Part shown: positions 1 through 33,217 of the stretch, one piece after another
How the letters are laid out: each line of letters opens with the position of its first letter
How positions within the stretch are numbered: position 1 is the stretch's first letter
DNA from: a virus
Direction: 5' to 3' (one strand)
Length of the DNA stretch: 33,217 bases
IMG/VR virus record: IMGVR_UViG_3300027822_000028
Coordinates: 1-33,217 of that record
The notes under the pieces: model-generated
Databases searched by the model: none
The model's input: the letters and a program-made list of their open reading frames with translations, nothing else
Told to the model about the DNA's origin: nothing
Program-made: the position numbers and the translations under genes

Positions 1-251
1 ATTCAGTTAGATTAGAAGGATCAAATAATAATATATGGGATATTGAGAATGGTATTTTAAATCAGAATCAGGTACAGGTAATTCCAACAAACTCAGCTGG
101 ATTGATTGTGAGGTCAAGTGGAAGTGGTTTATCAACAGAAGAACATGATCATTTAATTGCACTTGATACAGAAAATGTTGATATTGCAAAGGTAAATGGG
201 GTTGAAGTAGACGGAGTTGGATCAGATGAAGACCCATGGGGACCGGTATGA
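1..251 (+). CDS. Tail fibre/baseplate-like protein, C-terminal fragment
   Basis: The reading frame that starts at base 3 is open from the window edge to TGA at 249-251, so only the last 82 residues are present. The fragment contains LSTEEHDHLIALDT, a short helical motif common near the ends of phage fibre and baseplate proteins, and finishes with DEDPWGPV. The next gene starts inside its stop codon (ATGA). Position and composition support a virion fibre or baseplate role; the exact protein cannot be named. The gene that runs off the right edge (from 32934) is a plausible N-terminus of the same protein, but the two ends do not join in frame, so sequence would have to be missing between them. 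Confidence 0.6.
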   Translation, partial: SVRLEGSNNNIWDIENGILNQNQVQVIPTNSAGLIVRSSGSGLSTEEHDHLIALDTENVDIAKVNGVEVDGVGSDEDPWGPV

Positions 252-460
252 GTTCATGGGGTAAGTCATGGGGTGGCGGTGGAGTTGGTCGAGTAGTATC
301 AAATTTGGAGGGTACAGTTTTGCTTAGTGAAGAATTAGCAGGGATAGTTGAAAATTCAGAGCTTACAGGCTATCTTGTAGATGATGATTACACCGGAACT
401 ATTACAGTAAGTGAGCTTACAGGAACGGTCGAAAGTGATGATTTGGAGGGTACGACATGA
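248..460 (+). CDS. Small structural protein with SWG N-terminus and degenerate LxG repeats
   Basis: This 70-residue protein starts at the ATG that overlaps the previous stop (ATGA); an in-frame ATG at 236 is possible but lies inside the upstream gene. The N-terminus, MSSWGKSWGGGG, is a type seen in small phage proteins next to fibre genes. From about residue 18 the chain is a series of short acidic units (NLEGTV, EELAGIV, SELTGYL, SELTGTV, DDLEGTT), which suggests a short beta-rich repeat. GAGCTTACAGG occurs twice in the DNA of this part. It sits between a fibre-like gene and a BppU-like gene, so a role in the tail or capsid surface is inferred. No enzymatic motif is visible. Confidence 0.65.
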   Translation: MSSWGKSWGGGGVGRVVSNLEGTVLLSEELAGIVENSELTGYLVDDDYTGTITVSELTGTVESDDLEGTT

Positions 461-786
461 CAATAACTAAGGGTGATACATATAATTTTGCTGTAACTGT
501 TAAGGATTCGGACGGCGTGATATTTGATCTTACAGGTTATACGATGTCCTTTACTGCAAAGGACAGTTTAACAAAAACCGATGCAGAAGCTGACATATCA
601 TCTATAGCAACTATAGAAAACCCTGAAAGTGGAGTGGGATCTTTTGCGCTTACACCTGCTGATACGACAATAGACGTAAAAGATTATTGGTATGATGTTC
701 AGATATCGGACGGTGTAAATACAGTTTATACAGTTATCAAAAAGGCGAAATTGAGCATAACGGGACAGGTAACAATTAATAGTTGA
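457..786 (+). CDS. BppU-like N-terminal-domain structural protein
   Basis: The protein has 109 residues and starts in a 4-base overlap with the upstream gene. It is beta-rich and matches the general pattern of the BppU (baseplate upper protein) N-terminal domain: an initial ITKGDTYNFAVTVKD strand pair, DLTGYTMSFTAK near residues 24-35, a middle strand ending GSFALTPADT, and a last pair DYWYDVQISDG and TVIKKAKLSI. In other phages such domains stand alone or attach receptor-binding parts to the tail. Here it lies just before scaffold and coat genes, so it could also be a capsid decoration. The domain assignment is by motif memory only. Confidence 0.6.
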   Translation: MTITKGDTYNFAVTVKDSDGVIFDLTGYTMSFTAKDSLTKTDAEADISSIATIENPESGVGSFALTPADTTIDVKDYWYDVQISDGVNTVYTVIKKAKLSITGQVTINS

Positions 787-821
787 CAAATGATATATTA
801 AGGGTTAAGCTTAAATAAGAT

Positions 822-851
822 ACTTATAGGGGTATTTAAAAACTTATAGGG
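822..851 (+). repeat. 10-bp direct repeat ACTTATAGGG, 20-bp period, before scaffold gene
   Basis: ACTTATAGGG occurs at 822-831 and 842-851, with starts exactly 20 bases apart (about two helical turns), in the 75-base gap before the scaffold gene. The second copy contributes the start of the ribosome binding site GGGAG. A TTGACA sits at 783-788, but no convincing -10 follows it. The repeat could bind a regulator or be a chance duplication. Confidence 0.4.
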
Positions 852-861
852 AGAAAACGAC

Positions 862-1512
862 ATGACAATTCAAGAATGGGTAAAAGCAAATGCAACTTTA
901 AAAGATACTGCTAAGGTAGAAGAGTTAGACGGGCTTGTAAAAGATCTTGACCCTTTAGCAAATATCAAAACTAAAGAGGACGCACTTAATTTTATCGACC
1001 GAAATAATCTATTCAAATCAGGTTTAGATTCTGCAATTAGCAAAGCAGTCGCTTCAAATACAGAAAAATTCACAGCCGAAAAATTACCAGGACTCTTAAA
1101 AGAAGAGAGAGAGAAAGCAATCAAGGAAGCTAATCCGGAAGAGACACCGGAGCAGAAACGAATCAGAGAGCTTGAAGAAAAAATAAACGCATCCGATAAA
1201 CGGGAAGCGTCAAGCACTTTAAAAATTGAACTTGCTGCAAAAGCAAAAGAGATCGGGTACGAAGGTAGTATTGAAAGATACTCAAGATTATCTAGTGAGA
1301 AAGCTCTTGAATATTTAGTGTCAGATCATGAAGAGAACACAAAAAAAATAGAGTCTATTATAGAGTCTACTAAAAAAGAATTCTATGGAGAGGGGACCTT
1401 ACCTAAAAAGTCGGAAACCCCTCCAGGAAAATATAATGTAAATGACCTGAAAGGGAAAAGTGTTGACGAAATAAGGCAGTTGCAAGCAGACAATTTAATT
1501 GTAGGCATGTAA
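862..1512 (+). CDS. Capsid scaffolding protein
   Basis: This 216-residue, charged, mainly helical protein lies directly upstream of the coat gene, the usual place for a siphovirus scaffold. Residues about 70-130 are a long run rich in E and K (LLKEEREKAIKEANPEET, QKRIRELEEKINASDK) with coiled-coil character. The C-terminal part is short and polar and contains YNVNDLKGKSVDEIRQL, as in other phage scaffolds whose C-terminus docks on the coat protein. The start has a good site, GGGAG, about nine bases upstream. I see no protease domain, so if the scaffold is removed by proteolysis the enzyme is elsewhere or from the host. Confidence 0.75.
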   Translation: MTIQEWVKANATLKDTAKVEELDGLVKDLDPLANIKTKEDALNFIDRNNLFKSGLDSAISKAVASNTEKFTAEKLPGLLKEEREKAIKEANPEETPEQKRIRELEEKINASDKREASSTLKIELAAKAKEIGYEGSIERYSRLSSEKALEYLVSDHEENTKKIESIIESTKKEFYGEGTLPKKSETPPGKYNVNDLKGKSVDEIRQLQADNLIVGM

Positions 1513-1519
1513 CATATAA

Positions 1520-1561
1520 GCCATTTTGTCACTTTCAGAGTCTAAGAGAGGGCAAAATGGC
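1520..1561 (+). promoter_or_regulatory. Inverted repeat that covers the coat gene start codon
   Basis: GCCATTTTG (1520-1528) is perfectly complementary to CAAAATGGC (1553-1561). The right arm contains the coat protein ATG (1557-1559), and the purine-rich ribosome binding site (AGAGAGGG) lies in the loop beside it. In the mRNA this could fold over the start codon. Seen directly as sequence; regulatory function is inferred. Confidence 0.45.
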
Positions 1562-2405
1562 AATAGATAATTTTATTCCTGAAGTATGGTCTGCAATATT
1601 ATTGGATCATCTTGACAAGAGTTTTGTTTACGGCAATGTTGTAAATAGAGACTGGGAAGGAAACATCAGTGCATATGGTGATACTGTGCACATCAATCAG
1701 GTAGGGCCTGTAACAATTACAGATTATACCAAAAATACAAACATGACTGCGGTCGAAACGTTGACAGACTCCACCCAAAGTTTATTGATAAATCAGTCTA
1801 AAATGTTTAATTTTCAGATTGATGATGTTGACAAAGCACAGCAGAACCCAAAAATTATGAGTAATGCAATGCAGAGAGCAGGTTATGCACTCGGGGACAC
1901 AACAGATCAGTTTCTCGCATCTTTATACTCAGGTGTAAATGCTGCTAATATAGTTGGTTTGGGTAGTGATGGTACACCAGTAGTACCAACAAAAACTGAT
2001 ATATATGCTTACTTTACTCAGGCAAGTAAATTGTTAGATGAAGCAAATGTGCAGACAAATGGGCGATGGGTAGTTATACCACCCTGGATGAAAAAAATGT
2101 TGAGAGATTCAGGTGAGTTTCTTTCGGACACGGTTATGGGTGATCAGGTTAAGACTACAGGTTTAATCGGTTCAGTTGCAGGTTTTAGCGTTATGGTAAG
2201 TAACAACGTGCCAAATACAGCATCAGCAAAATATAAAGTGATGTTTGGATATAACGGTGCTATTACTTTCGCAAACCAGATCAACAGTGTAGAGGCTTAT
2301 AGACCAGAGGGTCGTTTTGCCGATGCCGTTAAAGGTTTACATCTTTACGGTGGAAAACTTGTGCAAGATTATGGTATTGCAGTAATGACAGCAGATCCAA
2401 GTTAG
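1557..2405 (+). CDS. Major capsid protein (P22 coat-like family)
   Basis: The 282-residue protein opens with MAIDNFIPEVWSAILLDHLD, the characteristic start of the phage coat family often called P22 coat protein-like (HK97 fold). Typical later segments are VYGNVVNRDWEGNI, YGDTVHINQVG, and LLINQSKMFNFQIDDVDKAQ around residues 77-96. The C-terminal half holds the usual GRWVVIPPWM strand and the EAYRPEGRFADAVKGLHLYG segment. It follows the scaffold gene and is itself followed by a terminator-like hairpin, which fits a highly expressed product. A hairpin around the start codon may limit or time translation. Confidence 0.93.
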   Translation: MAIDNFIPEVWSAILLDHLDKSFVYGNVVNRDWEGNISAYGDTVHINQVGPVTITDYTKNTNMTAVETLTDSTQSLLINQSKMFNFQIDDVDKAQQNPKIMSNAMQRAGYALGDTTDQFLASLYSGVNAANIVGLGSDGTPVVPTKTDIYAYFTQASKLLDEANVQTNGRWVVIPPWMKKMLRDSGEFLSDTVMGDQVKTTGLIGSVAGFSVMVSNNVPNTASAKYKVMFGYNGAITFANQINSVEAYRPEGRFADAVKGLHLYGGKLVQDYGIAVMTADPS

Positions 2406-2411
2406 ATAAAA

Positions 2412-2441
2412 GGGCAGGGGTAAAACCCTGCCTATATTTTT
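2412..2441 (+). terminator. Intrinsic terminator after coat gene
   Basis: GGCAGGG (2413-2419) pairs with CCCTGCC (2426-2432) across a 6-base loop, followed by TATATTTTT. It lies seven bases after the coat stop, inside the late operon. It probably acts as a partial terminator, leaving more coat mRNA than connector mRNA. Confidence 0.75.
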
Positions 2442-2454
2442 AAAGGAGCATATG

Positions 2455-2586
2455 ATGTGGTTTAAAAACAAAAAATCCGGTATTAAATGGGAAGTATCGA
2501 GTAAAGATATGATTACAAGATTGCAGAATGACGAAGAATATGAAGAAGTAAAGATTATTAAACGGAAACCGAAAGAGACAGAATAA
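2455..2586 (+). CDS. Small basic hypothetical protein
   Basis: This 43-residue ORF starts MWFKNKKSGIKWEVSSKD and is lysine-rich, ending KIIKRKPKETE. Two adjacent ATGs exist (2452 and 2455); GGAG at 2445-2448 gives better spacing to the second. The stop overlaps the next start (TAATG), which supports it being a real gene. Small basic proteins at this place, between coat and first connector, are common in siphoviruses, but I cannot assign a function. Confidence 0.65.
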   Translation: MWFKNKKSGIKWEVSSKDMITRLQNDEEYEEVKIIKRKPKETE

Positions 2587-3191
2587 TGCCAAAAATAATA
2601 ACACTAGCAAAGACTAAGGAATTACTTGGGATAGATAATGCTGACCAGGATATTCTAATATCGAGATATATAACTATTATTGATTCTAAAGTAAAACTCA
2701 TGACCCATAATCAGTACAACATGCAGATTATAGGGGATGTCACCCTGGATTCTGTTGTCGTACCTATTTCAGGAATTACTAATTCAACAGGTGGAATAAA
2801 TAATAATTATACTCTTGATACAATTATGGAATATATTGAGGCCGGTTCACTTGTTACAGGTGATAATATTCCGGACGATACTTATATAAATGAAGTCTAT
2901 ATGTCAGGGTCAACTATCCCGACTATAGATTTGTCAGCAGTAGCAACAGCAACAGAAGCAAGTATTATTATTACAGTTGGAATTAATATAGGATTACAGC
3001 CGACAATTGCAAAGGGTATTGCCTGGTTAATTGATCAGGAATCAACTTCAACACCTGGAGCTGGATTACTATCAAGAAGTATTGGTGGCACTCGGCTTTC
3101 ATGGTCTGATAGTCAGTCGAAAATTGACGGACGATATGGATTACCAAGTTGGTTTGTTAAGGCTTTTCCTGTTTATATGAGTGGGCATTAA
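2586..3191 (+). CDS. Head-tail connector (adaptor) protein with internal beta insert
   Basis: The protein has 201 residues. The first 45 residues (TKELLGIDNADQDILISRYITIIDSKVKLMT) and the last 60 (GIAWLIDQESTSTPGAGLLSRSIGGTRLSW) form the helical frame typical of gp6/gp15-like head-tail adaptors. Between them lies a threonine- and isoleucine-rich beta segment (about residues 50-135) that most adaptors lack, perhaps a surface domain. The position, first after the coat gene and before stopper and gp10-like genes, agrees. Start and stop overlap both neighbours. The family call rests on position and the helical frame. Confidence 0.65.
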   Translation: MPKIITLAKTKELLGIDNADQDILISRYITIIDSKVKLMTHNQYNMQIIGDVTLDSVVVPISGITNSTGGINNNYTLDTIMEYIEAGSLVTGDNIPDDTYINEVYMSGSTIPTIDLSAVATATEASIIITVGINIGLQPTIAKGIAWLIDQESTSTPGAGLLSRSIGGTRLSWSDSQSKIDGRYGLPSWFVKAFPVYMSGH

Positions 3192-3192
3192 G

Positions 3193-3543
3193 ATGGCATG
3201 GCTCGATTTTTTTAAAGATGAAATGAACAAAACAATTCTCATAACCGGGAAAGGAAATATAACCGGATCGAATGCAGATGGAAGTCCAACTTATGCAACT
3301 GACATAACAAAGTTTTCCGGACTCGGTGCATTTTGGCAATTGTCAGCAGGTGAGATTTATAGCTATGATAGAATCGGAAATCCATCGACTCATAAAATTC
3401 TTATAGATCCGGCTAAGATTACAGCAGAAATACTACCATCAGATACAGCAACAATTGACGGAAAAGAATATGATATTTATCCGAGTGAAGATGTTTTGCA
3501 GATGGGTGATGTTACACAGTTAACTGTGAGGGTTCGCAGATGA
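3193..3543 (+). CDS. Head-closure/stopper protein
   Basis: From the ATG at 3193 the protein has 116 residues, beginning MAWLDFFKDEMNKTILITGK. A GTG at 3181 would add four residues and overlap the previous gene. It is a small beta-barrel-like protein (GLGAFWQLSAGEIYSYDRIG, then DGKEYDIYPSEDVLQMGDVTQLTVRV), in length and order like the SPP1 gp16 / HK97 stopper group that closes the head after packaging. Located exactly between adaptor and HK97 gp10-like gene. Sequence similarity in this family is weak, so the assignment leans on gene order. Confidence 0.6.
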   Translation: MAWLDFFKDEMNKTILITGKGNITGSNADGSPTYATDITKFSGLGAFWQLSAGEIYSYDRIGNPSTHKILIDPAKITAEILPSDTATIDGKEYDIYPSEDVLQMGDVTQLTVRVRR

Positions 3544-3881
3544 AAACTAAAGTAGAGACTGAGTGGAATGGTAATAAGGTTATTAAGGATTTTGATAATA
3601 TGAATTTCAAGGCATTAACCGAGTCAGCTATTTTAGTTGAGTCTCAGGCAAAGGCGCTTACTCCTGTTGATACCGGGAATCTCCGAAGTTCGATAACAAG
3701 AAATGTTACAGCTAAAAATGCGGTTGTTGGAACTAATGTTTTTTATGCAATTTATGTTGAACTTGGAACACGTTTTCAAAAAGCGCAAGCATTCTTATTT
3801 CCTGCATTGACTGGAAATCTTAGAAAGATAATTGCCATTTTTAAAAAGAACGGACAGAATATTAAATGGGTAGTCAAATGA
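3540..3881 (+). CDS. HK97 gp10-like neck/tail-completion protein
   Basis: The protein has 113 residues. The segment ALTESAILVESQAKALTPVD followed by TGNLRSSI, then VVGTNVFYAIYVELGTRFQKAQAFLFPAL, is the recognised signature of the HK97 gp10 family. Members sit at the neck and help join tail to head. Its start overlaps the upstream stop and its own stop overlaps the next start (ATGA), so the three connector genes are probably translated together. The chain ends in a basic helix. Confidence is high for the family and moderate for the exact place in the virion. Confidence 0.85.
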   Translation: MKTKVETEWNGNKVIKDFDNMNFKALTESAILVESQAKALTPVDTGNLRSSITRNVTAKNAVVGTNVFYAIYVELGTRFQKAQAFLFPALTGNLRKIIAIFKKNGQNIKWVVK

Positions 3882-4282
3882 CAGATTACGAAGCAGTAAT
3901 TGAAATACTAAAAGCCGAAACTTCTATTACAGATCTTATTGCTAAAATGGTAAATCAGGACGGGACTACATCGACGCAAGAGGCAATTGTTTTTGGTGAC
4001 TTACCTGAAGCTCAGAATATTTATCCTGCAATTTCTGTTAGGCAGGGAACGGTAGATAAGTTTATAGGGATTGAAACAAGATTCCTTATGGTTAATTGTT
4101 GGGCTGAAACAATGGCAGCAAGTATACAACTCGGTGAGGCGGTAGACGAGCTTTTCACAGACAGTTTTTGCACCGCTTCAGATTATGCTTTCAATTCAAC
4201 TAGCGACATAATAGCAACGGTATCAGACGGTGTGTATTATAATACAGCCGTAAATATAAAAATTACATATATACGGAGGTAG
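3878..4282 (+). CDS. Tail terminator / tail-completion protein (DUF3168-like)
   Basis: Starting at the ATG in the ATGA overlap, the protein has 134 residues (MTDYEAVIEILKAETSITDL). An upstream in-frame ATG at 3866 is less likely. The pattern of an N-terminal helix, IVFGDLPEAQNIYPAISVRQ, then a strand with FLMVNCWAETMAASIQLGEAVDELF and a final strand AVNIKITYIRR, matches the tail-terminator fold (lambda gpU / DUF3168). Such proteins cap the tail tube and set the joining face to the head. The tail tube gene follows within five bases. Confidence 0.7.
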   Translation: MTDYEAVIEILKAETSITDLIAKMVNQDGTTSTQEAIVFGDLPEAQNIYPAISVRQGTVDKFIGIETRFLMVNCWAETMAASIQLGEAVDELFTDSFCTASDYAFNSTSDIIATVSDGVYYNTAVNIKITYIRR

Positions 4283-4286
4283 TATT

Positions 4287-5171
4287 ATGGCAACAAATCA
4301 AACAACTGCACAATTGCCGAAAACTATTAAAATAGGATCGGTAGCAGCATATTATTCAACAGATTCAGGAGGCTCTTTTACTAATGTCGGAGTCGGGGAT
4401 GGGTTCGCATTTACTGAAGAAATGACACCATTAGATTCTTCACCTGATAACGGAATTGCACCTGATATTTTAAGAGGTATTGCAACCCAGACCGCAACTA
4501 TAACGGGTAATTTATGGGAGTATGATCTTACAAAACTTAATGCAATTAGAGGTGGGATTGATGTTCTCTCTACCGTTGCAAGTTCGCTTGTATCTGGAGA
4601 AGTACAGACCATCGTATCCGGTGATTGGGCTTTTGATGTGCCGATTATTTTAGCAGGTCAGAATCAGTCTGGATTAGTACCGACTATTAACAGTGTAACT
4701 CTTGGAACAGATGGCGCAATTGTAGAAGATACAGATTATGCAGTAATTAAAATGCCAACTGGTGACTGGGCTATTTCAATTAGGGATAGTGTAACAGTTA
4801 CAACTGAAGCTCAGACAGTCGCAATTGATACAGATTATACACCAGCAGCAAGTACAACACTTTCAACCGGTGGTCTTAGTTCTATGAATCCGATCTGGTG
4901 GAGATTTGTAAACCTGGTTGCAGATAAAGCAGATGCAGCCGACGCTGCAGCAAATGCCGGGATAAGTTTAAATGCTGCAATTTACAGAAAAACAACTTTC
5001 GACTTTTACTCATGCACGGTAAATGCCGGGGATGCAATGACCTTTAAATCAAAAGATGATACAGCCCCTCAGAATCCGTATGTACTTTCATTGCTCGCTG
5101 AAATTGACCCTGACAGAGTAACTTTGGGAGATCAATTAAAAGCTGTAAAGTTTGAGATCATAGCACAGTAA
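4287..5171 (+). CDS. Major tail (tube) protein
   Basis: The 294-residue protein lies between the tail terminator and the tail chaperone, as expected for the tube subunit. It begins IKIGSVAAYYSTDSGGSFTNVG and continues with a strand-rich core (TQTATITGNLWEYDLTKLNAIRGG). Residues about 110-200 are a repetitive T/V-rich beta part. The end, DDTAPQNPYVLSLLAEIDPDR then DQLKAVKFEIIAQ, resembles the closing strands of tail tube proteins. A good site, CGGAGG, precedes the ATG. A terminator-like hairpin follows, as it does after the coat gene. Confidence 0.8.
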   Translation: MATNQTTAQLPKTIKIGSVAAYYSTDSGGSFTNVGVGDGFAFTEEMTPLDSSPDNGIAPDILRGIATQTATITGNLWEYDLTKLNAIRGGIDVLSTVASSLVSGEVQTIVSGDWAFDVPIILAGQNQSGLVPTINSVTLGTDGAIVEDTDYAVIKMPTGDWAISIRDSVTVTTEAQTVAIDTDYTPAASTTLSTGGLSSMNPIWWRFVNLVADKADAADAAANAGISLNAAIYRKTTFDFYSCTVNAGDAMTFKSKDDTAPQNPYVLSLLAEIDPDRVTLGDQLKAVKFEIIAQ

Positions 5172-5178
5172 TTTTTTC

Positions 5179-5220
5179 GGGGTCGTTTATCTTCTCCTTG
5201 TAAGCGACCCCTATTTATAA
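5179..5220 (+). terminator. Hairpin after tail tube gene
   Basis: GGGGTCGTTTA (5179-5189) pairs with TAAGCGACCCC (5201-5211), ten Watson-Crick pairs and one G-U, followed by TATTTATAA. The T-rich tail is imperfect, so it may terminate only part of the transcripts or stabilise the 3' end of the tube mRNA. Confidence 0.65.
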
Positions 5221-5231
5221 GGAGTTAAGGA

Positions 5232-5660
5232 TTGAAGATTTTAAAAATAGGTAAAAAAGAAATAGATTACTCATGGATAAGTGTCGGCCGTGTTACCCGT
5301 GCAATGGATTTATATAACAAATTACTGAAATCGCCACAGACAGGTCAGTATGCAAATATATTAAAAATTACTAAGGCAGTTGTAATTTTAATCCGTATAG
5401 ATTTTAAACCAACATTTGAATGGCTTAAACGTCGCATGATAACTGAAAAATATATCATGAGACATTTAAACTATTTTGAACTATCTGGATTTCTTGAAGT
5501 CGCTCTTGAGCCAATTCTAGGGGATAAAAAAAAAGAACTAAAGGCAGAGCAGGCAATCGACGAAGTGATCGAGAAAGTGGGAGCCGAGAACTTAATGACT
5601 ATATTGCAGAAGTCGCAATTATCTATGGATGGACAAAAGATTACATCTACAACAGATTGA
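5232..5660 (+). CDS. Tail assembly chaperone, short form (gpG-like)
   Basis: This 142-residue ORF uses a TTG start; GGAG lies at 5221-5224 and AAGG at 5227-5230. It begins MKILKIGKKEIDYSWISVGR and is otherwise helical (RAMDLYNKLL, FEWLKRRMITEKYIMRHLNY). The place between tube and tape measure is that of the lambda gpG-type chaperone, which coats the tape measure protein during tail assembly. The in-frame run of nine A at 5526-5534 (codons AAA AAA AAA) provides a slip site to the -1 frame, giving a longer second product, annotated separately. Residues after 101 exist only in this short form. Confidence 0.75.
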   Translation: MKILKIGKKEIDYSWISVGRVTRAMDLYNKLLKSPQTGQYANILKITKAVVILIRIDFKPTFEWLKRRMITEKYIMRHLNYFELSGFLEVALEPILGDKKKELKAEQAIDEVIEKVGAENLMTILQKSQLSMDGQKITSTTD

Positions 5661-5806
5661 GCATGCAGGAGCTTTTAATGTTTTGGGAAAAGGGTTATAA
5701 ATATGATCGAATACTACGCGGCTGGAAATTTGAAGAGAAAAACACTCTTGAAAAAGCCGATGCAAAACGTGCAGAGCTTAAAGAATTATACGGGGGCTTG
5801 ATATAA
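5232..5806 (+). CDS. Tail assembly chaperone, -1 frameshift product (gpGT-like)
   Basis: The -1 frame is open from 5528 to TAA at 5804-5806 and has no start codon with its own clear ribosome site. Slipping on the A-run (A AAA AAA, last codon 5532-5534) joins 101 residues of the short form to about 90 residues of the -1 frame, giving about 191 residues. The extension contains VAIIYGWTKDYIYNRLSMQE followed by LLMFWEKGY and ends AELKELYGGLI. A YGW-x-helix region of this type is usual in the T part of gpGT proteins, which contacts the tape measure. Its stop overlaps the tape measure start (TAATG). Conserved -1 frameshifting of this gene is well known in long-tailed phages. Confidence 0.75.
5526..5534 (+). 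promoter_or_regulatory. Slippery A9 site for -1 frameshifting
   Basis: Nine consecutive A bases lie in frame as three AAA lysine codons in the chaperone gene, followed by GAA. The heptamer A AAA AAA allows tandem slippage of both tRNAs. The -1 frame has a stop (TAA) just before the run at 5525-5527 and none for the next 276 bases, as expected for a functional shift site. Confidence 0.75.
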
Positions 5807-7782
5807 TGGCAGCTTCATTTCTTGGAAAACTACTTGTTAAAATTGAAGGCGACAACTCAAGTCTTGATAAGTCTGTAAAGAAATCTGAAGGATCAGTCAA
5901 GAAGTTTTCTAAATTTGCTGTTGCAGGGTATGCGGCTGTTGGGGTTGCGATTATTGCGATGGGTAAAAAAGCGGTCAGAGCTTTCAAAATCCAGGAACAG
6001 GCAGAGGCAAAATTAAACGCGACAATTAAATCAACCGGTTCAGCAGCAGGATTGACATCAAAAGAATTAACTAATATGGCTTCAGCTCTACAAAAAGTTA
6101 CTAAATATGGAGACGAGGAAATAATTGGTGCAGAGAGTTTATTACTTACTTTTAAATCAATCGGAAAAGATGTATTTCCACAAGCTTTAGAAAGTATTCT
6201 TGATGTTTCCGAAGCAATGGGTCAGGGATTAAAAGAGTCAACTGTCCAATTAGGTAAAGCACTTAATGATCCAATTCAGGGGCTTACAGCTTTAAGGCGC
6301 GTGGGTATTCAGTTTACCGATTCGCAGGAAGAGACTATCAAATCAATGGTAGGAATGAACGACATTGCAGGCGCTCAAAATATAATCCTTGAAGAAATGC
6401 AAAGTCAGTTTGGAGGTGTTGCAAGAGCTGCAGCCGATACAGCAACCGGATCAATTGATCAGTTAGAAAATTCTATAGGTGACTTGAACGAACAAATAGG
6501 TCGGTCAATTGCTGAAGGATTACAGCCTATGGCTAAAGCAACTACTTCTTTAGTCAGTGGTCTTGTTGATTGGATAAATAAGAATCGAGAAGTAAACGAC
6601 TTTTTAAAAGAAATGAGTGAAAACGGATCGGGTGCTAATGCATCAATGGAAACACTCACTGCAACATTAAAAAGATTGCAAAAAGAACAGGCTGACCAAA
6701 TGGGGCTGAATGATGATCTTGCAAAGCAAATAATACTAACTCAAGGATTGATCGATAAAAAACAAATGCTTGAGGCGATGGAAAAAAGATATGCAGGATT
6801 AAAAGGGGAAGAGAAAAAACAAGCTGCAATTGATATACAAAATAAGCAAGCCGAAATTGAAGCAACAAAAGAATTAACAAAACTGAAATTTGACGCCTTA
6901 ACTTCCGATCAGCAAGAAATACAATTGCTGCAAGAGAAGATAGATAAATATGCAGCTCTAAGGACAGGGGGCGCAGATGTTCAAGCTCTACTTAACGAAC
7001 TAATCAGACAACGTAACGCTTTACAAAGTAAGGGCAATAAGGATTTAGAAGAGCAGGAAGAAATAGTAACAAGACTTGCATCGGCTCATAATCTTATGGG
7101 CGTCGAGGCTATTGAGTCAACTAATAATATAAATGATGGGTTAAAAGAGCAGATAGACATTTTAGGAGAATTAAAGGATAATTGGCAATCGTTCGGATCG
7201 GGAACTATTAGTTTAATAAATGCTATAGATGATTTACAGTCAGCAAGTGCTGACGCTGAACTGCAACGAATGGAAGATGCCGGAGCAAGCCAAGAAGAGC
7301 TTGACGCAAAAAAAAGACAGATCGCACATGATGAAGCTATACGTAAAAAAAACTTAGGAATATTAAACACTGGAATTGATACAGCTTCAGCTATTATTGG
7401 TTTTCTTGCAAATCCTGGAGGGTTTGCAGGTATAGCATTATCAGCTCTGGCAGGAGTAACTGGTGCAGTCCAACTTGCTGCAATAAACGCAATGCCAATT
7501 CCAGCTCTTGCAGAGGGTGGAGTCTTAGCTCCTGCAACGGGTGGAGTCCCGGCGGTTATGGCAGAGGCCGGAGTCCCGGAAATGGCAATGCCGTTAAACA
7601 GTACGGCCACAGATCCATTTGCTGATAAAATAGCTTCCAGGATAAATTCTTCAACGACTAATAATACTCAGAATTTTAACTCTATGTTCAGCCTAAATGA
7701 CGAAAATAAAATGCGTGAAGCAGCAAGACGGTTATTTCCATTTATGCAAGATGAAGAATTGAGACGAGGGATAACTGTATGA
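5806..7782 (+). CDS. Tape measure protein
   Basis: At 658 residues this is the second longest structural ORF in the window, placed right after the chaperone. It contains a hydrophobic segment at about residues 37-54 (FAVAGYAAVGVAIIAMG) and the typical tape-measure motif DTATGSIDQLENSIGDLNEQ near residue 210. Long helical stretches follow at about 280-420. A second hydrophobic, glycine- and alanine-rich region lies at 520-590, and the end is polar. Tape measure length sets tail length; at roughly 0.15 nm per residue this would predict a tail near 100 nm, an inference. No peptidase or lysozyme domain is evident. Confidence 0.92.
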   Translation: MAASFLGKLLVKIEGDNSSLDKSVKKSEGSVKKFSKFAVAGYAAVGVAIIAMGKKAVRAFKIQEQAEAKLNATIKSTGSAAGLTSKELTNMASALQKVTKYGDEEIIGAESLLLTFKSIGKDVFPQALESILDVSEAMGQGLKESTVQLGKALNDPIQGLTALRRVGIQFTDSQEETIKSMVGMNDIAGAQNIILEEMQSQFGGVARAAADTATGSIDQLENSIGDLNEQIGRSIAEGLQPMAKATTSLVSGLVDWINKNREVNDFLKEMSENGSGANASMETLTATLKRLQKEQADQMGLNDDLAKQIILTQGLIDKKQMLEAMEKRYAGLKGEEKKQAAIDIQNKQAEIEATKELTKLKFDALTSDQQEIQLLQEKIDKYAALRTGGADVQALLNELIRQRNALQSKGNKDLEEQEEIVTRLASAHNLMGVEAIESTNNINDGLKEQIDILGELKDNWQSFGSGTISLINAIDDLQSASADAELQRMEDAGASQEELDAKKRQIAHDEAIRKKNLGILNTGIDTASAIIGFLANPGGFAGIALSALAGVTGAVQLAAINAMPIPALAEGGVLAPATGGVPAVMAEAGVPEMAMPLNSTATDPFADKIASRINSSTTNNTQNFNSMFSLNDENKMREAARRLFPFMQDEELRRGITV

Positions 7783-8159
7783 GCCAAATATTACAATTAG
7801 GATTAATAGGATCAGAAACAACATTACCAACTGAAAGCCGGAGTTTTACATCTTTCGATAATGCATTAATTTCTACAGAAGGCCGATCAGCAGACGGGAC
7901 TTTACATGTAGATTTTACAAGTAACAAAGAAGCTTTTACAATTGTTTATGGAGTAGTGACTGAAGCTAATAAAACGATATTTACTAATATTTATAAATTA
8001 CAAATTACAAATGCAAGTTTTCTAAGTTTTAAATATACAACACAATCCGGGGCGACTGTAACAAGGACGGTTAAAATGTCGGCTCCATCTTTCGGGGCAG
8101 TTGTTGTTAAAGATATTTATTATCATAATGGGGTAACTATAAATTTGGAGCAAGTATAA
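7779..8159 (+). CDS. Small tail-tip protein, distal-tail-like
   Basis: The 126-residue beta-rich protein follows the tape measure with an ATGA overlap and abuts the next gene. Its content (SFTSFDNALISTEG, DGTLHVDFTSNKEAFTIVYG, FLSFKYTTQSGATVTRTVKM) suggests a small beta-sandwich. In long-tailed phages this position is normally held by a distal tail protein or a minor tail protein that links tube and hub. I do not recognise a specific family, so the name comes from position. Confidence 0.55.
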   Translation: MSQILQLGLIGSETTLPTESRSFTSFDNALISTEGRSADGTLHVDFTSNKEAFTIVYGVVTEANKTIFTNIYKLQITNASFLSFKYTTQSGATVTRTVKMSAPSFGAVVVKDIYYHNGVTINLEQV

Positions 8160-10217
8160 ATGATTAGTACCACCCCCGCCTTCGACACAGCAATAAGCGC
8201 GGACGCAAGAAAAATAACAGCAAGGATAACTATAAATTATACAGACGCTTTTTTAGATACTACAATTACAGCTGATTCAATAGGAACTAATTTTCTTACA
8301 GAAGATGGAACAGCCGTAATTATTACTGAAGATGATCAGGCGCTTAAAACAGAAGGTAATAACAGGGTATCTCAAACGGATCAGGTTGTAAACGGTCGAA
8401 CAGAGACAACACAAAAATGGTTCAGTTTTGAGACAACAGATGGCAGTACCCCGATAAATAAATTAGATGGTACATGGCATTTTATGCCGGATAATGAAGC
8501 AGCAACTTTCAACGAGGTCGGTTTTTGGGGTGACGTTGCCGGAGACTCAGCCGGGAATCTTCCAGAAAGCGAAGTACCTCCCGGAGTAGTTACTACTTTT
8601 TCAGCCAGGAGGGTTACAAGTTTTCAAATCACGGGTGACGATGTCCGGCTTGAATATCCTGTAGATTTCACAGTAGAATTTTATGCCTCCGGTGTACTAC
8701 AGGGGACTGAAACAATAACAACAAATACACTTATAACTTATGCACAAGATATTACACCACTTGCAGACATAACAAGTATGGTTGTAAATATTACTAAATG
8801 GTCACATGCTTATAGAGTACCGAAAATAATAGAAGCCGTTACAAGTGTTTTTGAGACATACTCAGCAGATATAATTGATAATTTCACAGTAGTAGAACAG
8901 CGAGAAATAAGTAATAGTAATTCAGTGCCGACTGGGAATATTGCAAGTAATGAAGCCGACTTGTCACTTATGAATACGGCAAGAAGATTTGATGCTAATA
9001 ATACAGCGTCACCTTTATATGGAATTGTAAAACCAAATAATAAAATTGATATTGAAATTGGTGTTTTAACTTCTTCAGGTAATTTTGAATATGTTCCTGT
9101 TTTTACCGGATGGACAAGTGGATGGAATGTTCCGGAAAATGGAATTATCGCATCAGTCAGAGGCAGAGATTATTTGGAAGTATTACGCAAATCAAAAATT
9201 ACAAGTACAGTTGTTACGGCAGATGATACTTTTCTTGATTGGTTTACAACTGTATTCGAAGATGCAGGACTTGCAAGTACTCAATATAATATAGACCCTA
9301 TTTTAGACGGTTCTATTTATGTTGTGCCATTTGGATGGTTTAATAATATATCACACAGAGACGCTTTAAAAATCTTATCAGAGAGTTGCAGTGCCTCTGT
9401 TCATGTAGACCGAGCCGGAATTATACAGGTCAAGTCTGTTGATTATTTTGAAGTTAATGATCTAACAAGCCTCTTAACTTATGATCGATCTGAATATATG
9501 GACAAATCAAATCAGCCGATTTATGAGAATATTGTTAATAAGATAAATGTTACAACGCAGCCTATTGAGAAAACAACAAGCGTAACTGTTTATCAGACTC
9601 CGACAAGTGATAAAGAAACAGCACCGGCAAATAGTGTTGAAAATTATACTATAACTTACAGGACAAAGCCTGTATCAGATGGTGTGCCGACTGTTGACCC
9701 TGTAGTATCCGGTGTTACTGTAACAGACTCAGACCTATATGCTTGGGGTGGTACGGTTGAGATTACAAATACAAATAGCAGTGCAACAGATTTCCAAATA
9801 AAAATTGTCGGTTCAACTTATGCGGTTGCAGGTCAGAAAACAGTAACGGCATTTGATCAGGATTCTATTGATAATAACGGAGAATTCAGTTTTAATTTTA
9901 AAGAAAATGATTTTCTCCAGGATAAAAACCTTGCCGGTAAAATTGCTAATACACTGTTAAAATCTTTTAAAGATCCACAAAGAGATTTAACAATCACATT
10001 TTCACCCGGGGGAAATCCGGCTCTTGAAAATGACGATCGGATTAGTGTAATTGATTTATACACAACAAAAGAGTATAATTTAATTAGTCAGCAGATAAAT
10101 TATGATGGCGGTTTGAATATGATTCAGAAAGGCAGGGTCACACAGACAACTGTATTATTGACTGAGACCGGAGCTAATTTAATTACTGAAGATGATTTAT
10201 TTATAGTATTGGAATAG
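8160..10217 (+). CDS. Tail hub / tail-associated protein (Tal-like)
   Basis: The 685-residue protein starts one base after the previous stop. It is beta-rich with a central region (VFTGWTSGWNVPENGIIASVRGRDYLEVLRKSKI, about residues 305-345, and HRDALKILSESCSASVHVDR near 400) that resembles the hub fold of gp27/Tal-type tail-tip proteins. It comes third after the chaperone, the usual place for the hub. The motif LTEDG..IITEDD near residue 50-60 recurs in the last 20 residues as LTETGANLITEDD, and a 15-bp DNA match underlies both. I see no lysozyme or peptidase domain at the C-terminus. Confidence 0.7.
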   Translation: MISTTPAFDTAISADARKITARITINYTDAFLDTTITADSIGTNFLTEDGTAVIITEDDQALKTEGNNRVSQTDQVVNGRTETTQKWFSFETTDGSTPINKLDGTWHFMPDNEAATFNEVGFWGDVAGDSAGNLPESEVPPGVVTTFSARRVTSFQITGDDVRLEYPVDFTVEFYASGVLQGTETITTNTLITYAQDITPLADITSMVVNITKWSHAYRVPKIIEAVTSVFETYSADIIDNFTVVEQREISNSNSVPTGNIASNEADLSLMNTARRFDANNTASPLYGIVKPNNKIDIEIGVLTSSGNFEYVPVFTGWTSGWNVPENGIIASVRGRDYLEVLRKSKITSTVVTADDTFLDWFTTVFEDAGLASTQYNIDPILDGSIYVVPFGWFNNISHRDALKILSESCSASVHVDRAGIIQVKSVDYFEVNDLTSLLTYDRSEYMDKSNQPIYENIVNKINVTTQPIEKTTSVTVYQTPTSDKETAPANSVENYTITYRTKPVSDGVPTVDPVVSGVTVTDSDLYAWGGTVEITNTNSSATDFQIKIVGSTYAVAGQKTVTAFDQDSIDNNGEFSFNFKENDFLQDKNLAGKIANTLLKSFKDPQRDLTITFSPGGNPALENDDRISVIDLYTTKEYNLISQQINYDGGLNMIQKGRVTQTTVLLTETGANLITEDDLFIVLE

Positions 10218-10237
10218 TTTTATACAGGAGGATAATT

Positions 10238-10690
10238 ATGGCAACAGGTCAAAAAATATCAGCGCAGACGGTAGCAACTACTTGGAGCGGAAGTGACATG
10301 GCAACAATTGTACAATCAGGCGTAAATAAAAGCATTACACATGATGTATTTATGGATGATACACAAATTTGTAAAGCATGGGTTAATTTTAACGGGACAG
10401 GTACGGTTGCTATCCGTGACGATTATAATGTAAGCAGTATTACTGATAATGGGACAGGTGATTATACTGTTAATTTCACTAATGCAATGAGTGATGCGAA
10501 TTATAGTATGACAGGTTCTGTTAAAGAAGAATCTAATGCTGCAAGAGGTTCTTCTGGTGTAGGAATTAAAACTGGAACAACTCCCTTAACAACAAGTATA
10601 AATATATCTGTTAGAAAAGGAGCAGGGGCATCAACATCAGGAGATCAATGGGACTCAGATTATGTAATGATGCAAATATTCGGATCTTAA
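10238..10690 (+). CDS. Tail fibre-type protein
   Basis: The 150-residue protein contains CKAWVNFNGTGTVAIRDDYN, then VSSITDNGTGDYTVNFTNAM and SDANYSMTG. This is a domain that recurs in many phage tail fibres and side-tail proteins and probably forms a trimeric beta structure. The start has a strong site, AGGAGG. It follows the hub and precedes two more small fibre-related genes. It likely contributes to the receptor-contacting tip; the receptor cannot be deduced. Confidence 0.7.
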   Translation: MATGQKISAQTVATTWSGSDMATIVQSGVNKSITHDVFMDDTQICKAWVNFNGTGTVAIRDDYNVSSITDNGTGDYTVNFTNAMSDANYSMTGSVKEESNAARGSSGVGIKTGTTPLTTSINISVRKGAGASTSGDQWDSDYVMMQIFGS

Positions 10691-10703
10691 AAGGAGATAA
10701 AAA

Positions 10704-11087
10704 ATGAAGAAAATAATTTACAGACAAGGCGAAGGAATTGCGGTTATCACACCGACTCACTCAATAGATGAAGCAATGAAAGACATCCCAAAAGGTGTAG
10801 AATACAAAATCATTGATGAGTCAGAACTTCCTAAAGATCGAACTTTCCGTAATGCCTGGAACTTTGATCTGAAAGAAGATCTTGAAAAGTCTAAAGAAAT
10901 ATGGAAAGATAAATTGCGTGTTGATAGGAAGCCTTTACTTGCACAATTAGATATTGACGCAATGAGAGCAACCGAAGAGAAAAAATCTCTTACTAATATT
11001 ATAAAAGAAAAAGATAGGCTTAGAGATATAACTTTACTTGTGGATAATTGTAAAACTATCTCAGCAATTAAAGAGGTAACAGTATGA
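10704..11087 (+). CDS. Fibre-associated hypothetical protein
   Basis: This 127-residue protein begins MKKIIYRQGEGIAVITPTHS and has KDIPKGVEYKIIDESELPKD, then TFRNAWNFDLKEDLEKSKEI. Proteins with the pattern 'GVPYKIV...DRTFR.AW' are common next to tail fibre genes in phages and are sometimes annotated as fibre or fibre-assembly related. The C-terminal half is helical and charged. AAGGAG precedes the ATG, and the stop overlaps the next start. Its function is not established by sequence. Confidence 0.6.
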   Translation: MKKIIYRQGEGIAVITPTHSIDEAMKDIPKGVEYKIIDESELPKDRTFRNAWNFDLKEDLEKSKEIWKDKLRVDRKPLLAQLDIDAMRATEEKKSLTNIIKEKDRLRDITLLVDNCKTISAIKEVTV

Positions 11088-11521
11088 GCAGTTTAACAAC
11101 AGCGCCTAAAACAAATTGGGATTCAGACGATGGTGTCACTTTCACTGACATGAATGAAATTGGAGTGAATTTAAATAGTCTTGATAATGGGAAAGCAGAA
11201 TTAGATGGTAATGTTACTTTTGGTGATACTACGATAGGGGGAACTTTAGGAGTTACGGGTGATACTACTATAGGGGGTGAAATTAATCCGACAACATCAC
11301 CGACTTCCGGGAGTCATACAATAAGTGCAATAAGTAGTTGGACGCCATCCCGTGGTATTTATATGGTATCAGGCAATAGTGATATCTCTATCCAAATTAA
11401 TGTCAGTGGGTGGAAAACTATTAATGTAGGGAAAGGTGGAACATTTTTTACTGATGGATCTAATGTTAAGATTTATAATGCTCTGAGTGGTGCTAATACT
11501 GTATACTATTTAAAATTCTAA
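11084..11521 (+). CDS. Small tail fibre protein with glycine-rich repeat
   Basis: The protein has 145 residues. The N-terminal part (PKTNWDSDDGVTFTDMNEIG then VNLNSLDNGKAELDG) is a short attachment-like segment. Residues 45-62 carry two near-identical units, GDTTIGGTLGV and GDTTIGGEI, typical of triple-stranded fibre shafts. The rest is a beta-rich head ending GANTVYYLKF. It is the last gene of the rightward tail block. A strong hairpin follows just downstream. Confidence 0.65.
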   Translation: MSSLTTAPKTNWDSDDGVTFTDMNEIGVNLNSLDNGKAELDGNVTFGDTTIGGTLGVTGDTTIGGEINPTTSPTSGSHTISAISSWTPSRGIYMVSGNSDISIQINVSGWKTINVGKGGTFFTDGSNVKIYNALSGANTVYYLKF

Positions 11522-11546
11522 TAAAAGGGGAGGTTACGGCCTCCCC
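11521..11546 (-). terminator. Terminator of the leftward recombination operon
   Basis: CCTCCCC (11540-11546) and GGGGAGG (11527-11533) form a 7-bp stem with a 6-base loop. Read leftward, the stem is followed by TTTTAT, a normal intrinsic terminator for the minus-strand operon. Read rightward it lacks a T-run, so it may stop tail-operon transcripts less well. Confidence 0.7.
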
Positions 11547-11553
11547 AAGATAT

Positions 11554-11964
11554 CTAATTACTATCTATGCAATAATCAAACGTATTACTCTCTCCGTTGA
11601 TTATAATTTCAACTGTAAAATAATACATCATTACATCAGGATTCAAGGCGTTAAAATCTGTTATCATATTACGACCCTCACCGATACAAGATATTCTGTC
11701 AGAGCTAACCGTAAAATCGGGTGTATTCCAAAATCTAAACCAGTCCTCAGATTCATGTACGATAATTTCAAAAGTTACACCTTCTTTGATTTTCCATTTA
11801 TCCATATGACCCATCCCGTTATCAAGTACAACAAGACTATCGGGATTTAATTTTATCAGATTATCTGAATAGCTTATAACGTCCGGTTCAAATTCTAGTA
11901 TTTGCTGTTCAGCGCATGATGTAAGAACTAATGCTATGATTAGTATGTAAAGTATTTTTTTCAT
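11554..11964 (-). CDS. Predicted phage lipoprotein
   Basis: From the ATG preceded by GGAGGGGAA the protein has 136 residues. The N-terminus MKKILYILIIALVLTSC is a lipoprotein signal with lipobox LTSC and the lipid-bearing Cys at 17. The mature part is polar and beta-rich (WKIKEGVTFEIIVHESEDWF, YYFTVEIIINGESNTFDYCI) with two more Cys residues. It is the last gene of the HTH-led operon and overlaps the preceding gene by four bases. Phage lipoproteins of this size can act in superinfection exclusion or lysis; here the place far from the lysis cassette points more to a cell-surface change during infection. That is inference only. Confidence 0.75.
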   Translation of the reverse strand: MKKILYILIIALVLTSCAEQQILEFEPDVISYSDNLIKLNPDSLVVLDNGMGHMDKWKIKEGVTFEIIVHESEDWFRFWNTPDFTVSSDRISCIGEGRNMITDFNALNPDVMMYYFTVEIIINGESNTFDYCIDSN

Positions 11965-12332
11965 GGGTTCCCCTCCGGTGGTATGTCGGCTGATTGACGA
12001 CCTGTGAACCATTCTTTATTTTCCCATACATTATAGGCTAAATAATGTTCATCTTTTTTGAAATCACCCTCAGTATGATAAGATTGTACTTTAACCCATT
12101 GGCCTGAATCTCTTTTCCACCACTTACTCATAATTTCCTTATGGCTCGGTGCTTTCGGTTTAGGTTTTCGGTAGTAATATTTATAGCCATCTTCAACGGC
12201 TTCCAATAAATTAAGAATCTTCCCAATTTTAAGGCATCCAACATTTGCCATATCTTCAAGCTGAAACTCATAAACCCCCGTTAAAATATCCGGTGGCAGG
12301 TTATCTATTTCTAATTCTTTCCAGTTGTTCAT
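11961..12332 (-). CDS. Hypothetical protein
   Basis: This 123-residue protein begins MNNWKELEIDNLPPDILTGV and contains several W and Y residues (YKYYYRKPKPKAPSHKEIMS, WWKRDSGQWVKVQSYHTEGD). The central YYRKPKPKAPSH stretch is of a kind seen in small phage proteins. No catalytic motif or membrane segment is visible. It overlaps the lipoprotein start (ATGA), so the two are probably translated together. Confidence 0.65.
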   Translation of the reverse strand: MNNWKELEIDNLPPDILTGVYEFQLEDMANVGCLKIGKILNLLEAVEDGYKYYYRKPKPKAPSHKEIMSKWWKRDSGQWVKVQSYHTEGDFKKDEHYLAYNVWENKEWFTGRQSADIPPEGNP

Positions 12333-12333
12333 C

Positions 12334-12444
12334 TTATAACCCCCTGATAATCAAACTGATATATATTGCAATTAACATTAGAGTCGTACCGGTTAATATT
12401 CCTATATGAAATTCAGGTTTGCTTAAAAAATCTTTCCAATTCAT
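12334..12444 (-). CDS. Tiny single-pass membrane protein
   Basis: The 36-residue ORF begins MNWKDFLSKPEFHIG and then has a hydrophobic helix of about 20 residues (ILTGTTLMLIAIYISLII) and ends RGL. AAGGAG lies about eight bases before the ATG. It stands one gene before the protein that precedes the lipoprotein, so the operon's end carries two envelope-directed products. Function is unknown. Confidence 0.6.
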   Translation of the reverse strand: MNWKDFLSKPEFHIGILTGTTLMLIAIYISLIIRGL

Positions 12445-12489
12445 TTCTATAACTCCTTGTTATTCTCCTCACAGTCTACAATCATAGAC

Positions 12490-12663
12490 CTAGGCTTGTA
12501 CTTCTGGCTCAAAAGGTAATTTCATGCGTGTAAACAGTTGATGAAGCGCTACACGGGACATATTGCCTACTGTACCATATCCTTTTTCTTTGGCTATTTT
12601 CTGTAAGTACGCTTTATGCTCTGCTGAAAATGCCGTGTAGGTTATTGTTTTATTCTCCTTCAT
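12490..12663 (-). CDS. Small ribbon-helix-helix-like protein
   Basis: The likely start is the ATG just after the upstream stop (TGATATG), giving 57 residues; an ATG at 12684 would add seven. The layout is a beta strand (KTITYTAFS), helix A (EHKAYLQKIAKEKGY) and helix B (NMSRVALHQLFTRM), consistent with an RHH DNA-binding protein. Neither start has a strong ribosome site, which suggests coupling to the ATPase gene. The fold is a pattern judgement. Confidence 0.5.
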   Translation of the reverse strand: MKENKTITYTAFSAEHKAYLQKIAKEKGYGTVGNMSRVALHQLFTRMKLPFEPEVQA

Positions 12664-12664
12664 A

Positions 12665-13735
12665 TCAGAATATATCCAACTCATCAGCCTGCGACTCAGG
12701 GGCTTCTTCCTTTTCCGGCTGATTATCTTCTATCAACTTAATTACCTGTAGAATATCTTTATAGCCTTTTGATTTGTTGTTAAAATCACCTGTTAAAGTC
12801 TTTAGATATTTAATAGCCCGTTTAGTTTTATCTATCAGATTAACGGTTTCTTTTCCGATAGTGACCTGTTTGTCGGGTATCGTTCCGGCTGTTAGATAAT
12901 CTTCAAGGGTTGTAAGTTCTTGGGGGCGTGTCTTAGGTGTTAATTTTTTAGCTGTTGGCTTGCTGTCACCTTTAGCCCAAAGAGATAATTTTTCTCCAAT
13001 ATCTTCAGTAAGCTGCACATTTCCATTACTAAATATTTTCTTGAACTGTTCAGGAAGCTTTGTCATTAAATCCTCGCCCTTGTTCCCTGTTTGGAATACC
13101 GCGTACCCATTAGACCCTGGAGGTAATAATGCAGAAAGAGTCATTTCAAAAACAAATTCTTTTCCAGCTTCCGGCATATATCCAAGATTTTCTATAGACA
13201 TTTTACCATTTGGTTTTTTAGTAGGGGCGTTTTTTTCTTTTGCTCTAAAACAGGTTATAATATTTGCGTCCATTCTAACCATGTGTCTTAATAGTTTTTT
13301 TCTTTGACCTGACACAAAAGCCCATGCCGGCATTGTGGTTTTTTCTGGGGTAGTATTCCATTTACTTGCAAGCTCTATTGATTTTTTATTTTGTGTTTCA
13401 AGATATCCAGAATCCCCAGTATGTTCATGACTGAAACTATCAACAATTATTACACTTGGTTTTAACTTTTCGACTTGCTCTAAAATATCAAGATAATCAA
13501 GAGAATTAAAAGGCGGTTCAAAAGCAATATATTTATAATTAAACATATCGGCATAATGGCGACCTCTTCCGTTTTCTGTATCTATAAATATTATATCTCC
13601 CGGGAAAACTCTTTGTATCCCGGTTGCGAGTCTTAAAGCTGTATAAGTTTTACCACAACCTGAAGCTCCCCATAATCCTATATTTAAGGGGATAGCTTTT
13701 CTTTCTGCTTGAATTAGTTCTATTTTTCTAGACAT
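12665..13735 (-). CDS. Sak4-like RecA-fold ATPase (recombination/annealing)
   Basis: The 356-residue protein has a Walker A, GASGCGKT (23-30), an acidic site after IIFIDTENGRGRHY, and a Walker B, SVIIVDS (94-100). This is the pattern of the phage AAA_24/Sak4 group of single-strand annealing or RecA-like ATPases. Its neighbour upstream is a PD-(D/E)XK exonuclease, the normal partner in a phage recombination pair. The last residues, SQADELDIF, form an acidic hydrophobic tail like the SSB C-terminus. The start has GGAGG seven bases upstream and overlaps the exonuclease end by 16 bases. The C-terminal third is low-complexity and charged. Confidence 0.85.
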   Translation of the reverse strand: MSRKIELIQAERKAIPLNIGLWGASGCGKTYTALRLATGIQRVFPGDIIFIDTENGRGRHYADMFNYKYIAFEPPFNSLDYLDILEQVEKLKPSVIIVDSFSHEHTGDSGYLETQNKKSIELASKWNTTPEKTTMPAWAFVSGQRKKLLRHMVRMDANIITCFRAKEKNAPTKKPNGKMSIENLGYMPEAGKEFVFEMTLSALLPPGSNGYAVFQTGNKGEDLMTKLPEQFKKIFSNGNVQLTEDIGEKLSLWAKGDSKPTAKKLTPKTRPQELTTLEDYLTAGTIPDKQVTIGKETVNLIDKTKRAIKYLKTLTGDFNNKSKGYKDILQVIKLIEDNQPEKEEAPESQADELDIF

Positions 13736-14565
13736 ATATTTTCCTCCCTACTAACACTCCATCCCGGCGCCGATACAGTCTGCCGTCCATAACCCGGGAA
13801 CACCCCGGATTCTAAGCATTCAGCCCATTTGTCTGCAGCTCTGTTCATTTTACTTTCCCCCAACCATGACATAGAACTATCAGTCTCAACAACTGAAACC
13901 ATGTACGGCGGTTCAGGTTCTACGAAAATAAACTCCCATGTAAACCGTCCAGCCATTTCCGGCCATGTTTTATTAGCACATTTAAGATACATAGCCTCCT
14001 GTATATCATAACCGAAATCAAGAATTTTCCTGTCCAGGTTTTCCGGGTTTGCACTCTGAGCGGTTTTCAAGTCTATAATCTTGCCTTCTTCCTGATTTAT
14101 CCAGTCAAACCTTGACTGACATTTAACCCCGTTATCCATTTCCCATTTGACTGATAGTTCTGATTCATGACTATAAAAAAAATCAGGCGCAAGTTCCTTT
14201 ATTTGTGGGGTTATCTTATCGACTGCTATATTTAAAGCGTCCATGTCTTTCTGCAAGATCGGTATACAACCGGCTTCATATGCTTCATCCCGTTCAGCCT
14301 TTGCGGCATTAGTCCGGAAACTGTCAGCGTTAATAGTGACTATTTCCTGACCTGAACCGAGTAATAGGCCGTGAATAATACTGCCTTTATCCATTGCTTT
14401 TGTCGGGGCTTTTTTCTCTCCACCTAAAAGTGGATGATAAAGCCAAGCATGATATGGGCTTTCGTGTATGAGAGTTTTCGCTGTACTGTAAGAGAATAGC
14501 GGTGTTTCGCTCCCGGCCTGTGAATGATAATCTGATTCTGAAAAATCTTTTAATATTTCTGACAT
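13720..14565 (-). CDS. PD-(D/E)XK exonuclease (RecB-like)
   Basis: The 281-residue protein shows the phage exonuclease pattern: DKGSIIHGLLLG (59-70) near the N-terminus, ESELSVKWE (134-142), QSRFDWINQEEGKIIDLKTA (150-169) with D154 and the D165-L-K167 catalytic motif, and YDIQEAMYL near 187, which carries the conserved Q. It probably resects double-stranded ends to give single strands for the Sak4-like ATPase. GGAGG stands eight bases before the ATG, directly after the preceding stop. Length and motif order fit the family commonly annotated as DUF3799/PDDEXK. Confidence 0.85.
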   Translation of the reverse strand: MSEILKDFSESDYHSQAGSETPLFSYSTAKTLIHESPYHAWLYHPLLGGEKKAPTKAMDKGSIIHGLLLGSGQEIVTINADSFRTNAAKAERDEAYEAGCIPILQKDMDALNIAVDKITPQIKELAPDFFYSHESELSVKWEMDNGVKCQSRFDWINQEEGKIIDLKTAQSANPENLDRKILDFGYDIQEAMYLKCANKTWPEMAGRFTWEFIFVEPEPPYMVSVVETDSSMSWLGESKMNRAADKWAECLESGVFPGYGRQTVSAPGWSVSREENICLEK

Positions 14566-14781
14566 CTAATGTACCTCCGTAATTTCTTGCCATCGGTCAA
14601 TAACTTCTTCGTCTATCAGGTCAAGTAATGCTGTCAATTGTTCTTCAACAAGTCCGAAAACCTTTTTACTTGGATCGTATAGTTGACAATATTGACCGTT
14701 TTCCATGTCCATGATAATTGTACTGTTCTCACCATCATGATAGATAAATACATCGGGGCGGTCTATGTTTAGTTTTGTCAT
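14566..14781 (-). CDS. Hypothetical acidic protein
   Basis: This 71-residue acidic protein begins MTKLNIDRPDVFIYHDGENS and ends with a helix (EEQLTALLDLIDEEVIDRWQ). It lies between the HTH gene and the exonuclease with a 4-base overlap upstream and no gap downstream. A strong site, GGGGAGGGAG, precedes the start. I recognise no family. The acid content would allow an inhibitor or DNA-mimic role, but nothing shows it. Confidence 0.65.
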   Translation of the reverse strand: MTKLNIDRPDVFIYHDGENSTIIMDMENGQYCQLYDPSKKVFGLVEEQLTALLDLIDEEVIDRWQEITEVH

Positions 14782-14954
14782 TTCTCTCCCTCCCCTAATA
14801 AATCAGTCAAAAATGCACTTGCTATCCCAGGAATATTGCGAACTCCCTGTTCCCATTTCTGAACTGTTGATACGGTTACCCCAAGTCTATGGGCCAATTG
14901 TTCTTGTGTAAATCCAAGTTTTTCTCTTGCATTTTTTAATTCTTCTCTTGTCAT
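14778..14954 (-). CDS. Cro/CI-type HTH regulator
   Basis: The 58-residue protein begins MTREELKNAREKLGFTQEQL and continues AHRLGVTVSTVQKWEQGVRN, the standard HTH_3 (Cro/CI/XRE) core: helix 2 at TQEQLAHRLG and recognition helix at TVSTVQKWEQG. There is no oligomerisation or cleavage domain, so it resembles Cro more than a CI repressor. AAGGAG precedes the ATG, and the promoter directly upstream holds a 19-bp imperfect palindrome that is a likely binding site. It heads the recombination operon and overlaps the next gene (ATGA). Confidence 0.88.
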   Translation of the reverse strand: MTREELKNAREKLGFTQEQLAHRLGVTVSTVQKWEQGVRNIPGIASAFLTDLLGEGEK

Positions 14955-14982
14955 GTTGTCTCCTTATGCTTTTTATACCTTA

Positions 14983-15011
14983 AAGATAGCACATTGTACT
15001 ATCACTGTCAA
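14983..15011 (-). promoter_or_regulatory. Leftward promoter P1 with operator
   Basis: On the minus strand TTGACA and TATCTT are separated by 17 bases. Between and over them, plus strand 14985-15003 reads GATAGCACATTGTACTATC, an imperfect palindrome (GATAG-n-ACA-n-TGT-n-CTATC). It serves the HTH-led operon. The element TAAAGATAGCACA is identical at promoter P3 (32013-32041). Confidence 0.75.
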
Positions 15012-15037
15012 GTTATAAAACAACTTTTTTTATCTTA

Positions 15038-15066
15038 TTGTAAAAAAAATCATATAGGTGTATTAT
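15038..15066 (+). promoter_or_regulatory. Rightward promoter for lysis cassette
   Basis: TTGTAA and TATTAT lie 17 bases apart; the -35 is weak and the -10 good. Transcription should begin near 15073, which makes the later ATG at 15112, with its own AGGA, the better start of the first lysis gene. Confidence 0.5.
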
Positions 15067-15111
15067 AAATATATGAATAATATACAAGATAGAAGACATG
15101 AGGATGCTAGA

Positions 15112-15372
15112 ATGAATAAGCTTGAAAAGAACCAGGAGAAAATGCAGGATGATATTGTTTATATTAAAACAAGAATTGATAATGGTTTTTCTACAAGTAT
15201 TCAATCGACTGAAGATAAGGTCAATTATATTGATCATCAAAACGAAATAGATCATAAAGACCTAAGATCAGATATTAAAGGTTTAAGCAAAAAGTTTGAC
15301 AAAATTATTTGGATGTTTGTAGCCGGAGCAATAGGAGTAATTATAAAAGATATTATAGAGAGGGCTTTATGA
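15112..15372 (+). CDS. XhlA-like coiled-coil membrane protein (lysis)
   Basis: From the ATG at 15112 (AGGA at 15101-15104) the protein has 86 residues; starts at 15073 or GTG 15058 are possible but would lie on or before the predicted transcription start. The chain is a charged heptad-like coiled coil (LEKNQEKMQDDIVYIKTRID, then EIDHKDLRSDIKGLSKKFDK) followed by one membrane helix at about 64-82 (IIWMFVAGAIGVIIKDII). This is the architecture of XhlA-type proteins, which work with holin and lysin in host lysis. The next gene starts within its stop codon (ATGA). Confidence 0.7.
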   Translation: MNKLEKNQEKMQDDIVYIKTRIDNGFSTSIQSTEDKVNYIDHQNEIDHKDLRSDIKGLSKKFDKIIWMFVAGAIGVIIKDIIERAL

Positions 15373-15845
15373 AGGTAATATTTACTTGGAAGAGCCTTAT
15401 CGTTATGAATGGAGTTACAGAAATTGCCCGATATCCGGCAAACTGTAATGTACGTAATGAGCTGAATGGTAAACGTAGAAAGGATGAAGTAGTTTATACA
15501 CTTCCTGAAAAAGGGAAACCTAAACCATATTTCCCAAGGGCCTTCCCTGGAGGGATATTTGAAATTACCGGTATTGAATACACAGAGGACGTTGAGTATG
15601 CTCCTGTAAAAATAAAAACAAATGCTACAAGAGAAGTATTCACATGGGACTTGAATACAGAGGGGAAGTATTGGGAACCAACTGGCAGAACACAAATAGA
15701 TACATGCTACTGGATACATTTCTATCCGGGAATATATTCGCTAGGTTGTATTCATATAGATGATATTTCAGATACGTTATCATTTGCACAGATTATCGAG
15801 CCTGTTTTAGAATATAATGATAAGGTTTTCTTGGAAGTATTATAG
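15369..15845 (+). CDS. Lysin candidate with L,D-transpeptidase-like (YkuD/DUF2778-type) motif
   Basis: The protein has 158 residues from the ATG that overlaps the upstream stop. The motif WIHFYPGIYSLGCIHI (115-130) has a histidine (H117) and SLGC (C127), in the order H...S-x-G-C found in L,D-transpeptidase-like enzymes that act on peptidoglycan. An upstream FPRAFPGGIFEITGIEY segment also fits the family. It lies between a XhlA-like and a holin-like gene, where the lysin is expected, and no other lysin (amidase, lysozyme, peptidase) is visible in the window. The H-to-C spacing is short, so an inactive relative or a DUF5675-like protein remains possible. Confidence 0.6.
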   Translation: MKVIFTWKSLIVMNGVTEIARYPANCNVRNELNGKRRKDEVVYTLPEKGKPKPYFPRAFPGGIFEITGIEYTEDVEYAPVKIKTNATREVFTWDLNTEGKYWEPTGRTQIDTCYWIHFYPGIYSLGCIHIDDISDTLSFAQIIEPVLEYNDKVFLEVL

Positions 15846-15879
15846 TAAATAAGGTGTTAGAAATAATAGGAGAAAACAA

Positions 15880-16401
15880 ATGGGACTAGGAACGGTAATT
15901 GGGGGGATATTCTCTAAAGGAGCAACTGACCTGGCCGGAGCAGCTTTTAACGGATTAGATGAGCTTATAACCTCTAAAGAAGAAATAGGGCAAATAAATA
16001 TAAGCCTGGAAGAAATAAAATCCATCAATACAAAAAACAGAATGGATTTTCAATTAAAAGGAAGAGAGATCGAGTTCAAGATAGCCGATCAAGAATATAA
16101 AGATAGGGAGTCTGCAAGAGAGATGTATATGAAAGACTCTTCCTTACAGAAGATCTTTGCTATTGTATTCTTAATTTCCTATGTACTTATATCGGCAGGA
16201 ATGATCGCTATGGTAATATCAATGGCTTTTTATAATCATACTATAGATCTCCCTGATTGGGGCGTTATGCTGATTAGCTCAGTATTTACAGCTATGAGTA
16301 GTAAAGTTAGTTCAATAACTGACTTTCTGTTCGGCGGATCTAAAGGTAAAGATGATTCAGATGCTAGATCAGCTCAAGCTTTCAAGGGGTCTCAAGGATA
16401 A
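15880..16401 (+). CDS. Holin (GTA/3TM-holin-like)
   Basis: The 173-residue protein has a glycine-rich N-terminus (GTVIGGIFSKGATDLAGAAF), a charged helix with KDRESARE (74-81), a motif of the 3TM/GTA-type holins, and two membrane helices at about 91-117 and 127-150. The C-terminus is hydrophilic (GGSKGKDDSDARSAQ). A good site, AGGAG, precedes the ATG. It closes the lysis cassette, where it would open the membrane for the lysin. A hairpin follows 25 bases later. Confidence 0.75.
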   Translation: MGLGTVIGGIFSKGATDLAGAAFNGLDELITSKEEIGQINISLEEIKSINTKNRMDFQLKGREIEFKIADQEYKDRESAREMYMKDSSLQKIFAIVFLISYVLISAGMIAMVISMAFYNHTIDLPDWGVMLISSVFTAMSSKVSSITDFLFGGSKGKDDSDARSAQAFKGSQG

Positions 16402-16426
16402 CCATAAGAGATTAGCTAAGTAATCC

Positions 16427-16444
16427 GGGGAGAGCAGGCTCCCC
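16427..16444. terminator. Hairpin between convergent lysis and replication operons
   Basis: GGGGAG (16427-16432) and CTCCCC (16439-16444) enclose a 6-base loop. Neither strand has a clear T-run. Its sequence, including the CTCCCCAAGA on the right side, is close to the hairpin at 11527-11546, the other convergent junction. The 123 bases between the genes hold nothing else that I can see. Confidence 0.4.
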
Positions 16445-16524
16445 AAGAAACAAGCATATAAACCGCACAGGCTAAATATTATACACTCTAATTTTACCAT
16501 TAACTTAAAAATCCCCTACTGGAT

Positions 16525-18075
16525 CTATTTTCTAAGCCTCTTGCTCATAGCATAAGTCCACCCGGATTTATAACCGAGTGCTTTAGCCATTGCCTTGACT
16601 TTATCGCTTGAACCCTCTCTATACAAAGCACTTATCATTGCCTTGTGGCGGCTCCCCTTGCTCATCTGTTGTAGTTTTATCACTTTACCCGCCAACTCAG
16701 TTATTTGACCCTCTGGCGTGATAGCTGGTAGCACTTCTGTAAGTATCCCCTCTATCTCTTTCGGCATTTTTCGACCTGCTTTATGCTCTCTGTCCGTATG
16801 TAGATCATAACCGCAATCAGGGCATGTATTAGGTTCACCAGGCCAGACTGCGAAACATTTAGGGCATACTGTGACTACAGGTTTTTCAAGTTGATCGCCT
16901 TTTTTACCTCTCTCCCTTGTATCTTGTAATGTCCATACAGGTTCATCGATCAAATGGCCGTGTATTTCATAATTTCCTGCAAAGTCTTGTATCCTTGCTA
17001 TTGGTTTTACTGACTGCCTGATAATTTCAAGGCGCTCTTCTCGGGTGCTATTATATTGATCAAATCCATCAGGCCATATAGGACGCAAAGTTCGGCCACC
17101 AAATTGTTTAAATAATACATAACTCATCATTTTGCGCATCATCTGTAAACCGACACAAGCTGGAACATCAAGACCCTCTCCAAGTACATCTACAAAAGTA
17201 ATACCCTGTACACTGCCTGAACTAAGACCGGCTAAAGCGTCAAACATTTGTTTTTCGTATTTTTTGCCACCTTGTATCATTACGAAATTCCAGTTTTTCC
17301 CTTTTTCCTTTGCTGCCTTCATATATTGCTCTTGAATAAAATGTGCGTGATCAAGAGAAACGCAAGAAATTATACACGGATATCCGTCCATGTATTCCTG
17401 GTAACTGTCAACTGCTGAACCGATAATCTGTTTTTTCTTGAAATGATCTTCCTGTTCTTTTTTGTCATAATCACCATTACTGCCTATATGGAATTTCGGT
17501 ATTTTTTCACCTCGCATCATATGAGGATAAACAAGCCAGCCTTCGTCAACTAAATATTTCAAGGGTAATTCAGATATCATGGTGTCAGCAAATGGGTGTA
17601 AACCCCTTCCATTAATTCGACCGTTTGGAGTTGCTGTAACAAGTAGGGTTTTTAAGTCAGGATTCTTCTGTTTATAATAATTAACAGCCCTACCAAAATT
17701 ATTTTCCTCGATCAAATGATGTGCTTCATCGTGTAAAATCCAATCAGGTGTAGGAATAGAATCAAGTCTATTTATAAGTGACTGAATTCTTGCAACCTGT
17801 ATTTTATGATTAGTTATTTTTTTACCAGCTGAGACTTCTGAAGTTTCAACGCCAAATTTCTTGTAAGTGTCACGGAGTTGCCTTTGGATTATTTGCTTGT
17901 GACAGATTGTTAAAACATTACGGTTTTTTTTCTGAGCTTGAGCTGCCCACCAGGCAAGGACTGAGGATTTTCCGGAACCAGTAGGGGCAACTATTGCAAC
18001 GGAATTTGAGCCGGATTTAAAGGCGTCAAGGGCGGGATTAATCATATGTTTAAATTGATAGGGGCGAAGGGTCAT
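16525..18075 (-). CDS. SF2 DEAH-box helicase with zinc ribbon
   Basis: From the ATG overlapping the previous stop the protein has 516 residues. Helicase motifs are clear: MTLRPYQ at the N-terminus (Q-tip), Walker A APTGSGKS (30-37), DEAH (116-119), TATP (147-150), a motif V-like GITFVDVLGEGLDVP and motif VI QFGGRTLRP. After the second RecA domain a Cys4 zinc ribbon appears (CPKC...CPDC), then a helical C-terminal domain. It resembles the phage SF2 helicases of the restriction-subunit/UvsW type, acting on branched DNA during replication and recombination. It is the last gene of the long replication operon, following a PAPS-reductase-like gene and a VRR-NUC gene. Confidence 0.88.
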   Translation of the reverse strand: MTLRPYQFKHMINPALDAFKSGSNSVAIVAPTGSGKSSVLAWWAAQAQKKNRNVLTICHKQIIQRQLRDTYKKFGVETSEVSAGKKITNHKIQVARIQSLINRLDSIPTPDWILHDEAHHLIEENNFGRAVNYYKQKNPDLKTLLVTATPNGRINGRGLHPFADTMISELPLKYLVDEGWLVYPHMMRGEKIPKFHIGSNGDYDKKEQEDHFKKKQIIGSAVDSYQEYMDGYPCIISCVSLDHAHFIQEQYMKAAKEKGKNWNFVMIQGGKKYEKQMFDALAGLSSGSVQGITFVDVLGEGLDVPACVGLQMMRKMMSYVLFKQFGGRTLRPIWPDGFDQYNSTREERLEIIRQSVKPIARIQDFAGNYEIHGHLIDEPVWTLQDTRERGKKGDQLEKPVVTVCPKCFAVWPGEPNTCPDCGYDLHTDREHKAGRKMPKEIEGILTEVLPAITPEGQITELAGKVIKLQQMSKGSRHKAMISALYREGSSDKVKAMAKALGYKSGWTYAMSKRLRK

Positions 18076-18809
18076 AGCGCACACATACATGGGATATTAT
18101 CATCAAGTTCTTCATCAGAGAATAATTCAATATTATCATCCAAATTCTTCTGCCATTCTTTTGCATATTCAGTCAATGATTTTTCTTTAAATACTGTATT
18201 ACCAATTTCTTTTTCTTTATCAATAGCTTTCTGAAAATACTCAGGGTAATACCTCCATACTCTTTTAAAATGTCCAATACCACCTTTAAAACAAGGTATA
18301 CAGTTATTATGTCTTAAATATTTGTAAGGTTCAGGTAAACATATTTTCCATTCTTTTTTGATAATACTTTTTACTGCATCGCTACTTAATCCATGTTTCA
18401 TTAGTGGATATCTAACTTTTCTACCTGAGTGTTCAATTCTTGCAGTTTGTCTTTGTATTCTTCGACCTTCTGAAATATCATAACCAATATATAAAGTAAA
18501 ATCCTCTGTTAATGATTTATAATATTTTTCCGCCGGTTCCTGTTTTAAGATTCTGCTACAAAATGGAATAAATGAAGATGGTAAGCATTTATTATCGTCT
18601 ATCAATTGCCATAAATTACGTCCATCATTAGCTTCTGTTATCGGTAGACCAATATAATCAGCAACCTGTTTTCTGAATCTATCAGCGTCAGGATGTTCTG
18701 CTTTTGGATTATTAAATAATAATATTGTATCATTCGGAAATTCTTGTGCAACTAACCAACTCATATAGGCTGATCCTGCACCACCTGAAAATAAACATAT
18801 ATGCTTCAT
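18072..18809 (-). CDS. PAPS reductase-like (PP-loop) protein
   Basis: The start at 18809 overlaps the upstream stop (TAATG) and has GGGAG in place, giving 245 residues. SGGAGSA (8-14) is the nucleotide-binding PP-loop of the adenine nucleotide alpha-hydrolase fold; C84 in FCSRILK and the pair C170-x-x-C173 (NNCIPCFKGG) are further typical positions. Phage members of the phosphoadenosine phosphosulfate reductase family are common, and their substrate is usually unknown. Roles in nucleotide or nucleic acid thiolation or modification are possible. Next to helicase and nuclease genes, a role in phage DNA metabolism is more likely than sulfur assimilation. Confidence 0.8.
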   Translation of the reverse strand: MKHICLFSGGAGSAYMSWLVAQEFPNDTILLFNNPKAEHPDADRFRKQVADYIGLPITEANDGRNLWQLIDDNKCLPSSFIPFCSRILKQEPAEKYYKSLTEDFTLYIGYDISEGRRIQRQTARIEHSGRKVRYPLMKHGLSSDAVKSIIKKEWKICLPEPYKYLRHNNCIPCFKGGIGHFKRVWRYYPEYFQKAIDKEKEIGNTVFKEKSLTEYAKEWQKNLDDNIELFSDEELDDNIPCMCAL

Positions 18810-19204
18810 TATTCTCCCTTCCACTCCCTCAACTCATAATCCTCATCAGAATCATTTTCACGGGCAACATAAGCTTTTCCGCCTATTTGTACACAATAAT
18901 TCAAATGATCTTTCTGTTCCTGGGTTAATTTTGAATACTTTTTAGTCTTTACTTCGATCATGCAGAACACCGGCACACGAACTTCTTTGTATTGCCAGTT
19001 TTCGTATTTCTGATAGGTTATAAATTCGAAACCTGTCAAGTCTGGGAATCCGTTTATCTTCCCAGGATATGGGCTGACCCGGATAATTTTATCTGAATGT
19101 AAAGCCCGAAAAGTACCTTGCATCATCTTGAATAAACGACCTCTTTTTTCGACTGACCATTTTTTTATGACTTCTAGGAGGATTTGTTCATGTTTAGAGG
19201 CCAA
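18809..19204 (-). CDS. VRR-NUC domain nuclease
   Basis: The 131-residue protein uses a TTG start with a very good GGGGGAAGG six bases upstream; no in-frame ATG lies nearby. The VRR-NUC pattern of PD-(D/E)XK nucleases is present: GFPDLTGFEF (52-61, D55), FCMIEVKTKK (80-89, E84 and K86) and KLTQEQKDHL (92-101, with the conserved Q). Stand-alone phage VRR-NUC proteins are probably structure-specific nucleases or junction resolvases. It overlaps the small ORF upstream and the PAPS-like gene downstream. Confidence 0.85.
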   Translation of the reverse strand: MASKHEQILLEVIKKWSVEKRGRLFKMMQGTFRALHSDKIIRVSPYPGKINGFPDLTGFEFITYQKYENWQYKEVRVPVFCMIEVKTKKYSKLTQEQKDHLNYCVQIGGKAYVARENDSDEDYELREWKGE

Positions 19205-19295
19205 AATATACCTTCCCCCACAAATAAATAAACGATCGGCGGTTAATTATTCCGGCTCTGTATTCACGGATTAATTGTTCTTGTCGTTTAGTCAT
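19194..19295 (-). CDS. Tiny basic hypothetical protein
   Basis: This 33-residue ORF (MTKRQEQLIREYRAGIINRR...) has a strong site, GGAGG, seven bases upstream, and starts in the stop of the gene before it (ATGA). Its 3' end overlaps the VRR-NUC start by 11 bases in another frame and supplies that gene's ribosome site. It is basic with aromatic residues near the end. Probably real; function unknown. Confidence 0.55.
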   Translation of the reverse strand: MTKRQEQLIREYRAGIINRRSFIYLWGKVYFGL

Positions 19296-19465
19296 TTAGT
19301 AGCCTCCAGTATTGAAATAGCTTTTTCTATATTATCAATTTTTTGTTTAGTTTCTTTTATCGCTGGATGTTCAGACATTAATTCATGTGTTAATATTGCA
19401 TAATTATGAAGTCTTGTTTTTAATGACCATAATTCCATTGTTAATATTTTTATACTATAATTCAT
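19292..19465 (-). CDS. Small helical hypothetical protein
   Basis: The ORF encodes 57 residues (MNYSIKILTMELWSLKTRLH...), nearly all helical, ending ETKQKIDNIEKAISILEATK, a possible coiled coil. AGGGG lies before the ATG. It overlaps the upstream gene by 11 bases and the next by four. No family recognised. Confidence 0.6.
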   Translation of the reverse strand: MNYSIKILTMELWSLKTRLHNYAILTHELMSEHPAIKETKQKIDNIEKAISILEATK

Positions 19466-19730
19466 TTAGTAACCCCTTGATTTGTCCCCATGATTTGCCG
19501 GTTGCTTTTTCTAAAACCTTCCTTGCAATATCAACTCTTTTCTGTGCTTCACCCGGAATATTAAAAAATGATTTATCTGTAGCTATTTCAATCAAAGCCT
19601 CAAGCATTTCATTTCTTTGGATCTCAAGGTCTCTGACTTCGTCTTTTGAACACACAAATTCCCCAGAGGTATCAGTTCCTGATAAAAAATCTTCTATCGG
19701 CGTTATCCCTAACTTCTCGATTATGTTCAT
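19455..19730 (-). CDS. Phage hypothetical protein with ATGKSW motif
   Basis: The 91-residue protein begins MNIIEKLGITPIEDFLSGTD. It has NEMLEALIEIATDKSFF and ends VLEKATGKSWGQIKGLL. The pairing of 'LLEALIE' with 'IEKATGKSWEEIK' is frequent in small phage proteins of replication regions, whose function is unknown. It overlaps both neighbours. The start has AAGGAG. Confidence 0.7.
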   Translation of the reverse strand: MNIIEKLGITPIEDFLSGTDTSGEFVCSKDEVRDLEIQRNEMLEALIEIATDKSFFNIPGEAQKRVDIARKVLEKATGKSWGQIKGLLNEL

Positions 19731-19855
19731 TTTATTCTCCTTGTAAATTTGCCTATAAGCTCATATATACCAATCATAAAATTGATAACATTCTGCCTAT
19801 CAACAATTCTTTGAGCATATTTTTTGGCTATTTTTTTTCTTTGCCTTTTATTCAT
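19727..19855 (-). CDS. Tiny basic hypothetical protein
   Basis: The ORF has 42 residues (MNKRQRKKIAKKYAQRIVDR...), strongly basic at its start, with a short hydrophobic stretch INFMIGIYELIG and a basic end FTRRIK. GAGGGAG precedes the ATG. It overlaps both neighbours by four or fewer bases. Such proteins could bind nucleic acid; no evidence beyond charge. Confidence 0.55.
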   Translation of the reverse strand: MNKRQRKKIAKKYAQRIVDRQNVINFMIGIYELIGKFTRRIK

Positions 19856-20067
19856 ACTATCTCCCTCACAATCGTCCCACCAAATACCGACTTGCAGGCA
19901 TGAATCAATGGCGTTATCTCACCTGCAGTCTCTTTAATAATTATCATTTCTTCCCGGGTATATTCCACATATCCCCGGGTTCCGAATTTCTTATAATCCT
20001 TAACAGTTAATATTTTACCATCGTATTTGATCGGCAAATCTAATATTTTGCTGTGGAATCGGGTCAT
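19852..20067 (-). CDS. Hypothetical protein
   Basis: This 71-residue protein (MTRFHSKILDLPIKYDGKIL...) looks like a small alpha/beta domain, with VKDYKKFGTRGYVEYTREEM near the middle and a GGTIVREIV end. It overlaps both neighbours by four bases. No known motif. Confidence 0.6.
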   Translation of the reverse strand: MTRFHSKILDLPIKYDGKILTVKDYKKFGTRGYVEYTREEMIIIKETAGEITPLIHACKSVFGGTIVREIV

Positions 20068-20285
20068 TTGTTAGTTGCCACCCATTTATCATATTGTTTC
20101 TCTACTTGTTCATATACAAAAGAGGGTATATCCATTTTTGTATTTGGGTTAGCTTGTTCATATAATATTTTTGAACAAAACAAAATTGCTTCTAACCTTT
20201 TAATTTGTATCATTTCTGTTTCTGAATATCGTTTTTCCAGTATTGCGACTACCATTCTGCAATTTGGACATTTTATTTTTTTCAT
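20064..20285 (-). CDS. Small protein with N-terminal CPNC
   Basis: The 73-residue protein begins MKKIKCPNCRMVVAILEKRY, half of a zinc-ribbon motif, with one more Cys later (ILFCSKILY), so a full Cys4 site would need dimerisation. The rest is helical. It overlaps its neighbours by four bases each. No function assigned. Confidence 0.6.
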   Translation of the reverse strand: MKKIKCPNCRMVVAILEKRYSETEMIQIKRLEAILFCSKILYEQANPNTKMDIPSFVYEQVEKQYDKWVATNK

Positions 20286-20539
20286 TGGTTTATCTCCTTA
20301 TCACATGCCAAAATAATCATGTGCGCAAAGTTCGCAATGTCGGCGGCTTCGTGGCGGATTTTTGCATAGTCTCTATTTATAGCAATTAGCTCATCAGTAA
20401 ATTCATGATGTTCTTCATGCAGTCTTATACATTTATATTCAAAAGGCATACTTTCCCAATCTTCCTTATGCTCATTTTCCTTCAACTTTTCCAATTGCGC
20501 TTTATTGCCTGCTTCAAGTAATTTGTTGTAATCTCTCAT
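20282..20539 (-). CDS. MazG-like nucleotide pyrophosphohydrolase-type protein
   Basis: The 85-residue all-helical protein has LHEEHHEFTDEL (40-51) and IRHEAADIANFAHMI (61-75), the E-x-x-E and E-x-x-D pair that binds magnesium in MazG-like hydrolases. The beginning, MRDYNKLLEAGNKAQLEKLK, is shared by many small phage proteins of this kind. Relatives hydrolyse nucleoside triphosphates or signalling nucleotides; substrate unknown here. It lies in the replication operon between two other short genes. Confidence 0.65.
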   Translation of the reverse strand: MRDYNKLLEAGNKAQLEKLKENEHKEDWESMPFEYKCIRLHEEHHEFTDELIAINRDYAKIRHEAADIANFAHMIILACDKEINQ

Positions 20540-20769
20540 AATTTATCCTTTGGTAAAAATAAGTTATAGCCATCTGATTCTAAAACAAGCATCCTTTGTT
20601 TTTGCCGACTATCCACGTATTTTTCATATGCTTTATAAGATTTTAAATCATTAGGCTTGAATATATCTCCTGCTGTATCTATATCATCAAGAAGATTCCA
20701 TAATATTTCTGCTCTGTCTTTCCAATCCAATTTTTTGTTTTCTAATTTGTATTTGTCTGTATCTCTCAT
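20536..20769 (-). CDS. Conserved phage hypothetical protein
   Basis: This 77-residue protein contains KKLDWKDRAEILWNLLDDID and ends LVLESDGYNLFLPKDKL, a combination common in phage genomes but without a known role. The chain is helical with a short hydrophobic C-terminal part. It overlaps the methyltransferase end and the MazG-like start by four bases. Confidence 0.7.
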   Translation of the reverse strand: MRDTDKYKLENKKLDWKDRAEILWNLLDDIDTAGDIFKPNDLKSYKAYEKYVDSRQKQRMLVLESDGYNLFLPKDKL

Positions 20770-21464
20770 AATTCCCCCTGCTTATAAGTTAATTTCTGTA
20801 TTTCCTTGGTGTCAAAAAGATCATTTTGCTGTATATGTCTTTGAAATCGTGCCTCATTATCACGACAATAATCAGGGTCAAGCTCACAGGATATAAGATC
20901 AAATCCCATGTCATAGGCTGCAATTCTGAATGATCCACTGCCTGAGTGAGAGTCGAATAATTTCATGCCCGGCTTTGCATAGTTTGTTAATAGCCATTTG
21001 TAGAGGGCTATTGGTTTTTGTGTGGGGTGGATTTTGATTACTCCACGTTCTGAATTCTTAAATGCTCCACACCATTGATGTCTAAAGATCTTTAGATTCC
21101 TTGGAACGTTTCCTCCTGTCCATGCCATTTCACCATCTGCAAACATACTTCCACCGTTTAATTTATCCCATATCACAGGAGCTTTGCAGTATCCTAGATA
21201 ATCAAGAAAATAATTACCTCCCCATATAACTTGACCTTTTGATATCCTTATAATTTTATTGAAATATTCTTGTGTCGGAATACTATCATCCCAATCATGG
21301 GATTTATTCTGAAATTTTCCGTGGTCTTTATCAGATTTATTTTCTATAGGATTCTTCCCATCAACTCCAATCCCATAGGGTGGATCAACTATACAAAGGT
21401 CAAATTCCCCATCCCGACAATTTGCCATATAATCCATGCAATCGCATAAAATCAGATCATTCAT
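20766..21464 (-). CDS. DNA methyltransferase (DPPY, beta-type motif order)
   Basis: The 232-residue protein has motif IV CIVDPPYGIG (24-33) before motif I LFDSHSGSGSFRIA (169-182), the circularly permuted beta-class order, plus HPTQKP (146-151). DPPY indicates transfer to an exocyclic amino group (N6-adenine or N4-cytosine). No restriction endonuclease of matching type is next to it, so it is probably an orphan enzyme that protects or marks phage DNA. Its ATG overlaps the SSB-like gene stop (TAATG). Target sequence cannot be read from the protein. Confidence 0.85.
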   Translation of the reverse strand: MNDLILCDCMDYMANCRDGEFDLCIVDPPYGIGVDGKNPIENKSDKDHGKFQNKSHDWDDSIPTQEYFNKIIRISKGQVIWGGNYFLDYLGYCKAPVIWDKLNGGSMFADGEMAWTGGNVPRNLKIFRHQWCGAFKNSERGVIKIHPTQKPIALYKWLLTNYAKPGMKLFDSHSGSGSFRIAAYDMGFDLISCELDPDYCRDNEARFQRHIQQNDLFDTKEIQKLTYKQGEL

Positions 21465-21742
21465 TAAAAAGGTATATCCGATTCATCTTCAACCGGCGTA
21501 CTTGTCTGCTGTGGTTCAGGCTTCCACGTGTCAACTGTGACGTAATACTCATTTCCATACTGATCAATTTCCCTTCTCTTAGACAGGATAAGTTTCAATT
21601 TCTTCTTACCCTGTTGAGTTGTAAATCCGTAATTCTTAAAATGGTCTCCGATACCGTCAAGATCAAGCATTATGTTAATAATACTGCCACCGTCCTGAAA
21701 GGTCTTTTTCTTTGCATTTCCTACATAAATCTTTTCTGCCAT
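21464..21742 (-). CDS. SSB-like single-stranded DNA-binding protein
   Basis: This 92-residue protein begins MAEKIYVGNAKKKTFQDGGS and has a short beta-rich body (IINIMLDLDG, KKKLKLILSKRREIDQYGNE, YYVTVDTWKPE) followed by a disordered linker (PEPQQTSTPVED) and the tail ESDIPF. An acidic tail ending in DIPF is the signature by which bacterial SSB recruits partners. The body is shorter than a normal SSB OB fold, but small phage SSB-like proteins exist. The position between the methyltransferase and other replication genes fits. The fold is inferred from tail and context. Confidence 0.65.
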   Translation of the reverse strand: MAEKIYVGNAKKKTFQDGGSIINIMLDLDGIGDHFKNYGFTTQQGKKKLKLILSKRREIDQYGNEYYVTVDTWKPEPQQTSTPVEDESDIPF

Positions 21743-21754
21743 AATCTTCTCCTA

Positions 21755-22063
21755 TTAAATATTTCTTCCAACTCTTCCCATACATCCATTTCTTACTAAG
21801 TGCTTCGCCTCCTGTTCCCATCTATTATAGATCGGTTTTAATCTTTTATAAATTCTTATTTTCACGTATCCGTGTATTTTTATAGTATAATCTTTGAATA
21901 AAGGTTCTTCATTTCTGTCAAAGCAAAGCAAAATTGTTGGCAGGTTCATATTATGAAAAACCTTTATAAGTTCTTTTGACTCGATAAAACCATGATCTTT
22001 TAATATACTAAGTGCCTGGTGATAATACTCTTGTGTTTCTGGTTTTGTGTTTGGGACTAGCAT
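21755..22063 (-). CDS. Hypothetical protein
   Basis: The 102-residue protein (MLVPNTKPETQEYYHQALSI...) has an N-terminal helical part, a strand pair (PTILLCFDRNEEP, YTIKIHGYVKIRIYKR) and a basic C-terminus (HLVRNGCMGRVGRNI). It overlaps the stop of the secreted-protein gene upstream (TAATG). I recognise no family. Confidence 0.55.
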   Translation of the reverse strand: MLVPNTKPETQEYYHQALSILKDHGFIESKELIKVFHNMNLPTILLCFDRNEEPLFKDYTIKIHGYVKIRIYKRLKPIYNRWEQEAKHLVRNGCMGRVGRNI

Positions 22064-22506
22064 TAAAATGCTGCCTTTGCTTTAAGTTGTTTTTCATATT
22101 CATATTTCATCATATTCCAATCGACTGGCATCTCGAAAAATGTACTAAGAATTGATGGGTCATCTTTCATCATAGTATTAAACCATTCTACCATGTGATT
22201 AAAATTCTCATCTGCTGAATTATCATAAGACCATTTCTGTAAAGCTGCAAAGTATAAATCTACATCTACTTTTTCAAAATCCCCTGCAATTAAGAATAAA
22301 TCAAATGCAGCTTCACACTGTTTGTTAATCTCAAATAATTGCATTGATGGATCGTTCGGCCATTCCAGGATAGCTATTGACTTAATTACAATATAACCGG
22401 CTGTCATATTCTCTTTTAAAACCTGAGCGGACGGGTTAAGCTCTGCTGCCTGTAGTGATAATGTTAATACTAATATAAGTATTATTGTTAATGTTGCTTT
22501 TTTCAT
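22063..22506 (-). CDS. Predicted secreted/periplasmic protein
   Basis: The 147-residue protein has a standard signal peptide: MKKATLTIILILVLTLSLQA, then AELNP, with a likely cleavage near LQA|A. There is no lipobox Cys. The mature part is helical and aromatic (AILEWPNDPSMQLFEINKQC, DLYFAALQKWSYDNS, EMPVDWNMMKYEYEKQLKAK). It is unusual inside a DNA-replication operon, directly downstream of an HNH gene. A GAGGAG site precedes the ATG. It may act in the envelope during infection; no family recognised. Confidence 0.7.
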   Translation of the reverse strand: MKKATLTIILILVLTLSLQAAELNPSAQVLKENMTAGYIVIKSIAILEWPNDPSMQLFEINKQCEAAFDLFLIAGDFEKVDVDLYFAALQKWSYDNSADENFNHMVEWFNTMMKDDPSILSTFFEMPVDWNMMKYEYEKQLKAKAAF

Positions 22507-22507
22507 T

Positions 22508-22558
22508 TTATTTTCTCCTCATATATTCTTTTACCAACTCAAGAATGACATCTGTCAT
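22508..22558 (-). CDS. Possible 16-residue coupling peptide
   Basis: MTDVILELVKEYMRRK starts in the stop of the HNH gene (ATGA) and ends just before the secreted-protein start; its last codons form that gene's ribosome site (GAGGAG). It may exist only to couple translation, or be the remains of a gene cut by arrival of the HNH gene. Coding status is uncertain. Confidence 0.3.
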   Translation of the reverse strand: MTDVILELVKEYMRRK

Positions 22559-23037
22559 ATTTTTCTTTTTCCATTTCTATTCTTTTCATTTATTTTTGTA
22601 TGTAACTCACTATGATGCTTTATACATAACCATCTAACATTTAAAGGGAAATTATAATCATCATGATGAGCATGTACTTTTAAACATCCACATATTTCAC
22701 AGGGTAATTTTTTAATATAACCTTTCCTTAAATTATAATTTAAAATCCTTACAGCTCTTGTTTTTTTAGGATATTTTTTCCTATAATTTCGGATATATTC
22801 TCTTCTTTTATTTTTATCGACAGGACGTTTTCTATTTGCTTCTTTCCTATATTCTAAATGTCCTCTTTCCCTATCATATTCTCTACACTTTTCAATATTA
22901 TTATTTCTATATTCATTTGTATCCTTTTTAGTACATTCTTTGCATTTGTTTAAATATCCATCGCTCATTTGTGGATGTTTATAAAAATCTGATAATGGTT
23001 TTATTTTGTTACATTTAAAACATTTTTTATGTTCCAT
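22555..23037 (-). CDS. HNH endonuclease-like protein
   Basis: The 160-residue, strongly basic protein has an N-terminal Cys4 element, KCFKCNKIKPLSDFYKHPQM with CKEC following, a long basic linker (NRKRPVDKNKRREYIRNYRK), and an HNH-type C-terminal domain: LPCEICGC, then VHAHHDDYNFPLNVRWLC and IKHHSELH. The HHDD...H order and metal-binding Cys pairs agree with phage HNH endonucleases. It has its own promoter and GGAGG site. Such genes are frequently mobile (free-standing homing endonucleases); a 12-bp direct repeat just upstream is noted separately. Confidence 0.8.
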   Translation of the reverse strand: MEHKKCFKCNKIKPLSDFYKHPQMSDGYLNKCKECTKKDTNEYRNNNIEKCREYDRERGHLEYRKEANRKRPVDKNKRREYIRNYRKKYPKKTRAVRILNYNLRKGYIKKLPCEICGCLKVHAHHDDYNFPLNVRWLCIKHHSELHTKINEKNRNGKRKI

Positions 23038-23056
23038 TCGTATCCTCCATTGTTCT

Positions 23057-23085
23057 AGTATAGAATACTAAAAAGGTATTGTCAA
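23057..23085 (-). promoter_or_regulatory. Promoter of the HNH gene and downstream operon
   Basis: On the minus strand TTGACA (23080-23085) and TATACT (23057-23062) are 17 bases apart, close to consensus. A perfect palindrome, TAGTAT-AGA-ATACTA (23056-23070), covers the -10. Unlike the other three leftward promoters it does not carry the AAGATAGCA element, so its control probably differs. Confidence 0.75.
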
Positions 23086-23097
23086 CTAAAAAGGTAT
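23068..23097 (-). repeat. 12-bp direct repeat ATACCTTTTTAG at primase end and in promoter
   Basis: On the minus strand ATACCTTTTTAG ends the primase gene (23086-23097, coding IPF-stop) and recurs after TTGACA (23068-23079) within the promoter spacer. ATACCTTTTTA also ends the SSB-like gene at 21464-21476. The promoter -35 is the six bases between the two copies. Confidence 0.7.
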
Positions 23098-25788
23098 CTG
23101 ATCTTCAAAATTTCCATTTAATGTTTCTGTTTCTTTCTTATCCTGTCCAATTTTATCAAACAAAATATCATAACTAAATCTTGCAGCAGCTCCACGGCCT
23201 CCTGCATAAAATGTTTCTGGAACTATTTCCGATACATGTGGATGTCGTCTTAAAATCTCTTTAATATCCCCTGAAAACTGAGTAAATTTTAAAATATCTT
23301 TTACATAAGTAGCATTATAAATAAACAAAATACCATTATTACATTTGTCATGTTCCAATAAAAACCCGTAAGGTTTTACAGATTTTGCAATATTATTCAT
23401 TATCTGTTTATCTTGATTTACAGTATTGTCTTTTTCGTCTTTATACATCTGCAATAAATCAAAAATAGGTAATCTCTCAGATAATCCATTTGATTTTTTA
23501 TATTCAATTATTCTTTGCAATACCATAGAAAAACAATATTCTGCTTCTGTAGATTCTCCTGATTTTATTTGATCATTAAAGTTAAAATGAGTAGATAAGA
23601 ATTCTTTAAATCCTCCCTCTGTAATATTTCTGCCATTTTTTAAACAAATAAAAGAACCCATAGTCAAAACTGAATATTGCTGTGATAATCTCCCAGAAAA
23701 CCCAAGATCAGAAAAAACCTTGAAAGCCATTTTCACATAATCAGCAATATTTTTTGTATTCATAACTAAAAAATATTTTAATTCATTCAAATAATCACTT
23801 GTTAAAGTCTCATTTATCATCTTTTCGGTTTCTATCCAATGAGTTGGAGAAGTTTGCAATCCCTTATCAAAGTTGATTAATGTAAATCTTGTCAAATCTG
23901 CATTTTCTGCTATTTGTGGAGAAACGGAGCCAACACAAAACATAGATTGTACTGCAAAATCAATTCCTGAATGATCAGCGGTTCCCCTGGAAACTCTCGT
24001 ACCGCTCGAAGCCTGTCTAATAAGTGCTTTTATAGCTCTTAAATTCTTATTTGTTTTATCATCCATGTTTTCAAGCTCATCAATTAAAACCGGTAATGTA
24101 GAAACTTTTAAACGTTGTCTAATTCCTGCCTCTGTACTACTTCCAGTTTCTTTAATTGCAGAACTACCAAGAATAGTTTTAATGAAATCAATAGCTGATG
24201 TTTTACCGCTTCCAGCTTCACCGGTTAGCCATATATGAGGTCTCCAGTCAAAAGCACCTCCAAGTATTGACATTATAATCCAACCTAAGAACAAATATTT
24301 TTCTTGAGGTGAGCTTATAGAAAACCGTTTAATTATATTTGCAATTTTTATCATATCAATCGGCTTAAAGCCATCTTCAGAAAAGTTTAAATATCCTTTT
24401 TTCTCATAAATATTATTTGTATTAAAATCAAATAAACCTACTTTCTGGCCATCAACAATAAGCCCTGTTCCATAATGGAATACATAACGTCCATCATCTT
24501 CCCAAGCCCCAAGCTGTCTAATTTTTCCAGTTTCATGATAAGGTGTTTTTAACGCTAAAGTCAGCATGTCTTCTATAGCTGTATCAGTATCATATAATCC
24601 TTTCATACCTTCAGTGGGTGGATATTTATTACACCAATATTCACGGGGTGCCATTATTCGTAAAAACCCAAGTGTAATTGACTCCTGCCTTACAGGCTTC
24701 ACAAGTCCCAGACGATAAGACATAAAATAGAAATTTTCATGATCATGAGATAATGCTTTAAAATACTGAGGGTCTATTTCTTCAGTTTCATATAAATTCT
24801 GAAATATAAATTTCTCAATATCTTCAGAACTCCACCCATCAATCACGGCATCAGCTGCATCCCATTTATCAACATAATACTCATCATCTGGAATCTTAAC
24901 TACTGATACATTATCAAATCTTTCTTTAACAAATCCTATACTTTTTAATCCAGGTTCATCATTATCAGGCCAGTAAAAAACATGTTTAATATCTAATTTT
25001 TCAAATATTTCATAACTTTTAGGATTCATCAAATTACTAGATCCACCATTACAGGTGATAACCCATTTATTTAAATCTAGGACAGTTTCAAGAAAATGTG
25101 CTGCTTTTTCACCTTCAACAATTATTACATTTCTTTTACCTAACTTTGACAATTCATTTTGTCTTGAAAATGGATATGCTTTACCAGCAAACGACTGTTT
25201 ATACCATGTAAAATCATTCCATTTATCGTCATTTTTTTTGTGTTCAAAATATCCAACAGCAAGAAGTTTTCTTGATTTGCCTTTAGTATCTTTAAATGGT
25301 TTTTTTAATCTAATAGAAACATAAAGCAAATTATTTTGAATATCTCTATACTCATAGATCCAATCAATATTGTCAGATATTTTTTTATCATTTTCACAAA
25401 ATACAGAAAAGTCATTTTCATAAACATCTTCAGGAATAGGAATAATAGCCTTATATTTTATTTTACTTTTAGGAGGAAAAGCCTTGTCATAAAAAGAAGG
25501 ATCTTCACTTTTTAATATTTTTTTAGCCGCTTCCATAGGTTTTAATCCGTTAATTTTTGCATAAAAAGTCGTTATATTTGTATTATAACTATCATCAGCA
25601 AAATCTTTTACAGCACCTATTCTATCACCCGATACACATATCCCAAAAGACCCAGGATTATTTTCTCCTCGATCAAAATTCTTTAAGGTATACCAACCTC
25701 TATTATCTATATTCCCACCTGGAAAATAAGATTCTATATTCTGACAAACAACTTTATTAGAATGCTTAAAAATCTCTTTATAGTCCAT
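23086..25788 (-). CDS. Primase-helicase (TOPRIM + P-loop helicase)
   Basis: This 900-residue protein joins an N-terminal primase-type region, a TOPRIM domain and a C-terminal helicase. Residues 1-95 resemble a zinc-finger-less DnaG-type lead (WYTLKNFDRGENNPGSFGIC, GAVKDFADDS). TOPRIM shows NVIIVEGEKAAHF with E225 and FYWPDNDEPG with D275/D277. After a linker, Walker A GEAGSGKT (523-530) and Walker B LPVLIDELE (565-573) belong to a DUF927/D5-type helicase. It probably unwinds and primes at the adjacent iteron region. The last residues, NGNFEDQIPF, look like an SSB tail. Only 11 bases separate it from the RHH gene upstream. Confidence 0.88.
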   Translation of the reverse strand: MDYKEIFKHSNKVVCQNIESYFPGGNIDNRGWYTLKNFDRGENNPGSFGICVSGDRIGAVKDFADDSYNTNITTFYAKINGLKPMEAAKKILKSEDPSFYDKAFPPKSKIKYKAIIPIPEDVYENDFSVFCENDKKISDNIDWIYEYRDIQNNLLYVSIRLKKPFKDTKGKSRKLLAVGYFEHKKNDDKWNDFTWYKQSFAGKAYPFSRQNELSKLGKRNVIIVEGEKAAHFLETVLDLNKWVITCNGGSSNLMNPKSYEIFEKLDIKHVFYWPDNDEPGLKSIGFVKERFDNVSVVKIPDDEYYVDKWDAADAVIDGWSSEDIEKFIFQNLYETEEIDPQYFKALSHDHENFYFMSYRLGLVKPVRQESITLGFLRIMAPREYWCNKYPPTEGMKGLYDTDTAIEDMLTLALKTPYHETGKIRQLGAWEDDGRYVFHYGTGLIVDGQKVGLFDFNTNNIYEKKGYLNFSEDGFKPIDMIKIANIIKRFSISSPQEKYLFLGWIIMSILGGAFDWRPHIWLTGEAGSGKTSAIDFIKTILGSSAIKETGSSTEAGIRQRLKVSTLPVLIDELENMDDKTNKNLRAIKALIRQASSGTRVSRGTADHSGIDFAVQSMFCVGSVSPQIAENADLTRFTLINFDKGLQTSPTHWIETEKMINETLTSDYLNELKYFLVMNTKNIADYVKMAFKVFSDLGFSGRLSQQYSVLTMGSFICLKNGRNITEGGFKEFLSTHFNFNDQIKSGESTEAEYCFSMVLQRIIEYKKSNGLSERLPIFDLLQMYKDEKDNTVNQDKQIMNNIAKSVKPYGFLLEHDKCNNGILFIYNATYVKDILKFTQFSGDIKEILRRHPHVSEIVPETFYAGGRGAAARFSYDILFDKIGQDKKETETLNGNFEDQIPF

Positions 25789-25799
25789 TTAAACCTCTA

Positions 25800-25943
25800 C
25801 TAATTATTATTTCTAAGCTTTTCTAAATATTCTTTTAGAATCTGTACAATTTTATTAGATCTGGTCCGTCCCTCCTTTTCAGCTAAAAAATCAATTTCTT
25901 CAATCAATTCTTCGTCAATTGTAATGCTTGTTGCTATCTTCAT
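25800..25943 (-). CDS. RHH (CopG-like) regulator
   Basis: The 47-residue ORF begins MKIATSITIDEELIEEIDFL and continues AEKEGRTRSNKIVQILKEYL, a plain ribbon-helix-helix: strand ATSITID, helix A EELIEEIDFLAEKEG, turn RTRSN, helix B KIVQILKEYLEKL. AAGGAG lies before the ATG. It heads the replication operon and is probably an autoregulator: the promoter element AAGATAGCA lies at 25961-25969 and an inverted copy covers codons 2-4 of this very gene (25932-25940). Confidence 0.85.
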   Translation of the reverse strand: MKIATSITIDEELIEEIDFLAEKEGRTRSNKIVQILKEYLEKLRNNN

Positions 25944-25960
25944 AATAACTCCTTATAAAC

Positions 25961-25989
25961 AAGATAGCATATAACATATTTAATGTCAA
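25961..25989 (-). promoter_or_regulatory. Leftward promoter P2 of the replication operon
   Basis: TTGACA and TATCTT on the minus strand are 17 bases apart. The element AAGATAGCA (plus strand 25961-25969) overlaps the -10, as in P1 and P3. A perfect inverted copy, TGCTATCTT, lies at 25932-25940, 20 bases away across the start of transcription and the RHH start codon, so two operator half-sites face each other. Confidence 0.75.
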
Positions 25990-26002
25990 CACATTATATT
26001 AA

Positions 26003-26332
26003 GTAAAGTAAAAACTAATTTAGTAAAGTGATTTTTATAATTTAGTAAAGTGTAAAGTAAAAAAATACTACTTTACGTCAACTTTACATGTTTACTTTAC
26101 GTTTTTAACTCTTTGCTGTATAACACTTTATATAATAATATATATTATTGTAAAGTTATTTTAATAGAAAGATATAAGGAGAACTAAAAAAGAGGGTTTT
26201 AAAGTACTTTTATATTTTTATACATGCCTTTTTGTATATCTGTATATGTTTTTCCTACTTTACTTTACGAAATTCACTTAACTCTATATATAGTATATAA
26301 TTAACTTGTAAAGTGGAGATATTGGACTTTAC
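26003..26332. repeat. Iteron-like array of GTAAAGT/ACTTTAC; candidate origin
   Basis: The 487-base region between the RHH gene and the small terminase holds no gene. It has twelve exact 7-mers: GTAAAGT at 26003, 26023, 26045, 26052, 26150 and 26308, and ACTTTAC at 26070, 26081, 26094, 26257, 26262 and 26326. Two pairs are in tandem or overlapping. The copies split into a left cluster (26003-26100) and right copies around a very AT-rich centre (26101-26256). Next to the primase-helicase gene this resembles an iteron origin of replication. Alternatively the motif is a binding site for a regulator. Confidence 0.65.
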
Positions 26333-26364
26333 GTTTACGATTTTAGCCTTATTTCATTACCCCT

Positions 26365-26393
26365 TTTACAAAACAAGTTTTTAGTGGTATAGT
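26365..26393 (+). promoter_or_regulatory. Rightward promoter of packaging/head operon
   Basis: TTTACA and TATAGT are separated by 17 bases, five of six matches each to the sigma70 consensus. Transcription should start near 26400, about 30 bases before the small terminase ATG. The last two iteron motifs lie 30-60 bases upstream of the -35. Confidence 0.65.
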
Positions 26394-26430
26394 TAAGATA
26401 TGAGTAGCAAAACTACAAAGGAACAACATA

Positions 26431-26745
26431 ATGGCTGCACGTAGCGGTGGATTTGATAAACACCCTGAAAATATAAACCGTAATGGTCGAGCGCCTAAAG
26501 AATTTACCTTAACAAATCTACTTAGAGAAACTTTAAATCAAACAAATGACGAAACCGGGAAAACCAAAAAACAGGAAGTTATTGATAAGATGTATGAACT
26601 GGCTGTTGAAAAGGGTGATGTGCAAATGATGAAATATCTCATTGACCGCATCGATGGGAAACCGTTACAGACAATTGCAGCCGATATAAATACTAACGAT
26701 CCTGATTCAGTATTTGAGATAGTAAAACCTGATGCAAGTACCTGA
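26431..26745 (+). CDS. Small terminase-like protein
   Basis: This 104-residue protein begins MAARSGGFDKHPENINRNGR, a basic start typical of the DUF5681-like proteins encoded just before large terminases. It continues with helices (LTNLLRETLNQTNDETGKTK, VIDKMYELAVEKGDVQMMKY) and LIDRIDGKPLQTIAADI. It probably recognises phage DNA and starts packaging. AAAGGA lies upstream of the ATG. Its 3' end overlaps the large terminase start by 14 bases. The small-terminase role is by place and by family pattern. Confidence 0.7.
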   Translation: MAARSGGFDKHPENINRNGRAPKEFTLTNLLRETLNQTNDETGKTKKQEVIDKMYELAVEKGDVQMMKYLIDRIDGKPLQTIAADINTNDPDSVFEIVKPDAST

Positions 26746-28012
26746 TAAAATATCACCACTTTTTAAAACTCCAGTAACTCATAATGTAATTGAAGGCGGT
26801 CGAGGTGGTGGAAAATCCAGAGCAGTTGCAGCATTCTTAATCAGGATCATGTCAACAAATCCGCTTAATGTTATTTGTGCAAGAGAAACACAAAAGAGCC
26901 TTGCAGATTCATCTTTCGCAATTATGAAACAAGAAATATACAGGCAGAGGGTTGGTAATAAATTTGATATTATAGAAAGCAGAAATTTGATAAGGGGCAA
27001 GAATGGTTCCCGGGCTATTTTCATTGGATTATTGCAGCATACTGTTGATTCAATAAAATCATATGAGGGTTTTCACTGGGCATGGATTGAAGAAGCTCAT
27101 TCTATAAGTAAAAATTCCCTTGAGATTTTAATACCAACTCTCAGAGTTGATGGTGAATTTCTTGCAACCCTGGGAGATGTAAAATATAAGTTTCCTTTAA
27201 GAATGTTTATTTATACACTGAATCCCTTTTCATGGGACGATCCTATTAGAACAGTTCTACCAGATGACAGAAATGATGTTCAGAGAATACAAATAAATTA
27301 TAACGATAATCCCTGGTTTCCGGATAGTCTTGAAACCGAAAGAATTGAAGCTAAAAAAGTTATGCTACCGGATGAATATAATCGTATTTGGGAAGGCATC
27401 CCATTTGAAGATACAGAACGGGCAATTGTAACCAGGGCAGCTGTGCAAAAAGCAATTGATAGAAAAGCAAGTACAGATGGTGGTATTGTAGTCGGTGCAG
27501 ATATTGCCAGATTTGGAACTGATAGAACAGTATTTGTAAAACGTCAAGGTATGCAAGTATTGAAAATAAAAATATTAGCTAAAAAAGATACACAAGAAGT
27601 TGCAAGACGATTAAACGATTTTGCAGGTGATGGCAGAATTATAGTTGATGATACTGGAGTTGGCGGTGGTGTTACAGACAAATTGCATGATCTTGGCGCA
27701 ACTGTTGTCCCTATCAATTTTGGACGGCGTGCAATGAATAAGAAAAAGTATCCGGATATAATATCTGAGATGTGGTTTAATCTTGCAGATAGTATGGATA
27801 AAATAGGATTACCAAATGACAGATTATTGATTGAAGAATTATCAGGCCGGCATTATAAATATACACAGGATGAACGGCGTAAAGTCGAGAGCAAGGAAGA
27901 ATATAAAAAGCGAACAGGTCGAAGAAGTCCTGATATTGCGGACGCTATGATTTTGTGTTATTATAATAAAGGCGTCGATATGTCAACGGCAGATTTACCA
28001 GTTAGTTTATAG
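26732..28012 (+). CDS. Terminase large subunit
   Basis: The 426-residue protein has the packaging ATPase motifs: Walker A GGRGGGKS (22-29), Walker B WAWIEEAH (116-123) and a coupling motif IYTLNP (160-164). The C-terminal RNase H-like nuclease has GADIARFGTDRT (D257), IIVDDTGVGGG (D306/D307) and SPDIADAMIL (D401, D404). This matches the PBSX/Terminase_3 type. It cleaves concatemers and drives DNA into the head through the portal encoded next. Whether ends are cos or headful cannot be read from the sequence. Confidence 0.95.
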   Translation: MQVPDKISPLFKTPVTHNVIEGGRGGGKSRAVAAFLIRIMSTNPLNVICARETQKSLADSSFAIMKQEIYRQRVGNKFDIIESRNLIRGKNGSRAIFIGLLQHTVDSIKSYEGFHWAWIEEAHSISKNSLEILIPTLRVDGEFLATLGDVKYKFPLRMFIYTLNPFSWDDPIRTVLPDDRNDVQRIQINYNDNPWFPDSLETERIEAKKVMLPDEYNRIWEGIPFEDTERAIVTRAAVQKAIDRKASTDGGIVVGADIARFGTDRTVFVKRQGMQVLKIKILAKKDTQEVARRLNDFAGDGRIIVDDTGVGGGVTDKLHDLGATVVPINFGRRAMNKKKYPDIISEMWFNLADSMDKIGLPNDRLLIEELSGRHYKYTQDERRKVESKEEYKKRTGRRSPDIADAMILCYYNKGVDMSTADLPVSL

Positions 28013-28020
28013 GGGGAGTT

Positions 28021-29388
28021 ATGGATAGCAAAACACTAAACGAATTAGATCAAAGCAGGCAGCAAGGAATAAAACTTATCCAGGAGAACGATCTTTATGT
28101 CGCCGGGAAAAATCCGCCTACTATAAACGAAGAACCACATAAAAAACCTGACAATAGAATTCCTATCCCTTTTGCAAAGATAGCAGTCGAGACATTATCA
28201 GGTTATGCAGGCCGGGCAGGTGATATTAAAGAACACTGGGAGAATATCACAACTGAAGCCGAAGAGGCAAAAGGTCAAGGTGCGCCGGATCTGTATATCG
28301 AACTCAGGAAAGAGATAGCAGAAAATAATGATACAGACCTTGAGACTTCAGAGCTATATGAAACTTCAATTACCCAAGGTGTTGCTTATGAATTATTCTG
28401 GGTAACCGGTGCGGATGAGTCCGATAGCACAATTGCGATACCTGAATACAGCATAATCCCAAATGCTGAAATAGCGCTTATCTGGTCAACAGATATAAAA
28501 CCGAAATTACAGGCTGCAGTCAGATTTACCGTGCATGATAAAATAAAATATGCAGATGTATATTACCCGTTATTTTCAGAGCATTGGATAAAACCTGAGT
28601 CAGCAGGAGAGTGGAGTCAGAGGACAGTTGAGACTGAAGATGGCTTTATCCCTATGCAGACGAATTATCCCTACAAGTCTGTGCCTATTGCAATTTATCC
28701 GAGTAACCGGACAGAGACAAGTGTATTTGAAGCTGAGAAAGGTATAATAATCGGTAATGATAAAATGCTTAATAAATCGATAAATGAAGTGGATAGGTTT
28801 AATGCAGCTATAACATTATTTCCTGGGGCTGTTACTAAAGAGTTTATTGACAAATTGAGAGATGTGACAAGCATTGATAATTTAGGGGATTTTGAAAAAT
28901 GGCCTGAGTATTTATTAAAGGATCTAACAGGCATTCAAGAATTTTATCAAATGGTTGCCGATCGACTTGAAAAGCTATTCCATAAATCAATTAAAATACC
29001 GGACTTCAGTGATGAGAATTTTGTCGACGTTCAGTCAGGCTTAGCCATGGCATACAAATTACTTGGATTAGAATTCAGAGCATCAACAATTGATATGTAT
29101 TTTCACAAGGGCTTGAAAATGCGGAATAAATTATTAAACGATGTAATTGACGAAAGCGGTAAAATAAAGACTGATGATTATAGGTTAATTATTCAAGCTA
29201 ACAGGAATCTTCCTGTAGACAAGGCAACCGCAGTTGATATCGTTCAGAAGTTAATCGGAATTGTGAGTCGCGAGACTCTGTTGAGAATTTTACCCCGTGA
29301 AATTGTTGAAGATGTTGAAAAGGAATTGTTGAGACTCGAAGCAGATGCGCCGGATGTTGATTTGGATGATTTGAGTATTGAGGACTAA
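28021..29388 (+). CDS. Portal protein (SPP1 gp6-like)
   Basis: The 455-residue protein follows the terminase by eight bases with a GGGGGAG site. Typical portal features are NRIPIPFAKIAVETLSGYAG (about 45-64), the beta-rich wing (AAVRFTVHDKIKYADVYYPL), the segment YPSNRTETSVFEAEKGII and INEVDRFNAAIT, and a helical stem/crown with VDVQSGLAMAYKLLGLEFRA. It should form the ring at one vertex through which DNA passes. Order terminase-portal-MuF is standard. Confidence 0.93.
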   Translation: MDSKTLNELDQSRQQGIKLIQENDLYVAGKNPPTINEEPHKKPDNRIPIPFAKIAVETLSGYAGRAGDIKEHWENITTEAEEAKGQGAPDLYIELRKEIAENNDTDLETSELYETSITQGVAYELFWVTGADESDSTIAIPEYSIIPNAEIALIWSTDIKPKLQAAVRFTVHDKIKYADVYYPLFSEHWIKPESAGEWSQRTVETEDGFIPMQTNYPYKSVPIAIYPSNRTETSVFEAEKGIIIGNDKMLNKSINEVDRFNAAITLFPGAVTKEFIDKLRDVTSIDNLGDFEKWPEYLLKDLTGIQEFYQMVADRLEKLFHKSIKIPDFSDENFVDVQSGLAMAYKLLGLEFRASTIDMYFHKGLKMRNKLLNDVIDESGKIKTDDYRLIIQANRNLPVDKATAVDIVQKLIGIVSRETLLRILPREIVEDVEKELLRLEADAPDVDLDDLSIED

Positions 29389-30474
29389 ATGACCTTACAA
29401 GAAATGAATGAAGCAGGCTACAAATCAACTCAGTCAGAAATAAAACGATTTAACACCCTACTTGCAAAACAATACAAAAAAGCACTTGACGAGATAAGAA
29501 CTGATATCAGAAAAGTATATGATAAAGTAATTGGTGATCGATCACCCTCAGAACTTGCAGCTATATTAAAAGAACAACCTTCTTGGCTTTACGTCCAGGC
29601 TAATAAGTTTGATCGTTTACAAGCACTACAGAAAAAAGTCCAGACACAATTTATAAAGGCATCTATTGCAGCGGGTAATATGACAGTTGAGGCAAGTAAA
29701 ATGGCTATAACTAATAATTTTTATCGGCAGCAATTCGCTGTTATGTTTGCAAATGCTTCCCCGGTATCGCTTAGTTTTACGGTCCTGAATCCTGCAGTTG
29801 TGGAAGTATCTGTTTTAGGTACCCCAACTGTCTGGAATAAATTAGGTAAACAAGTAGCTGATAAGATCGCTGGAAAATATGGAACACTCGGAGCTTATCA
29901 ACCGAAGTATGGAACGCTGTCAAGTATATTGAAAAAAAACCGTATAGCTGATTTACAGAAAATTCAGACAAGTATAACCCAAGGGCTTATTCAAGGGAAG
30001 AGTTTCACCCAAACATCAAAGGATGTTAAGAAAGTTTTAGACTCCACCGCATCCCAAGCGCTCCGGGTTGTTAGAACGGAGAGCATGAGGAATATGAATT
30101 CAGGAGCATATGCAAATCATAATCAGGCAAAGGCTCAAGGATTAGATTTAAAGCGAATGGATCTTGAAGTTTTAGATGATAGAACGAGAGGTCAAAGCCA
30201 ATCAACAGACGGACAGATATCAGATGAAAATGATCAGTTCCATTTTCCTGGGGGTGTACTTGTTGACATTATCGGGAATAGCGGAATAGCAGCCTACGAC
30301 ATCCACGAAAGGGGAGTTGCAATTGAGATAATTGAAGATCAGCCACCCACTCAGAGGCGTGCAAGATCGCCAGTCACAGGAAAAAACGAGATCATATCAT
30401 TTAAAGATTATTCAACTTGGATGTCTGATAATGGTTTTGCTCAAAACAAAACAGGTAGATGGACGATTAAATAG
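29389..30474 (+). CDS. MuF-like minor head protein
   Basis: The 361-residue protein starts immediately after the portal stop. The C-terminal half has the Mu gpF/SPP1 gp7 pattern: TASQALRVVRTESMRNMNSG (about 220-239), then LDLKRMDLEVLDDRTRGQSQ and DQFHFPGGVLVD. The N-terminal half is helical. MuF proteins sit inside the head near the portal and may be injected. The very end is polar, with no toxin domain visible, although MuF proteins sometimes carry one. Its stop is one base from the stop of a convergent minus-strand gene. Confidence 0.88.
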   Translation: MTLQEMNEAGYKSTQSEIKRFNTLLAKQYKKALDEIRTDIRKVYDKVIGDRSPSELAAILKEQPSWLYVQANKFDRLQALQKKVQTQFIKASIAAGNMTVEASKMAITNNFYRQQFAVMFANASPVSLSFTVLNPAVVEVSVLGTPTVWNKLGKQVADKIAGKYGTLGAYQPKYGTLSSILKKNRIADLQKIQTSITQGLIQGKSFTQTSKDVKKVLDSTASQALRVVRTESMRNMNSGAYANHNQAKAQGLDLKRMDLEVLDDRTRGQSQSTDGQISDENDQFHFPGGVLVDIIGNSGIAAYDIHERGVAIEIIEDQPPTQRRARSPVTGKNEIISFKDYSTWMSDNGFAQNKTGRWTIK

Positions 30475-30475
30475 A

Positions 30476-30568
30476 TTATTTTATTAGATCCTCTACATAC
30501 GTATTAGTCCACATATCTCCAACTGAATCATTACCTGCTGATGTATCTTCCATTACTATTATATTCAT
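30476..30568 (-). CDS. Tiny acidic protein
   Basis: The ORF encodes 30 residues (MNIIVMEDTSAGNDSVGDMW...). AAAGGA stands seven bases before the ATG, and it overlaps the upstream gene by four bases. It is the last gene of the nine-gene cassette and ends one base from the MuF stop with no terminator between. Probably translated; function unknown. Confidence 0.5.
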   Translation of the reverse strand: MNIIVMEDTSAGNDSVGDMWTNTYVEDLIK

Positions 30569-30744
30569 TTTACAATCCTTTCATTATGCCAACGCTGTAC
30601 ATCACCGAAACTAAAAAGCTGATTAACTTCCTGAAAGTTTAGAGTTTTTAATAGATTCACGACATTGTGATCATACGCCCTTACATTTGTATCAACTAAT
30701 CTTTGTACTATTGCATTCACTATATCCTGGCCTGTGTTTTTCAT
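30565..30744 (-). CDS. Small hypothetical protein
   Basis: The ORF has 59 residues (MKNTGQDIVNAIVQRLVDTN...) with ATGA overlaps on both sides. It is helical with a LLKTLNFQEVNQLFSFGD middle and a basic end, RWHNERIVK. No family recognised. Confidence 0.6.
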   Translation of the reverse strand: MKNTGQDIVNAIVQRLVDTNVRAYDHNVVNLLKTLNFQEVNQLFSFGDVQRWHNERIVK

Positions 30745-30923
30745 TTTTTATTCCTTATCTGTCCTGCTAATTGGCTTAACGTAAAATTATACGCCTTACT
30801 ATTATCTAATATTAAAGCACATTCTTCTTTGGTTCGGCTAATTGCTTCCTGAAGTTCTTCTTCGGTATAAACTTTATCAGGTAATCTTATTTCAGTTATT
30901 CTTGTATTATTTGCATTAGTCAT
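30741..30923 (-). CDS. Small hypothetical protein
   Basis: The 60-residue protein (MTNANNTRITEIRLPDKVYT...) has a short N-terminal strand and two charged helices (EEELQEAISRTKEECALILD, FTLSQLAGQIRNKK). It overlaps the next gene by four bases and the previous one by eight. GGAG precedes the start. Function unknown. Confidence 0.6.
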   Translation of the reverse strand: MTNANNTRITEIRLPDKVYTEEELQEAISRTKEECALILDNSKAYNFTLSQLAGQIRNKK

Positions 30924-31134
30924 CTATCTCCTCCAATAATGCTTCTTCAGCTATACCTTTTATTCTTTTCTTTATAGAACATCTTTCAACACTTTCGAGA
31001 GCCTTTCTAAACCTTTCTATTTTTTTATCTTTTCTTTCTATTATGCCTTCGGCTTCTGAATATCTTACCCATTCACCTGCTTCATTTTTAGTCATATTAC
31101 ATGGTAACATTGATAGATCTATATATCTATTCAT
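30916..31134 (-). CDS. Small coiled-coil protein
   Basis: The 72-residue protein begins MNRYIDLSMLPCNMTKNEAG, then a charged helix (IIERKDKKIERFRKALESVE) and RCSIKKRIKGIAEEALLEEIDD. Coiled-coil is likely for residues 30-50. It overlaps both neighbours. No function assigned. Confidence 0.6.
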   Translation of the reverse strand: MNRYIDLSMLPCNMTKNEAGEWVRYSEAEGIIERKDKKIERFRKALESVERCSIKKRIKGIAEEALLEEIDD

Positions 31135-31343
31135 TCTGTTTCCTCCAAAACGTTTGAAATAAAATTACAAAAATTAGCTCCTAACTGTTCACCATACCCG
31201 GCAAGCGTATGATTCAAAGCATTTTGCAATTTTTTTACTTCTCCATCTCTGGATTTATAGCCTGCTTTAAATATTACAAACGGATTATCTTCATCAATAT
31301 CTAATAATTCACTATCAATATATAATTGTTCTATTTTATCCAT
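31131..31343 (-). CDS. Small hypothetical protein
   Basis: The 70-residue protein begins MDKIEQLYIDSELLDIDEDN and has an FKAGYKSRDGEVKKLQNALN segment, then GEQLGANFCNFISNVLEETE. The phrase FKAGYKSRD resembles the 'AF.AGY..' helix of many small phage proteins of unknown role. It overlaps both neighbours (ATGA downstream). Confidence 0.6.
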   Translation of the reverse strand: MDKIEQLYIDSELLDIDEDNPFVIFKAGYKSRDGEVKKLQNALNHTLAGYGEQLGANFCNFISNVLEETE

Positions 31344-31485
31344 TTATTCCCTCCTCCATCTCCATCTCCATCTCATATTCAAATTCACCTTTCAAATCCT
31401 GATAAATCCAACAGGTTTCAGGGCATACAGTATCTTTAAATTCACAGTCTTGACATACTTCTAAACTTCCAGGTGTTGCGCTCAT
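31336..31485 (-). CDS. Small cysteine-rich acidic protein
   Basis: The 49-residue ORF (MSATPGSLEVCQDCEFKDTV...) has four Cys as C-x2-C and C-x3-C within 15 residues, enough for one zinc site, followed by an acidic tail with three M-E repeats (GAGATG in the DNA). GAGGAA precedes the ATG. It overlaps the next start by eight bases. Candidate metal-binding inhibitor or adaptor; no evidence beyond the Cys pattern. Confidence 0.6.
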   Translation of the reverse strand: MSATPGSLEVCQDCEFKDTVCPETCWIYQDLKGEFEYEMEMEMEEGING

Positions 31486-31583
31486 TTGAGTTCCTCATGG
31501 TTATTCGACGCTGCAAACATTAAACAAGCCAATGCATAGCCTAAAACCATACCAACAAATCCTGCTATAATAATTCCTATCAT
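31482..31583 (-). CDS. Tiny membrane protein (DUF3789-like)
   Basis: The 33-residue ORF is almost all membrane helix (MIGIIIAGFVGMVLGYALAC) followed by LMFAASNNHEELK. The layout, a glycine-containing helix then C..(M/L)...AAS and a polar tail, is like the small phage proteins called DUF3789. GGAGG precedes the ATG. It overlaps both neighbours by a few bases. Confidence 0.6.
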   Translation of the reverse strand: MIGIIIAGFVGMVLGYALACLMFAASNNHEELK

Positions 31584-31864
31584 TTTATTACCTCCACAAT
31601 TTTCAATGCCGATATTTTAGCCATTTTTATATATCCTCTTAAATCGCTAATAATACTGTTTTTTTCCCTGATATCCTGCTCTAATGCTTCAATCTTATTT
31701 TTCTGGTATTCAAGCGTCTTGACTATCTCACGGTTGGCGTATCTATAAATCCTGGGCTTCCAGTATGTCCGATCGATTAGAATACCGACAATAATACAGC
31801 AGATAGTAATCAAATAAGGCTGTAAAGTGTGTAAAATTTGCGCAAGTTCATAATTTAACATCAT
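31580..31864 (-). CDS. Membrane-anchored coiled-coil protein
   Basis: The protein has 94 residues (93 if the second ATG at 31861, better spaced from GGAGG, is used). One membrane helix lies at about 18-33 (YLITICCIIVGILIDR), followed by a long charged helix (LEYQKNKIEALEQDIREKNS) likely to form a coiled coil. The shape resembles an Rz-type inner-membrane spanin subunit, but the lysis cassette is elsewhere and no partner lipoprotein is adjacent. It overlaps the RHH stop. Confidence 0.6.
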   Translation of the reverse strand: MMLNYELAQILHTLQPYLITICCIIVGILIDRTYWKPRIYRYANREIVKTLEYQKNKIEALEQDIREKNSIISDLRGYIKMAKISALKIVEVIK

Positions 31865-31995
31865 TTTGCCTCCATTATTAACCGTTCTATCTCTTTTGTT
31901 ACTGATCGTAAATTCTTCTTTGCTATCTTTTCAATTTTTTCTTTCGCTTCTTGTGAGATTCTTATTCCCATAAATACTATATTTTTGTTTTCCAT
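31861..31995 (-). CDS. RHH-like regulator of the nine-gene cassette
   Basis: The 44-residue ORF (MENKNIVFMGIRISQEAKEK...) has a strand, IVFMGIRIS, helix A QEAKEKIEKIAKKN and helix B VTKEIERLIMEA, an Arc/CopG-like RHH. AGAGG is the probable ribosome site. It is the first gene after promoter P3, whose operator-like palindrome TAGCA-n3-TGCTA it may bind. The following gene starts in its stop codon. Confidence 0.7.
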   Translation of the reverse strand: MENKNIVFMGIRISQEAKEKIEKIAKKNLRSVTKEIERLIMEAK

Positions 31996-32012
31996 ATCAT
32001 ACCTCTAACATA

Positions 32013-32041
32013 AAGATAGCACAATGCTAACATTATGTCAA
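32013..32041 (-). promoter_or_regulatory. Leftward promoter P3 of the nine-gene cassette
   Basis: TTGACA-N17-TATCTT on the minus strand. Plus strand 32015-32031 reads GATAGCACAATGCTAAC, a 7+3+7 palindrome with one mismatch. TAAAGATAGCACA is identical to promoter P1 over 13 bases. Confidence 0.75.
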
Positions 32042-32056
32042 CAAAAATATTTAATC

Positions 32057-32085
32057 TTGACGGAAGACTTTAAAGGGGGTAGTAT
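32057..32085 (+). promoter_or_regulatory. Rightward promoter of fibre/virion genes
   Basis: TTGACG and TAGTAT lie 17 bases apart, with a further TATTAT overlapping downstream. It points to the beta-helix protein and probably the structural genes beyond the window edge. The divergent P3 -35 lies only 16 bases away, so bound regulators could affect both. Confidence 0.6.
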
Positions 32086-32118
32086 TATTATGTAGTTTAT
32101 TTGGAGGAGGAGTTTAAA

Positions 32119-32880
32119 ATGAGTTATAACTGTTCAGCTAGTTTAATAACTATAAATGGTGAGGGTAGCGTCGCCGCTCCTATCGATTTTGATGATATTT
32201 GTACTAACTGTCCTACTCAAGTTACGAAACTAGGCACTTTGCAATTTCGTTCTACTGCTAATTGGAATTTCGTCAATTCCCATTTTAAAGATACAAATAA
32301 ACAAATACATTTCAATAAAACCAATACACTTCTTTATGTTGATATTAATTCAAGTTTTCAACTTGGCGACAAAGATGCTAACGGCAATGTTTATAATGGG
32401 TGTGCAATGAAATTTGATTCTTGCCAGTTAAGTTTTTGGAGTGGTAGCGGACAAGCAGGAGATGTCAAATTATACGACAGTCTCCTTGATACGCCTGGTG
32501 CTTTCTATAGGGTTTATAGAAGCTCAACACAAGTTTTTGAAATGATAGGCTGTACTGTTCAGGCGTGGAATGGTGGACGTATTCAAGGTGATGGGACCAG
32601 TATCATAAAGAATTGTTATATTCATAACGGTTCTACTTATTCCTTTGGTCCTAGAGGTGCAGGAGGTGGTGGTGGAAGCTCATCAACAAGTGTAGGTACA
32701 GTAGATGACCTAACAGAGGTTGTGAAATATGTAGATACAGAGTATACTTATTTTAGTGGTTATAAAACTGTAGGATGGCAAGTTAATAGATGGGATATAG
32801 ATACGGTAAGAATGATAGCTACAGGATCTGGAACTAAGCCAAGTAGTTTGGCAGAATGTCAAGCCTTAAGCTATAATTAA
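32119..32880 (+). CDS. Beta-helix-like tail fibre/spike protein
   Basis: The ATG at 32119, with GGAGGAGG in front, gives 253 residues. Residues 40-180 show short repeated strands of the parallel beta-helix type (LQFRSTANWNFVNSHF, GCAMKFDSCQLSFW, FEMIGCTVQAWNGGRI, SIIKNCYIHNGSTYSFG). A glycine hinge (GAGGGGG, about 187-193) separates this from a C-terminal region (DDLTEVVKYVDTEYTYFSGY, then WQVNRWDIDTVRMIA). The plan, rigid spike plus hinge plus end domain, suggests a fibre or spike for host contact or for binding another fibre. No glycosidase motif was recognised. Confidence 0.6.
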   Translation: MSYNCSASLITINGEGSVAAPIDFDDICTNCPTQVTKLGTLQFRSTANWNFVNSHFKDTNKQIHFNKTNTLLYVDINSSFQLGDKDANGNVYNGCAMKFDSCQLSFWSGSGQAGDVKLYDSLLDTPGAFYRVYRSSTQVFEMIGCTVQAWNGGRIQGDGTSIIKNCYIHNGSTYSFGPRGAGGGGGSSSTSVGTVDDLTEVVKYVDTEYTYFSGYKTVGWQVNRWDIDTVRMIATGSGTKPSSLAECQALSYN

Positions 32881-32933
32881 AAAGAAAATTAGCATGAAAA
32901 GAGAAGAAATTATGCAGAATAACGGAGGAAAAG

Positions 32934-33217
32934 ATGGGAATAGCTGATGATATTAGTGTAGCTGCTAATGGGGATATAAGACATGCTGGAGGGACAGCAA
33001 CTTATACAGTTCTTGAATTGCATAGATTTTTACAGGATTTAGCTGATGATGCTGTAGCGTCAGGAGATGATTTATTAGATATTACGAGTTCAGATCCCTC
33101 CGCCAGATCTACTGATAATATTATTACATTATTAGGAGATTATAATATTGATGATACTTTAGCTAAATATCTGTATGATGGTTCAATTGTTCAAGGAACT
33201 GGTGCATCAGAAGCAAT
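32934..33217 (+). CDS. Fibre-like structural protein, N-terminal fragment
   Basis: The ORF begins MGIADDISVAANGDIRHAGG after a good CGGAGG and runs open through the window edge (94 full codons). The start, then YTVLELHRFLQDLADDAVAS, GDDLLDITSSDPSARS and TDNIITLLGDYNIDD, is a pattern that I know from long virion-associated proteins in environmental phages. The fragment at 1-251 could be its C-terminus if the genome is circular. Function is unknown beyond probable virion or fibre role. Confidence 0.65.
   Translation, partial: MGIADDISVAANGDIRHAGGTATYTVLELHRFLQDLADDAVASGDDLLDITSSDPSARSTDNIITLLGDYNIDDTLAKYLYDGSIVQGTGASEA

Follow-up and report, generated by a model that had tools for sequence, protein, structure and literature searches.

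A bipartite heptamer array beside a phage primase-helicase operon is a probable replication origin

Introduction

The Rep protein of SaPIs recognises, through its C-terminal domain, iterons located directly downstream of its own gene (PMC7581432). In PICI origins, an AT-rich region is always flanked by two sets of iterons, and plasmids carrying rep and ori are maintained (PMC6092414). The alpha protein of P4 binds the repeats of its origin through a winged helix, and both unwinds and primes the DNA (PMC4234260). Among the SCCmec initiators, Cch2 also binds direct repeats downstream of its own gene; its site comprises only three repeats, and SCC has no demonstrated replication in vivo. The orf56-orf904 pair of pRN1 encodes a small repressor that is co-transcribed with a primase-helicase, the latter having a C-terminal winged helix, and the origin of pRN1 is a 100-nt downstream stem-loop devoid of iterons.

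Here, we analysed a 33,217-nucleotide stretch of viral DNA (positions 1 to 33,217 of the IMG/VR record IMGVR_UViG_3300027822_000028), hereafter the window, which belongs to a tailed phage. A first-pass annotation of the window had proposed a replication origin in the intergenic region upstream of its primase-helicase operon, and had left open whether a ribbon-helix-helix (RHH) protein, the primase-helicase or a host factor reads the repeats.

Results

Organisation of the locus

The features of the locus are listed in Table 1. The annotation had reported twelve copies of GTAAAGT/ACTTTAC, six on each strand, at 26003-26332, within a long gene-free stretch located between a primase-helicase operon and a packaging operon. 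All twelve copies were found as exact matches, the gene-free stretch (25944-26430) is the longest between called genes of the window, and it is bordered by the RHH-primase operon on the left (-) and by terS-terL on the right (+). The left cluster comprises seven heptamers in 98 bases and the right cluster four in 76 bases, with one copy in between. The start-to-start spacings are 20, 22, 7, 18, 11, 13, 56, 107, 5, 46, and 18, and the largest copy-free gap within the array is 100 nt long (26157-26256). In comparison with these twelve copies, a first-order Markov model of the intergenic region gave a mean of 0.37 copies and a maximum of 4 in 5000 trials. The whole record contains 21 copies (mean 4.6 and maximum 11 in shuffles), and the nine that lie outside the array are all single, without a second cluster, which agrees with the rarity that the annotation had anticipated.

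The annotation had also described an AT-rich middle flanked by the two clusters. This description is valid for duplex stability but not for composition. On the one hand, the weakest 50-, 100-, and 150-bp duplexes of the whole record, as calculated from nearest-neighbour energies, start at positions 26127, 26126, and 26119, respectively. On the other hand, the middle (26101-26256; GC 0.21) is not AT-richer than the left (0.20) and right (0.25) clusters, because the entire region is AT-rich. The GC skew, which had been suggested as a check, does show a minimum at 26 kb, but this minimum coincides with a change in gene direction. As the skew also flips at other such changes, it provides no independent evidence for an origin. 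A stem-loop origin was rejected, since no stable stem-loop is present at 26101-26256 (z -0.18), and an Rfam search returned no match.

Elsewhere in the window, a phosphoadenosine phosphosulfate reductase-like protein (phrog_424, E 3e-39), of a type frequent in phages, is encoded at 18072-18824 (-). At 12665-14565 (-), an Exonuclease VIII-like nuclease (phrog_412) adjoins an AAA/Sak4-like ATPase, with which it likely forms a recombination pair.

Table 1. Features of the array and of the adjoining operons (positions in the window; a dot marks features without strand)
Feature	Position	Strand	Basis or remark
Primase-helicase, 900 aa, TOPRIM primase and MCM/Cch-like helicase, proposed array reader	23086..25788	-	phrog_35358, E 7.5e-65
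Primase-helicase residues 736-880 (C-terminal domain), winged-helix-like by prediction, proposed to bind the iterons	23149..23583	-	AlphaFold model
CopG-type RHH protein, 47 aa, first gene of the primase operon	25800..25943	-	Pfam RHH_1, E 4.5e-8
Inverted repeat TGCTATCTT / AAGATAGCA, 9-nt arms	25932..25969	.	Candidate RHH operator
Sigma-70-like promoter TTGACA-17-TATCTT of the RHH-primase operon	25961..25989	-	Sequence match
Left iteron cluster	26003..26100	26003, 26023, 26045, 26052 (+); 26070, 26081, 26094 (-)	Exact GTAAAGT matches
Candidate DNA unwinding element	26126..26225	.	Weakest 100-bp duplex in the record, nearest-neighbour energy scan
Single GTAAAGT in the AT-rich middle	26150..26156	+	Exact match
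Right iteron cluster	26257..26332	26257, 26262, 26326 (-); 26308 (+)	Exact GTAAAGT matches
Sigma-70-like promoter TTTACA-17-TATAGT before terS	26365..26393	+	Kept in relative L003
Terminase small subunit terS, first gene right of the array	26431..26745	+	Weak PHROG match, E 0.013; precedes terL

Structural models of the primase-helicase

The profile of the primase-helicase family matches DnaG zinc-binding and TOPRIM structures with E values from 3e-17 to 2e-4. The window protein itself has no Pfam match, its helicase part being without an informative Pfam family; DUF927 was detected in none of 42 family members and DUF5906 in two of 42. In the full-length AlphaFold model (pLDDT 84), residues 122-335 resemble the T7 gp4 primase (Z 14.5) and residues 340-744 resemble the SaPI5 Rep helicase (7ola, Z 14.2), which is also the best Foldseek match. 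The best VIA match is SCCmec Cch (5dgk), which covers residues 338-878 (Z 15.7, 427 residues, rmsd 9.2).

When modelled alone, the C-terminal residues 736-900 gave a pLDDT of 85.7. The structural neighbours of this domain are 2ipq (Z 5.4), followed by residues 449-556 of SaPIbov1 Rep (8tch, Z 4.8) and by oriT-bound pCW3 TcpK (5vfx, Z 4.5). The scores of the winged-helix-like neighbours are modest (Z 3-5), and the assignment is only suggestive, because none of the Foldseek matches to this domain is significant. The model suggests a winged-helix-like fold with a weak resemblance to that of SaPIbov1 Rep.

Heptamer arrays at relatives of the primase-helicase

The window primase has no close relative in the viral and genome collections, the best identity being ~27%, so GTAAAGT is not traceable through relatives. 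Four phage homologs that we aligned with it are 23-26% identical. For the comparison of flanking DNA, we used 80 loci of primase-helicase relatives (20-28% identity), which were fetched by the peptides WRPHIW and TEAGIRQxL only; the selection was therefore blind to the flanking DNA. We scored an array whenever a 450-nt flank contained five or more identical copies of a heptamer, considering all heptamers that include G or C.

Arrays were found directly 3' of the primase-helicase gene in 35 of 79 cases, in none of 77 cases 5' of it, and in 21 of 1060 cases at other places (Fisher p = 3.5e-30). After removal of redundancy at 65%, 3' arrays were present in 15 of 41 loci (Fisher p = 5e-12). More than half of the relatives have no exact-copy array by this criterion. 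The arrays of the relatives contain copies in both orientations and are bipartite, with a gap of ~83-168 nt (100 nt in the window), which is usually AT-richer than the locus. The most common units are TGTAACG and TGTTACG, others being TGTTACC, TGTCACG, TGTCCCG, TGCGGAC, and TGTCAGC; the GTAAAG of the window and the GTAACG of the relatives are one base apart. Motif similarity showed no significant correlation with primase similarity (Mantel test, p ~0.1, 12 lineages). Whereas the array is 3' of the gene in nearly all relatives, that of the window is 5' of the RHH-primase operon. Acinetobacter phage Acjo_20 (L300) exhibits nine TGTAACA 5' of its primase gene, i.e., on the same side as in the window.

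Three elements of the origin model are demonstrated, namely the array, the weak core inside it, and the association of arrays with relatives of the primase-helicase. Open-licence papers were searched for iterons accompanying this primase family, and none that reports them was found. At L343:11376-11884, a second, different array is located far from the primase gene, with 13 TAGTACA followed by AGGTGCG repeats.

Discussion

Proposed origin and comparison with described systems

The origin proposed in the annotation is supported by the bipartite array, by the weakest duplex lying inside it, and by the family-wide association of arrays with the primase-helicase. Regarding the reader, for which three candidates had been put forward, the comparison favours the primase-helicase, because arrays accompany its relatives whereas no RHH relatives were found near these primase-helicase genes or near other GTAAAGT arrays. 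We therefore consider it probable that 26003-26332 is the replication origin of the phage and that it is opened by the neighbouring primase-helicase upon binding of the heptamers. Points against this model are the 5' position of the array, the many relatives that have no exact-copy array, the lack of a significant correlation between motif and primase similarity, and the GTAAAGT arrays that adjoin terminase genes, but no primase, in two unrelated phage groups.

As the genes of the relatives are often flanked by such arrays, the array is likely the landing site of the primase-helicase. From this, we infer the following steps. The primase-helicase would bind the GTAAAGT copies in each of the two clusters, probably by means of the winged-helix-like domain at its C-terminus, and helicase rings would assemble on either side of the core. 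The weak duplex between the clusters (~26126-26225) would then be melted by the primase-helicase, which would travel outward as a helicase while its TOPRIM domain lays the first primers, so that replication would start at the array. Synthesis would be continued by a host polymerase, which is invoked because no such enzyme was recognised in the window.

Overall, we would class the locus with the P4/SaPI kind, as a variant in which an iteron origin is served by a self-loading initiator. With the pri-rep-ori systems of SaPIs and PICIs (SaPIbov1 and SaPI5 Rep), it shares two sets of short iterons (26003-26100 and 26257-26332) around an AT-rich stretch near the helicase gene and, as proposed here, a self-loading helicase with a C-terminal origin-binding domain. 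The resemblance of the helicase to 7ola and of the C-terminal domain to 8tch is structural only. In contrast to SaPIs, which are satellites, the window belongs to a tailed phage; its primase is of the TOPRIM (DnaG) type, whereas that of SaPIs is an AEP; its helicase matches no DUF927 or D5 Pfam model; and its array is 5' of the operon, whereas the SaPI origin is directly 3' of the initiator gene.

Like P4 alpha, the window protein is a fusion of a TOPRIM primase and a ring helicase. Short origin repeats are a further similarity, and the C-terminal winged helix by which P4 alpha binds its origin may have a counterpart in the C-terminal domain predicted here, but the helicase lineage and the repeat differ. 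In P4, ori and crr are separate sites. Cch is the best overall structural match for the helicase together with the C-terminal domain; in contrast to the window protein, Cch and Cch2 have no fused primase. The operon organisation is reminiscent of pRN1, but the middle of the window array has no stable stem-loop.

Alternative readings of the array

The RHH protein, whose RHH_1 domain is well recognised (33.2 bits for a curated cut-off of 20.5), could also be the reader, in which case the heptamers would form a multi-site operator, comparable to that of the omega repressor, for the two divergent promoters, the early one of RHH-primase and the late one of terS-terL. RHH proteins such as omega and CopG are able to recognise short heptads that are repeated in either orientation, those of omega being 7 bp long. 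The RHH gene is 59 nt away from the first heptamer and the array is exactly between the two divergent promoters. Moreover, the relative L003 (TerL 77% identical) differs from the window in its primase and its RHH protein, and exhibits ~8 TGTACA palindromes at the same intergenic place (L003:4230-4750), two of them at its RHH promoter. Nevertheless, we regard an RHH operator as unlikely. The nearest heptamers are ~14 nt upstream of one -35 box and ~33 nt upstream of the other, and simple repression through the heptamers is unlikely because neither promoter is overlapped by one. Their irregular spacing is unlike the contiguous heptads of omega, and the absence of RHH relatives from the other GTAAAGT arrays and primase-linked arrays also argues against this reading. 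In addition, the separate 9-nt inverted repeat spans the -10 box and the start and first codons of the RHH gene, which makes it, as judged from its sequence and position, a better operator candidate than the heptamers. By analogy, the RHH protein most likely tunes its own RHH-primase operon rather than reading the array; the small transcriptional repressor of the pRN1 operon is a precedent for such a regulator (PMC4234260). A hairpin over the ribosome site of the RHH gene was not above shuffles (z -0.60).

GTAAAGT arrays also occur outside the primase-helicase family. When viral contigs were searched for triples of GTAAAGT, arrays of 6-14 copies were found in several unrelated phage groups among the matches listed; in the same matches, loci with at least six copies amounted to 35 of 119 for GTAAAGT vs 5 of 96 for the reversed control heptamer. 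In a group of AT-rich phages (L171, L126, L145, L168, L100, L198, L155, and related loci), (T)GTAAAGT arrays adjoin a Prim-Pol/DUF3987/HTH helicase, and some of these loci encode an adjacent stand-alone DnaA domain IV-like protein (Bac_DnaA_C, E 3.6e-5). A relationship between this family and that of the window was rejected by profile comparison (probability 6%). In two further unrelated groups (L183, L104, L190, L115, L113 and L193, L101, L148, L175, L117, L124), the arrays are near terS-terL where two gene blocks meet; neither group has an adjoining primase.

The excess of GTAAAGT over its control and the DnaA domain IV-like protein beside some arrays would be consistent with an origin whose heptamers are read by the host or by another phage protein. 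We consider such a reader very unlikely. From one primase-helicase lineage to another, the repeat varies (TGTAACG, TGTTACC, TGTCCCG, TGCGGAC, and others), which argues for a phage-coded reader, and GTAAAGT recurs in a small number of lineages, which can be explained without a host reader common to them. As these few lineages also have different neighbours, the recurrence was not counted in favour of one reader, and a universal GTAAAGT reader was not adopted.

If the array were a packaging site (pac or cosB) recognised by the adjoining TerS, proximity to terS might be expected; the array ends ~100 nt before this gene, and the distance from GTAAAGT arrays to a terS gene is 14-59 nt in one unrelated phage group. 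A packaging function appears highly improbable, since GTAAAGT is missing from the 2.5 kb upstream of terS in L002, whose TerL is 84% identical and whose TerS is 50% identical and of the same type, and since the association of arrays with the primase in the relatives is independent of the terminase. GTAAAGT arrays are absent from L002-L009, i.e., the relatives identified by TerL. One of these (L008:208-1008) encodes a protein containing a degenerate alanine-aspartate-tyrosine repeat (AADAAYAAS) of considerable length. That the RHH protein binds the array as a centromere-like partition site, by which a plasmid prophage would be maintained, is hardly credible: RHH proteins do serve as centromere-binding proteins and the two RHH proteins have two weak PHROG matches to partition families (E 0.03), but no ParA, TubZ, ParM, integrase or lysogeny gene was recognised among the proteins scanned.

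Returning to the origin read by the primase-helicase, the array might in addition act as a genetic switch. Located between the divergent early and late promoters, it would, when occupied by the primase-helicase and perhaps by the RHH protein, tie replication initiation to the switch from early to packaging genes, and the arrays at the junctions beside the terminase genes of unrelated phages would be similar devices. We regard this extension as doubtful.

Implications for phage replication

Few uncultivated phages have an assigned replication origin. The presence of an array beside a primase-helicase gene leads to a directly testable prediction of both the origin and its reader, and this prediction applies to numerous phages, among them isolates such as Acinetobacter phage Acjo_20. 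In this large family of phage primase-helicases, the helicase part of which has no Pfam model, bipartite heptamer arrays are found beside the gene in almost half of the loci sampled.
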